Assembly: GCA_902774155.1 (NCBI GenBank)
Contig: CACYHF010000020.1
Coordinates: 1 to 50,581 of the forward strand
DNA: 50,581 nucleotides
Direction of reading: 5' to 3'
From: an uncultured Bacteroidia bacterium
GTDB taxonomy: Bacteria; Bacteroidota; Bacteroidia; Bacteroidales; UBA932
Shown here: positions 1 through 50,581 of the stretch, in pieces
Position numbering within the stretch: the first letter of the stretch is position 1
Layout of the letters: each line of letters starts with the position of its first letter
Notes under the pieces: generated by a model
Seen by the model: only the letters and a program-made list of their open reading frames with translations
What the model was told of the DNA's origin: nothing
Database searches by the model: none
Position numbers and translations under genes: made by a program

Positions 1-1
1 G

Positions 2-262
2 AACAATACCGGGAAGTTCATTTCCAACATTATGGTTTACAACAGTAAGGGGCAGGCCATCGTTTCCGACAAGATGTTCCAGAACAACTATCCTGATGGA
101 ACCAATATTAAACTGGGCGCCTATAAGTGCACGGAAGACATCATTGTGAAGTTCAAGATGGATGGCCAGACCTACGTTTACAACCTGAACAAGTACGTCA
201 AGACCATATTTAAGGAAGACGTCACACTCTACGCCGCCAACGACTTCAAAGTAGAGGGATAG
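2..262 (+). CDS. 3' end of an unrecognised protein (partial)
   Basis: The reading frame is open from base 2, so the gene starts upstream of the window; 86 residues are visible before the TAG stop. The segment is polar and beta-prone, with many Asn, Lys, Tyr and Val residues, and has no membrane segment or motif that I recognise. It ends 17 bases before the ABC transporter gene on the same strand, so the two may be cotranscribed. The character fits the C-terminal part of a secreted or surface beta-rich protein, but this is only an impression and no function is assigned. Confidence 0.6.
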   Translation, partial: NNTGKFISNIMVYNSKGQAIVSDKMFQNNYPDGTNIKLGAYKCTEDIIVKFKMDGQTYVYNLNKYVKTIFKEDVTLYAANDFKVEG

Positions 263-279
263 CACAAAACAATTAGCGA

Positions 280-2982
280 ATGATCATGAGCAGCATTTAC
301 GAGAGTTTTTACAACAACTTCATAGCCGAAGACCGGTACAGGATGGTTCTGGACGGTCTTCAGGTGACGCTCCTTATCACAGTATGCGCCGCTGTCCTGG
401 GTACCTTGCTGGGCGGACTGGTGTGTTGGATGCGCATGAGCCGTCACTCATGGCTGCAGAAAGTGGCCAAAGTGTATATAGACATCATGCGGGGAACGCC
501 CGTGCTGGTGCTGCTCATGCTCATGTACTACGTGGTCATGGCGCCGATGGATGCCACCGGAATCGTGGTTGCCATCGTCACCTTCGGCATGAATACGGCG
601 GCCTATATCGGCGAGATGCTGCGCTCTTCCATCCAGGGCATAGACCGGGGACAGACAGAAGCCGGTCTTGCCCTGGGGTTCACGCAGCGGCAGACTTTCA
701 TCAAGATTGTGCTGCCCCAGGTGATCAAGGCGGTGATGCCCGTCTATCAGGGCGAGGTGATCAGCCTGCTCAAGGGCACCAGTATCGTGGGCTACATTGC
801 CGTGGCCGATATGACCCGCGCGTCGGACCTCATCCGCTCCCGCACCTTCGATGCCTTCTTCCCCATCATCGTGACAGCCATCATTTATTTCTTTATGGCC
901 TGGCTCATCGGCCGTTTGCTCAAGTCGCTGGTAGAAAAGCGGCATCTGAGGGTCCTGGCGGCCGCTGCGGGCTTGTTGACAGGCGCAACCGTGTGCTATG
1001 TCCCGGAACTGTTCTCCTCTCCTGAGAAGGCCGAAGTGGCCGATGTTCCCGCCGTTTTCCAAGCCTTGGCCGGAAAAGACGTGGGCGTAATTATCGGCAG
1101 CATCCAGGACATCGCCGTTACCGATATGGCTCCGGACGCCCATATTCAGCGAATGGCCACCGACACAGACCTGATAGCGGCGCTGGAGGCCGGAAAGGTG
1201 GACATTGCGGGCGGCGAAAGCCTCACCCTTGTCTTCAACAAAGATCTCGCCGCCAGGCTGGATTCCGTCAGCGCCGGCCTCCCAGCCATTCCGGTAGGCG
1301 CCTGCTTCCCGCTGGACGGCACTGAGCTGCAACAGGACTTCAACGCCTTCCTCTCCGAAATCCGACGCGACGGTACTTATCAGAAGATTATGGACCGGTG
1401 GGCCCAGGCCGATGATCCCTCCTCGCTGGCCGTTCCCCAGCCTCGCGGCAACGGACGCACCATCCGCGTGGCGGCTTTCCCGTCCATGCCTCCGCTCAAC
1501 TTCATCTGTAACGGAAAGCCGTCGGGTCTGGAACCGGACCTGCTCACGGAATGGGCCAACCGGAGGGGCTGGAAGCTGGAATACCTCATAATGGACTTTG
1601 CTGCGCAGATTCCGGCCATCCAGACGGGCAAGGCCGATCTGGCCATGGGCTATATCAGCATCACCGACGAGCGCAAGAAGACGGTTCTTTTCTCCGACGG
1701 CTATATCGCGTCGGAAATGATCCTGATTACGCGGAAAGGGGAGTTGGGTATCCTTACGGAACCCTCCCGGCCCCAGTCCCCGCCGCATCAGGACGGTAAA
1801 TGGTGGCCGTGGGCCCTGGCAGCCCTCCTGGTCCTGGGCCTCGGCGTGTGGGTGATCCTTCGCCGCAGGGCGCTTGCCAAGATGGAGGCCCGCTTCCTGT
1901 CTTCAAAGCAGCCCGACGACGCCCCCGTCATCCGCATCTCCCACCTGAAAAAGAGCTATGATGCCTTGGAGGTGCTCAAGGACATCAATGCCGATGTTCA
2001 CCGCGGAGAGGTAATCTCCATTATCGGCCCTTCAGGAACGGGTAAGAGTACGCTGTTGCGCTGTCTGAATCTGTTGGATCATCCCACCGGCGGCAGCATC
2101 TATGTAGATGGAAAGAACATCCTGGCCAAGGGCTATCCCGTCCATCTGATGCGCCAGAAGATGGGGATGGTGTTCCAGAGCTTCAACCTCTTCGCGCATA
2201 AGACCGTGCTGGAAAACGTGATGATGGCGCCCGTCCAGTTGCTGGGAGAAACTCCGGAAAAGGCGCGTGAGGAAGGTCTTCTGCTGCTTCGCAAGGTAGG
2301 ACTGGCCGAGAAAGCCGATGTCTATCCTTCGAGCCTCTCCGGCGGTCAGAAACAGCGCGTGGCCATTGCCCGCGCCCTGGCCATGAAGCCTGAAGTCATC
2401 CTCTTCGACGAGCCTACATCGGCCCTGGATCCCACTATGGTGGGTGAGGTGCTCAGCGTCATCCGCCAGCTGGCCGACGAAGGCATGACTATGCTCATCG
2501 TCACCCACGAGATGAAGTTTGCCTTCGACGTCAGTACGCGTATCTTCTTCATGTACGGCGGGTTTATCCACGAGGACGGAACGCCTAAGCAGATTTTTGA
2601 GGAGCCTGTTCACAGCGCCACCAAGGCTTTCATCCAGCGCATCCGCAAGGAGGTATTCGAGATTGACGGCCCCGACTTCGACTACCTGGGCATGCGCTCC
2701 ACCATCAATGCCTTCTGCTACAAATATGGTATCATGGACAAGCGGCCGGCTGTGCGGAAACTGACGGAGAAGATGTTGGATGATGTGATGGACGCTTACC
2801 GCCCCATGACCGTCCGTATCACTCACAGCGAACAGTCAGGCATTACTTCCCTGGACTTCATGGTGGAGAAAATGCAAGCTACGCCACTGAGTGAACAGCA
2901 GCGTAGCGAACTCTCCGGTCTATGTAAAGGAGTTGTGGAAGAGCCCACTGAAAGGGGCTTCCGCGTGAAACTGATAATCTAA
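280..2982 (+). CDS. Single-chain polar amino-acid ABC transporter: permease, binding domain and ATPase fused
   Basis: 900 residues that hold a whole importer. Residues 1-220 are a HisM/GlnP-type permease with the EAA loop at about 127-147. A hydrophobic segment at 223-243 is followed by a substrate-binding (SBP_bac_3) region at 255-490, a second membrane segment at 508-527 with Arg residues after it, and a GlnQ-type ATPase at 549-790 (Walker A GPSGTGKS 583-590, Q-loop Q633, LSGGQ 686-690, Walker B ending D710-E711, H743). The layout puts the binding domain outside and the ATPase inside. The binding region is in unusual order: the second-lobe half with the usual C-terminal end DGTYQKIMDRW (364-374) comes first, and the normal N-terminal half (395-490) follows. 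Residues 795-900 form an extra domain that I do not recognise. An alternative ATG lies at 286. Substrate is probably a polar amino acid, by family only. Confidence 0.88.
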   Translation: MIMSSIYESFYNNFIAEDRYRMVLDGLQVTLLITVCAAVLGTLLGGLVCWMRMSRHSWLQKVAKVYIDIMRGTPVLVLLMLMYYVVMAPMDATGIVVAIVTFGMNTAAYIGEMLRSSIQGIDRGQTEAGLALGFTQRQTFIKIVLPQVIKAVMPVYQGEVISLLKGTSIVGYIAVADMTRASDLIRSRTFDAFFPIIVTAIIYFFMAWLIGRLLKSLVEKRHLRVLAAAAGLLTGATVCYVPELFSSPEKAEVADVPAVFQALAGKDVGVIIGSIQDIAVTDMAPDAHIQRMATDTDLIAALEAGKVDIAGGESLTLVFNKDLAARLDSVSAGLPAIPVGACFPLDGTELQQDFNAFLSEIRRDGTYQKIMDRWAQADDPSSLAVPQPRGNGRTIRVAAFPSMPPLNFICNGKPSGLEPDLLTEWANRRGWKLEYLIMDFAAQIPAIQTGKADLAMGYISITDERKKTVLFSDGYIASEMILITRKGELGILTEPSRPQSPPHQDGKWWPWALAALLVLGLGVWVILRRRALAKMEARFLSSKQPDDAPVIRISHLKKSYDALEVLKDINADVHRGEVISIIGPSGTGKSTLLRCLNLLDHPTGGSIYVDGKNILAKGYPVHLMRQKMGMVFQSFNLFAHKTVLENVMMAPVQLLGETPEKAREEGLLLLRKVGLAEKADVYPSSLSGGQKQRVAIARALAMKPEVILFDEPTSALDPTMVGEVLSVIRQLADEGMTMLIVTHEMKFAFDVSTRIFFMYGGFIHEDGTPKQIFEEPVHSATKAFIQRIRKEVFEIDGPDFDYLGMRSTINAFCYKYGIMDKRPAVRKLTEKMLDDVMDAYRPMTVRITHSEQSGITSLDFMVEKMQATPLSEQQRSELSGLCKGVVEEPTERGFRVKLII

Positions 2983-4227
2983 TTATTTTTTGATTACCTG
3001 GCCCAGCCAATAGAGCAGGGCGGCAACCGCCATACCGTTGATGGCGGGGAAGCCCCAGTGTACCAGGTTGGCCACCACGGCACCTGCAATCACACCGGCT
3101 ACGGCCCACCAGTTTACCTGTTGGAGCGGAGTAGACATGAAATCCTTCTTGTTGGAGAAATAGCTGATAATCAGGATGATGCCAACGGGCGGAAGGGTGC
3201 AGTTGAGGATGTTGAGCCAGCCGCAGAAGTTCCAGTAAAGCCATACGGCTGCCACGGTTCCGATGAGTCCGGAGACAATGACCATGCTCTTCTTGGACCA
3301 GCCGGTAATGTTGGCCAGGCCCAGACCGGCCGTATAGAGGGCGTTGTCGTTGGTGGTCCAGATATTGAGTCCCAGCACCAGGACGGCCAGGTAGAAGAGG
3401 TTCAGGTTCAGCATCACCTCAAAGATGTCGTTTCCACCGGCGTAGATGCTGGAGACGGCGCCGAAGAGGAACATCAGGCTGTTGCCGATGAAAAAAGCCA
3501 CGATGGTGGTGATCAGGCCCACTTTCCCGTTTTTGGCGAAGCGTGTGAAGTTGGGCGTGGCCGTACCGCCGGAGACGAAGCTACCCACCACCAGTCCGGC
3601 GCCGGCGATGATACCCAGATTCTTGGTGCCCAGGGAGAACTGCTCAATGAGACCCAGGTCGCCGCGATGGACGGCGATAATCATGGCGGCCGTACCCAGG
3701 ATGGCCACTGCCGGAACGGCGATATAACTTACGATGGTGAGGCTCTTGATGCCGAAATAGGCGCTGGAGGTCATCAGGATACCTGCAATGGCCACCAGGA
3801 GATAGCCCTGCCAAGGCATCGAGTCAGGAGTAACTTCCAGGCCGAGAAACTCCTTAGCCACGGGGATGGCGAACATGGCAAGACCTACGCCGAACCAGCC
3901 GATCTGCGTGAAGCTGATCATGGCACTGGGCAGGTAACTGCCTTTGATGCCGAAACTGCGGTGGCTCAGCAGATCCAGGGAGAGTCCCGTCTTGGCGCCG
4001 ATGTAACCCAGCGCTCCGGTATAGGCGGCGAGGATCAGGCCGCCCAGGATAACAGCCCATACAAATCCGCCGAAATCCAGCCCGGCGGCCAGTTGCTGGC
4101 CCACCCACATGCTGGCCGAGAAGAAGGTGAAGCCCAGCATGAGCATAAACATGCTCAGCGTTGATTTACGTCCTGCGGCGTCTACCGGACGCGAGGTGTA
4201 ATCAAAGTCGTTCGTTTTGTTTGTCAT
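2983..4227 (-). CDS. codB: Cytosine/purine permease, CodB-like (NCS1 family)
   Basis: 414 residues, close to the usual size of CodB, with about 12 hydrophobic segments. The N-terminal part has the NCS1 features of the cytosine permease group, including the GYIGAKTGLSLDLLSHRSFG stretch near residues 73-92. The family imports nucleobases across the inner membrane with a cation. The gene lies 7 bases after a uracil-phosphoribosyltransferase-like gene, which fits nucleobase uptake followed by conversion to a nucleotide. No cytosine deaminase gene is nearby, so the base carried is uncertain. Its stop codon directly abuts the stop codon of the convergent ABC transporter gene. Confidence 0.85.
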   Translation of the reverse strand: MTNKTNDFDYTSRPVDAAGRKSTLSMFMLMLGFTFFSASMWVGQQLAAGLDFGGFVWAVILGGLILAAYTGALGYIGAKTGLSLDLLSHRSFGIKGSYLPSAMISFTQIGWFGVGLAMFAIPVAKEFLGLEVTPDSMPWQGYLLVAIAGILMTSSAYFGIKSLTIVSYIAVPAVAILGTAAMIIAVHRGDLGLIEQFSLGTKNLGIIAGAGLVVGSFVSGGTATPNFTRFAKNGKVGLITTIVAFFIGNSLMFLFGAVSSIYAGGNDIFEVMLNLNLFYLAVLVLGLNIWTTNDNALYTAGLGLANITGWSKKSMVIVSGLIGTVAAVWLYWNFCGWLNILNCTLPPVGIILIISYFSNKKDFMSTPLQQVNWWAVAGVIAGAVVANLVHWGFPAINGMAVAALLYWLGQVIKK

Positions 4228-4234
4228 AATATTT

Positions 4235-5311
4235 TTATTGATAGAGTTTCCTTAAAGATTCCATGCTCTCCAGGCGCCTGCGGGCAAGGGCCTTGAGATC
4301 CAGGGTGGAGCTTTCGGACAGGAGTGCCTGTTCCTTCTCCCAGAGCGTTTCCCAGCCTTCCGGCACCCGGGTGACGGCTCTCCACTTTTCATAGCCCAGA
4401 AGATGGGGATAGCCCAGTTTTTCTCCCACAAGCGCCTGGGGATCAATCTTATCGGCCCGTTCAAGGATGCCTTCCCAATACTCTGTAACCTCATCCAGGT
4501 GGAGGGGGATTTCATAGCGGCGGGCGCCGCCGTCATAGATGATGCATTTTTCCAGAAGGGCGTCCGGATGGTCCATAATCCAGCTGCGGAATTCGGGTGC
4601 CACAATACCACCGTTCCAGCCGAAGTCAATGTCACGGACGTTGATTCCGCTTACCCCGGGGCCGTCATATACCGTAAATACTCCCTCGTAGAAGAAGCAG
4701 TCGAAGCCCTCGAATCCGGGGAACAGCGTCCTGAGCAGGGGAGTCATTTCTTCCATGAGTTCGATGGCCCTGGTACCGCCGATGGTGAAGAAGACAATCC
4801 GGCGGATGCTTCCGCCCATTTGCTTAAACTGCTTGATAAAGTGGTCCAGACAGTGTTGCAGCGTTACTCCGGATGCAATGATATCTCCGATGGCCAGGAT
4901 GGCTCCTTGACTGGGGTTCAGTTTATCATACTTGATCTCCAGTCCCGTAATCACGTGGTCCTGAATCACCCGTTCGCAGGAGAGGAAATGCATGTCGCGG
5001 ACGCGGATACCTACCTGGGCACAGGCTTCCTCCAGGGGATAATTGAGTCCGCCGCGAAGGATGGTCAGGATTTCAAAAGCGCCGCCCAAACCGGTTGACA
5101 AAAGATAACGGAGGGCGGCGGAAGTTTCTTCCAGGATAGCAGTGTAGCAGGGGAAACCAACAGTTTCGGGGAAGGAAAGGAGTTTCCTGGAGCCCGGAGA
5201 GGTGAGGACGAAAAAGCGATTCAGGAACTCGGGGGAGTTCAGCCTATAGATATTCGTCTCTTGCAGCGAAGCCACCTGCCGGAGGCTCGCACTCTGTGCT
5301 TTAAAAGACAT
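4235..5311 (-). CDS. Uracil-phosphoribosyltransferase-like protein with C-terminal extension
   Basis: 358 residues. Residues 81-96 contain ILRGGLNYPLEEA, which resembles the ILRAGLGM element of uracil phosphoribosyltransferase, and residues 137-151 contain AILAIGDIIASGVTL, matching the PRPP-binding loop (usual form DPMLATGGT) but with the pattern altered to GDIIASGVT. VFFTIGGTRAIE (163-174) aligns with the following conserved block. The family joins a nucleobase to PRPP. About 150 residues after the core are not explained by UPRT. The gene is cotranscribed with the CodB-type permease, so a role in salvage of an imported pyrimidine or related base is likely, but the altered loop leaves catalytic activity open. 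A TAnnTTTG promoter element lies 31 bases upstream of the start. Confidence 0.65.
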   Translation of the reverse strand: MSFKAQSASLRQVASLQETNIYRLNSPEFLNRFFVLTSPGSRKLLSFPETVGFPCYTAILEETSAALRYLLSTGLGGAFEILTILRGGLNYPLEEACAQVGIRVRDMHFLSCERVIQDHVITGLEIKYDKLNPSQGAILAIGDIIASGVTLQHCLDHFIKQFKQMGGSIRRIVFFTIGGTRAIELMEEMTPLLRTLFPGFEGFDCFFYEGVFTVYDGPGVSGINVRDIDFGWNGGIVAPEFRSWIMDHPDALLEKCIIYDGGARRYEIPLHLDEVTEYWEGILERADKIDPQALVGEKLGYPHLLGYEKWRAVTRVPEGWETLWEKEQALLSESSTLDLKALARRRLESMESLRKLYQ

Positions 5312-5341
5312 AAAAAATCCCGATTATAATCTAACCGGGAT
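5312..5341 (-). terminator. Hairpin with T-run between sialidase-like and UPRT-like genes
   Basis: On the minus strand a 6-bp stem (ATCCCG pairing with CGGGAT, 14-base loop; plus-strand arms 5317-5322 and 5336-5341) runs into a T-run that ends directly at the ATG of the UPRT-like gene. It could terminate the upstream run of genes, or, because a promoter element lies just before it, act as a 5' leader hairpin or attenuator of the UPRT-like/codB pair. Confidence 0.45.
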
Positions 5342-5342
5342 A

Positions 5343-5350
5343 CAAAGGTA
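5343..5350 (-). promoter_or_regulatory. Bacteroidetes -7 element (TACCTTTG) for the UPRT-like/codB pair
   Basis: TACCTTTG on the minus strand fits TAnnTTTG exactly and lies 31 bases before the ATG at 5311, just after the stop codon of the upstream gene. No clean TTTG is seen at the expected -33 spacing. Confidence 0.5.
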
Positions 5351-5361
5351 ATAAAAATTCT

Positions 5362-6588
5362 TTAATAAACCAGCGAACGGAAGTCTTTTACCCGATGGAA
5401 AGTGACGATATTGCCGTCGTGGGCCGTGCGGGCGAGTTCATCGCCGGAGCGGCTCACGATGCAGAGGTCGTCTCCGTCGATAAGCATAGTGGCATAGTGC
5501 CGGGCCGAATGGTCCGTGGGGCCCACCGCCACCAGTCCGGCGAAAGTCCAGCGCAGCAGGTCAGGGGAGTAGGAAAGGGCCAGGCGCCGGCGTCCGTTCA
5601 TCCGCCCGTCTATCTGCGAGTGCAGCAGCCAGAAAAGCTGGGTCTTTTCATCGTAGCAGAGGTGGAATTTGAGATCCCCGCCGGGAACATGGACGAAATA
5701 GACCTCGCCTTCATTCTTGGGCCAGCGGCCGATGGCCAAAGACCCGTCTTCCCGTTCATACCCCCGAAGCATGACGCCGATATCCGGGAACCCCGTCGCT
5801 GCCCGGGAAAGCAACACCACGCTACGGCCCGTAGAGTCGTAGAACGGCCGCTGCGGATCCCGTACGCGCACGACATTGGTTTCCAGCAGTCCGGCAGAAC
5901 CTGGTGCCACAACCGGGATACCCGAAGGCCGGGCGGCTTCCATATCCGCATCGGGATTGTACAGTTCAGAGAAAGTCCAGGTTTCCGGCTGGGTGAGATC
6001 GGCATCCAGGGGGGCCTGCATGAGCACCGGACCCACGCCGGGCCATTTGTGCCCCTCCGATACCCATTTCTCATAGACCAGCGTTACCTTCCCGCCACAG
6101 GTGTCTACGGCTGTACAGCTCTGGTGCCAGCGCGGTTCCGGACAAAGCACGGATGGGGAACTCCAAGTTTCCCCGTTATCGTCGCTGCGGGTTACCAGCA
6201 GGCGTCCGGCATGGCCCACCATATAAAGCGAGCGCCCTGCCTTGAAAAGGATTTCGTGCATCATAGGGATGCGGGCGGGCGTTTCGCGCCAGGTGCGCCC
6301 TTTGTCGTCGGAGAGCAGCACGCGGATCTGGTTGCCGGCCTTATAGTCGCCGAAGTCGGATTTGGGCCCGTCCAGCGCATAGGTGCCGGGGCCGCCGTAA
6401 TCTACTGCCACCACGAATCGGCCTTCAAAACCTTCCACAATGCCGGGCGTATACAGGAAAATGCTGTCCGGATTGGGCGAAACGGCAATGACCTGCTCAC
6501 TGCCAATCAACCGTCCGCAATTGGACGGGCCCTGGCAGGCCGATAACAAGGCAATGCAGAACGAAAGGGAAAGGAGGACGCGCTTCAT
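5362..6588 (-). CDS. Sialidase/BNR-repeat lipoprotein
   Basis: 408 residues. A lipoprotein signal peptide ends in LLSAC with the lipid-bearing Cys at 18. Two Asp-box motifs, SDDKGRTW (93-100) and SDDNGETW (135-142), mark a six-bladed sialidase-type beta-propeller, a fold shared by exo-sialidases and other glycan-active enzymes. Further blades are less regular. The classical sialidase Arg triad cannot be assigned with certainty, so this could be a glycoside hydrolase of another specificity or a non-catalytic binder. The gene follows the fimbrial genes on the same strand with a 12-base gap, and a possible TATTTTTG promoter lies inside the upstream gene's end. Expected location is the cell surface or periplasm. 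Confidence 0.7.
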   Translation of the reverse strand: MKRVLLSLSFCIALLSACQGPSNCGRLIGSEQVIAVSPNPDSIFLYTPGIVEGFEGRFVVAVDYGGPGTYALDGPKSDFGDYKAGNQIRVLLSDDKGRTWRETPARIPMMHEILFKAGRSLYMVGHAGRLLVTRSDDNGETWSSPSVLCPEPRWHQSCTAVDTCGGKVTLVYEKWVSEGHKWPGVGPVLMQAPLDADLTQPETWTFSELYNPDADMEAARPSGIPVVAPGSAGLLETNVVRVRDPQRPFYDSTGRSVVLLSRAATGFPDIGVMLRGYEREDGSLAIGRWPKNEGEVYFVHVPGGDLKFHLCYDEKTQLFWLLHSQIDGRMNGRRRLALSYSPDLLRWTFAGLVAVGPTDHSARHYATMLIDGDDLCIVSRSGDELARTAHDGNIVTFHRVKDFRSLVY

Positions 6589-6600
6589 GTTGGTGGTTAT

Positions 6601-7451
6601 TTACATACAAAAATACAAAGAAATTTTGTATTGGTAGGTGGGGATATTGTTCACGCTCACTTCTCCGTCAATGACCAGGGTGATTCTGTTGCCGTCCAAA
6701 GCCGGGCTGAACGTGAGGGTGGTGGAAAGGACCTGGTTGTTGTCCAGCAGTTGGTTCACCGTCCCTTGTGTGGATTCGAACTTCCAGTATCCGCCCAGTT
6801 TCTTCCCGTTTGTATACTCCATAACGAAGGTGTTGAGTTGCGAAACGTTCATCCGGGTCAACCTGTATCCTTCGAACAGGGGTAAATAGCTTTCCAACGC
6901 AGGCGCACAGCTGGCGTGCCCTCGAAACGGGTGTCATCCGCCAGGTTGTTTACGGTGATATCGGCCTTGCAGGGTGTCCATTGCCCGTTGGCCGGTTTGA
7001 AAAGGGGCTGTTTGGGTTTGGGGGTAATCCCGGTGCGGTCGAGGTAGCTTTTCCCGTCGGTAAAGGTGTATTGGGCAAAGAGCATATCCTGCTGGAAGGA
7101 GAGAGTGCCCAGTCCTTCCAGCTTGTATGCGTTGGTTCCGGGAGTGTAAGTACCGCAGACATAGCTGGCGGCTTTCCGGTCTTTGGTACCCACGAGGATA
7201 CGTTCGAACGGAACCTGGAGGTATTTCTCCAGGCCGTCATAATGATCTTCTCCGGCCAAGACTTCGGCATAGAAAGAGCCGTTGTCGTTCAGTTCTATGC
7301 AACCGATGGGGCCCGTGCTGCGAGTAGCGCCCAGGTTGATTTTGGCATTGACCAGTTCGTAAGAGAACGGCGTGATTCGGGGCGTCTCTTCTTTGTTGCA
7401 GGAAGCCAACGCTACAAAGGCTGTCAGGGGGATGAGAATGCTTTTTTTCAT
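6601..7451 (-). pseudogene. Lipoprotein of the fimbrial locus, split by a frameshift
   Basis: The first frame (7451-6858) encodes 197 residues with a lipoprotein signal peptide (LASC, Cys 18). After Trp-186 it runs into an unrelated 11-residue tail and a stop. A second frame, offset by one base, continues from about 6895 to 6601 with about 96 residues of similar polar, beta-rich character and no good start codon. Adding one A to the AAA run at 6891-6893 would join them into one protein of about 283 residues. This may be a homopolymer sequencing error or a true mutation; no slippery heptamer is present, so programmed frameshifting is unlikely. The family is not recognised; the look is that of Bacteroides DUF-type lipoproteins. 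It lies 24 bases after the Ig-repeat adhesin gene. Confidence 0.65.
6608..6615 (-). promoter_or_regulatory. Possible -7 element (TATTTTTG) for the sialidase-like gene
   Basis: TATTTTTG on the minus strand lies 19 bases before the ATG at 6588 and overlaps the end of the upstream broken gene. The -33 element is not clear, so this may be chance in an AT-rich patch. Confidence 0.35.
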
Positions 7452-7475
7452 GGTAGAGTATATTTGGAATGGTGG

Positions 7476-10220
7476 TTAGTTTGCTTGGGTAGAACCTGTC
7501 AGGAAGGTGTAATCTGCATCCCAAGATTTGGAGTACAGGGTGGAAGGGGAGATGGAAACGATATGAAGGCTCTTGGCCAAGGTGGCATTTCCATAAGGAT
7601 TGAAGCCCCCTGGATTCACCATGGTTGCGGTGACCATGGTGTGGTCTATCGAATCAAAAGCCCATTGATTCCCGAGATTGTCGGTGGCGATAAGGGGTGC
7701 ATACTGCGCTTCCGGCGGTATAATCTCGGAAGCCTCTGCATAATAGGTGCAGCTGGTTGTGGTGAAGGAAGACCCGCTCTCGTAGCGCAAACCGATGGTA
7801 ATGGTCCATGCGACAGGTTCGAAGACGATATCTACATCCTGGTGCAAGGTGCCGGTATGCATATCGGTATACACCTGGAATCTGATGGTGTAGTGGCTCA
7901 TGTCGTGCCACCGGCAGCTCTTTTCGGAGGTGATGGTAAAATTATTCCCCGATTTCGAGACGTTGGCATAACTACCTCCGCTGATCCAACTGTAACTGAT
8001 TGAGGCCGAAACAGGGCTTCCATTCTTTCTGAGCGTGGCGGTAAGGCTTATGGATGAAGTTCTGACGGCCGATGTGGAACCGGTTACAACCATCTCATAA
8101 GCGTCCCAGATATCCAGACTGGCGTTTTCATAGGTGTCGGCACTGTATTTACTCTTGATCGTGGCCGATCCGGAAGATACGGCGGTAAGAGTATTGCCCG
8201 AAATGGAGAGATGGCTTCCCCCGGAAATGGCGGTGAATCCGCTGCTGGTTACATCGTTCTGGTATGTCCAGCTGGCACCTCCGTCAGAAGAACGGTATAG
8301 CAGGGCCGTGGCGCTGGACGTATTGCCCACGTAGAGTTCGGAGGAGGAGACCGTCGTTACTACCTTGTATAGATAGGTGGGTGCCACGGCGTTAAACAGG
8401 ATGTCGTGTGTGTCGGATTCTCCACTGTAGGAAGCGCTGATATGGGCCGTACCGGGCGTAGAGGAAGTGACCGTTCCCTTGTTGGCCCCGGTAGTGTTGT
8501 TCACGGAACCAACCCCAGTGCAACTCCAGGAGCAGTTCCAATAGTGCGTCACGTTCGTTCCACTGTCGGAAATGCCGTTAGTGACGGTATAGTACGTTGC
8601 GGTCAAAGGCACGTTCTCTCCCACATCGGCCGATGTGGCGCCGCTGATGGAAAGACTGTGCTCCACATAGTCCTTGGCCGTGCAGCTGTCGGTGTCCGAG
8701 CTACCTTGGTAAGTGGCACGGAAGGTGGCTGTCCCGGCGCCTGTGGCCGTTACATAGCCCGAACTGCTCACGGAAAGCTTTCCGGATCCGCTGATGCGGC
8801 TCCAGGTAGCACTGGACGTGACATCCGTACCACTGTCGGTTACTCCATCGACAGTGGTATAATAGGTTGCCGTGAGCTGGCAGCCTCCACCGTTATACCA
8901 AAAGAACGTATCGCCGCCCGATACCACCAGGCTGTGGGTTTCCACCGTGGTGTGTCCTTCTTGTGAACAACGCAGATAATCCTCTGCTCCGCTTACCGGA
9001 TCATACAGATAAATCTGGACGCTGCGAGCGGCAGAGGAAGAATTGGCGCTGTCCCAATATACCCAGACCGTAGCGCCGTCGTTCCCGTACGTGAAGTCGG
9101 AAGAGGTGCAGTTCTTCAGGTTGGCAGCATAGGAGGAAAAGCCGGAGGTAGGACCGGTATGGCTGTAGGAAGCCGTAACGCTTACCCGCTTGCCATAGCC
9201 CACATAATCGGTATCCGACCCGTTAAACTGCCAGGGATAGATGCTGATGGAGCCCGCTACGTCCACGTCTGCAGCCCGTTTCCAATCGTAGTCCATCAGG
9301 TTTTCTTCGTGGTAAGTGATGGTCCAGTTGTACACCTGATTCCGCAGGATATTGAAATCCGTAGTCTGGTTGGCGCCCAGGTAGGAACGATAGACCACAC
9401 TGCCGGTATATTGGCCGCTAGTGGAGACATCAACTTCCAGGTAGCTGGCGTAATCACGAATGGAAGAAAGGGAACTGTTGCTATAAGTTTTCTGCCAGGA
9501 AGATGAGACGCTTCCTACGGTTCCCTGGGCGTTTTCCGGTACGTAGAAAACCGCCGACAGGGTGGCTGCAGTGCCCGTTACTGCTCCGTGGATGTCCTGG
9601 AGGGTAGGGAGATTGGTACTGCTGGCTGGCGACACTCCAAAAGGAGCTACCGTGGGATTTACGTTTTTCACGGTGGCCGATGTTATGACCGCCCCGGACC
9701 AGTCACAGGACAAGGAAACATTGATTTTGGCCAGCAACCGTTGCAGGTGCACCGTAATGCCCTGTCCTTCGGCGAAGGCCTGCCCGCTTACTTGCCCGGC
9801 CATGGGGATGCCGGTGCTGGCCATCGACGGATAGTCCACCGTAAAGGTCAAGGACGATAGCGTCCCGTCAGAAACGGCGGCAGCCAGGGCCGAACGTTGA
9901 TCGCCCATATTCGCCAATGCGTATACATTGTAGGTCCGGTCGGCGCGGAGCGTCACATCAATGGCGTTGAAACCTCCCGTCAGGTAACCTAAATAGGCCT
10001 GCGTTCCATTGGCCTCAAAAATGCCCAAGGTGACGTTACTGATTCTGGTTTCAATGTCGGCTGCCGTCAGATAACTCTTCGTGCCGTGGTGTCCGATGCT
10101 ATCCATAGCTTCTGGCTGGCCGATCTGCAGGCTTAACCTGATCATCTCCGGTTGGGTTTCCCGCGTGCAACAGCACGCGAGAAACCATCCCGTCAACAAA
10201 ATACAAACAATCCTTCTCAT
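7476..10220 (-). CDS. DUF4906-like fimbrial tip/adhesin lipoprotein with Ig-like repeats
   Basis: 914 residues. The signal peptide ends in FLACCC with the lipid Cys around 16-18. Residues about 25-330 look like a fimbrillin-type domain of the DUF4906 group (note LRADRTYNVYALANMGD at 91-107). Four Ig-like (Big_2-type) beta modules follow at about 428-513, 521-606, 616-702 and 707-800, with repeated phrases such as QLTATYYTTVDGVTDSGTDV and LTATYYTVTNGISDSGTNV. The rest is Ser/Thr-rich. In type V pili a large protein of this sort is usually a minor tip subunit. The gene starts one base after the stop of the second fimbrillin gene, which supports a role in the same pilus. Ligand is unknown. Confidence 0.75.
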   Translation of the reverse strand: MRRIVCILLTGWFLACCCTRETQPEMIRLSLQIGQPEAMDSIGHHGTKSYLTAADIETRISNVTLGIFEANGTQAYLGYLTGGFNAIDVTLRADRTYNVYALANMGDQRSALAAAVSDGTLSSLTFTVDYPSMASTGIPMAGQVSGQAFAEGQGITVHLQRLLAKINVSLSCDWSGAVITSATVKNVNPTVAPFGVSPASSTNLPTLQDIHGAVTGTAATLSAVFYVPENAQGTVGSVSSSWQKTYSNSSLSSIRDYASYLEVDVSTSGQYTGSVVYRSYLGANQTTDFNILRNQVYNWTITYHEENLMDYDWKRAADVDVAGSISIYPWQFNGSDTDYVGYGKRVSVTASYSHTGPTSGFSSYAANLKNCTSSDFTYGNDGATVWVYWDSANSSSAARSVQIYLYDPVSGAEDYLRCSQEGHTTVETHSLVVSGGDTFFWYNGGGCQLTATYYTTVDGVTDSGTDVTSSATWSRISGSGKLSVSSSGYVTATGAGTATFRATYQGSSDTDSCTAKDYVEHSLSISGATSADVGENVPLTATYYTVTNGISDSGTNVTHYWNCSWSCTGVGSVNNTTGANKGTVTSSTPGTAHISASYSGESDTHDILFNAVAPTYLYKVVTTVSSSELYVGNTSSATALLYRSSDGGASWTYQNDVTSSGFTAISGGSHLSISGNTLTAVSSGSATIKSKYSADTYENASLDIWDAYEMVVTGSTSAVRTSSISLTATLRKNGSPVSASISYSWISGGSYANVSKSGNNFTITSEKSCRWHDMSHYTIRFQVYTDMHTGTLHQDVDIVFEPVAWTITIGLRYESGSSFTTTSCTYYAEASEIIPPEAQYAPLIATDNLGNQWAFDSIDHTMVTATMVNPGGFNPYGNATLAKSLHIVSISPSTLYSKSWDADYTFLTGSTQAN

Positions 10221-10221
10221 A

Positions 10222-11100
10222 CTAAGAATCTTCCTGCGCTGTGTGTGAATTACCCCAAGGGGCGATATCTACGGACAAAACCAGCTGGGTCAGGCTTCCG
10301 GCCACGGCCGTGCCCGAGATGTGATGGATCCTCCCTTCCTGCAGGGTTACATCGGCCTGGGCTTCCTTCACCTGTGTCTGTCCGTTCATGGAAAGCGTGT
10401 ACCGGCATAGGAGCGTGTAGGTGCCCGGAATCAGATAGAGGTCGCTGCCGGAAGTGACGGGTGTGGCCGATCCCAGTCCGCTGCATCCGCTCCAGCTGCC
10501 GTTAGTCAGGTTATAGGTGCCTGCGGTGCCGAAAGGCTGCGTCTTTCCCTGCAGTGACCAACTGATGCCACTGATGGTGTACCCTGCCGGTGGTTCCAGC
10601 GTGAGGGTTCCCAGGCGGGCGAAGATGTGACGGAGCGTCACGGAGGGCGTGCTTATACTGCTGTCGAAAACCCGGCCAGCCACGATATCCGTCGTGTTCA
10701 AGGCGCTGAGTGTGGTGGTGCTTCCAAGGGTGAAATCCACGTTGGCGACATAGTAGTTGCGGCTTCCCGGTGCCTCCGCATCTATATACCGCCCGGTGGA
10801 GACAACACCATCGGCTGGCGTGGCCGACAGGGCTCCGTTCGCGCCCGCACACCAATTGACCACTTCGGCTGAACTACCTTCCGCATCTCCTCCCGTTGTA
10901 GTTCCCCAAAAGACGGTGCTGAGCTGCGTGACCGCGCTGGTTTTGGTGGATGGGTCCTGCCACAGATACAGTTTCACTTCCTCCGACTTTTCAGGTACGG
11001 GTGTAGGAGAGGGCGGGGCAGGGCAGTCCTTCCTGCATCCCGTAGGCAGGAGCAGGAAGGCTGCGAATAAGAAAGAAGGGGGTAATAGGTAGAAAGACAT
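10222..11100 (-). CDS. Fimbrillin-family lipoprotein (second subunit)
   Basis: 292 residues with a lipoprotein signal peptide ending in LPTGC (Cys 22), followed by a Pro-rich linker. The body shares phrases with the neighbouring fimbrillin: SVTLRHIFARLGTLTLEPPA here and FTFRHIFAQVGTVTMKAPAG there, then a D(L)WL/LYLIPGTYTL segment and a terminal VDIAPW. This is the pattern of FimA/Mfa1-type subunits built from two transthyretin-like domains. It lies between the main fimbrillin gene (16 bases upstream) and the tip/adhesin gene (1 base downstream), so it is probably an accessory or adaptor subunit of the same pilus. It is shorter and its C-terminal strand differs, so a minor subunit is more likely than a second shaft subunit. 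Confidence 0.75.
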   Translation of the reverse strand: MSFYLLPPSFLFAAFLLLPTGCRKDCPAPPSPTPVPEKSEEVKLYLWQDPSTKTSAVTQLSTVFWGTTTGGDAEGSSAEVVNWCAGANGALSATPADGVVSTGRYIDAEAPGSRNYYVANVDFTLGSTTTLSALNTTDIVAGRVFDSSISTPSVTLRHIFARLGTLTLEPPAGYTISGISWSLQGKTQPFGTAGTYNLTNGSWSGCSGLGSATPVTSGSDLYLIPGTYTLLCRYTLSMNGQTQVKEAQADVTLQEGRIHHISGTAVAGSLTQLVLSVDIAPWGNSHTAQEDS

Positions 11101-11116
11101 AGCTGGCGGGTCTGTA

Positions 11117-12037
11117 TTAATTCTTTTCCGTAAAGGAGGTTGCTACGTTCTTGTCGCTCCAGGGAGTGATCGTTACCGTAAAAATGATTTCCTGGATATC
11201 ATTCGGCTCCGGAATGTTGGCCGCGTCACCATTCAAGCCGATATTGTTGTTATATCCTTGGGCTAGATTCACCGTAGCCGAAGCGGTTTTCGATCTGCTG
11301 TAATTTCCTTTTGAAATGGTATAGGTTGCCGTAAGCGTATAACTGCCCGGTAAAAGCCAAAGGTCGTGGTCGTCACTTGTTTGCGATACCCCTCCTTCCA
11401 GATCTACACCGGCAGATTCAGTACCGAAGAGATATACATCATTATTGACGGCATCTCCGGCATTCCAGGTATTCGTGTCCAGGTAATACTTTCCCTGTTG
11501 GATGGGCCGGAAGCGGAGCTTAAGGTTCGAAACTGTAAAGCCGGCAGGTGCTTTCATAGTAACCGTCCCTACCTGGGCAAAGATGTGTCGGAAGGTAAAG
11601 GCATTCTCTTGCCGGAAAGTGGACGAGGACAGATAGGCCGTTATCACGTCCGTATTGGTATTTTGAACCGAAACGGAGGGATGGCTTTCTCCATCATTCA
11701 AGTTCACGTTTGATGCGGCAAAAGAATAATAAGGATCGCTTGCAGGCCAGTACTGGCCGCCCCGCCATTTATTATCCGTTCCTTTGGTGAATACGACATT
11801 TTGGAAGGCGTATTTAGTACCCGACTTGGCCGATATGTAAATGGTCTCCAAGTTACTGGCATCCACCTGGGTAGTTGCTTTGGTGTCTGGGTCAGAATCT
11901 GAGGCCACAGTCAGGCCGAAGGTGATTTCACGGGCAGGGGACGGTTCCATCACGGGAGTGGAATCAAGCGCTTTTTCACAGGCTGTCGCAAGGCTGGCTC
12001 CAACCAGTGCGAGCAAAAGTAAAGTTTTGGTTTTCAT
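11117..12037 (-). CDS. Major fimbrillin, FimA/Mfa1-like lipoprotein
   Basis: 306 residues with a lipoprotein signal peptide ending in LATAC (Cys 20). Family features are the HIFAQVGTVTMKAPAG block in the middle, the LWLLPGSYTLTATYTI strand and the closing VTITPWSD. In known type V pili such subunits are exported as lipoproteins, trimmed by a surface protease and polymerised by strand exchange. I see no certain Arg cleavage site near the N-terminus, although Arg and Lys residues occur between 35 and 55. The gene follows the Mfa2-like anchor gene by 21 bases and precedes a second fimbrillin. It is probably the shaft subunit on the basis of order and size. Confidence 0.8.
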   Translation of the reverse strand: MKTKTLLLLALVGASLATACEKALDSTPVMEPSPAREITFGLTVASDSDPDTKATTQVDASNLETIYISAKSGTKYAFQNVVFTKGTDNKWRGGQYWPASDPYYSFAASNVNLNDGESHPSVSVQNTNTDVITAYLSSSTFRQENAFTFRHIFAQVGTVTMKAPAGFTVSNLKLRFRPIQQGKYYLDTNTWNAGDAVNNDVYLFGTESAGVDLEGGVSQTSDDHDLWLLPGSYTLTATYTISKGNYSRSKTASATVNLAQGYNNNIGLNGDAANIPEPNDIQEIIFTVTITPWSDKNVATSFTEKN

Positions 12038-12058
12038 TTGTTTAATGGTTTATGATAA

Positions 12059-12925
12059 TTAAATGGAATGGTTCCAATGATTCAGGTGTACTACTTCCGT
12101 TTCCCATTCTTGTACTTGGATGGAATAGTTCACCAGCACCCGTCCCTCCAGGGTCAGGTGGATGTGGCAGTCGTTCAGGATAGACTGGGACCAGTCGTAT
12201 CCGCGCAAGGTGGCCATTTCTCCCAAAGGCAGGCGTTGGAAAGCCACCCACTCACCAGTATCGTCGTCTTGAGTGAGCAAATCCAGCAGGAGGGAACCGG
12301 CATAGATCGTGACCCCGGAAGGGGTTGCCTGCCGGGGAATGCGTACGGCATATGAAAGCGGGCCGATTTCCCGGGCCTGGGCCCGATAAGGCCCTTCGTG
12401 GAGCAGAAGGTGGGGTAGGGAATAACCGTCCACGTCGCCGGAAACCTGCAGCTGAAGGGGAATGTCCTTCTCCAGGATCTCTACTTCGAAGTAGAAAGTC
12501 GCGTAGAGACTTTGGAGGGGGATTTCCACCACATATTGTTCGGCATCTTCCGTCTGTGCCTGTGCGCAACCCGCAAGGCTTTCCGGACATTCCTGTGTTA
12601 GGGGAATCAGCAGGCTGTTTTCTTTGTTGGAAAGTGTTTCGGACCAATTGCTCACACAGGTTACTTCCAGTGAGGAATTCTTCGTCCAGGCGAAAGAGAC
12701 GCCCTCCGTGCAGAAGGTCCCGGTTTGGGCTACCTGTCGCTGGAGCCAATCTGCATCAGGGTTCATCATCCGGAAGCTGAAGTAGGGCCACAGTTGTTCG
12801 TCTACCATCCTGTCGGCCTTTACCTGAATCCAGGCGGGACATTCGGAACGTTCTTCCATAATTAGGGAACGACAGGATGCGAGACTAAGTATCAGCAAGG
12901 CGTATGTCAGTTTTTTCGTTTTCAT
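12059..12925 (-). CDS. FimB/Mfa2-family fimbrial anchor lipoprotein
   Basis: 288 residues with a lipoprotein signal peptide ending in LASC (Cys 18), followed soon by ERSECPAWIQV, the Cys-containing start typical of the FimB/Mfa2 family. The family anchors the pilus base in the outer membrane and limits its length. The C-terminal part is beta-rich (ILNDCHIHLTLEGRVLVNYSIQVQEW region). Its start overlaps the stop of the OmpA-like gene by 4 bases (ATGA), which implies translational coupling, and the main fimbrillin gene follows 21 bases later, the usual order for these loci. Confidence 0.8.
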   Translation of the reverse strand: MKTKKLTYALLILSLASCRSLIMEERSECPAWIQVKADRMVDEQLWPYFSFRMMNPDADWLQRQVAQTGTFCTEGVSFAWTKNSSLEVTCVSNWSETLSNKENSLLIPLTQECPESLAGCAQAQTEDAEQYVVEIPLQSLYATFYFEVEILEKDIPLQLQVSGDVDGYSLPHLLLHEGPYRAQAREIGPLSYAVRIPRQATPSGVTIYAGSLLLDLLTQDDDTGEWVAFQRLPLGEMATLRGYDWSQSILNDCHIHLTLEGRVLVNYSIQVQEWETEVVHLNHWNHSI

Positions 12926-14913
12926 TGTACAGGTTCAAACGGATCTTCCTCGCGGTTGAGGCCATAACGTTGGATGAGGATATAGATTTCCGGGTCCAGG
13001 TTGCCCCGGAAGATGAAGGAGCGGTCGGCGCGGCAGGCATCCAAGTAGCATTGGACGGCCCGTTCGTCGTCGTTGTGACGGGCATACAGGACCGCCAGCA
13101 TATAATTGACGGCCGGGGTACGATCCAGCTCCTGGAGGATGGACATAGCCGATGCATTGTAGTCCAGTGAAATGCAGGCAATGGCCGTGTTGTAGTCCCG
13201 ATAGGGGCGCAGACACTCCAGGGCTTTCTCGTATTCACGTTCCTTCAAGAGTGCGATGCCCCGCATATAGGTGCTGTCCAGTTCAGTAGTGTGTACGGTG
13301 TCCTTTATCATACCTTTGCGGTGCAGGAAGAAATCGAATTTCACGGTTCGCAGGCGCGGGTACAGTTTCTCACGCAGATGGCGGTAGAAAGGCTCTTTCT
13401 GCAAGGCCGATTCCCGCTGGTCCAAATCGCTGATTTCCAAATGTTTCAGATAGGTGTATTTGTCCTTGGGGGAGAGGGTGCTGTCCTGGTCCACCAGGAG
13501 GGAGAGCAGTTCCCAGTTCTCTCCGTTGGAACGGGAGCGGAATTGGATATCCGGTATGCCCAGTTGCCCCACGCGTTCGCGCCCGTCCGCCCCTACGGTA
13601 AGCGTAAACCCGCTGCGCCGTACGGAGTCGCGATAATGGCGGATATCCTTCTCAAAGTAGGCCGCTACTGCGGCGGCGCGCTGGGTCGATAGGGCGTTGT
13701 TATGGGCCAGTGTCCCCTCTGGGGAAGCCGATGCGGCGATAACAATGGAATCTAAGTCAAAGTTCTGGTTTTCAAGTACTTCTAAAATGTTCCCCCGGAT
13801 GCGGGAGAGCTCTTCCTGGTTGTAGCCCAGATTGGCTTTGACTTCGGCCTTCCCTTGTTCGAATTCCACGTAGCAGGCAGTGTTGGCAGCCGCCCGGCGC
13901 TCCACAATACGGGTCATATACCGTTCGCTGGGATCCAGCAGGGTAGACATAGAACTGATATAGAACGATAATGGTTCTGTCCTTTCCATTTCGTATAGTT
14001 TACGGTCACTTTCATAGATGTCGCCGCCCAGGACGATATCCACCTTGCGCAGTTTCGGGCGTGTGGCGATGCTTTGGGTATAGGCGTACACGAAGTCCCC
14101 GTTCAAGCTCCGCAGGACGGTGTCCAGCCGGATGCCTTCTGTTTCGATGGGCGCACGGACGTATTTGTGGTACATAAGTTCCTTTCTGCTCTTTCGGCGT
14201 TCATTGAGCCGATAGAGCAACCAGTGGGTGTAGTGCTCTACCGCCTGTTTTTCCGTGACACCGTAGTAGCTGGCAAATTGCTCGTCGCTTACGTAGGAAG
14301 TGTCGTTTTTGAAGTAATAGATTTCGGGCAGGTTCCGTTCCAGGAAGATTTCCAGGTTTCTGAGGTCGATAAAACGGGTGCTGTCCGTAATGATGCTGGC
14401 AAGGAAGCGTTCATACTGTTCATATCCCCGGAGCTGCCGTTTCCGGTAGTCTTCTCCGGTGATATAGACCGATTCCAGCTGCAGGCTGTCACCCAGGATA
14501 TACATCTGGGGACGGAATCGAAGCTGCCAACGGGAATCCTGCATGGAGGCCGGGACGATGATTTCAAAGCGCAAGTCCACCCGGCCATGCCTTTCAGCCA
14601 CATTCCGGAAACGGGCGGTGATGACGGCGGCGTCAATCACGTCGTGCGCTACCATCTCACCGGAGGACTCGTCTTTCACGGCCTTCATAATGAGCATTTC
14701 CTTTCCGGTATCGTCCTTGACCGTTATGGTGTCGCGATGGGAAACCGCGATGACCTTGCGCTCCTCCTGGATTTCGTTACGGGACAGGGCGAGGGTGGCT
14801 GCCAGTTCTTTCTGGCGAACCGCCTCGATCTTCCGCATGGGCCCGCAAGCCGGGAGGAACGCGATGGCCACCGCCACGGCGGCTAACACAAAGACAGGGT
14901 CTGCTTGTTTCAT
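12922..14913 (-). CDS. OmpA-like lipoprotein with TPR-like tail, fimbrial locus
   Basis: 663 residues. A lipoprotein signal peptide ends in LPAC (Cys 23). Residues 345-420 are an OmpA-C-like peptidoglycan-binding region (SIVIAASASPEG, then STQRAAAVAAYF). Residues 545-640 look like TPR-type helical repeats (YEKALECLRPYRDYNTAIAC and following). The region 50-340 is not recognised. Proteins of this type stand next to DUF3575 proteins at the head of Bacteroidales fimbrial operons, where they are thought to link the assembly site to the cell wall. It lies 10 bases after the DUF3575 gene and overlaps the Mfa2-like gene by 4 bases. The exact role is inferred from context. Confidence 0.7.
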   Translation of the reverse strand: MKQADPVFVLAAVAVAIAFLPACGPMRKIEAVRQKELAATLALSRNEIQEERKVIAVSHRDTITVKDDTGKEMLIMKAVKDESSGEMVAHDVIDAAVITARFRNVAERHGRVDLRFEIIVPASMQDSRWQLRFRPQMYILGDSLQLESVYITGEDYRKRQLRGYEQYERFLASIITDSTRFIDLRNLEIFLERNLPEIYYFKNDTSYVSDEQFASYYGVTEKQAVEHYTHWLLYRLNERRKSRKELMYHKYVRAPIETEGIRLDTVLRSLNGDFVYAYTQSIATRPKLRKVDIVLGGDIYESDRKLYEMERTEPLSFYISSMSTLLDPSERYMTRIVERRAAANTACYVEFEQGKAEVKANLGYNQEELSRIRGNILEVLENQNFDLDSIVIAASASPEGTLAHNNALSTQRAAAVAAYFEKDIRHYRDSVRRSGFTLTVGADGRERVGQLGIPDIQFRSRSNGENWELLSLLVDQDSTLSPKDKYTYLKHLEISDLDQRESALQKEPFYRHLREKLYPRLRTVKFDFFLHRKGMIKDTVHTTELDSTYMRGIALLKEREYEKALECLRPYRDYNTAIACISLDYNASAMSILQELDRTPAVNYMLAVLYARHNDDERAVQCYLDACRADRSFIFRGNLDPEIYILIQRYGLNREEDPFEPVQ

Positions 14914-14923
14914 TTCCTTCTCT

Positions 14924-15487
14924 TCAGAATATCAGTTGGATAGCCAGCCGTGCGTCGGGAAGGATAAACAGTTTGGATCCTTGCTCCAGCGTGTTGCCGC
15001 AGGTAGGGCAGGAGTACACGGTGTATTTTTTCCATCCACCCCATGCACCTACACCTATATCCAGGTTCCAGTGCTCTGAGAGCATCATGGAATATCCACC
15101 CCACAAGCGTCCTCCATAGGTGTCGGCTTCTTCTGTTTCGCGACTCCAGATTCCTCCTACGTTATACACCCGGTATTGGACGTCCATCCCGGCCCACCAT
15201 CCGGAATAGACGTGCCAGGGCCACCAGCGGACTCCGCCCCAAACGTTCAGTTGCCGGGCCTGCATCTGCTTCTCGGCATCCTGCCGAAGGTAAGTCCAGG
15301 GATTTAGGCCGGCACCGGCGTGCAGGGATGCGTGCCGACCCACTGCGATGGAAGCATCGGCATTGACGGCTCCCAGGCTTAACCAACCGATACCGTCCGT
15401 CCCAACACTGTAACGTTGGGCGGCGGCGGGCCAGCTGACGGCCAAGGCCAGCAAAAGGGCCAAAAGTGTGTTCCCGACGGTTTTCAT
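14924..15487 (-). CDS. DUF3575 outer-membrane protein of fimbrial locus
   Basis: 187 residues. The ATG at 15487 is chosen because it begins a normal signal peptide (about 24 residues, ending in AAAQ); the frame is open further upstream but that would run across ssb. The mature part has the DUF3575 pattern: TDGIGWLSLGAVNADASIAV, then GAGLNPWTY, and many aromatic residues with alternating strands, consistent with a small outer-membrane beta-barrel. A pair of Cys residues (CPTC) sits near the C-terminal end. The gene follows ssb by 2 bases and precedes the OmpA-like lipoprotein, forming the usual DUF3575/OmpA head of a type V pilus operon. Confidence 0.75.
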   Translation of the reverse strand: MKTVGNTLLALLLALAVSWPAAAQRYSVGTDGIGWLSLGAVNADASIAVGRHASLHAGAGLNPWTYLRQDAEKQMQARQLNVWGGVRWWPWHVYSGWWAGMDVQYRVYNVGGIWSRETEEADTYGGRLWGGYSMMLSEHWNLDIGVGAWGGWKKYTVYSCPTCGNTLEQGSKLFILPDARLAIQLIF

Positions 15488-15489
15488 AA

Positions 15490-15852
15490 TTACCAGTCTC
15501 TTTGGGGTTGCATAGGTTCCTCTTCGCGCGGAACCAGTTTCACTTTCCGCGCAACGATTTCGGTGGTGTAGCGCTCTTCTCCGTTCTGGGTTGTGTATTT
15601 GCGGTTGCGCAGGCGGCCGGTCACTTCCACCCATACGCCTTTCTGGAGGGCATAGATATCGTCTACGCCATCTCTTCCGTGCCAGGCCGATACATTGAAC
15701 CAGGTGGATTCGATGATGGAGTTGCCCTCCCGGTCCACGGTGCTGTAGTCGGTGACCACGGAGAAATTGCAAACCTGGTTCTGGCTGGAAAAAGTGACGA
15801 CTTCGGCCTTTCCCACCACGCCGCGCAACTGTATTCTGTTTAAAAATTCCAT
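15490..15852 (-). CDS. ssb: Single-stranded DNA-binding protein
   Basis: 120 residues with an OB-fold SSB pattern from residue 1 to about 105: MEFLNRIQLRGVVG, FSVVTDY, WFNVSAWHGR, VWVEVTGRLRNRKY, then YTTEIVARKVKLVP. The acidic tail is short (PREEEP) and ends in QPQRDW rather than the usual DDxPF, so the SSB partner-binding tip looks altered. The ATG at 15852 is chosen because the SSB fold begins there; the frame is open upstream. The stop is 2 bases from the DUF3575 start, so ssb appears to lead the fimbrial operon. It could be a second, specialised SSB rather than the main one of the cell. Confidence 0.85.
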   Translation of the reverse strand: MEFLNRIQLRGVVGKAEVVTFSSQNQVCNFSVVTDYSTVDREGNSIIESTWFNVSAWHGRDGVDDIYALQKGVWVEVTGRLRNRKYTTQNGEERYTTEIVARKVKLVPREEEPMQPQRDW

Positions 15853-16011
15853 GACTATGTTTTTGGAAATTGAACTGTGGGCCGGCCTGGCGGTGCGCGC
15901 TGTGCCGCTCCGACCCGGATGCAAAGTAAGGGTGCAGAAGTGGGAAAGGCCCATAAAAAATGGCCCTCAGGTGCATTTATTCGTGTTTTTTATGAAAAAA
16001 CGCGCTTTCTT

Positions 16012-16081
16012 TTGTTGTATCAGAAGAAAAACGACAGCCCGTAAAAATCTTTCTTACGAATGTTTTTTCTTGTTGTACCAG
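16012..16081. repeat. Two direct repeats TTGTTGTAyCAG, 58 bp apart
   Basis: TTGTTGTATCAG at 16012-16023 and TTGTTGTACCAG at 16070-16081 match at 11 of 12 positions, and both are flanked by T-rich sequence before and A-rich sequence after. They sit upstream of the ssb-fimbrial run and could be binding sites for a regulator; this is inference only. Confidence 0.4.
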
Positions 16082-16142
16082 CGAAACAGAAGTATTTTGG
16101 GAAATAAAACTTCCGATGCTTGGAATTCCTGTTGTTCCGATG

Positions 16143-16150
16143 CATCTTTG
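16143..16150 (+). promoter_or_regulatory. -7-like element (CATCTTTG) for the zinc-ribbon gene
   Basis: CATCTTTG matches TAnnTTTG except at the first base and lies 20 bases before the ATG at 16171. It supports the inner ATG rather than the upstream one at 16120. Confidence 0.45.
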
Positions 16151-16170
16151 CGGCAATAGAGCGCGAAAAG

Positions 16171-16602
16171 ATGGCTTATAAGATTGAAGACATGAAGCAC
16201 CCGCCACACTGCCTGTTCTGCGGCTGCGTACTACTGCGCGGCCGGCCGGACCGGAAGTTCTGCAGCGTGGCCTGCAAAAACCGCTGGCACAACCGGGTAA
16301 AGCATCCACCCCGGGAGCAGGTGGAACGGCGGGTGATGCGCGTCCTCGGCCGCAATCACATCATTCTGGAGAAACTGCTGCGGCTGGGAATTCTGAATAT
16401 TGACCGGCTCACGCTGCTGGAGCTGGGCTATCGTATGGATTATGTGACCTCCTACCGGAAGTCGGGCGTGCACCATCAGTACACTTGTTTCGATATCCGC
16501 TATGAACTGACGCCTACGCGCATAAAAAACATTGTCCGCATCGGCCTGGAAGACGATGCGGACAAGATGAATCCGGAAGAAGAGAATCCGTTTAATCCTT
16601 AA
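16171..16602 (+). CDS. Small zinc-ribbon protein, unknown function
   Basis: 143 residues. The start at 16171 is chosen because the promoter-like element lies between it and the upstream ATG at 16120. The N-terminal part has four Cys residues at 14, 17, 31 and 35 in the order CLFCG...KFCSVACKNRWHN, a treble-clef/zinc-ribbon pattern found in small Bacteroidetes proteins. The C-terminal two thirds are basic then acidic, with helices and strands and no known motif. A nucleic-acid-binding role is possible because of the ribbon and the many Arg residues, but nothing in the context fixes it. The 3' end overlaps the convergent nucleoside transporter gene by 11 bases. Confidence 0.7.
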   Translation: MAYKIEDMKHPPHCLFCGCVLLRGRPDRKFCSVACKNRWHNRVKHPPREQVERRVMRVLGRNHIILEKLLRLGILNIDRLTLLELGYRMDYVTSYRKSGVHHQYTCFDIRYELTPTRIKNIVRIGLEDDADKMNPEEENPFNP

Positions 16603-17869
16603 CGGCAGCAGCCGGTTTGGCTTTCTTCTGCGGGTCCTTGAACAGGATCCAGAAGAGGACGCCCACTACAAAGGCGTAGCCGGCGAAGATGTACCAGGCG
16701 GTGGGCCAGTTGGACGGGGTATTGAATACGTCGCAGGCATCTACCACGGCGCCGGCGGCCAGGGTGCCGATGGTGGCGCCGAAGCCATTGGTCATCATCA
16801 TGAACAGGCCCTGGGCGCTGGAACGGATGTCTTTGGCGGCGTTCTGCTCCACGTACAGGGAGCCGGAGATGTTGAAGAAGTCGAACGCCATACCGTACAC
16901 GATGCAGCTGAGGATGAACAGGAGCACGCCGGGCATAGCCGGGTTACCCATGCCGAAGAAGGCGAAGCGGAGCACCCAGGCGAACATGGAGATGAGCATC
17001 ACCTTCTTGATGCCGAAGCGCTTCATAAAGAAGGGGATGAGCAGGATGCACAGGGTTTCCGAAGCCTGGGAGATGGCGATGAGGGCGTTGGAATTCTTCA
17101 CGGCGAAGGTGTCGGCCAGGGCCGGGTCTGCGGCGAAGGAGCCCAGGAAGGTGTTGGCATAGCCGTTGGTGATTTGCAGCGAGGCGCCCAGCAGCATCGA
17201 GAAGATGAAGAAGATGGCGAACTGGCCGTCCTTGAACAGGTTGAAGGCCTTGAGGCCGAAGGCATCGGCCAGGGTTTCGTTCTTCTTGGTCTTGTCGATG
17301 GGGCAGGGGGGCATGGAGAGGGCATAGCCGCAGAGGATCAGGGACAGGATGCCGGAAGAGATGAGTTGGGTGTAACTGTCCTGCATGGCCAGGCCGCCGA
17401 TGTGCAGGAAGTTGGTGAGGAGCATACTGCAGATGAAACCCACGGTGCCGAACACGCGGATGGGCGGGAAGTCTTTCACCGGGTCCATGCCTTCCTTGGT
17501 AAGAGCGTTATAGGCCACGGAGTTCACCAGGGCGATGGTGGGCATGAAGAAGGCTACGCTCAGACTGTACACGGCGTCTCCGGCGCTCAGGCAATAGAAA
17601 CCGGCGCCTGCCATAAACAGGCCGGCAAAGCCGTGGCAGAGGGAGAGCACTTTCTGCGCCTCCATCTTCTTATCTGCCAGGATACCCATGAGGGTGGGCA
17701 TGAAGATGGACACGACACCCTGCATGGCGAAGAACCATTTGATTTGGGACCCCAGGCCGATGTTGCCCAGGTAGCGGCCCAGAGAGGTAAGGTACGCACC
17801 CCAAACGGCAAACTCCAGGAAGTTCATCAGGATGAGCTTCAGGGTGATGGGTTTGATCTTGATCTGCAT
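16592..17869 (-). CDS. Nucleoside:H+ symporter, NupG/XapB-like MFS protein
   Basis: 425 residues with 12 hydrophobic segments. The N-terminal IKPITLKLILMNFLEFAVWG and GAYLTSLGRYLG are typical of the nucleoside:H+ symporter family within the MFS, and SLYVEQNAAKDIRSSAQGLF (around residue 345) is the family block before TM10. It probably imports nucleosides. The gene stands alone, divergent from tgt, with its own TACTTTTG element 37 bases upstream. The C-terminal tail is Lys/Ala-rich and cytoplasmic. Confidence 0.82.
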   Translation of the reverse strand: MQIKIKPITLKLILMNFLEFAVWGAYLTSLGRYLGNIGLGSQIKWFFAMQGVVSIFMPTLMGILADKKMEAQKVLSLCHGFAGLFMAGAGFYCLSAGDAVYSLSVAFFMPTIALVNSVAYNALTKEGMDPVKDFPPIRVFGTVGFICSMLLTNFLHIGGLAMQDSYTQLISSGILSLILCGYALSMPPCPIDKTKKNETLADAFGLKAFNLFKDGQFAIFFIFSMLLGASLQITNGYANTFLGSFAADPALADTFAVKNSNALIAISQASETLCILLIPFFMKRFGIKKVMLISMFAWVLRFAFFGMGNPAMPGVLLFILSCIVYGMAFDFFNISGSLYVEQNAAKDIRSSAQGLFMMMTNGFGATIGTLAAGAVVDACDVFNTPSNWPTAWYIFAGYAFVVGVLFWILFKDPQKKAKPAAAVKD

Positions 17870-17906
17870 AATGGTATTTTGTGTTATTGACTTCAGCTAA
17901 ATCATA

Positions 17907-17914
17907 CAAAAGTA
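17907..17914 (-). promoter_or_regulatory. -7 element (TACTTTTG) for the nucleoside transporter gene
   Basis: An exact TAnnTTTG match on the minus strand, 37 bases before the ATG at 17869. It lies only 12 bases from the plus-strand element of tgt, so the two divergent promoters overlap. Confidence 0.5.
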
Positions 17915-17926
17915 CGAAATTTTCCG

Positions 17927-17934
17927 TATTTTTG
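17927..17934 (+). promoter_or_regulatory. -7 element (TATTTTTG) for tgt
   Basis: An exact TAnnTTTG match 18 bases before the tgt ATG at 17953. It decides the start of tgt, because the longer frame from the GTG at 17881 would begin upstream of this promoter. Confidence 0.55.
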
Positions 17935-17952
17935 TACGATAAAACTGCCCGG

Positions 17953-19095
17953 ATGTTCAAATTTGAGAAGATTGCCACAGACCCTGCCAGCGCCGCCCGC
18001 GCGGGCCGCATCTCCACGGACCACGGTGAGATCCTCACCCCCATTTTTATGCCGGTAGGGACGGTGGGCTCTGTCAAGGGCGTGTATCACAGGGATTTAC
18101 AGGCCGATATCAAAGCGCAGATCATTCTGGGCAACACCTATCACCTGTATCTGCGGCCCGGCCTGGATACCCTGTATAAGGCCGGCGGCCTGCACAAGTT
18201 CGAACACTGGGACGGCCCCATCCTCACGGACAGCGGCGGCTTCCAGGTGTTCTCCCTGGCGCCCATCCGCAAGCTCACGGAAGAAGGTTGCAAATTCTCC
18301 TCCCACATAGACGGCAGCAAGCACATCTTCACCCCGGAGAACAACGTGGACACCCAGCGCATCATCGGGTCCGATATCATGATGGCCCTGGACGAGTGCT
18401 GCCCCGGTGACGCAGATTACCGCTACGCGCAGAAATCCCTCCGGCTCACACAGGGCTGGCTGGAGCGTTTCGCCAAACATTTCGATGAAACCGAACCTTT
18501 ATACGGGTACCAGCAGGTGATGTTTCCCATCATCCAGGGCTGTATCTACCCGGACCTCCGGCAACAGGCCGTGGAGCACGCGCTCACCCTGGACAACGCC
18601 AACCGCGGCGGCTATGCCGTAGGCGGTCTGGCGGTAGGGGAGCCCACGGAGAAAATGTATGAAATGCTGGAAGTTACCTGTCCGCTGCTTCCCCAGGACA
18701 AGCCCCGTTACCTGATGGGGGTGGGCACGCCCGCCAATATCCTGGAAAGCATCGACCGCGGCATCGATATGTTCGACTGCGTGATGCCCACCCGGAACGG
18801 CCGTAACGGTATGCTCTTCACCTGGAACGGCATTATGAATATGCGCAACGCCAAGTGGACCGACGATTTTACACCCCTGGATCCTCAGGGCACTTCCTTC
18901 GTGGACGGCTATTATACCAGGGGATACCTCCATCATCTGTTCGTGGCAAAAGAGATGTTCGCCGCCATGGTGGCCAGTGAACACAATCTGGCATTTTATT
19001 TGGACCTGGTGCGCACGGCACGGGAGCACATCCTCCAGGGAGACTTCCATTCCTGGAAATCGGCCGTTGTCCCGCAACTGATGCAGCGCCTATGA
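17953..19095 (+). CDS. tgt: tRNA-guanine transglycosylase (queuosine pathway)
   Basis: 380 residues, normal for bacterial Tgt. It exchanges guanine-34 of Asp, Asn, His and Tyr tRNAs for preQ1 on the way to queuosine. Seen: TDSGGFQVFS (92-100) with the base-binding Asp at 93, GGLAVGE (224-230), and DCVMPTRNGR (275-284) with the catalytic Asp at 275. The zinc site expected near 309-320 (CxCxxC before the RxYLHHL block) is absent: the region reads LDPQGTSFVDGYYTRGYLHH with no Cys, although the later His (H344) remains. The gene overlaps the LptF/G-like gene by 4 bases and heads the run tgt-lptF/G-dut-murF. Confidence 0.93.
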   Translation: MFKFEKIATDPASAARAGRISTDHGEILTPIFMPVGTVGSVKGVYHRDLQADIKAQIILGNTYHLYLRPGLDTLYKAGGLHKFEHWDGPILTDSGGFQVFSLAPIRKLTEEGCKFSSHIDGSKHIFTPENNVDTQRIIGSDIMMALDECCPGDADYRYAQKSLRLTQGWLERFAKHFDETEPLYGYQQVMFPIIQGCIYPDLRQQAVEHALTLDNANRGGYAVGGLAVGEPTEKMYEMLEVTCPLLPQDKPRYLMGVGTPANILESIDRGIDMFDCVMPTRNGRNGMLFTWNGIMNMRNAKWTDDFTPLDPQGTSFVDGYYTRGYLHHLFVAKEMFAAMVASEHNLAFYLDLVRTAREHILQGDFHSWKSAVVPQLMQRL

Positions 19096-20186
19096 GATTC
19101 AACGGACTCCAGAAACTGGACTGGTATATCATCCGGAAATTCCTGGTCACTTTCTTCGTGGCCATCGCTTTCCTGTCCCTGATCATCGTGATCTTCGACA
19201 TCAGTGAGAAGATTGAGGATTTCGTGCGGAAAGAAGCTCCGCTGCACGAAATCATCTTTGACTATTACGTGAATTTCGTCCCGTATTTCATCAACATGTA
19301 TTCGCCCATGTTTGTGTTCCTTACGGTGATTTTCTTCACGTCCAAGATGACGCAGGATTCAGAGGTGGTGGCCATGTTGTCCAGCGGCATCAGTTACCAT
19401 CGGCTTATGGTGCCCTACCTGGTATCGGCCTCCTTTATCGCCATCCTTTCCCTCATTCTGGGTTTGTGGATCCTGCCGCCGGCCAACGCCAAACGGGTGC
19501 AGTTTGAACAGAAATACAACTCCTACCGCAAGGTGAAAATGGGCCACGACATGCACTACAAGCTGGAAGACGACCATTTTGTGTACATCGAAAGCTTCAG
19601 CGCCTACAACAATACGGCCTATAATTTCACCCTGGAAGATATGACCGGCGGAAGGCTCCAATCCAAGATTACGGCCGAAAGCGCCCAGTACGACACCGTA
19701 AGCGGCGTTTGGAAACTGCGCAACTGGTTTATCCGGGACTACGACGAAGGAATGGGCGACCACATCCGTTCCGGCCGGCAGATGGACACCACGCTCAGCC
19801 TCACCCGGGACGATTTCTTCCGCAACCGCTATACCATCCAGGAGCTGAATTATCAGGAATTGAACGAACTCATCGAGACCCAGAAAATGCGCGGTGATGC
19901 GTCCGTGAATATGTCGCTCATCGAGAAAAACAACCGTTTTTCACTGCCGTTCTCGGCCCTCATCCTTACCATTATCGGCGTGGCGCTGTGTACCAAGAAA
20001 AAGCGGGGCGGTATGGGCTGGAACCTGGCGGCAGGTACGGCCCTGGGCTTCTCCTACATCCTTTTTATGCAGTTCAGCGAGATGTTCGTGATAACGGATA
20101 CTTTGCCGGCCGGCATCGCCATCTGGCTTCCCAATTACCTGTATACCGTTATTGCCATCGTCCTGTATATCAAAGCCCCTAAATAA
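19092..20186 (+). CDS. LptF/LptG-family permease (lipopolysaccharide export)
   Basis: 364 residues of the YjgP/YjgQ family: N-terminal [20 protein letters not shown], three hydrophobic segments in the first 130 residues, a periplasmic beta-rich middle (about 135-270), and three more segments near the C-terminus. Family members form the membrane part of the LptB2FG complex that lifts lipopolysaccharide out of the inner membrane. Only one homologue is in the window, so whether it is F or G cannot be told. It overlaps tgt by 4 bases and its last base is the first of the dut start codon, implying coupled translation. Confidence 0.87.
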
Positions 20187-20617
20187 TGAAGGTTAAGATT
20201 GTCAACAAATCCCCGTATCCCTGCCCGGCCTATGCCACGGAACAGAGCGCAGGCGTAGACCTGAAGGCTCTCCTGACAGAGCCTGTGGTGCTGCAGCCGC
20301 TGGAGAGAACCCTGGTTCCCACGGGCCTGTATATCGCCCTGCCCAAGGGCTATGAGGCGCAGGTACGCCCCCGCAGCGGCCTGGCTGCCAAGCACGGGAT
20401 CACCGTGCTCAATTCGCCCGGCACCATCGATGCAGACTACCGCGGCGAAATCCGCGTGATTCTGGTGAACCTTTCGCAGCAGCCCTTTGAGATTGTGCCC
20501 GGCGAAAGGATCGCCCAAATGGTAATTGCCCGCCACGAGCAAGTGCAGTGGGAGGAAGTGGACCAGCTGGACGACACCCAGCGCGGCGCCGGCGGCTTCG
20601 GTAGTACCGGAAAGTAA
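20186..20617 (+). CDS. dut: dUTP diphosphatase
   Basis: 143 residues, the normal trimeric dUTPase size. All five motifs are visible: SAGVDLKA (22-29), [24 protein letters not shown] with the catalytic Asp, GERIAQMVI, and the C-terminal [10 protein letters not shown]. The enzyme splits dUTP to dUMP and pyrophosphate in the cytoplasm, keeping uracil out of DNA and supplying dUMP for thymidylate synthesis. The gene sits between lptF/G and murF in a tight run. Confidence 0.96.
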
Positions 20618-20624
20618 TTTTACT

Positions 20625-21890
20625 ATGGAAATCAAGGATTTATACCAAATCTTCCTGCAGTCTGCGGAAGTGAATACCGATACCCGGACCATCCGGGAAA
20701 ACCAGCTTTTCGTGGCCCTGAAAGGGGAGAACTTCGACGGCAACGCCTTTGCCTTGAAGGCCCTGGAGGCCGGCGCCTGCTATGCCGTAGTGAACGAAAG
20801 CGTTCAGGCCGATGACCCGCGCCTCATCAAGGTGCCGGACACCCTGGCGGCGCTGCAGGCCCTCGCGGCCTGGCACCGGCAGCAGCTGGACATTCCCGTT
20901 ATCGGCCTCACCGGCACCAACGGGAAAACCACCACCAAGGAACTCATCCGTGCCGTCCTGTCGGCCAAATACCAGGTGACGGCTACGGAAGGCAATCTGA
21001 ACAATGACATCGGCGTGCCGCTGTCCGTCCTCAAGATTGGGGCCGATGCACAGTTGGCCATCATCGAGATGGGCGCCAGCCATCCCGAAGACCTGAAACC
21101 GCTGCTGGCGGTGGCCCAGCCCACCCACGGCCTCATCACCAATGTGGGAAAGGCCCATCTGGAAGGGTTCGGCAGTTTTGAAGGGGTGAAACACGCGAAG
21201 GGCTTGCTGTACGACTGGCTCAAGGCGCACGATGGCATCGCTTTCGCCAACGGCGACGACCCCGTCCTGCAGGAAATGCTTTGGGAGCGGGAAATGCCTT
21301 GCATCGCCTACGGTGCCAAGGATGTGAAACTCCTTCCGTCCAACCCCGAACATCCGTTCCTGCGGATGGAATTCCCCGACGGCCTGCTGGAAACCCATCT
21401 GGTGGGCGCGTACAACGCTGCCAACATCCTGGCCGCCCTCAAGATCGGCTGGTTCTTCGGCGTTCCCCAGGCCGATGCCCGCGCAGCGGTTGCCAACTAC
21501 ATTCCTTCCAATAACCGTTCGCAACTGGTTAAGACAGAGAAGAATACGCTCATCGTAGATGCCTATAACGCCAATCCTTCCTCCATGGCGGTCGCTTTGG
21601 ATAATCTGTTTTTGGTGGAAGGCCGCAAGGTGGCCCTTCTGGGTGATATGCGGGAATTGGGACCGGACGCCGCGCTGGAGCACCAGAAGGTGGTGGCGCG
21701 CCTCAGCGGCATTGAAGCCTATCTGGTGGGCGAGGAATTTGCCCGTGCCGCCGAAGGGAAGGGGATTCCCACCTTCGCCACGTCCGATGCCTTGACTGCG
21801 TACCTCCAGGAGCACCCGCTCCAGGGTTGCACCGTGCTGCTGAAGGGTTCCCACAGCACTCGAATGGAGAAGCTTATCGGATCACTTTAG
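20625..21890 (+). CDS. murF: UDP-MurNAc-tripeptide D-Ala-D-Ala ligase
   Basis: 421 residues. The ATG at 20625 is chosen because it begins the Mur ligase N-terminal domain and lies 7 bases after dut; the frame is open into dut upstream. The ATP-binding loop TGTNGKTT is at 96-103, followed by NLNNDIGVPLSVL, the MurF block EMGASHPEDL, and a C-terminal domain with VDAYNANPSSM and LGDMRELG. It adds D-Ala-D-Ala to the peptidoglycan precursor in the cytoplasm. The 3' end overlaps the convergent PAP2 gene by 17 bases. Confidence 0.95.
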   Translation: MEIKDLYQIFLQSAEVNTDTRTIRENQLFVALKGENFDGNAFALKALEAGACYAVVNESVQADDPRLIKVPDTLAALQALAAWHRQQLDIPVIGLTGTNGKTTTKELIRAVLSAKYQVTATEGNLNNDIGVPLSVLKIGADAQLAIIEMGASHPEDLKPLLAVAQPTHGLITNVGKAHLEGFGSFEGVKHAKGLLYDWLKAHDGIAFANGDDPVLQEMLWEREMPCIAYGAKDVKLLPSNPEHPFLRMEFPDGLLETHLVGAYNAANILAALKIGWFFGVPQADARAAVANYIPSNNRSQLVKTEKNTLIVDAYNANPSSMAVALDNLFLVEGRKVALLGDMRELGPDAALEHQKVVARLSGIEAYLVGEEFARAAEGKGIPTFATSDALTAYLQEHPLQGCTVLLKGSHSTRMEKLIGSL

Positions 21891-22464
21891 ACGTTATCCA
21901 CCAGGCGATTCCTGCTATGGTAAGGCCCACGGCCAGTCCGTAGCAGGTTCCTACCAGTATGTCGCCCAGGAAATGGGCGGCCATCATAATGCGGCTGACC
22001 GATAACAGGGCGGCCCAGATGAAGACCCCCCAGCCATAGATTTTGTAACTGTGTTTCGGGTCATTGAGCTGAAAGCCCAGATAGGAGGTTACGGCAAAGC
22101 CGAAACTGTTGGCCGCGTGGCCCGAGAAAAAGCCGTACAAGGGCCGGATGACGCCGTAAGGGGTGCGGATGCCGTTCGCAATCATCCAGGCGTTGAAGCA
22201 GGGCCGCAGGCGCCCGACCCCGTCTTTGACCGCATTGGCCGTCTGGTCGATGAGCACCACCATAACCACCAGGGACAGGATCACGGCCAGGCCCTTTTTC
22301 CATCCCAGTTTCCAGATGAGGCAGCCCATCACCACGGCATAGGCCGGGAACCAGATCTTGATGTCCGACAGGAGCAGCCAGAAGGGGTCCCAGGCGGGTG
22401 TCCCCAACTGGTTCAGCCAGAGTGTGAGCCGCTGGTCCAGTTGTATGAGGGCGTCCAGATTCAT
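21874..22464 (-). CDS. PAP2-family membrane phosphatase
   Basis: 196 residues with six hydrophobic segments. The three PAP2 motifs are present: KDGVGRLRP (79-87), FSGHAANS (the usual PSGH, with Phe for Pro) and [12 protein letters not shown] with the catalytic His and Asp. Members remove phosphate from lipid phosphates such as undecaprenyl pyrophosphate, phosphatidate or lipid A. Substrate is not shown. The start overlaps the obgE stop by 4 bases, so the two are cotranscribed. Confidence 0.88.
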
Positions 22465-23453
22465 CGGTTGAGGGCCTTCCAGAGTTCCTCCTTGAGTTCG
22501 TTCAGGCCGGTCTGGGCCACGGAGGAAATGAAGACGTGCGGGATATCGGCCGGGAGTTTCTTCTCTATCTTGGCGCGCTGCTTTTCGTCAATCAGGTCTG
22601 TCTTGGTGATGGCCAGCACGCGGTCTTTCACCAGCAGTTCCGGATTGTATTCTTCCAGCTCCTTGAGCAGAATCTTGTAGCATTTGGTGACGTCGGCTTC
22701 ATCGGCCGCCACCATAAAGAGCAGCACCGAATTCCGTTCGATGTGCCGCAGGAAGCGCATACCGATGCCTTTCCCTTCGTGGGCGCCCTCGATGATGCCG
22801 GGGATATCGGCCATCACGAAAGAACGGTCGTCGTAATAGCGCACGATGCCCAGGTTGGGCTCCAGCGTGGTGAAAGCGTAATTGGCGATTTTGGGTTTGG
22901 CCGATGTGATGGCGGCCAGCAGCGTGCTTTTGCCGGCGTTGGGGAAGCCCACCAGGCCTACGTCGGCCAGCACCTTGAGCTCCAGGATGAACCAGCCTTC
23001 CTGGCCTTCCTCGCCGGGCTGGGCGAAGCGGGGCGTCTGGTTGGTGGCGGTCTTGAAATGGTCGTTGCCCCAGCCGCCCTTGCCGCCGCGGCAGAGGATG
23101 TATTCCTGGTCCTTTTCCACCAGTTCGGTGATTACCTCTTCCGTTTCTGCATCCTTAACCACCACGCCCTGAGGTACTTCCAGGATGATATCGGCCCCGT
23201 TCTTGCCCTTCTTCAGGGCCTCGGCGCCGTTGCCGCCGTTCTCGGCCCGCACCACTTTGCGGTAGCGCAGGTGGATAAGGGTCCACAGCTGCGGATTCAC
23301 CCGCAGGATGATGTGGCCGCCCCGGCCGCCGTCGCCGCCGTCGGGCCCGCCCTTAGGCACATACTTGGCCCGGTGCAGGTGGGCACTACCGGCGCCTCCG
23401 TGCCCGCTGGCGCAAAAGATGCGGACGTAGTCTATGAAGTTGGATTCTGCCAT
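22461..23453 (-). CDS. obgE: Obg-family GTPase
   Basis: 330 residues: the glycine-rich Obg fold at 1-160 ([32 protein letters not shown]) and the G domain from about 160 with G1 GFPNAGKST (169-177), G3 DIPG (216-219) and G4 TKTD (283-286). There is no C-terminal OCT domain, as is usual in Bacteroidetes. Obg assists assembly of the large ribosomal subunit and links it to nutrient state. A complete promoter (TTTG, 19-base spacer, TAAATTTG) lies 20 bases upstream. Confidence 0.95.
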
Positions 23454-23473
23454 GGCTTTTATCGCTTTGCGTG

Positions 23474-23504
23474 CAAATTTACCGTTTTTTCGTCAGTGCG
23501 CAAA
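23474..23504 (-). promoter_or_regulatory. Full Bacteroidetes promoter for obgE
   Basis: On the minus strand TTTG (23504-23501), a 19-base spacer, and TAAATTTG (23481-23474), 20 bases before the obgE ATG. Both elements match the Bacteroides sigma consensus. Confidence 0.7.
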
Positions 23505-23532
23505 ACTGATTCCTATTCTCGAAAATTATTTT

Positions 23533-23540
23533 TAACTTTG
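23533..23540 (+). promoter_or_regulatory. -7 element (TAACTTTG) heading the RCK-like/gcv operon
   Basis: An exact TAnnTTTG match 24 bases before the ATG at 23565. The -33 element is weak. No other promoter or terminator-like signal is seen before 30521. The leader is too short for a glycine riboswitch. Confidence 0.55.
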
Positions 23541-23564
23541 TACAATACCAAATAATGATATAGA

Positions 23565-25580
23565 ATGCATACGCCCGATTTCCCGGTTCCGGTACCTGCC
23601 ATGATTCTATGGCTCATCGCCTTACTGATTCTCAGCGCGTTTTTTGTTGCCGTAATGGGGCGTTTGCTCCGCAGGGGTAAGCGGGGGGCTGTCCTGGGAA
23701 TTTTTGCATTCCTGCTTGTCGCAGGTGCCATTATGCACGTGGTGCTGCTGGCCCGTTCCTCCCACACGGTCACGGACGGCAACTGGATCCAGTTGTTCCT
23801 GGTATCCTCCCTGGCCTCGCTGGAGATGTTCATCGGCCACACCGTAGTGTTCGACGATATCATCGCCGCCGTCATCTTCCGGGAACCGTTCCTGCTTCTG
23901 TCGTATCTCACCATCTTTGTCCTGGCCATCCTTTTCACCATTTCGCTGGTCTTTCTCATCGTGCCCCGTGGGCTCAAAGATACCATCCGGCTCAGCCTGC
24001 GTCAGCGGCGCAGTACAAAGAAGAATCACAAACTGCACGTCTTCCTGGGCGACAATCCCGCCGCCCGCATGCTGGCCAGGAGCATTCGCGACACCGCGCC
24101 CGAAGATGAACTCCTGTTCATCCATTTCCCGGATCCGGATGAAGAAGCGGAAGGGGAGCTTTCCATCGGCGAAATGCTGCACACCATGTTCTCCCGCCGC
24201 ACGGAAAGGTCTTTGGCCGATATCCTGGGTTATGACCATTTCATGTTCATCCGCGGCCGTCTGCCGGAGGCTTCCTGTGAAGCCGGCTTTGCCCAGGCGG
24301 TGGGCGTTCCCATCCTGGACTCTCTGCTGAACAGCAAGCGCACCCACGTGTATATCCTGTCCGAAAACGAGGAGCACAATTTCCGCTTCCTGCAGCTGCT
24401 GGTGGCCAAGAAATCCATTCTGGCCAAAGTATACTGCTTCAATAGCGACGTAAACAATTATACGGCCCTTTATGCCAATGTCCATCCCCGTGTGCGCCTG
24501 CTCAATTGGCAGGAGCTCATTTTCACGCAGGTGAAACGGCAGGAGCCGGAGCTGATGCCCGTAGAGGCGGCTGCTATTGCACATGATGCGCAGGGCAACT
24601 CGCTAGGCTATACCACGGAGCCGTTCAATGCCATGATCGTAGGCTTCGGAGCCACTGGACAGGAGGCACTCCGTTTCATCCACGAATTCGGTTCCTTTGT
24701 AGGGAAAGACCTTCGGCCCCAGCAGAACAACTATCATGTGATTGATCCGCATATCGAGGAATTAAAGGGAGAGTTCCTGAGCCGCACACCGGCTTTCCGT
24801 TATGATGCCAACGTTACCTGGACTTCCTATTCCACCGGTTCGGAGCGTTTCTGGTTGGACTATGCCATGCTGCTGCCCAATTTGAATTATGTGGTGGTTT
24901 GCATAGATACCGGCCACCGCAACGTGGAAATTGCGGTACGCCTGCTACAGGATGCCGCCCGTTTCGGCAAAGACCTGTCCCGCTTCAAGATTCTGGTGAA
25001 GGCTTCTGTGGAAGATTCCCAGCTGCCGTCCATGATCGCTTTCTACAACCGCAATTTCTGCCCGGAAGGTGTATCGGTGATCTATCCTTTCGGCCTGCCG
25101 GAGAAAGTCTGGAATCTGGATGTGGTGACCGGCCGCGAACTCAAGGCTGAAGCTATCCGTTTCCACGATGTGGCATGCGAAGTGACTCATCAAGAGGTGG
25201 AGACCTGGGATGCCCGGAGCGAAAGAATCCGCAAGGGGGATGGCCTGGCACTGGCCAAACACCGGGAACTGCATCGGAGGCAGTTGGTGGATATCGATGC
25301 CTGTCTGTATTCCCGCACTTTGAGCAAACTGGCCGGTGGCGTTGTGCCGGATGAAAATTCTGAACTGATGCGGGTACTGGCTGCCTCCGTGCAGCAGTAC
25401 TGGGTAAATGCCCTGGCGGTCCAGGGCTATATCCTGGGTCTGGAAACCGACGAACTGAACCGTCGTCTGCCCGGATTGCTCTCCTATGTGGACTTGAGTC
25501 CGGAAGAACAGGAAGAGGTCATTATGAACGCGAGGGTAGCGCTCATATATGCCTGTAAATGCAAAGAAGAAGGGAAGTAA
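23565..25580 (+). CDS. Membrane protein with two Rossmann (TrkA-N/RCK-like) domains, unknown function
   Basis: 671 residues. Hydrophobic segments lie at about 13-35, 41-63, 75-97 (weaker) and 108-134, followed by a basic stretch (141-156). Two Rossmann-like regions follow: one from 155 (HKLHVFLGDNPAARMLARSI) and one from 356 (AMIVGFGATGQEALRFIHEF, with a GxGxxG-type turn at 360-365). A 150-residue helical tail is not recognised. The plan, membrane part plus tandem Rossmann domains, recalls RCK-gated potassium channels and their relatives, but the selectivity filter TVGYG is absent. It may be a divergent channel, a sensor or a regulator. It abuts the ureohydrolase-like gene with no gap and heads the gcv run. 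Confidence 0.6.
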   Translation: MHTPDFPVPVPAMILWLIALLILSAFFVAVMGRLLRRGKRGAVLGIFAFLLVAGAIMHVVLLARSSHTVTDGNWIQLFLVSSLASLEMFIGHTVVFDDIIAAVIFREPFLLLSYLTIFVLAILFTISLVFLIVPRGLKDTIRLSLRQRRSTKKNHKLHVFLGDNPAARMLARSIRDTAPEDELLFIHFPDPDEEAEGELSIGEMLHTMFSRRTERSLADILGYDHFMFIRGRLPEASCEAGFAQAVGVPILDSLLNSKRTHVYILSENEEHNFRFLQLLVAKKSILAKVYCFNSDVNNYTALYANVHPRVRLLNWQELIFTQVKRQEPELMPVEAAAIAHDAQGNSLGYTTEPFNAMIVGFGATGQEALRFIHEFGSFVGKDLRPQQNNYHVIDPHIEELKGEFLSRTPAFRYDANVTWTSYSTGSERFWLDYAMLLPNLNYVVVCIDTGHRNVEIAVRLLQDAARFGKDLSRFKILVKASVEDSQLPSMIAFYNRNFCPEGVSVIYPFGLPEKVWNLDVVTGRELKAEAIRFHDVACEVTHQEVETWDARSERIRKGDGLALAKHRELHRRQLVDIDACLYSRTLSKLAGGVVPDENSELMRVLAASVQQYWVNALAVQGYILGLETDELNRRLPGLLSYVDLSPEEQEEVIMNARVALIYACKCKEEGK

Positions 25581-26279
25581 GTGAGGGCATTGGTGACAGA
25601 TTTCAGCGGTGTATATGAGGCGGAGGGCTTCCTGCCGTGGTTGCGGGAACAAGAGCACCCCGTCATACGCCTGGATTTCCGGGCGCTGGAAGGCTGTCAC
25701 TGCTATTGCGACGAAGGAGCCCGGCAAGTGATTGTGGATGCCCTGAAGCAAGGGCCGTTGCCCCGGTTGCGCTTTATAGACAGCGGCGACTATCACTATA
25801 TGAGCCAGCTGCTGGCCCTGGAGCAGACGGAACCCTTCCACTTGCTGTTGGTGGACCACCATCCGGACAACCAGGACGCCGCTTTCGGCGGGCTGCTCAG
25901 TTGCGGCGGATGGGTCAAGTCCCTGCAGCAGGAGCAGCCGTTGCTGCGGAGCGTGCTCAGTATCGGCCCGGAGGGATGCCCCTCGGAGTTGCCAGAAGGC
26001 TGGCTGGAGCAGAGAAGGGGAGAGCGGCTGTATATTTCGGTGGACAAGGATGTTCTGGAAGGCCGATGGGCCCGGACGGACTGGTCCCAGGGAACACACA
26101 CGCTGGCGCAGCTGACAGAGATGCTGGAAAGCGTGTTCACTTCCGGAATGGAGGTGGTGGCGGTGGATATTTGCGGGGAGAAGAGCCCGAAACAGGGCGC
26201 TACGGGAGAAGACCTTCGCGTGAACAAGGAAACTAATATTGTACTTTATAAATTGATTGTTAAACACTTAAACGAATAA
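25581..26279 (+). CDS. Short ureohydrolase (arginase)-fold protein
   Basis: 232 residues, starting at a GTG that directly follows the upstream TAA. The arginase metal motifs are all recognisable: SGDYHY (68-73, cf. GGDH), VDHHPDNQ (91-98, cf. DAHxD; ligands D92, H94, D96) and SVDKDVL (153-159, cf. SxDxD; D155, D157), with VAVDICGE near the C-terminus. Members cleave guanidino or similar C-N bonds (arginine, agmatine, formimidoylglutamate). This protein is about 70 residues shorter than typical enzymes, so the substrate loops differ and the substrate is unknown. It lies 2 bases before gcvT, suggesting a link with nitrogen or one-carbon metabolism. Confidence 0.7.
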   Translation: MRALVTDFSGVYEAEGFLPWLREQEHPVIRLDFRALEGCHCYCDEGARQVIVDALKQGPLPRLRFIDSGDYHYMSQLLALEQTEPFHLLLVDHHPDNQDAAFGGLLSCGGWVKSLQQEQPLLRSVLSIGPEGCPSELPEGWLEQRRGERLYISVDKDVLEGRWARTDWSQGTHTLAQLTEMLESVFTSGMEVVAVDICGEKSPKQGATGEDLRVNKETNIVLYKLIVKHLNE

Positions 26280-26281
26280 TC

Positions 26282-27376
26282 ATGTCAGAGCAGCAGACTT
26301 GCCTGTATCCGGCCCATGTGGCCCTGCAGGCCAAGATGAGCCCCTTTGCGGGTTTTATGATGCCCATCCAGTACAGCGGCATCACCCAGGAACATCTGGC
26401 CGTCCGCCAGAAAGTGGGTATGTTCGACGTGTCCCATATGGGCGAAATCTTCGTAAAGGGACCGGAGGCCGAAGCCTTTATCAATCATATCTTTACCAAC
26501 GAGATCCGTGGCTTCGAACCCGGTAAGGTGCTTTATGGGATGATGTGCTACCCGAATGGGGGTACCGTGGACGACCTCCTGGTATACCGGGAATACCTGG
26601 CCAATCATTTCCTCCTGGTGGTGAATGCCGCCAACATAGCCAAGGACTTTGCCTGGATCCAGGAGCAGGCCCAGGGCTTCGACTGCAAGCTGGACAACGC
26701 TTCGGACCGTATCGGCCAGATTGCCGTCCAGGGCCCGGAGGCCGAAAAGACCATCATCGAGGTATTGGGATACAAAGAGGCGGCCGATTTAGCCTTCTAT
26801 ACCTTCTGCGATGTGGAATACAACGGAGAACGCCTGATTCTGAGCCGCACCGGCTACACCGGCGAAGACGGCTTCGAACTCTATACCACCCCGGAGAATA
26901 TCGTGGAAATCTGGGACAAGCTGCTCAAGGCCGGTGTCCAGCCCTGCGGACTGGGCTGTCGCGACACCCTGCGCTTTGAGGCGGGCCTTCCGCTGTACGG
27001 AGACGAACTCAGCCCGGAAATCAGCCCCGTAATGGCCGGCCTGGGCATGTTCTGCAAGTATGACAAAGATTTCATCGGCAAGGAAGCACTCCTGGACCAG
27101 AAGGCCGGAAACCTGGAACGCAAGCTGGTGGGCATCGAGATAGAAGACAAGGCCATTCCGCGTGCCGGTTATCCGGTAGAAACCCCGGAAGGGGAGGAAG
27201 TGGGTGTGGTCACCACCGGCTATCATTCCATCTCCCTGGACAAGAGCATCTGCTTTGCCCTGGTGGATAAGGCATACGCCGCCCTGGATACCCCGCTTTG
27301 TATCCGCATCCGCAAGAAGGTATTCCCCGGAAAGGTAATCAAAAAGAGATTTTATCAAACTAACTACAAAAAATAA
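26282..27376 (+). CDS. gcvT: Aminomethyltransferase, glycine cleavage T-protein
   Basis: 364 residues, usual for GcvT. It moves the aminomethyl group from lipoyl-H-protein to tetrahydrofolate, releasing ammonia and forming methylene-THF. Family blocks include FAGFMMPIQYSGI, VGMFDVSHMGEI, TGYTGEDGFELY and the LGCRDTLRFEAGLPLYG segment. It begins the gcvTHPAPB series and is followed by gcvH after 5 bases. Confidence 0.96.
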   Translation: MSEQQTCLYPAHVALQAKMSPFAGFMMPIQYSGITQEHLAVRQKVGMFDVSHMGEIFVKGPEAEAFINHIFTNEIRGFEPGKVLYGMMCYPNGGTVDDLLVYREYLANHFLLVVNAANIAKDFAWIQEQAQGFDCKLDNASDRIGQIAVQGPEAEKTIIEVLGYKEAADLAFYTFCDVEYNGERLILSRTGYTGEDGFELYTTPENIVEIWDKLLKAGVQPCGLGCRDTLRFEAGLPLYGDELSPEISPVMAGLGMFCKYDKDFIGKEALLDQKAGNLERKLVGIEIEDKAIPRAGYPVETPEGEEVGVVTTGYHSISLDKSICFALVDKAYAALDTPLCIRIRKKVFPGKVIKKRFYQTNYKK

Positions 27377-27381
27377 ACGCT

Positions 27382-27762
27382 ATGTCAAAGATTTTGGAAG
27401 GACTCAAGTATTCAGAGTCCCACGAGTGGGTAAAAGTGGAAGGTAACATCGCCGTTATCGGTGTTTCGGATTTCGCCCAGGCGGAAATGGGGGATATCAC
27501 CTATGTGGATATGCCCGATGTGGACGATGCAGTGGAAGCCGGAGAGGAATTCGGCGCCCTGGAGAGCGTAAAAGCCTCCTCCGAGCTCATCAGCCCCGTT
27601 TCCGGTACCGTAGTAGAGGTAAACGAGGCCCTGGAGGATGCCCCTGAAATGGTGAACGAAGACGCCTACGGCGCTTGGATCATCAAGGTGGAGATGTCCG
27701 ATGCATCGGAACTGGATGCCCTTATGGACGCGGCCGCCTATAAGGCACAGATCGGCGAATAG
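27382..27762 (+). CDS. gcvH: Glycine cleavage H-protein
   Basis: 126 residues. The lipoylation site is Lys-64 in GALESVKASSEL, preceded by FAQAEMGDITYVDMP. The lipoyl arm carries the aminomethyl intermediate between GcvP, GcvT and lipoamide dehydrogenase. The gene lies between gcvT and gcvPA with gaps of 5 and 3 bases. No lipoyl ligase or lipoamide dehydrogenase gene is in the window. Confidence 0.97.
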   Translation: MSKILEGLKYSESHEWVKVEGNIAVIGVSDFAQAEMGDITYVDMPDVDDAVEAGEEFGALESVKASSELISPVSGTVVEVNEALEDAPEMVNEDAYGAWIIKVEMSDASELDALMDAAAYKAQIGE

Positions 27763-27765
27763 AAT

Positions 27766-29094
27766 ATGGCACAACTTTCTTATCTGCCTCATACGGAAGC
27801 GGATGTGCAGGCCATGCTGGAGCACGTCGGCGTGAACAGGCTGGAGGATCTTTTCAGCGACGTTCCCGCCCGGTTCCTGCATAAGGGTGCCTATGCACTG
27901 CCGGATGCCCTGAGTGAGCAGGAAATCCGCGATTATTTCGCTTCTCTGGAGGCTATGAACGCCCGTTTGAAGGTGTTCGTGGGCCAGGGCGCGTATGACC
28001 ATTATACGCCCTCCGTTATCCCTTACCTCTGCTCCCGCTCCGAGTTCCTGACAGCCTATACGCCGTACCAGTGCGAGATTTCGCAGGGGACGCTGCGTTA
28101 TATCTTCGAGTACCAGAGTATGTTGTGCGCCCTCACCGGCCTGGATGTGTCCAACGCATCCCTGTACGACGGCCCTACGGCCGCGGCCGAAGCCATGCGC
28201 ATGGCCATTGCCTGTACGCGCAAGAAGACGCGCGTGCTGCTGTCGGCTACTTTGCTGCCCCACGTGATCAAGGTGGTGCAGACCTATGCGAAGTTCTATG
28301 GCGTAGAAATCGGCCTGGTTCAGGCCGATGGCGGCCAGACCTCGCTGGAGGCCCTGAAGGCGGAACTCGCAAAGGACGACGTCGCCGGCGTTATCGTCCC
28401 TTCGGTGAACCGTTACGGCATCATCGAGGACCTGACGGGCTTTGCCGATGCCGTCCACGCCCAGAAGGCCATCCTCATCGAATACTGTGACCCTTCGGCC
28501 CTTGCTGTGGTGAAAACACCCGCCGAATGGGGCGCCGATGTAGCTGTGGGCGATGGACAGTCCCTGGGCCTGCCCCTGAGTTACGGCGGCCCTTATGTGG
28601 GCTTTATGACCGTGAAGAAGGAGCATATGCGCAAGATGCCCGGCCGCATTGTTGGTCAGACCGTGGACAAGGACGGCCGAAGGGTATTCGTCCTTACGCT
28701 CCAGGCTCGCGAGCAGCATATCAAGCGGGAAAAGGCCACGTCCAACATCTGCTCCAACGAGAGCCTGATGGCGCTCTGGGTCACCATTTACCTGTCCCTG
28801 ATGGGGCCCGAAGGCTTGAAGGAGGTGAACCGGATCAGCACCGACGGAGCCCATTACCTGAAGGCCGAACTGCTGAAGACCGGTAAGTTTGAAGACGTGT
28901 TCCCGGACAAGCCTTTCCTGAAGGAGTTTGTGCTCAAGCCCAAGCAGTTCCCGGGCCTTATGCAGAAGAAACTGGAAGAAGCCGGCTTCTTCGCCGCCCT
29001 GGATACGGAAGAAGGCTATGTGAGCTTCTGCGTCACGGAGAAACGTAGCAAGGAAGAAATCGACCGCCTGGTCACCATTGTAAAGGAGGGCTAG
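27766..29094 (+). CDS. gcvPA: Glycine decarboxylase subunit 1
   Basis: 442 residues, the N-terminal half of the split P-protein. Blocks typical of the subunit: YTPYQCEISQGTLRYIFEYQ, LYDGPTAAAEAMRMA, GDGQSLGLPLSYGGPYVGFM and REQHIKREKATSNICSNESL. It lacks the PLP lysine, which is in the second subunit, and forms the heterotetramer with it. The gcvPB gene follows after 3 bases. Confidence 0.96.
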   Translation: MAQLSYLPHTEADVQAMLEHVGVNRLEDLFSDVPARFLHKGAYALPDALSEQEIRDYFASLEAMNARLKVFVGQGAYDHYTPSVIPYLCSRSEFLTAYTPYQCEISQGTLRYIFEYQSMLCALTGLDVSNASLYDGPTAAAEAMRMAIACTRKKTRVLLSATLLPHVIKVVQTYAKFYGVEIGLVQADGGQTSLEALKAELAKDDVAGVIVPSVNRYGIIEDLTGFADAVHAQKAILIEYCDPSALAVVKTPAEWGADVAVGDGQSLGLPLSYGGPYVGFMTVKKEHMRKMPGRIVGQTVDKDGRRVFVLTLQAREQHIKREKATSNICSNESLMALWVTIYLSLMGPEGLKEVNRISTDGAHYLKAELLKTGKFEDVFPDKPFLKEFVLKPKQFPGLMQKKLEEAGFFAALDTEEGYVSFCVTEKRSKEEIDRLVTIVKEG

Positions 29095-29097
29095 AAT

Positions 29098-30504
29098 ATG
29101 AAATACTACGACAAACTCATCTTCGAACTCTCCAAGGAAGGCCGATGCGGCTATTCCTTGCCCGTGAACAAGTTCCCGGCAGCACCGGAAGTGCCGCTCG
29201 CGCTTCGCCGCGAGAGCCCGCTGCCCCTGCCCCAGGTGGCCGAACCGGATGTGGTGCGCCATTACACCAATCTCTCCCAGATGAACTTCGGCGTGGATAC
29301 CGGCTTTTATCCGCTGGGCTCCTGCACCATGAAGTACAATCCCAAGATCAACGAGGAAATGGCCGCCCTGCCCGGTTTTGCGGGCCTGCATCCGCTTATG
29401 CATGCAGGGCTCACCAAGGGTGCCCTCAAGGTGTATCAGGAAATGAACAAGGCGTTGTCGGCCATTACCGGTATGTACACGTTCACCTTTGACCCTTGTG
29501 CCGGCGCGCACGGTGAGCTCACTGGCCTCATGATCATGCGAACCTACCACCTGCAGCGCGGTGACTATGGCCGCACCAAGGTGATCGTTCCGGACAGCGC
29601 CCATGGCACCAATCCGGCATCGGCCGCGGTCTGTGGCCTGGAAGTGGTGGAAGTGAAGTCCCTGGAGAACGGCCGTATAGACGTGGAGGCCCTGAAGCCG
29701 CTGCTGGACAATACGGTGGCCGGTATCATGATGACCAATCCCAACACCCTGGGCCTCTTTGAAACCCAGATTGAGGAGATTGCCGCGCTGGTACACGGCG
29801 TGGGCGGCCTGCTGTATTATGACGGCGCCAACATGAATGCCCTTATGGGTGTGGTCCGTCCCGGCGACATGGGCTTCGACATCATGCACCTGAACCTGCA
29901 CAAGACCTTCTCCACGCCGCATGGCGGCGGCGGGCCGGGTTCCGGTCCCGTGGGAGTAGCCAAACACCTGGAAGACTGCATCCCGGATCTTCGCGTGAGC
30001 GGCTTCCATGGCAATTTTGCGGTTATCCTGCGTGCTTACGCTTACATCTTAAGCCTGGGCAAGGATCATCTGCAGAAAGTGGGTCAGTACGCCGTCCTGG
30101 GGGCCAACTACATCAAGGAGTGCCTCAAGGACAAGTACATACTGCCCATTGAAGGCGTGTGCAAGCACGAATTCGTCTTTGACGGCCTCATCAACGACGG
30201 AGCCCGCGAAGGCGTTCCCGGCGCCACCACGCTGGATGTGGCCAAGCGCCTGCTGGACTACGGCTTCCACGCTCCCACCATCTATTTCCCGCTCCTGTTC
30301 CATCAGGCCCTGATGATAGAGCCCACGGAAACCGAGAGCAAGGAAACCCTGGATGCGTTCATCGAGGTGATGCGCAAGATTGCCGATGAAGCCGCCGAGG
30401 ATCCCAACATCCTCCACGAAGCCCCGCACAACACGCCTATTTCCCGCCCCGATGAAACCACCGCTGCCCGAAATCCTATTCTGAAATATCAGGATACGTT
30501 GTAG
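29098..30504 (+). CDS. gcvPB: Glycine decarboxylase subunit 2 (PLP-binding)
   Basis: 468 residues. The PLP lysine is Lys-269 in HLNLHKTFSTPHGGGGPGSG. Other family marks are SCTMKYNPK, DPCAGAHGELTGL and the DSAHGTNPASA block. Together with GcvPA it decarboxylates glycine and passes the methylamine to H-protein. The gene ends the operon; a strong hairpin terminator begins 16 bases after the stop. Confidence 0.97.
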   Translation: MKYYDKLIFELSKEGRCGYSLPVNKFPAAPEVPLALRRESPLPLPQVAEPDVVRHYTNLSQMNFGVDTGFYPLGSCTMKYNPKINEEMAALPGFAGLHPLMHAGLTKGALKVYQEMNKALSAITGMYTFTFDPCAGAHGELTGLMIMRTYHLQRGDYGRTKVIVPDSAHGTNPASAAVCGLEVVEVKSLENGRIDVEALKPLLDNTVAGIMMTNPNTLGLFETQIEEIAALVHGVGGLLYYDGANMNALMGVVRPGDMGFDIMHLNLHKTFSTPHGGGGPGSGPVGVAKHLEDCIPDLRVSGFHGNFAVILRAYAYILSLGKDHLQKVGQYAVLGANYIKECLKDKYILPIEGVCKHEFVFDGLINDGAREGVPGATTLDVAKRLLDYGFHAPTIYFPLLFHQALMIEPTETESKETLDAFIEVMRKIADEAAEDPNILHEAPHNTPISRPDETTAARNPILKYQDTL

Positions 30505-30520
30505 GCGGGTCTTCTGAAAA

Positions 30521-30555
30521 AATATCCGGGCACCAGTTTTTGGTGTCCGGATATT
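30521..30555. terminator. Strong bidirectional intrinsic terminator
   Basis: A 15-bp stem (30521-30535 with 30541-30555, one G-U pair) and a 5-base loop. T-rich sequence follows on the plus strand, and a run of six T follows on the minus strand, so it can end both the gcv operon and the convergent run that finishes with the acyltransferase gene. From here to 30634 I see nothing else of note. Confidence 0.85.
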
Positions 30556-30634
30556 TTATTGTTTCTTGAGCCGGCGAATGCCACCAGCAAATCTTTCACC
30601 CAGGGTTTTGTTTCAGTTGTCATAGGCAAAGAGT

Positions 30635-31729
30635 TTATTCTCCCAGCACCGCCCATTTCACAAACGGGATGCGCTTAAGGAGTTCATACAGAAGCGGGCT
30701 CAGCATGAATACCGCCATCGTTAGGATCACATACAGGGACCACGGCGGCAGCTGGGTATACGTTTTCATCATATAGCCCAGGGAGGCGACCACCAGGTAG
30801 TGCACGATATAGAGGCCGAAGCTGGATTTAGCCATATAGCCGGCAAAGGCGCCGGTCCGGTTGAAGCAGGACTGGAACCAGCCCATGAGCGCAAGGCAGG
30901 CCAGCCAGCCGTAGAGGCAGTTGAGCGGGCTGCCCAGGTACTGGGGCGTGGTGTTGTCCTGGCCGAAGGTGGTAACAATGAGGATGGTTCCAGCCACGGC
31001 GGCGCAACCCAGCAGCGGTATCCAGGCCTTCTTCAGTGCCTCCTGTACATTATCGTGCGAGAACACAAAGTATCCCATCAGGAACACAATAAAGTAGAAG
31101 ATTGGCTTGTACAGGTTGTATAAGCCGTCCGCGGAGTCCGGCCTGGGGTTATGGATGAGCAGCTGCTCGGCCGCCCAGTAAATTACTCCCAGCATAATGA
31201 TCCAGACAATATTCAGCTTGCCGCAGGCATTCCAGAACTTATCTTTGGCGTCCATTTTACGCACCAGCAGGAGAAGCAGTGAGAACAGCCACAGATCCTG
31301 GATGAACCAGAGCGGACCGATGCCGCTGATGGCCCAGAGGCAGTATTTGGCTACCCCGGGCATCCCGTCAAACGTGCCCGTGTGGGCTGCTACGGCCGTG
31401 TTAAAATAACCGGTCATCCATTGGAATACAAACAGGCCGATAGTGGCCGGGACCAGCAGTTTCCGCGTGCGGGCCTTGAACCAGGTTTTGGAAGGGTACT
31501 TCTGCAGGGCAAAGCGGGCGCTGATACCCGCCAGCAGGAACAGCAGCGGCATAAACCACGGGTACAGGATATACATCACCACATCCTGGTACTGGTGGTA
31601 TTCCGGATAGGGGCCGAAGCCTCCTATACCGCCAAAGACACCTTTATTGTTGTAAAAGTAGATGACGTGGTAAAACAGAACCAGCAAAACCGTCACCCAC
31701 CGCAAGTTATCTATCCAATGCTTTCTCAT
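30635..31729 (-). CDS. Acyltransferase-3 family membrane protein
   Basis: 364 residues with about ten hydrophobic segments and the family's N-terminal WIDNLRWVTVLLVLFYHVIY, holding the conserved Arg (R10) and His (H21). Members O-acylate glycans, lipids or peptides at the inner membrane. FMPLLFLLAGISARFAL (around 59-75) and the C-terminal GLYIVHYLVV segment are typical. It overlaps the end of the M28 peptidase gene by 23 bases, so it is the last gene of the run that starts at the CDF transporter. Acceptor unknown. Confidence 0.82.
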   Translation of the reverse strand: MRKHWIDNLRWVTVLLVLFYHVIYFYNNKGVFGGIGGFGPYPEYHQYQDVVMYILYPWFMPLLFLLAGISARFALQKYPSKTWFKARTRKLLVPATIGLFVFQWMTGYFNTAVAAHTGTFDGMPGVAKYCLWAISGIGPLWFIQDLWLFSLLLLLVRKMDAKDKFWNACGKLNIVWIIMLGVIYWAAEQLLIHNPRPDSADGLYNLYKPIFYFIVFLMGYFVFSHDNVQEALKKAWIPLLGCAAVAGTILIVTTFGQDNTTPQYLGSPLNCLYGWLACLALMGWFQSCFNRTGAFAGYMAKSSFGLYIVHYLVVASLGYMMKTYTQLPPWSLYVILTMAVFMLSPLLYELLKRIPFVKWAVLGE

Positions 31730-32981
31730 GATTCATGTCGATAAAACCGGTGACTAATCTGAAAACAGGCTCATAGCTGTCCCAGCGGACGGTTTTGATG
31801 TTGTCGGTCGGGGTGTGATAGTGCTGGAAGGCACTTCCTTCCCCGTTTTCCAGGAAGATGCAGGGAACGCCGCGGACGGCGAAGGGATAGTGGTCGCTGT
31901 TGGCGGCCAGGGCTCCGCGGTTCAGGGCCTCAAAGAGGTGCTGTTCCCGGTTAACCTTTTCAAACACGGGAAACTGGCTCATCCCGGCATCGCTCACCTC
32001 GCAGTACTGGACTGGATTATCGTCTCCAATCATATCGATATTGAAAAGGTACTTGATCTGCTTCAGCGGCACAACTGGGTGCTCGGCAAAGTAAGTAGAG
32101 CCCCGCAGGTTGGCGTCCTCGCCGGAGAAGGCCAGGAAATACATATCGTATTCGGGCCGGTTCTTGGCATAGTGCGCCGCCAGCGTGACGATGGCCGCCG
32201 TGCCGGAAGCGTTGTCATTGGCTCCGGGATAATACACTTTTCGGCCCAGATTGCCCAGATGGTCATAATGGGCCGTGAAGACATAACAGGAGTCGTGTCT
32301 CTGCCCCTCCACTTTGGCGATTACGTTGAAGAGTCCGTAGTCCTTGAGGAACTCATTCTCAACGTTAACCTTAACGCTCTTGACCCCCTCAATGGCTTCC
32401 GGCGTCACCCAGATAATGGGCTTGTCTACCACTTTCTCCCCATAAGCCTTGAAGAACTTGATGGGCGCCGCCCAGGTGTACAGCAGGCCGGCGTTTGAGC
32501 AGGCCCCTGCTTTCTGAAGCTTGGAGAAAACTTGCCGATGCTTATAGGTGAACCAGAAATCACAGCACACCAGGCAGCCGGCGTTTTCGGGTTTTTCCAG
32601 ATCGGCCAGCAATTTGTCCCCGTCGAAGTTCAGCGTATCCACGTGATACACCGGGAATTCCCCCTTGACGCCGGGGGAGTACTCCCGCATGGAGAAATCC
32701 ACGCCGGCGCGGAGTTTCTTCCCATCGGCCCACATTTCCATAGCGCCGGGGAAGGTGTTGATATCGATAGTAAAGGGCTGAAGGGTCACTTCATCGGCTC
32801 CGGCCTTGCGGAATTCCTTCTCCAGATACTTTCCGGCCTTGTTGGCGCCGCCGCGGGCATAGCCGCGGCCCTGGTACTTGGCACTGCTGAGTTCCGCCAC
32901 CACCCGCTTGAAATGCGGCAGGTTCTGCGCCGGCAGTTGCAGGGCGGCAAAGGAGAGTAGGATAATCAATAACTTCCTCAT
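31707..32981 (-). CDS. Secreted M28-family zinc aminopeptidase
   Basis: 424 residues with a signal peptide of about 19 residues ending in LPAQ. All five metal ligands of the M28 family can be placed: H238 (TAHYDHLG), D256 (GANDNASG), E288 (SGEDANLRGS; catalytic Glu plus ligand region), D316 (NIDMIGDD) and H389 (HYHTPTDN). A protease-associated insert probably fills residues 100-210. The enzyme should act in the periplasm or outside the cell, trimming peptides from the N-terminus. It follows the tyrosine phosphatase gene by 2 bases. Confidence 0.9.
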   Translation of the reverse strand: MRKLLIILLSFAALQLPAQNLPHFKRVVAELSSAKYQGRGYARGGANKAGKYLEKEFRKAGADEVTLQPFTIDINTFPGAMEMWADGKKLRAGVDFSMREYSPGVKGEFPVYHVDTLNFDGDKLLADLEKPENAGCLVCCDFWFTYKHRQVFSKLQKAGACSNAGLLYTWAAPIKFFKAYGEKVVDKPIIWVTPEAIEGVKSVKVNVENEFLKDYGLFNVIAKVEGQRHDSCYVFTAHYDHLGNLGRKVYYPGANDNASGTAAIVTLAAHYAKNRPEYDMYFLAFSGEDANLRGSTYFAEHPVVPLKQIKYLFNIDMIGDDNPVQYCEVSDAGMSQFPVFEKVNREQHLFEALNRGALAANSDHYPFAVRGVPCIFLENGEGSAFQHYHTPTDNIKTVRWDSYEPVFRLVTGFIDMNHEKALDR

Positions 32982-32983
32982 AT

Positions 32984-33430
32984 TCAGTATTGTTTTAGCA
33001 TCGCTTCACAGCCTTCCAGGATGTCCTGGAAAGCTTCTTCAAAGTCTCCGGTATACCAGGGATCGGCCACATCCCGGCCCATACCGGTATAGGACATGAG
33101 CAGATGAATCTTACCCTGAGGATCCTCCGGAATGATGCGGCTAATCCGGCGAAGGTTGGAGGCGTCCATGCAGATGATGCGGTCGAAGCGGTCATAATCG
33201 GCCCTGGTGACCTGCCGGGCGCGCTTGGCATTGTCAAACAAAACGCCGTGCTGGGTGAGGCTGCGCTTGGCCGGCGGGTAAATGGGGCTGCCGATTTCCT
33301 CGGTGGACACGGCGGCCGATTCTATATAATACTGTCCCTCAAGGCCTTTGGCTTTCACTAGTGCCTTGAGGATAAATTCGGCCATAGGGCTTCGGCAGAT
33401 ATTGCCGTGACAGACAAAAAGGACTTTCAT
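32984..33430 (-). CDS. Low-molecular-weight protein tyrosine phosphatase
   Basis: 148 residues. The P-loop FVCHGNICRSPMAEF has catalytic Cys-7 and Arg-13, and the general-acid Asp lies in VADPWYTGDFEEAF near residue 120. In bacteria such enzymes act on tyrosine kinases of capsule or polysaccharide export, or on arginine phosphate. No kinase gene is nearby. It stands between the CDF transporter gene (3 bases upstream) and the M28 peptidase gene. Confidence 0.93.
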   Translation of the reverse strand: MKVLFVCHGNICRSPMAEFILKALVKAKGLEGQYYIESAAVSTEEIGSPIYPPAKRSLTQHGVLFDNAKRARQVTRADYDRFDRIICMDASNLRRISRIIPEDPQGKIHLLMSYTGMGRDVADPWYTGDFEEAFQDILEGCEAMLKQY

Positions 33431-33433
33431 AGG

Positions 33434-34318
33434 CTACTTGATCGGTTCCATATGCACGACAATGTGGGATTGCTGGCCGAAGCGGGCCTTGATGCGCCGC
33501 TCAACCTCAGTGGCTTTCTCGTGGGCCTCAGAGAGGCTTTGCCGCCCGTCCAGACGGATGTGGACCTCGGCCACCAGGCGGTTGCCCACTCTTCTGGTGC
33601 GCAGGTTGTGCGGGTCCTGGACGCCGTCAATGCCCCGGATGATTTCCAGCATTTCGGCCTCCGTATCTTTGGGCAGCGAACTGTCCGTAAGCTCTCTAAA
33701 ACTGGGGCCCAGCAGGTCCCATGCCACTTTTACGAGCATGAGGCCCACCACGATGGAAGCCAGCGGGTCCAGCACCGTCCAGCGGTTTCCCAGGAAAATG
33801 GCCCCGCAAATGCCAATGGCCGCGCCCACGGAACTGAGGGCGTCAGACCTGTGATGCCAGGCATTGGCCTCCAGCGCCGGGGAATTCAAGCTTTTACCCT
33901 TAATGCGTGTATACTGATAGAGCGCCTCTTTGGCCACGATGGAAATAAGCGCCGCCCAGAGTGCCAGTTTTCCGGGGCTGGGAAGGTCTTCCCCCTGCAG
34001 CCAACGGGCCAGTTTGGTGGCACCGGAAATGACAATGCCGATAGCTGCCGCCGCCAGAGCCAGGCCAATCAGGAGCGTTGCCATGGTTTCAAACTTGCCG
34101 TGGCCGTAGTCGTGGCCTTCATCCCGGGGCTGGGCGCTGATGCGCACAAACACCAGCACCACGATATCCGTAATGAAATCCGACAGCGAGTGAATGGCGT
34201 CCGAAACCATAGCCGCGCTATGTCCGGCAATACCGGCCACCGCCTTCAGGCACACCAGCAGCAGGTTTACCACGCTGCCGGTGAGGGTTACTCTTGCAAT
34301 TTGATCTTCTCGGGTCAT
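33434..34318 (-). CDS. Cation diffusion facilitator (metal efflux) transporter
   Basis: 294 residues, six membrane segments and a cytoplasmic C-terminal domain. The two metal-binding pairs are HSLSDFITD (segment 2) and HHRSDALSS (segment 5). The first reads HSLSD rather than the DxxxD seen in manganese and iron exporters, which favours zinc, though this cannot be settled by eye. Members export divalent metals in exchange for protons. The gene is first in its run, with an inverted-repeat operator candidate over its promoter. Confidence 0.9.
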   Translation of the reverse strand: MTREDQIARVTLTGSVVNLLLVCLKAVAGIAGHSAAMVSDAIHSLSDFITDIVVLVFVRISAQPRDEGHDYGHGKFETMATLLIGLALAAAAIGIVISGATKLARWLQGEDLPSPGKLALWAALISIVAKEALYQYTRIKGKSLNSPALEANAWHHRSDALSSVGAAIGICGAIFLGNRWTVLDPLASIVVGLMLVKVAWDLLGPSFRELTDSSLPKDTEAEMLEIIRGIDGVQDPHNLRTRRVGNRLVAEVHIRLDGRQSLSEAHEKATEVERRIKARFGQQSHIVVHMEPIK

Positions 34319-34327
34319 GGACTAGTA

Positions 34328-34347
34328 TTAGTATACAAATATACTAA
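34328..34347 (-). promoter_or_regulatory. Inverted repeat over the CDF transporter promoter
   Basis: A perfect 8-bp inverted repeat, TTAGTATA and TATACTAA with CAAA between. The -7 element TATATTTG (34343-34336, minus strand) lies inside it, 17 bases before the ATG at 34318. The TTAG...CTAA ends recall DtxR/MntR-type metalloregulator boxes, which fits a metal efflux gene. Confidence 0.55.
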
Positions 34348-34376
34348 GCTCTTTCAAGTCCGTCAAGAATTATTAT

Positions 34377-34384
34377 TATCTTTG
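34377..34384 (+). promoter_or_regulatory. -7 element (TATCTTTG) for the SEC-C gene
   Basis: An exact TAnnTTTG match 8 bases before the ATG at 34393, so the mRNA leader is only a few bases long. Confidence 0.55.
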
Positions 34385-34392
34385 CAGTCCAC

Positions 34393-35622
34393 ATGAAAGA
34401 AAGGAATCTTCATACCATCCTGGACGGCTTCCAGAAAATGGAGCTTCAAGACCTGGGAAACATCCTGGGAAACGATTTGAGCCCCCGCCTCAGGAAGTCC
34501 CAGTTGGTGGACCAGCTCCACACTTACCTGCGTGCAGAACCGCGCAGATGGATGTCGCATCTGATGGAAAGGGACGTCCGCCTGCTTCGGGAACTGGTGC
34601 ACGCCGGACCGGAGAAGGTTCAGTATCAGGATTTCGCAGACTATCCGTCCCTTCTGGAGGTAACGGGTTTGGTGGAATATGACGATTCCGACGAACATTA
34701 CCACAAAGTATGGATCAGTCGCGAACTGTATGAGATTGTGGCGCCGGAGGTGGAAAAAGTAATCGGAAGCGGAGAGAAGAGCGGGCAGTTTGAGGTAGAG
34801 CGCATCGGCCTGGGTTATCTGAACCTGTACGGCATCCTCCCCACCGACCATTTCGTGAACCTGATGATGGACTGGTATGAACAGGTACACGGGGCCGATT
34901 TCCACCGCCTGTCCAATATGTTGCGCCAGAGCCCGCTGGTCAAGATGTACCGCTATAATGACAGTTGGGGAGACTATGTATGTTCTCCCTGCGTAGACAA
35001 CGTGGACGAGATATTTTCTTTACGGGAACAACTGAATCAGCGCGGACTCAAGCCCTTTACTTCGGCCGATGCCCGCGAAGCCGGGGCCGGAGCTCCCTAT
35101 TTCACGGTGGGCATGAAAACGCCGGAGGGTATGCGTCTGGAACAGATGTACCGCCGTCTGGGCTATGAGGGATACGAACTGGTGAAGGCCGCACACGACA
35201 CCTGGATGGAAGCACAGTACACGGCCGGGCAAAACGACGCGCTTTTCCAGCCGCTGGTGGACAGTCCGCTGTATCCCGAACTGGATGACAACAGCTGGCT
35301 CACCTGTTGCCAGATTGTATCCGATTATGCGGACAGCGTGCCCAAGTGGTTCCTGTGTGGCCGCAACGCCAGGGATACCGGCCTGTGCAAGGCCGATTGG
35401 GAGGCCTGGAAGACGCTTCCGGAATCCCATAACGAAGAGGAGAAGGAAGATTATCCGCACTGGAGTATGCCCGAACCCACCATCTCCGACGGCTATGCCA
35501 AGGAACTTTCCGCGCAGGAGTTTCCCCTGGGCTTTGCCATTCCTCATGTGGCCCCAGAAGACCCCTGCCCCTGCGGAAGCGGCCTTCGTTACTGCCGCTG
35601 TCACGGCAAATTCCTTTCCTGA
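34393..35622 (+). CDS. SEC-C motif protein, unknown function
   Basis: 409 residues, soluble. The only motif recognised is a C-terminal SEC-C-type zinc site, DPCPCGSGLRYCRCHGKFLS, in which the last Cys pair of the usual CxCGSGxKYKxCC reads CRCH, so it is a variant with the second ligand as His (known in other SEC-C proteins). The long N-terminal part has helical stretches and is Asp/Glu- and Trp/Tyr-rich, with no domain I can name. SEC-C modules bind SecB-like or ribosome-related partners in some proteins. It has its own promoter and is followed by trmO after 1 base. Confidence 0.7.
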   Translation: MKERNLHTILDGFQKMELQDLGNILGNDLSPRLRKSQLVDQLHTYLRAEPRRWMSHLMERDVRLLRELVHAGPEKVQYQDFADYPSLLEVTGLVEYDDSDEHYHKVWISRELYEIVAPEVEKVIGSGEKSGQFEVERIGLGYLNLYGILPTDHFVNLMMDWYEQVHGADFHRLSNMLRQSPLVKMYRYNDSWGDYVCSPCVDNVDEIFSLREQLNQRGLKPFTSADAREAGAGAPYFTVGMKTPEGMRLEQMYRRLGYEGYELVKAAHDTWMEAQYTAGQNDALFQPLVDSPLYPELDDNSWLTCCQIVSDYADSVPKWFLCGRNARDTGLCKADWEAWKTLPESHNEEEKEDYPHWSMPEPTISDGYAKELSAQEFPLGFAIPHVAPEDPCPCGSGLRYCRCHGKFLS

Positions 35623-35623
35623 G

Positions 35624-36319
35624 ATGGCAACGGACGAACTACTGCTGCAGCCTGTGGCGTATTATAAGGGGCCGTTCGGCTCCAAGTTCGGCATACCCCG
35701 CCAAAGCTCCCTTTCTCCGGAAATCCGGGGCCGCATTGTCTTCTGCCAGCCTTTCCGGGTGCAGGAGGCCCTGCGGGGATTGGAGGGATTCAGCCACATC
35801 TGGCTCATTTGGGGTTTTTCGGCCAACCGGCCCACCAGGCAGGCCTGGCAACCCACCGTACGTCCCCCCAGGCTGGGCGGAAACACGGCCCTGGGTGTAT
35901 GGGCCACGCGTTCTCCTTTCCGTCCCAACCCGCTGGGTTTATCCAGCGTGGTGCTGGAAGGCGTGGAAAACGGCGAATTGTTGGTACGAGGGGCCGATCT
36001 GATGGACGGAACGCCCATCTACGACATCAAACCCTATGTGTCCTATGCCGACAGCCATCCGGAGGCGCAATGCGGGTTCGCCGCCGAAGCGCCGGAGCAG
36101 AAACTGGCCGTAGTGATTCCGGAGGATTTTCCCATTTCAGCAGACCGGAGGACGGCACTGGAACAGGTGCTGGCCCTGGATCCCCGCCCTGCTTACCATG
36201 ACAACCCCAATAGGGAATACGTCATGCCCTTTGATGGGGCCGACGTACATTTCCGGGTGCAGGACGGCGTCCTGTTTGTGACAGGGCTTACTTCTCTGCG
36301 CGGAACTGGGAAGGCGTGA
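35624..36319 (+). CDS. trmO: tRNA (t6A37) N6-methyltransferase
   Basis: 231 residues. The start at 35624 lies 1 base after the SEC-C gene and begins the family's N-terminal beta-barrel (LQPVAYYKGPFGSKFGIPRQ). Further blocks are FSHIWLIWGF, GVWATRSPFRPNPLGLSSV with the SAM-site Arg residues, and DLMDGTPIYDIKPYV. TrmO methylates N6-threonylcarbamoyladenosine at position 37 of threonine tRNA. Its 3' end overlaps the convergent AraC-family gene by 32 bases. Confidence 0.92.
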   Translation: MATDELLLQPVAYYKGPFGSKFGIPRQSSLSPEIRGRIVFCQPFRVQEALRGLEGFSHIWLIWGFSANRPTRQAWQPTVRPPRLGGNTALGVWATRSPFRPNPLGLSSVVLEGVENGELLVRGADLMDGTPIYDIKPYVSYADSHPEAQCGFAAEAPEQKLAVVIPEDFPISADRRTALEQVLALDPRPAYHDNPNREYVMPFDGADVHFRVQDGVLFVTGLTSLRGTGKA

Positions 36320-37049
36320 GGCCGGTCTTTTTCTTGAAGAATCGGGAGAAGTAGGACTGGTCTTCCAGGCCGGAACGGATGGCTACGTCCACAATGGGAA
36401 TGCTGGGGTCTTTCAGCAGTTTCTTGGCCAGGTTCAGGCGGGCGATCTCAATCCAATCAATGGCGGTACGGTGGGTGTGAGCCTTGACGGTTTTGTTCAG
36501 GTAATTGGCCGTAACATTCAGTTTATCGGCGTATTCCGAAACGGAAAGCGGTGCCTGATTGGGATCAAATACCATTTGAAGGAATCTCTCCGGCACCACG
36601 GCCATATGACCTCCGGGTCGCAATTGACCCAGAATCAAGTCCATGGCGCTTCGCAGGAAAGCCTTGTCTTTGTCATCATAGGCGGTAACCATACGATTGA
36701 CCAGGGCGCCCATAAAAACGGCATCGTCAAACCAGAAACTCTGGACAATGGGCAGGGAAGAGCGTAGCACGGGATAAGAGGCGTCTTTCAGGAAATCCAG
36801 GCTGAAAATGCCGCATACGCCGGTGCAATCCTTGAAATGGTGGACGAACATTTCCTTATTCTCCGGTACCAGAAGTAACTGTCCGGGCCCTAACAAAATC
36901 CGTTTCCCATCTATATCACAGAGCGCCTCTCCTCCGGTAAGGAAACAGAAAGAATACTGGGGAAAAAACAATGGTCTCATCTGGTAGGCCTCATGATGCA
37001 TGATGGAGGCCATGGAATGGATGCGGAAAACCGAAGATTTGTTAGACAT
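36288..37049 (-). CDS. AraC-family transcriptional regulator
   Basis: 253 residues: an N-terminal cupin-like sensing part (1-135, beta-rich, with GGEALCDIDGKRILLGPGQL) and a C-terminal double helix-turn-helix (about 155-250) with SVSEYADKLNVTANYLNKTV, IARLNLAKKLLKDPSIPIVD and the family ending QSYFSRFFKKKTGLTPSQFR. It lies 15 bases after the DUF5686 gene and so is probably cotranscribed with it. Its ligand and targets are unknown. Confidence 0.92.
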   Translation of the reverse strand: MSNKSSVFRIHSMASIMHHEAYQMRPLFFPQYSFCFLTGGEALCDIDGKRILLGPGQLLLVPENKEMFVHHFKDCTGVCGIFSLDFLKDASYPVLRSSLPIVQSFWFDDAVFMGALVNRMVTAYDDKDKAFLRSAMDLILGQLRPGGHMAVVPERFLQMVFDPNQAPLSVSEYADKLNVTANYLNKTVKAHTHRTAIDWIEIARLNLAKKLLKDPSIPIVDVAIRSGLEDQSYFSRFFKKKTGLTPSQFRAEK

Positions 37050-37064
37050 GTTATTAGTTTAAGT

Positions 37065-39548
37065 TTAGAATTCGATATCCAGGCCAACATTGACGTGGAA
37101 ATTGCCTTTGTGGTTTTCGCGGTGGGTCAAGCGCCAGAAAGCATCTACCCGGATGAGACGGAAGATGTTGGAAATACCCGCACCCACCTCTATATAGGGT
37201 ACTTTGGCGATGCTTTCCCGGTTGGTGACATTGAGCAGTTGGAAGGGGGCATTCACGCTGTTGGCGTCCGACAGGCTGCCCCAGGCCATACGGACGGTAA
37301 ATACCTCCCGCAGATCCAGCTTCTTTACGCCGGGAATCTTCCCCAGGAAGAAGCCGTTGAAGTTGTGTTCATAAAAACCCGTGAGCCAGCGGTCCGAGAC
37401 GAACTCGTAATAGTCCATGCAGGAGAAGGAGTAGCGGTCCAGGAAGAAGGTCTGGTTGCCTTCGTGCAGCTTGAGCATAGGGAAGGGGACGCTGCCCCAG
37501 ATGGCACCGCCTTCCACGTGCAGGTGGCCGAAACCGATGGCCGAGGAGGGAATATTCCAATGCAGGACGGCCGCCGCTTTGATAAAGTTGAAGTCGTCTT
37601 TGGTGATTCCCTTGATACCGGTGGTGAAATCCAGCGTGAGGGAAGGATACTTGGAATACAGATAGGTCTTGGTGAAGAAATTGCGGTTCACACGCTCGTC
37701 CGGGGCCGAGAAACGGAGTGCTAAATGCGCCTGGTTCAGGGAGAAACTCTCCTGCACCTGGCCATCGGATGTTCGGATAAAGGGTACGTTTTCGTTGCTC
37801 CAGACGCGTTGCGTATTCCACTCCAGGGAAGCATTAAGCCAGCGGGCGAATTCGTGCTCATACAGGGCGTCGAAAGAGCGCACAAGGCTTAGTTTCTGGG
37901 CCTGTGAACGGGCGAAGAGGGTGGAGAAGATGCTCTGGTTCACAAAGACGCTGCCGCCGCCGAACTGGACATAGTCTTTCTTGTAGTCCAGCGTGAGTTT
38001 CCGGGTGATTTCCCGCCCGAACATAAATTCGGCCTTGGCTTCCCCCTTGGGCTTCAAATCTTTGAATCCCAAAGCAATATAACCGCCCAAACGTACCCTC
38101 TTCGAGAATTCTTTGAGCGTGCGGCCGCCCAGCTGCATACGGAATCCCTCCCTGGGATTGTAGGCGAAAGTCTGCGGCCAGGGACCGAATTCCACTTTCC
38201 AGGGCTTCACCTCATAGTAATTGGTGCCCAACGTGCGTGAAATGGCGTAGGTCCACTTGTAGAAGCGCTGCTGTTGGATTTCATCTACCATATTGTAGAT
38301 GCCTTGCTCCCGTTCCGACAGCCTGTAGGGCCTGACTCTGTCCCAGAATTCACTGTCTCCGTGAATCACCTTACGCATCACAACGCTTTCAGTGGAGCTG
38401 AGGGCATCCGGATCCTTTACGGGCTCAAAGACCGGGGATTCATAGATCATTTGCCGGTTGGCCAAGAAGGACAGGATGCGGGACTCGTCCCTTACGGTGA
38501 CGGCGAGGTCGATGAACAGGTGCTCTTCGCCGTAGAACCAGCGTCCATCGGGCAGCCGGCGGTTCAACAGATCGATGTTGATGTGACGGATCCAGTTCAC
38601 ATTGGATTCGCCGGATAGGGCGGCGTGGACGGAACGGATGCCAAAGTCTTCCGCGTCGATCTGCATCTCACCGTCCAGCGTGGGGGAGGTAACCAGTTTC
38701 TTGGGATGGAAGCGTAGGACGTAGGTTTTTCGGCCTTTTACCTGCAGGCTGTCCACCAGGAAATAGTTGTAGTAGATATTGGAAGATGCTGCAGCCGGAT
38801 TGGGAATGACCAGATTGAAAACGCTGATGTTACTCTTGTAAAAATTGGTCTGAAGCAGATAGGAACCGGTGAACTGCCGGACGGCGTTGTCGTCTTCCAG
38901 GCCGGAGATACGGCTTGCCCGCATCACCTCCCGCCGGAAGGCCGGGTCCTGGGAATGGTATACGTCCGAAATATTCTCCGATAACAGGGCCGGAATAAAA
39001 GCTTTTCCGGTAATGGCCGAGGTGTCGGAGTACTCCCGCACAAAACCGAGATTCTTGTCCAGGGACTTGATCCGCAGCAGGTCTTCCAGATTCTGGACAT
39101 CGAACTCAATCTTCGTATAAAGCCTGGCGTTCCAGTCCGGGGCGTTGTCGGGGTCGTTGGCTTCGCGGCTCTGGTCCAGCTTGCGCAGGATGGACTTGAT
39201 GTAACGGTCGTCCGGTTTTACGCGGGCGGCTGTTAATTGCCGGGGATCCAGTTTCAGGGAGAAGTTGATTTCCGAGAAAACGTTCTGGGTTACTTTTACG
39301 GACTGGCTTTCGTAGCCGATCAGGGAAGCGGTGAGCACTTTGGCGTCCTTGTCACGCGTTTCCAGGCTGTAACGGCCGTCCAGGTCGGTGGAAATGCCGA
39401 TGGAGGTTCCGTCAAAATACACGCTTACAAAAGGAAGGGCTTCTCCCGATTCCGCGTCCCGCACGATCCCGCGTACACGCGTACTTTGGGCAGCGGCGCA
39501 AATCACCGCTCCCATCAGCAACAGGGAGAGCCATACCTTTTTAAACAT
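37065..39548 (-). CDS. DUF5686 outer-membrane protein with carboxypeptidase-like domain
   Basis: 827 residues with a signal peptide of about 20 residues (AAAQST). Residues 22-105 are a carboxypeptidase-regulatory-like beta-sandwich (RVRGIVRDAESGEALPFVSV, then STDLDGRYSLETRDKDAKV). The rest matches the DUF5686 layout: a periplasmic beta-rich part and a C-terminal outer-membrane barrel ending in the strand FHVNVGLDIEF with a terminal Phe. The family is widespread in Bacteroidetes and its function is not known; the plan recalls TonB-less receptors or assembly proteins. It precedes the AraC-family gene and follows the SDR gene by 23 bases. Confidence 0.82.
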   Translation of the reverse strand: MFKKVWLSLLLMGAVICAAAQSTRVRGIVRDAESGEALPFVSVYFDGTSIGISTDLDGRYSLETRDKDAKVLTASLIGYESQSVKVTQNVFSEINFSLKLDPRQLTAARVKPDDRYIKSILRKLDQSREANDPDNAPDWNARLYTKIEFDVQNLEDLLRIKSLDKNLGFVREYSDTSAITGKAFIPALLSENISDVYHSQDPAFRREVMRASRISGLEDDNAVRQFTGSYLLQTNFYKSNISVFNLVIPNPAAASSNIYYNYFLVDSLQVKGRKTYVLRFHPKKLVTSPTLDGEMQIDAEDFGIRSVHAALSGESNVNWIRHINIDLLNRRLPDGRWFYGEEHLFIDLAVTVRDESRILSFLANRQMIYESPVFEPVKDPDALSSTESVVMRKVIHGDSEFWDRVRPYRLSEREQGIYNMVDEIQQQRFYKWTYAISRTLGTNYYEVKPWKVEFGPWPQTFAYNPREGFRMQLGGRTLKEFSKRVRLGGYIALGFKDLKPKGEAKAEFMFGREITRKLTLDYKKDYVQFGGGSVFVNQSIFSTLFARSQAQKLSLVRSFDALYEHEFARWLNASLEWNTQRVWSNENVPFIRTSDGQVQESFSLNQAHLALRFSAPDERVNRNFFTKTYLYSKYPSLTLDFTTGIKGITKDDFNFIKAAAVLHWNIPSSAIGFGHLHVEGGAIWGSVPFPMLKLHEGNQTFFLDRYSFSCMDYYEFVSDRWLTGFYEHNFNGFFLGKIPGVKKLDLREVFTVRMAWGSLSDANSVNAPFQLLNVTNRESIAKVPYIEVGAGISNIFRLIRVDAFWRLTHRENHKGNFHVNVGLDIEF

Positions 39549-39571
39549 TCTACGAAAGTAGTAAAAAAATC

Positions 39572-40381
39572 CTAATTGTACAAACGGGATATCATGAAAA
39601 GAGCGGTTCTGGACGGGAGTATCCTTACCAGGAGGCCCACCAGTTTGTAATCCAGACGGGGAATAACGCGCACGGACATGCGTTTCCGACGCAACTGTTT
39701 TAGGATTTCCCGGCCAATGACCTCGGGCGACATGCCGCCCAACTCATCATGCTCGATTTTTCGTAAATTTCGTTCCATCCGCTCCTTGTAGGGAGAGGTG
39801 GGGTCTGATCCGGCCTGATTGATCTTGCGGGCGGCGGTAAAACCGGTGGCTACGTCGCCGGGCAGGATACTGCAGCACTGGATTCCGCTGTCCTGGAGTT
39901 CCATGGACAGCGATTGGGACAAAGACAACAAGGCTGCTTTGGCCGATGAATAAAAGCCCTGGAAGGGGAGCTGCAGCACGGCCATGACAGATGTGATGGT
40001 GATGATGCGGCCGAAGCCCTGCTTCCGGAAAACGGGCAGGCAGGCCTGGATGGATTTCAGGCTGCCGAAATAGGTGGTTTCAAACTGGGCACGGGCTTCC
40101 GATTCCAGCGTTCCTTCCACCGGGCCGAAGATGCCGTTACCGGCATTGCAGATCACGGCGTCCAGCCTTCCTTCGGCCTGGACAATGCGGGCCACGAGGG
40201 CTTCTGTGCCGGCAGCGTCGTTCACATCCAGTGCCACGGGTACAATGCCGTCCTGGGGCCGGTCAATGGTACCGCGCCGGCTGGCGGCATATACTTTCAT
40301 ACCTGCATCGGCCAGCAGATGGGCGGTGGCGGCGCCGATGCCGCTGCTGCCGCCGGTGAGCAGAACTACTTTTACTTCCAT
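39572..40381 (-). CDS. Short-chain dehydrogenase/reductase
   Basis: 269 residues of the classical SDR family: cofactor loop TGGSSGIG (9-16), CNAGNG, the catalytic Ser in ITSVMAV and YSSAK (YxxxK) with Tyr and Lys. Arg residues after the second strand (SRRGT) favour NADPH. The substrate is unknown. It overlaps the PlsC-type acyltransferase gene by 10 bases and so may act on an acyl or lipid intermediate (for example 3-keto reduction), but this is inference from place only. Confidence 0.85.
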   Translation of the reverse strand: MEVKVVLLTGGSSGIGAATAHLLADAGMKVYAASRRGTIDRPQDGIVPVALDVNDAAGTEALVARIVQAEGRLDAVICNAGNGIFGPVEGTLESEARAQFETTYFGSLKSIQACLPVFRKQGFGRIITITSVMAVLQLPFQGFYSSAKAALLSLSQSLSMELQDSGIQCCSILPGDVATGFTAARKINQAGSDPTSPYKERMERNLRKIEHDELGGMSPEVIGREILKQLRRKRMSVRVIPRLDYKLVGLLVRILPSRTALFMISRLYN

Positions 40382-41226
40382 AATTCAGAACGTTTGATAA
40401 AATGCTCCGGCAGCGGCATATCGTATACGCTGCTGCGGAGAAATGCCTTGAAATCCTCTTCCGGAATGGCATCCTGCTGCTCCACGCTGATGGTTTCGCC
40501 AATGCCGATCCGTGGCTGCTGCCCCTTTTTGTTGGCCAGCTCATGGAAAAGGCGCACAAACCGGACCCGGTAATCGATGAGCCCCAGGGAATAATAGAAC
40601 CACGAATTGCGGTCGAAGAAGCGGATGGGTACCACCGGGACGCGCGCCTTGCGGATGAGCCTGATGGCGGCATCCTGCCATTCCCTCTCCTGGAGAATCC
40701 CGCCTTTCAGGGGCTTAATGTCGGCCACGGCGCCGGAAGGGAAAAGGCAGAGGGGCTCCCCATCGCGAAGCTGGCGCAAGGCTTCCTTGATGCCGTTGAT
40801 GCTGGTGCCGGTCACCTGCCGATGTTTCACGGTGGGATTCACGGAAATGAAATTAGGAGCCAGGCCCCAGATGTACATAAGCATCTCGTTCACCATTACC
40901 TTGACTTTCTCCCGGACGTGGCCCACCAGATCCACCAGGCAGATGCCGTCGATATGGCCATACACGTGGTTGGATATCACGATGAAGGGACCTTCCGGGA
41001 AAGCCAGGTGCTCAGGATTGCCAATGCGGAAATCCAGCTCCATCTGGTCCAGGAGACGTTTGGCAAACTCGGGTCCGGGAGGAATGCCCATCTTTTCCAC
41101 CTCCTCGTGCAAGCGGTTTACATGGTGGATGCCCGTGATGCGAAGGCCCACCTTGTACAACAGTTTCCCCATTCTTCCTTTGAAGATGGGGGAGATGTCT
41201 GCTGCTTTTTCCGGGGTGAGGACCAT
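40372..41226 (-). CDS. PlsC/OlsA-type lipid acyltransferase
   Basis: 284 residues of the LPLAT family. The catalytic motif is NHVYGHIDG (86-94), HX5D as in the hemolysin-related branch rather than HX4D, and the glycerol-phosphate-type motif is CLFPSGAVADI. In Bacteroides this branch includes GlsA, which adds the second acyl chain to N-acyl glycine. The gene lies directly after the CDP-alcohol phosphatidyltransferase gene (stop at 41227 abuts) and before the SDR. It is a candidate for O-acylation of amino-acid lipids or lysophospholipids. Confidence 0.78.
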   Translation of the reverse strand: MVLTPEKAADISPIFKGRMGKLLYKVGLRITGIHHVNRLHEEVEKMGIPPGPEFAKRLLDQMELDFRIGNPEHLAFPEGPFIVISNHVYGHIDGICLVDLVGHVREKVKVMVNEMLMYIWGLAPNFISVNPTVKHRQVTGTSINGIKEALRQLRDGEPLCLFPSGAVADIKPLKGGILQEREWQDAAIRLIRKARVPVVPIRFFDRNSWFYYSLGLIDYRVRFVRLFHELANKKGQQPRIGIGETISVEQQDAIPEEDFKAFLRSSVYDMPLPEHFIKRSELWK

Positions 41227-41934
41227 CTATTCTTCCTTTTTAGGAGGGTCTATCCGGGCGAAATACTTGGCATCCCGGAAGAAACTGATCAGGTAGAATA
41301 TGATAAGGAGGAATGAGACGGCTATGGCGATGTAGTCGAACAGGCCCACCATAAACTGGTTGTGGAACAAGGTGATGGGGCGCTTCCATTCGCTGAGCCA
41401 GGGAATGAAGATGAAAGCCGTATTCACCAGGATCAGGATCAGGCGGAACTCGGTAGGTCCCAGTCCGCCGTAGGTGAGGCGCATCTCGCCTTTCAGGTGG
41501 CAGTCTATGTACACGTAGATGCTGAGCATAAAATAGCCCACCAGGGCAAACATAGCGAAGCTCATATTGACCAGGGGGCTGCAGCCCACGCCGATGAACA
41601 TAATGGTTTCATTGATCACATCTACGTTGTGGTCGATATAGAACCCGTACGTTTTGCGCTGAGCGTTTCGTACGCGGGCCAGGCTTCCGTCCATGGAATC
41701 GCCGAACCAGTTCACTACAAGGCCGAAACTGGCCAGCCACAGCCATTGCAGATTCAGGTTGGAGAGTGCATAACCCGTGGCCATTATGCAGGACCCCAGG
41801 AAACCTACGAACGTGAGCATATCAGAGGTGACCCAGGCAGGCATGCGCTGGGCCATCCAGACCAAAACTTTTTTCTCGGCCGCATTCAGGAAGGAGGTCT
41901 GAATGCGCGCGGCTTGTTTATTATTTTCACTCAT
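41227..41934 (-). CDS. CDP-alcohol phosphatidyltransferase
   Basis: 235 residues, six hydrophobic segments. The ATG at 41934 is chosen because it lies after the promoter element at 41961-41968; the frame is open upstream. The full family signature is present: D79, D82-G83, A86-R87, G97, D101 and D105 (GDSMDGSLARVRN, then YGFYIDHNVD). Members join a CDP-lipid to an alcohol such as inositol, glycerol phosphate or serine. Which alcohol is used cannot be told. It is the first gene of the lipid run. Confidence 0.88.
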   Translation of the reverse strand: MSENNKQAARIQTSFLNAAEKKVLVWMAQRMPAWVTSDMLTFVGFLGSCIMATGYALSNLNLQWLWLASFGLVVNWFGDSMDGSLARVRNAQRKTYGFYIDHNVDVINETIMFIGVGCSPLVNMSFAMFALVGYFMLSIYVYIDCHLKGEMRLTYGGLGPTEFRLILILVNTAFIFIPWLSEWKRPITLFHNQFMVGLFDYIAIAVSFLLIIFYLISFFRDAKYFARIDPPKKEE

Positions 41935-41960
41935 AGTGGGAGCTTCATTTTCAAAGGATA

Positions 41961-41968
41961 CAAAATTA
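41961..41968 (-). promoter_or_regulatory. -7 element (TAATTTTG) for the lipid gene run
   Basis: An exact TAnnTTTG match on the minus strand, 26 bases before the ATG at 41934. A divergent element for the neighbouring gene lies 32 bases away. Confidence 0.5.
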
Positions 41969-42000
41969 ATCATTATTTGGGAAGATATCCAATTTTTCCT

Positions 42001-42008
42001 TAATTTTG
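42001..42008 (+). promoter_or_regulatory. -7 element (TAATTTTG) for the DUF5715 gene, near-leaderless
   Basis: An exact match 5 bases before the ATG at 42014. Transcription should start within a few bases of the ATG. Confidence 0.5.
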
Positions 42009-42013
42009 CATAT

Positions 42014-42736
42014 ATGAAAGAACGTCTCCTGCGCATTTTTGCCTTGTTGGCCCTGCTGGTGCTGGGCACATACATATCCATCAGTGCCAGTCGCTCCCGG
42101 AAAGAGCGCCTTCTGCGTGAAGAAGAGCGGGCCTGGCTGGATCTGGGGCCCATCCAGAACCATCCCGTCCGCATCTACGACGTTCCTTTTTCCAAAGAGT
42201 TCAACGATTTGAACGATGTCCAGCTCCAGGTGGCACAGTCCGTGGGTGTTCCCCCGGTAGCCGACAGGAATGCTGCGGAACATCTGAAAACAAAACTGGT
42301 AAAACTGGAAGATACGGACACCTATGTGGTGGACTCCCTCACGCACTCCATCCCATACCTGATTCCATCGGCCAAGGAACTACTGGACCAGATCGGGCAG
42401 AATTTCCAGGATTCTTTGTCGGCCAAGGGATTGAATCCCTACAAGCTGGTTGTCACTTCCGTTTTGCGTACAGAGGCCGATGTCCGCAACCTGCGCCGAC
42501 ACAACGGCAACGCATCGGAGAACTCCACGCACCGTTACGGAACCACCTTCGACCTTTCATACTGGCGGTACGAGAAAATCCCCGAGTTCCGTGGCAGGCC
42601 ATATGAGGATGTGCCGACGGAATACCTGCGTGCTACCTTAAGCCAGGTGCTCCGGGATATCCACAAGCAGCCCGGCACCTGTTATATCAAGTACGAGCGC
42701 AAGCAGAGCTGTTTCCACATCACTGTGCGGAAGTAG
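42014..42736 (+). CDS. DUF5715 protein, M15-peptidase-like
   Basis: 240 residues. The ATG at 42014 is used because it follows the promoter element at once and begins an N-terminal signal anchor (residues 5-24). The C-terminal half has the order SVLRTEADVRNLRR, NSTHRYGTTFDLSY and CFHITV; the HxxGxxxD step and the later His are the zinc ligands of M15/D-Ala-D-Ala carboxypeptidase-type folds. The protein should lie outside the inner membrane and may act on peptidoglycan peptides, though family activity is not known to me. The 3' end overlaps the convergent N-acyltransferase gene by 17 bases. Confidence 0.7.
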   Translation: MKERLLRIFALLALLVLGTYISISASRSRKERLLREEERAWLDLGPIQNHPVRIYDVPFSKEFNDLNDVQLQVAQSVGVPPVADRNAAEHLKTKLVKLEDTDTYVVDSLTHSIPYLIPSAKELLDQIGQNFQDSLSAKGLNPYKLVVTSVLRTEADVRNLRRHNGNASENSTHRYGTTFDLSYWRYEKIPEFRGRPYEDVPTEYLRATLSQVLRDIHKQPGTCYIKYERKQSCFHITVRK

Positions 42737-43721
42737 TGTTCTTCTTGTGATTGCGTTGCAGGCGGGTTACCAGACTGCGCAGGTGGCGCCATCCCAGCTT
42801 GACGAAACTCTCGAAGTGGCGCTGGCGTTTCTCCGGATACAAATCATTGAACGTGATCAGGAGGCCTGAATCGTAGACGTCTGCGAATTCGTCGTTGATG
42901 CCGGTCCCGAAGTAAATCATGCTGGGGGACAGGTTCATGTAGGTATTTACCAGCGGGGGGATGGATACGCCGTACTTCTGGATTTGGCTTTTCAGCACCT
43001 TATAAGCTTCCTTGAAGTCCAGGCCCTTGAAATACTTGGTATAGCGGCTGGGATTCTCTACCTTTACCTCTTTGCGGATATGGATGAGCCGGCTGCCCTT
43101 TCCAAAATACTTCTTGAGGAAACACATAATGATTTCCCGGGCTTCCGTGGGATATTCCCTGTAGATGGTGGCTTTTCCGAAAAAGTATTGGACTTGTTTC
43201 TTATACAGGACACCGATGGCCGCAATGCCGTCGAAGAGGTTGTCCAGGGCATAGAGGCTCTTGGCTCCGGCCTTGGAACTCTGATACTCCAGCGAAACGA
43301 AACTCCGCCCCAGTTCCAGCGTATAAGGCAGATAATCCTTGATAAAGCGCTTGGAGAACTGGAACATATGCGAGGAGGTGAGGATGGGCTGACCGTTTCT
43401 GTCAAAAACGGCATCTGCACACAGGCAGAAACGATAACCGCCGATAATCTCCTGAGCATCCGGATCCCACAATACCAGTTGTCGATAACCGTAGGCCGGG
43501 TCTGTGTCGAATTGGTCCAGGTCGATGGGTTCACCGGTTCCGCCGCCGCCGTCGCGGAAGGCAATTTCCCGTAAGCGGCCGATTTCCCTCAGCACGTTCT
43601 GGGCATTGGGACCCACAACGTAAAGTTCGTTTCCGGCACGGTTGGTCTGCCGCAAAAAAGTGTCTTGTGTGAGCTCTGCCTTCAGGAGCTCCCTGTCTAC
43701 AGGAGGGATAACGGGTTTCAT
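42720..43721 (-). CDS. GNAT-type N-acyltransferase, OlsB/GlsB-like (hemolysin-like)
   Basis: 333 residues; ATG at 43721 is preferred to an upstream TTG at 43769. The middle (about 75-200) matches the OlsB-type acyl-ACP N-acyltransferase pattern: LVLWDPDAQEIIGGYRF, LPYTLELGRSFVS and a SLYALDNLFDGIAAI block. In Bacteroides the homologue GlsB N-acylates glycine with a 3-hydroxy fatty acid, the first step of glycine lipids; GlsA then adds a second chain. The PlsC-type gene at 40372 is a possible partner. The amino acid used here is not shown by the sequence. Confidence 0.7.
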   Translation of the reverse strand: MKPVIPPVDRELLKAELTQDTFLRQTNRAGNELYVVGPNAQNVLREIGRLREIAFRDGGGGTGEPIDLDQFDTDPAYGYRQLVLWDPDAQEIIGGYRFCLCADAVFDRNGQPILTSSHMFQFSKRFIKDYLPYTLELGRSFVSLEYQSSKAGAKSLYALDNLFDGIAAIGVLYKKQVQYFFGKATIYREYPTEAREIIMCFLKKYFGKGSRLIHIRKEVKVENPSRYTKYFKGLDFKEAYKVLKSQIQKYGVSIPPLVNTYMNLSPSMIYFGTGINDEFADVYDSGLLITFNDLYPEKRQRHFESFVKLGWRHLRSLVTRLQRNHKKNTTSAQ

Positions 43722-43776
43722 ATACGCTGATGTATATGCGAATTTAGGGCAATTTTGCGAGAAATACAAAAATTAG

Positions 43777-43784
43777 TAACTTTG
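43777..43784 (+). promoter_or_regulatory. -7 element (TAACTTTG) for the GtrA-like gene
   Basis: An exact TAnnTTTG match 20 bases before the ATG at 43805. Confidence 0.5.
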
Positions 43785-43804
43785 CGCCGACGTCGTAAAC
43801 GTGT

Positions 43805-44266
43805 ATGACCAACCGAACCCGTAAAGAACTTCTCACAAAGTTCGTTATGTTCATGCTCACCAGTAGCGCCGGAACCGTTGTGGATCTGGGGCTGCACTGG
43901 GTGCTTGTTGAGTTCGCTTTCAAAGGGAATTACTGGGGCAGTTTCTGGATTGCACCCACCATTTCCTTCGAAGTGGCCGCCCTGGTTAATTTCATCATTG
44001 CCTACTTCTTCGTCTGGAAAGAGCGCATCAGCCATCGCTCGGTACGGTCTTTCTGGCGGCATTTTGCAGGCTATAACGCTGCCACTATCGGCGCCTACCT
44101 GATCAAGTTCATAGCCATGCAAGGGCTCCACTTCCTCTTTGTATCCTTGAATTGGATGCAGGAGTGGAGCCTGGAACCGGTATTCTGTAATTTGCTGGGT
44201 TTGTGCTTCTCGGGGGTGTTCAACTTCATCATGAGCGAGTTCGTCATCTTCAGCAAGAAGAAATGA
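43805..44266 (+). CDS. GtrA-family membrane protein
   Basis: 153 residues with four hydrophobic segments: FVMFMLTSSAGTVVDLGLHW at the start, then FEVAALVNFIIAYFFVWKER in the middle, which is the GtrA block, and a C-terminal FSGVFNFIMSEFVIF. Members help flip or transfer lipid-linked sugars in cell-surface glycan synthesis. No glycosyltransferase gene is next to it. The 3' end overlaps the convergent kbl gene by 17 bases. Confidence 0.85.
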   Translation: MTNRTRKELLTKFVMFMLTSSAGTVVDLGLHWVLVEFAFKGNYWGSFWIAPTISFEVAALVNFIIAYFFVWKERISHRSVRSFWRHFAGYNAATIGAYLIKFIAMQGLHFLFVSLNWMQEWSLEPVFCNLLGLCFSGVFNFIMSEFVIFSKKK

Positions 44267-45446
44267 CGCCCAGCTCTTTCCCTACTTTAATAAAGGCCCC
44301 GATGGCTTTGTCCAAGTGTTGCTTTTCATGTGCGGCGCTTAACTGGACGCGGATACGGGCCTGCCCCTTGGGTACTACCGGATAGTAGAAACCGGTGACG
44401 AAGATACCTTCTTCGGCCATCTTGGCAGCGAATTTCTGGGAGAGGGGAGCATCGTACAGCATAACGGCGCAGATGGCGCTCTGGGTGGGCTTGATATCGA
44501 AGCCGGCGGCCATCATCTTGTCGCGGAAGTAGTTCACGTTCTCCACCAGTTTGTCGTGCAGGGCATTGCTCTCTTTCAGGATCTGGAAGGTTTCCAGCGC
44601 GGCGGCGGCAATCATGGGCGGGATGGAGTTGGAGAACAGGTACGGGCGGCTGCGCTGGCGCAGCATGTCGATGATTTCCTTGCGACCGGTGGTGAAACCG
44701 CCTACGGCGCCGCCAAAAGCCTTGCCCAGCGTGCCGGTGAAGATATCGATGCGGCCGTAGCAGTCAAACTGTTCGGCTACGCCGTGACCGGTGGGACCCA
44801 CCACGCCGGCACTGTGACTTTCGTCCACCATCACCAGGGCGTCGTATTTTTCGGCCAGGTCACAGATTTTGTCCATAGGGGCCACGTTACCGTCCATGGA
44901 GAAAACGCCGTCGGTGACGATGATACGGAAGCGGCATGCCTGCGCTTCTTGCAGTTTGGCTTCCAGGTCGGCCATGTCGGCGTTGGCGTAGCGGAAACGC
45001 TGGGCCTTGCACAAACGCACGCCGTCAATGATGGAAGCGTGGTTCAGGGAATCGGAGATGATGGCGTCTTCGGCAGTGAAAAGGGGTTCGAACACGCCGC
45101 CATTGGCGTCGAAACAGGCGGCATAGAGGATGGTGTCCTCCGTATGGAAATAATCGGCGATAGCCTTTTCCAGCTCCTTATGCAAGTCCTGGGTGCCGCA
45201 GATAAAGCGCACGGAAGACATGCCGTAGCCGCGAAGCTCCATGGCTTTTTGGGCGGCTTCAATCAAGCGGGGATTGTCCGACAGGCCCAGGTAATTGTTG
45301 GCACAGAAGTTCAAGGCCTGGCTGCCATCCTGGAGGGTGATTTCCGCACTTTGCGGGCTGGTGATGTTGCGTTCCCGTTTGTAAAGTCCTGCCTGATCAA
45401 TGGCTTGCAGCTCCGTTTGGAGATATTGTTGGAATTTTCCGTACAT
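44250..45446 (-). CDS. kbl: Glycine C-acetyltransferase (2-amino-3-ketobutyrate CoA ligase)
   Basis: 398 residues of the alpha-oxoamine synthase family. PLP binds Lys-242 in TGTLGKAFGGAVGG; other blocks are NFCANNYLGLSDNP, SVRFICGTQDLHKELE, SDSLNHASIIDG and VDESHSAGVVG. It splits 2-amino-3-oxobutyrate, the product of threonine dehydrogenase, into glycine and acetyl-CoA. The tdh gene is divergent just upstream, so the two genes share an 85-base control region with two promoters facing away. Confidence 0.95.
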   Translation of the reverse strand: MYGKFQQYLQTELQAIDQAGLYKRERNITSPQSAEITLQDGSQALNFCANNYLGLSDNPRLIEAAQKAMELRGYGMSSVRFICGTQDLHKELEKAIADYFHTEDTILYAACFDANGGVFEPLFTAEDAIISDSLNHASIIDGVRLCKAQRFRYANADMADLEAKLQEAQACRFRIIVTDGVFSMDGNVAPMDKICDLAEKYDALVMVDESHSAGVVGPTGHGVAEQFDCYGRIDIFTGTLGKAFGGAVGGFTTGRKEIIDMLRQRSRPYLFSNSIPPMIAAAALETFQILKESNALHDKLVENVNYFRDKMMAAGFDIKPTQSAICAVMLYDAPLSQKFAAKMAEEGIFVTGFYYPVVPKGQARIRVQLSAAHEKQHLDKAIGAFIKVGKELGVISSC

Positions 45447-45477
45447 GGTTATGTTGTTTTAATGATTTTCTAACTTT

Positions 45478-45485
45478 CAAATTTA
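45478..45485 (-). promoter_or_regulatory. -7 element (TAAATTTG) for kbl
   Basis: An exact match on the minus strand 31 bases before the kbl ATG. A TTTG at 45513-45510 is 24 bases away, longer than the usual spacing. Confidence 0.5.
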
Positions 45486-45496
45486 GCGTTTTTATC

Positions 45497-45527
45497 TTGA
45501 AAATGTACACAAATTGTCATAAATTTG
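45497..45527 (+). promoter_or_regulatory. Full promoter for tdh; leaderless or nearly so
   Basis: TTG (45497-45499), a 20-base spacer and TAAATTTG (45520-45527), with the tdh ATG only 4 bases later. Transcription should begin at or next to the start codon. Confidence 0.6.
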
Positions 45528-45531
45528 CGAT

Positions 45532-46488
45532 ATGAAAAATATTCTTGTTATCGGGTCCACGGGACAGATTGGTTCTGAACTCAGTATGAAATTGCGCCGG
45601 GAAATCCCCGGAGGTACCGTAGTAGCCGGTTACATTCCCGGGGCGGAGCCCAAGGGGGAATTGTTGGAAAGCGGGCCCAGTGCCATTGCCGATGTTCGCG
45701 ATGCCGCCGGTCTGGCCGCCATCGTGGAAGAATACAAGATTGACACCATTTATAATCTGGCGGCCCTCCTGTCGGCCGTAGCGGAGCGCAAGCCGTTGCT
45801 GGCCTGGGACATTCAGATGAACGGTCTGCTCAACATCCTGGAAATTGCCCGTGAAAAGGGTTGTGCCGTATTCACGCCTTCTTCCATCGGCTCTTTCGGC
45901 CCGGAAACCCCGCACGTGGGTACGCCGCAGGATACCATCCAGCGTCCCCGTTCCATGTATGGCGTCACCAAGGTAGCCACCGAACTGCTAAGTGACTATT
46001 ATTTCCATAAATATGGCGTAGACACCCGCTCGGTCCGTTTCCCCGGTCTCATTTCCTATACCACGCTGCCGGGCGGCGGTACCACGGACTATGCCGTGGA
46101 GGTTTATTATTCGGCCGTGAAAGGGGAGGAGTTCACCTGTCCCATCGCGCCGGGTACCTATATGGATATGATGTATATGCCGGATGCTCTGCAGGCTGCC
46201 GTAAATCTTATGGAGGCAGATCCTTCCCGCTTAAAGCATCGGAATTCCTTCAATATCGCTTCCATGAGTTTTGAGCCGGAGCAAATCTTTGCCAAGATCC
46301 GGGAATACATTCCTTCCCTCAAAGTCCGCTATGAGGTAGATCCTGTGCGTCAGGCCATTGCCATGTCCTGGCCGGACAGCATGGACGATTCCTGCGCCCG
46401 GGAAGAATGGGACTGGAAGCCATCCTACAACATGGACAGCATGACAGTGGACATGATCAAAAACCTACGGATAAAATTAGGAAAGTAA
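45532..46488 (+). CDS. tdh: L-threonine 3-dehydrogenase, SDR type
   Basis: 318 residues of the extended SDR (epimerase-like) family: NAD loop GSTGQIGSEL (8-17), NLAALLSAVAERKP, the active-site SYGVTK-like MYGVTKVATE (Y143, K147), and the family block FPGLISYTTLPGGGTTDYAV. This is the non-zinc Tdh known from Bacteroidetes and some other groups. It oxidises L-threonine to 2-amino-3-oxobutyrate, which Kbl cleaves. It faces kbl across a shared control region and is followed by a strong terminator. Confidence 0.93.
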   Translation: MKNILVIGSTGQIGSELSMKLRREIPGGTVVAGYIPGAEPKGELLESGPSAIADVRDAAGLAAIVEEYKIDTIYNLAALLSAVAERKPLLAWDIQMNGLLNILEIAREKGCAVFTPSSIGSFGPETPHVGTPQDTIQRPRSMYGVTKVATELLSDYYFHKYGVDTRSVRFPGLISYTTLPGGGTTDYAVEVYYSAVKGEEFTCPIAPGTYMDMMYMPDALQAAVNLMEADPSRLKHRNSFNIASMSFEPEQIFAKIREYIPSLKVRYEVDPVRQAIAMSWPDSMDDSCAREEWDWKPSYNMDSMTVDMIKNLRIKLGK

Positions 46489-46496
46489 AAATGACG

Positions 46497-46533
46497 CCGG
46501 CGCTTACGATTTGTAAGCGCCGGTTTTGTTTTT
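46497..46533 (+). terminator. Intrinsic terminator after tdh
   Basis: A perfect 11-bp stem (CCGGCGCTTAC with GTAAGCGCCGG, 46497-46507 and 46513-46523) with a 5-base loop, followed by TTTTGTTTTT. Confidence 0.88.
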
Positions 46534-46724
46534 GGTTTCAAAATGAAAGTCTTTCTGCGGTATTTGAAAAACCTCTTGATTGAATTTCGGCTTCTGGTGG
46601 CGTATAATGCTTATTTAAAATATTTACAAACTGTTGTAGGTTTTTTTGCTTTATATATTGCGTATTGAATATCAGCGTATTAGTATAATTAGTAAAAAAT
46701 TTTGTAAAAAATCTTTTGAAAAAA
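46534..46724. other. AT-rich gene-free stretch
   Basis: About 190 bases of strongly AT-rich sequence between the tdh terminator and the promoter of the orphan transcript. No frame of useful length, no stable stem and no clear repeat were seen. Confidence 0.5.
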
Positions 46725-46755
46725 TTTGCAAATTAGAAAAAAAGCCGTACCTTTG
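46725..46755 (+). promoter_or_regulatory. Consensus promoter of an orphan transcript
   Basis: TTTG (46725-46728), a 19-base spacer and TACCTTTG (46748-46755): one of the two best promoters in the window. It does not face any annotated gene. Confidence 0.7.
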
Positions 46756-46759
46756 TATC

Positions 46760-46877
46760 CGGAATGAGGAAACAAGGTTCTCTTCGTGGAATCATTCTAT
46801 TGGTTATTAGTTTTAGTGTTATTAATTATGTGGTTAGTAAGAGCGTCCGCCTGAGACAGGCCGACACTCTTTTTTTA
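46760..46877 (+). ncRNA. Candidate small RNA (about 115 nt), or small peptide mRNA
   Basis: A full promoter ends at 46755 and an intrinsic terminator lies at 46840-46877, so a transcript of about 115 bases is expected. It holds repeated GTTA(T/G)TA phrases in the middle. An ATG at 46764 opens a 50-codon frame (to 46916) coding for a peptide with a hydrophobic centre (GIILLVISFSVINYVVS), but its last third would lie beyond the terminator, which makes a non-coding RNA more likely. I do not recognise it as a named family; similarity to a Bacteroidales small-RNA class should be tested. Confidence 0.45.
46840..46877 (+). terminator. Intrinsic terminator of the orphan transcript
   Basis: Stem AGAG-C-GTC-C-GCCT with AGGC-C-GAC-A-CTCT (two internal mismatches, loop GAGAC), followed by seven T. 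Confidence 0.6.
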
Positions 46878-46880
46878 TAT

Positions 46881-46934
46881 CCCCTGGGTCGCTTCGCTCC
46901 GGTGCTATATATTTAAATATTTAAAGCACAGGGG
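46881..46934. other. Imperfect hairpin with AT palindrome core
   Basis: CCCCT (46881-46885) pairs with AGGGG (46930-46934) and GTGCT (46902-46906) with AGCAC (46925-46929); the loop holds the palindrome ATATTTAAATAT. A further pairing of TCGCnnCGCTCC with GGAGAGCGGCGA is possible. Role unknown; it lies between two terminators that face each other. Confidence 0.35.
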
Positions 46935-46954
46935 AGAGCGGCGAAATAGATGGT

Positions 46955-46988
46955 AAAAAAAGGAGGTCAACTCGGAAGAGTTAACCTC
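46955..46988 (-). terminator. Intrinsic terminator after tRNA-Cys
   Basis: On the minus strand an 11-bp stem (GAGGTTAACTC with GAGTTGACCTC, one G-U pair), TTCC loop and a run of T follow the tRNA 3' end by 6 bases. Confidence 0.75.
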
Positions 46989-46994
46989 AAGGGG

Positions 46995-47065
46995 AGGTGC
47001 CAAGCGGAATCGAACCGCTGTAGCAGGTTTTGCAGACCTGTGCCTAACCGCTCGGCCATAGCACC
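46995..47065 (-). tRNA. tRNA-Cys (anticodon GCA)
   Basis: 71 bases that fold as a complete cloverleaf on the minus strand: acceptor GGTGCTA with TGGCACC, D stem GCC with GGC, anticodon stem CAGGT with ACCTG and loop CTGCAAA (GCA at 47031-47033), T stem AGCGG with CCGCT and loop TTCGATT. CCA is not encoded (the sequence reads TCCC), so it is added after transcription. Confidence 0.95.
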
Positions 47066-47107
47066 AGTGGGAATGCAAAGATAGTATCTTTTTAAGAAAC
47101 CGCCAAA

Positions 47108-48316
47108 TTATTTTGCCTTCTTCTTTTTGGGCGCGGAGAGGGAATCCACCTGGTGCTGCAGCCGGACATTGGCCGTGTACAGGGAGTCATTCATGGAAGC
47201 CAGACCGTCTATCCTGTGCTCCAGAGCATCCATCCGCCCTTGCAGGGTCATAACCATGGCGTCGTTCTCGTCCAGTTCGGCATTGGTACGGGTATAAATC
47301 TCTTCTACGATGGCATCCATATCCTGCTGGCTCATGCCCAGGGAATGTTCCGTAAGGGTGATGGCCTGCTCCTGGATGCCAAACTGGGCCGCCTGGTGGA
47401 GGAACACGGTTTTCAGGCTGTCCGACAAGGGTTCCCCGGCCAGGATAAAGTTTACGCTGCGGCCGTCTGTGTCATAATCGGATATATAGGTGCGCGGCCC
47501 CACCAGGCGCCCGTTGTTTTCCAGGAGGTTCTCCACGTTTTGCTCAAAATTGTTTTCCCGAATCAGGACCACGGCGCTCCAGATACTGGGAATGGCCACA
47601 ATAATCAGGATGGCCGATATGACGTCGCGGCGCCGCCGGGCGGTCTTGGGATCCAGGCCGCTGACGGTGGGGAAGCGCAAGTACTTGACCATGAGGTAAG
47701 TGGCCAAGGCGATGAAGACGCTGTTGATGACAAAAAGATAGAGGGCTCCCAGGAAGAAGCGCATATCCCAGCGGGCCAGGCCGAAGCCGGCGGTGCACAG
47801 CGGCGGCATGAGGGCCGTGGCGATGGCTACGCCCGACAGGACGGTTCCGCGTTCCTTCCGGCTGTTTTCCAGGATGCCGGCCAGACCGCCGAACAGGGCG
47901 ATGAGGACATCGTAAATGGTGGGACGGGTGCGGGCCACCAGTTCCGTGGGATTCACCAGCTTGAGCGGGGACAGGAGGAAAAACAGCGTAGACGCCAGCA
48001 AGGAAACCAGCACCATCACCAGCAGGTTTTTCCCGGCATTTTTCAGCAGGTCCACGTCATTGGTGCCCAGGGCCAGGCCAACGCCGATGATGGGGCCCAT
48101 AAGCGGGGAAATGAGCATGGCGCCGATAATCACAGCCGTGGAGTTCACGTTCAGGCCCACGGAGGCGATAATAATGGAGAAGGCCAGGATCCAGACATTC
48201 ACGCCCCGGAACCAGATGCCGCTTTTGATGCGCTGGGCGGCCCCCAGGGTGTCCATTTCCTCATAGATATAGATGTACCGGTGGATAAACCGGCTTATAT
48301 GCTTTCGGAGAGGCAT
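47108..48316 (-). CDS. DUF389 (TIGR00341-type) membrane protein
   Basis: 402 residues. The first 35 residues are cytoplasmic; residues 40-240 hold five or six hydrophobic segments with the DUF389 blocks VWILAFSIIIASVGLNVNST, AVIIGAMLISPLMGPIIGVG and SGVAIATALMPPLCTAGFGL. A soluble C-terminal part (245-402) ends in a coiled-coil-like stretch (MVMTLQGRMDALEHRIDGLA) and a Lys-rich tail. Function is not known; a transport role is likely from the Gly/Pro-rich repeats. It is divergent from the flavodiiron gene, with only 53 bases between. Confidence 0.8.
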   Translation of the reverse strand: MPLRKHISRFIHRYIYIYEEMDTLGAAQRIKSGIWFRGVNVWILAFSIIIASVGLNVNSTAVIIGAMLISPLMGPIIGVGLALGTNDVDLLKNAGKNLLVMVLVSLLASTLFFLLSPLKLVNPTELVARTRPTIYDVLIALFGGLAGILENSRKERGTVLSGVAIATALMPPLCTAGFGLARWDMRFFLGALYLFVINSVFIALATYLMVKYLRFPTVSGLDPKTARRRRDVISAILIIVAIPSIWSAVVLIRENNFEQNVENLLENNGRLVGPRTYISDYDTDGRSVNFILAGEPLSDSLKTVFLHQAAQFGIQEQAITLTEHSLGMSQQDMDAIVEEIYTRTNAELDENDAMVMTLQGRMDALEHRIDGLASMNDSLYTANVRLQHQVDSLSAPKKKKAK

Positions 48317-48353
48317 ACCGTTATAATTTTTCGCAAGATACGCATTTTCTTGT

Positions 48354-48361
48354 TATCTTTG
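48354..48361 (+). promoter_or_regulatory. -7 element (TATCTTTG) for the flavodiiron gene
   Basis: An exact TAnnTTTG match 8 bases before the ATG at 48370. It overlaps the upstream region of the divergent DUF389 gene. Confidence 0.5.
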
Positions 48362-48369
48362 TATGATTA

Positions 48370-49557
48370 ATGACCAATGCTATGAAAGAAATTGCCGACG
48401 GAATCCGTTACATAGGGGTAGATGACCTGGACCTGGATCTGTTTGAAAGCCAATATACCGTGCCGGAAGGCATGGCTTATAATTCTTATCTGATTTTGGA
48501 CGAGAAGGTGGCCATCCTGGACACGGCCGATCGCCGGAAAGGGGAGTCGTGGCTGCAGAACCTGCAGGATGCTCTCCAGGGCCGCACACCGGATTACCTG
48601 GTGGTACACCATATGGAACCGGACCATTCGGCCCTCATCGGCCAGGTGGCCAGTCAATATCCTGCTATCCAGATCGTTGCCAGTGCCAAAGCCATCCAGT
48701 TGTTGGGCCAGTTCCAGCCCGGCTGCAGCTTCAATACCCTGGCGGTGAAGGAAGGGGATACCCTGGCCCTGGGCCAGCATTCGCTGCAGTTTTTCGCCGC
48801 CCCCATGGTCCATTGGCCGGAGGTAATGGTCAGTTTCGATGCTGCCAGCGGCATCCTTTTCAGCGCAGATGCCTTCGGCAAGTTCGGCGCCCTGGAAACC
48901 TGCGGCTTTTATGGCGATGAAGATAACGACTGGGTCTGCGAAGGCCGCCGCTATTATTTCAATATCTGCGGCAAGTACGGTGCTCAGGTGCAGGCGCTGC
49001 TGAAAAAAGTGGCCAACCTGCCTGTCAAGACCATCGCGTCGCTGCACGGTCCCGTCCTGCGCAAGGATTTGTCCTATTATCTGGATTTGTACAACACCTG
49101 GAGCAGCTACGGCGTAGAGACCCCCGGTGTGTTCGTGGCCTATGCCTCCATCCACGGCGGTACGGCCGATGTCGCTTTGAAACTGGCCGATATGCTCCGG
49201 GAAAAAGGCTGCCCCAAGGTGGCCACGTGCGACCTCACCCGGGACGACAGGGCCGAGGCTGTGGAAGATGCCTTCCGCTATGGCACCCTGGTAATGGCCG
49301 CCTGTTCCTATGATGCCGGCCTGTTTACCCCGGCCTATGATTTCCTGCACAGCCTGCAGATGAAGGGCTGGCAGAAACGGCGTGTCGCCCTCATCGAAAA
49401 CGGTTCCTGGGCCCCCAGTGCCGGCCGTGTGATGAAAGAAATGTTCGCCGCTATGAAAGACGTGCAGCAGGTAGGGGAGCTGGTCACCATCAAGAGCCGC
49501 TTCAAGCCGGAGGACCAGCCTGCCCTGGAAGCATTGGCAAATGCTGTTCTGGCATGA
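48370..49557 (+). CDS. Flavodiiron protein (A-type flavoprotein, FprA-like)
   Basis: 395 residues (an inner ATG lies at 48382). A metallo-beta-lactamase-like domain (1-250) keeps every di-iron ligand: H81, E83, D85 and H86 in HMEPDHS, H148 in VHWPEV, D167 in SADAFG and H226 in LHGPV. A flavodoxin domain (253-393) follows, with the FMN loop AYASIHGGTADV in place of the more usual YGNT. Such enzymes reduce oxygen to water or nitric oxide to nitrous oxide in anaerobes. Oxygen is the more likely substrate in a gut-type anaerobe, but this cannot be told from sequence. Its stop overlaps the GHMP kinase start by 4 bases. Confidence 0.93.
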   Translation: MTNAMKEIADGIRYIGVDDLDLDLFESQYTVPEGMAYNSYLILDEKVAILDTADRRKGESWLQNLQDALQGRTPDYLVVHHMEPDHSALIGQVASQYPAIQIVASAKAIQLLGQFQPGCSFNTLAVKEGDTLALGQHSLQFFAAPMVHWPEVMVSFDAASGILFSADAFGKFGALETCGFYGDEDNDWVCEGRRYYFNICGKYGAQVQALLKKVANLPVKTIASLHGPVLRKDLSYYLDLYNTWSSYGVETPGVFVAYASIHGGTADVALKLADMLREKGCPKVATCDLTRDDRAEAVEDAFRYGTLVMAACSYDAGLFTPAYDFLHSLQMKGWQKRRVALIENGSWAPSAGRVMKEMFAAMKDVQQVGELVTIKSRFKPEDQPALEALANAVLA

Positions 49558-50581
49558 TGATCCGGAGTAAAGCTCCGCTGCGCCTGGGCCTGGCCGGAGG
49601 CGGCAGTGATGTCTCTCCGTACAGCGATTTGTACGGAGGCAACGTGCTCAACGCCACCATCAACCTGGCTGCGTATTGCACCATAGAACCTTTGCATCGG
49701 CCTGTCATACAGGTCTTTGCGGCCGATGCCGGCATCCGGACGGAGCTTCCTATGGGTACCGGACCGGTGAATACAGGAGCTCTCCTGATTGACGGCGTGT
49801 ATAACCGTGTTATCCGGGATTTCGGCCCTGTGCCTGCGCCGGGCTTTGCCATTACCACCTACAATGATGCCCCTGTGGGTTCCGGTCTGGGCACTTCCTC
49901 CACCATGGTGGTATGCATCCTCAAGTGTTTTGCCGAATGGATGGGCATTCCGCTGGGAGACTACGAACTGGCCCGCCTGGCCTATGAAATCGAACGGAAA
50001 GACCTGCTCCTCTCCGGTCCGGAGGCAAGCAAGACCAGTATGCCGCTGCTTTCGGCGGTTTTAATTTTATGGAATTCCTTCCCAGTGACCTGGTAATTGT
50101 GAACCCGCTCCGGGTGAAAGACTGGATTGTAGAGGAGCTGGAAGCATCAATGTTACTGTATTTTACCGGCCGGAGCAGGGAAGGGGCGGCCATTATTGAG
50201 CAGCAGCAGCAGGCCACCCGCAGCGGAAAGAACGAGGCCGTGGAGGCTATGCACCGCATCAAGCAAAGTGCCGTAGACCTGAAGCTGGCTCTGCTACGGG
50301 GCGATATGGCCGAATTTGCCCGCATTATGGGCAGCGCCTGGGAAGATAAGAAGAAAATGGCATCGGCCATTACCAATCCCATCATCCAGCAGGCCTTTGA
50401 CGTGGCGCTGGGTGCCGGGGCCATCTCCGGTAAGGTGTCCGGTGCCGGCGGTGGCGGCTTTATCATGCTCATGGTCCCGCCCGAGAAAAAACACAGGGTG
50501 GCCGAAGCCCTCTCTGTCCTTCCCGGCAAAGTGGTTCCCTTCCAGTTCACCAACAAAGGCGCCGTGGCATGGAAGTTATAA
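49554..50581 (+). pseudogene. GHMP sugar kinase (HddA-like heptose-7-phosphate kinase), frameshifted
   Basis: The first frame (49554-50096) holds PLRLGLAGGGSDVSPYSDLY and the ATP loop APVGSGLGTSSTM, then fails after DLLLSG. The rest of the protein continues in another frame up to the stop at 50579-50581. The break is a tandem copy of TCCGG at 50013-50022: with one copy removed the frame reads LSGGKQDQYAAAFGGFNFME, the expected family sequence. The restored protein would be about 340 residues. HddA-type enzymes phosphorylate heptose-7-phosphate for LPS or S-layer glycans; related family members use other sugars. Whether the break is real, reversible or a sequencing fault is open. Confidence 0.82.
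50013..50022 (+). repeat. TCCGG tandem duplication that breaks the kinase gene
   Basis: Two adjacent copies of TCCGG (50013-50017 and 50018-50022). Removal of one restores the frame exactly. Confidence 0.8.

Follow-up and report, generated by a model that had tools for sequence, protein, structure and literature searches.

A gene at the beginning of the 50,581-nucleotide stretch analysed here (the window) raises the question of how an ABC importer could be built with the two halves of its binding domain in inverted order and all of its parts in one chain, and whether such an arrangement belongs to one protein or to many. The reading that we favour, with a probability of about 0.84, is that of a one-gene type I amino-acid ABC importer, homodimeric and born by gene fusion, in which the permuted family-3 domain folds within its own chain.

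Layout of the predicted one-chain importer

One reading frame, with an in-frame stop directly 5' of it and its own stop included in the coordinates of Table 1, encodes a single chain of 900 amino acids. The permease comes first, followed by an added membrane helix, the binding domain, another such helix, the ATPase and a C-terminal extension (T-C-N-A-E, where C and N are the two halves of the binding domain). Pfam places BPD_transp_1 at residues 41-212 (73.7 bits, cut-off 26.4), SBP_bac_3 (PF00497) in two stretches (104.1 bits, cut-off 26.4) and ABC_tran at residues 566-714, in agreement with the initial annotation, which had put permease, binding domain and ATPase in one 900-residue chain. 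Its start at 280 also holds; its end at 2661 falls short, cutting off the last 106 residues, and it had missed the RsbW-like domain with which, according to structural search, the chain ends.

Table 1. Predicted features of the importer gene, in positions of the window
Feature	Positions	Strand	Basis
Whole ORF, predicted one-chain ABC importer	280-2982	+	Relatives with the same architecture
Permease (T), polar amino-acid type	304-921	+	BPD_transp_1, E 2.1e-20; own profile, residues 9-214
TM6, extra membrane helix; probable lipoprotein-signal relic	946-1002	+	Hydropathy 1.65; 23 distinct fused linkers compared
C-half of binding domain, placed first	1057-1404	+	SBP_bac_3 36-131; 4zv1 113-230
C-to-N connector, 18 residues, closes the permuted domain	1405-1458	+	Connector spacing in the family; pLDDT >90
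N-half of binding domain, placed second	1459-1740	+	SBP_bac_3 1-94; Arg465
TM7, extra membrane helix, presumably outside to inside; then RRR	1804-1860	+	Hydropathy 2.12
ATPase (A)	1927-2649	+	ABC_tran, E 3.3e-35; TcyN/GlnQ class
ATPase motif, Walker A	2026-2052	+	
ATPase motif, LSGGQ	2335-2349	+	
ATPase motif, Walker B	2395-2427	+	
ATPase motif, H-loop	2500-2514	+	
C-terminal domain (E), predicted RsbW/SpoIIAB-like GHKL fold	2650-2979	+	

A simple hydropathy scan detected three helices in the permease, where five are expected, and the segment at 658-720 is presumably its EAA-like loop. The ATPase carries all four motif strings of the GlnQ/HisP group; its best NCBIfam rows (TcyN, GlnQ, EhuA and HisP) each stay under the respective equivalog cut-off. 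Elsewhere in the window's own genome the chain has 21 further matches, all of them in its ATPase part. Hydropathy and linker comparison agree with the proposed membrane helix on each side of the binding domain, and basic residues stand where a cytoplasmic flank is expected, before TM6 and after TM7. By the positive-inside rule, these residues would put the binding domain on the outer and the ATPase on the inner side of the membrane, and it follows from this predicted topology that the binding domain would be unable to leave the permease.

Next to the importer, a convergent cytosine/purine permease gene (2983-4227) has its stop codon abutting that of the importer. Farther along the window, a minus-strand run of genes at 7476-15976 with DUF4906 and DUF3575 matches is, we assume, possibly a surface-fibre cluster.

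Swapped halves of the binding domain and its family

Taken alone, residues 240-387 match positions 36-131 of the 132 in SBP_bac_3 (E 1.1e-7), while residues 388-517 match positions 1-94 (E 8.5e-23); the half that ends the profile, comprising lobe 2 and the last part of lobe 1, precedes the half that begins it. Likewise, AncQR (PDB 4zv1, 233 aa) is covered almost fully by two swapped pieces of the region, the late piece aligning with its chain positions 11-108 and the early one with 113-230. The motifs from which the inversion had been proposed are in place: LAGKDVGVIIGS starts at residue 263 and DGTYQKIMDRW ends at 374, and IRVAAFPSMPPLNF starts at 395 and ITRKGEL ends at 489. In the normal order of SBP_bac_3 proteins the start of lobe 1 comes first; the window's protein has the inverse, and with our own half-profiles the normal order was recovered in all six Escherichia coli controls (GlnH, HisJ, ArgT, ArtI, ArtJ and TcyJ).

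Modelled by AlphaFold as a single-chain monomer, the binding domain is predicted to be one compact domain (pLDDT 95, pTM 0.89), including the connector (pLDDT >90), and the two halves build one complete fold in this model, as had been suggested. The best structural match in VIA-align is OpuAC, aligned in sequence order across nearly the whole domain; Foldseek alone put the phosphate-binding protein 4h1x slightly ahead of OpuAC, with modest TM-scores (0.32-0.54 in the 50 rows listed). The best 60 of 489 matched PDB sequences include no solved permuted family-3 protein, and only the tandem structures 6h30 and 4q0c span the C-N junction. The natural cut maps to about position 98-99 of the 6h30 chain, and the small lobe of SBD1 comprises residues 114-206, as given in the available part of PMC8025302. 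With an inferred offset of about 25, the cut would fall some 10 residues into lobe 2, and both tethers would then start in lobe 2, an arrangement resembling that of glutamate receptors.

To describe the relatives, we built our own profiles of the C-half, N-half, permease, ATPase and C-terminal extension. The order sample comprised 344 genomes (22 matching alignment A1), the genus sample 300 (97 matching the window's first 512 residues) and the phylum sample 296 (49 with a match), the window's genome being counted in each; named contigs refer to the best 80 of 544. The permutation is not confined to this one protein; it turned out to be a trait of a large family, seen in the architectures of relatives. 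In the PF00497 control, 31 open frames matching the half-profiles in 30 loci comprised 20 of normal order, 6 with the first half only and 5 permuted. By sequence comparison, it marks a family present in several phyla. Among the best 80 of 544 named records, the nearest belong for the most part to genomes of Bacteroidales, with rumen or gut as a frequent source, and the named carriers include Chlorobium, Azonexus hydrophilus, Pelotomaculum, Akkermansia, a Mediterraneibacter and, with a complete genome, Candidatus Formimonas warabiya.

Architectures in the family are C-N-T, C-N-C-N-T, C-N-C-N-C-N-T, the one-chain T-C-N-A-E, and stand-alone C-N in open frames of 258-326 aa, which often adjoin separate T and A-E genes. 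The C-to-N connector has a median of 19 residues (s.d. 2.2, range 5-30) in 188 C-N pairs. A loose pattern detected a lipoprotein-like motif no more than 60 residues ahead of the first C-half in 98 of 127 distinct upstream stretches (strictly in 67, in relaxed form in 31), some of the 29 misses being visible variants and a few stretches being cut at locus ends. A FastTree phylogeny, computed after clustering 243 permuted units and removing gappy ones (72 left) and after leaving out 5 of 25 normal-order units because of gaps (20 left), did not separate the two kinds cleanly: 11 normal-order units form one clade (0.99), the other 9 of the 20 stand on a long branch among permuted units, and a single clade of permuted units, which would have indicated one origin of the permutation, was not obtained. 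Two stand-alone permuted proteins (L145, 3365-4159, in G091; L146, 2941-3765, in G362) have no permease or ATPase of the family in the 7 kb analysed. Candidatus Mediterraneibacter merdavium carries one chain of a different order, C-N-T-A (L126, 4737-7610), with a tail of 120 residues that does not match the RsbW-like profile, though it looks alike by eye.

Importers of the type I amino-acid kind are dimers, in which each half would occur twice. One chain's C-half might thus pair with the N-half of the other, which would give shared binding sites and no single permuted domain, and tandem C-N-C-N relatives could pair in several ways; a monomer model is compatible with such an exchange. We consider such a swap improbable, because the single chain is modelled as a compact domain with an ordered connector, free-standing permuted proteins exist, and the length of the connector is tight. 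The compact model and the stand-alone proteins also speak against two separate incomplete domains, which we rejected.

The C-terminal domain and the one-chain form

While the structural search assigns an RsbW/SpoIIAB fold to the predicted C-terminal domain, Pfam detected HATPase_c_2 in no more than 2 of 14 members (best E 0.067), and searching PDB with a profile of this domain gave nothing useful. In the column that we take to be the N-box, located through helix 2 of the window's domain and the motif itself, Asn is not among the eight commonest residues (78 rows). A degenerate domain of this type accompanies the linked ATPases in 164 of 176 frames, 11 of the remaining 12 being cut, and its carriers also include L009, L054 and L039. 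It is present in exactly the same 32 of 296 phylum genomes as the permuted systems, a co-occurrence that points to regulatory input as the presumable role of the tail.

The same fold and co-occurrence could be taken to indicate a sensor or regulator and not a working importer, the RsbW-like domain relaying ligand occupancy to a signalling partner. This is very unlikely, given that the chain has the motifs of its ATPase and the loop of its permease, and that the N-box Asn of RsbW-type kinases is not conserved; moreover, a regulatory tail is compatible with transport.

Relatives of this importer with the same one-chain order do exist. Among the 300 genomes of the genus sample, 22 (one of them the window's) contain a single match spanning permease to binding domain, all 22 with the ATPase downstream in the same frame; two further fused cases (G010, G023) are cut by contig ends, and L142, from a genome of another family, has the same fused order. 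These other genomes contradict an assembly or reading artefact joining unrelated pieces, a negligible prospect that the ORF start, only 280 bases from the contig end, might otherwise suggest. Fused chains with two permuted binding domains (T-C-N-C-N-A) occur in L168 and L169. The fused chain is a rare form of a widespread transporter family, of which we found no description in the literature searched.

Permeases of fused chains group in a single clade (24 of 171 sequences, support 0.91), with the stand-alone permeases of L128, L059 and L051 as sisters (0.84). Their ATPases split into two clades (15 and 7 of 149), which suggests that one of the groups exchanged its ATPase part or acquired it separately. 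At the junction of permease and binding domain, an apparently intact lipoprotein signal is seen in one subgroup (e.g. L165, L166, L168-L171), judged by the cleavage motif rule as we assume it. In the window's subgroup the junction Cys is mostly kept, and the preceding residues no longer fit the motif; TM6 of the window itself retains the Cys with a degenerate motif, and 20 of 23 distinct fused linkers have the Cys. Such relic or intact signals between permease and binding domain point to gene fusion. Comparison of the sequences thus supports a history in which genes for a free-standing permease, a permuted lipoprotein and an ATPase would have been fused and the former lipoprotein signal would have turned into the membrane helix TM6. 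Where the cleavage motif appears intact, the chains of those relatives might be cut.

Two loci are irregular. L012 (G023) is a fused relative whose C-half stops about 32 residues early, in frame and without its last helix; it lies near a contig end, and the shortening may be an assembly effect. In L015 (762-1463, G019), a shortened permease 74% identical to that of the window stands beside an intact two-gene system and looks like a decayed fused gene.

Ligand, mechanism and known systems

The carboxylate-binding Arg, which we take to correspond to Arg75 of GlnBP, is Arg465 in the window, and all distinct permuted units but one have it (208 of 209, the remaining one being gapped), as do 20 of 25 normal ones. 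The amino-group position, assigned on roles that we assume from GlnBP and HisJ, is occupied in the 209 permuted units by Asp (147), Glu (18) or other residues (44), in the 26 distinct fused units by Glu (15), Asp (10) or Gly (1), and in the window's clade mostly by Glu. The conserved Arg and the amino-group residues make an amino acid or a close analogue the likely ligand. Because 44 of the 209 units have neither Asp nor Glu and the window's clade prefers Glu, this may be other than an ordinary alpha-amino acid. Sequence relatives in PDB are mostly amino-acid binders (best 60 of 489). In 20 gene contexts and the window, several of them short, no cluster of non-importer neighbours exceeded five members. 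One relative, L010, adjoins a frame named by eye as glutamate-dehydrogenase-like.

We infer that the 900-residue chain works as a homodimer in which the permuted outer domain would catch an amino acid, close and hand it to the permease, the ATPase driving import. Tethers of binding domains usually exit at the end of lobe 1. With the cut where lobe 2 begins, immediately beyond the first hinge strand, the TM6 and TM7 tethers would both depart from lobe 2, and the domain would be opened at the site that bears the channel helices in ionotropic glutamate receptors. By analogy with these receptors, both tethers of the one-chain form would pull on lobe 2, and flytrap closure might be transmitted to permease and ATPase with no docking of a loose protein. 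It is a tentative proposal that the family makes up an importer class not yet described as such, spread over several phyla, in which an opened binding domain is combined with an ATPase bearing a dead anti-sigma-kinase domain and closure is mechanically coupled via lobe 2.

The literature searched, with few of the subscription journals in it, yielded neither a report on a permuted family-3 binding domain nor one on an importer that unites all parts in a single chain. Natural permutation among binding proteins is known for OpuAC of Bacillus subtilis (PDB 2b4l), described in the available part of PMC2395249 as a circular permutation relative of the ProX betaine-binding proteins; for the amino-acid family no report was found in this literature. 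The family offers a natural experiment on the place of tethering, with domains that stand alone, lie one to three in tandem, or are held at both ends. With all its parts covalently linked, the one-gene importer would be a compact target for structural and single-molecule work.

GluR0 and the ionotropic glutamate receptors, whose binding domain order is not known to be permuted, are ion channels and are not ATP-driven, unlike the window's protein. Compared with the anti-sigma factors RsbW, SpoIIAB and UsfX, the C-terminal domain differs in that its family does not keep the N-box Asn and in being joined to the ATPase of an ABC system. GlnPQ of lactic acid bacteria, whose tandem SBD1-SBD2 structure was the top match of the PDB profile search (best 60 of 489), has amino-acid binding domains in tandem linked to the permease (PMC8025302, available part). 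Its domains have the normal N-C order and lie ahead of the permease, on its N-terminal side, and its ATPase, GlnQ, is separate, in contrast to the T-C-N-A-E chain. In OpuA of Lactococcus lactis, according to the available parts of PMC2861598 and PMC11065425, the domain is linked to the permease via a signal-anchor helix and a short linker. OpuA differs from the window's importer in that it binds betaine, is tied to the permease at one end only, and has its ATPase as a separate subunit with CBS domains.
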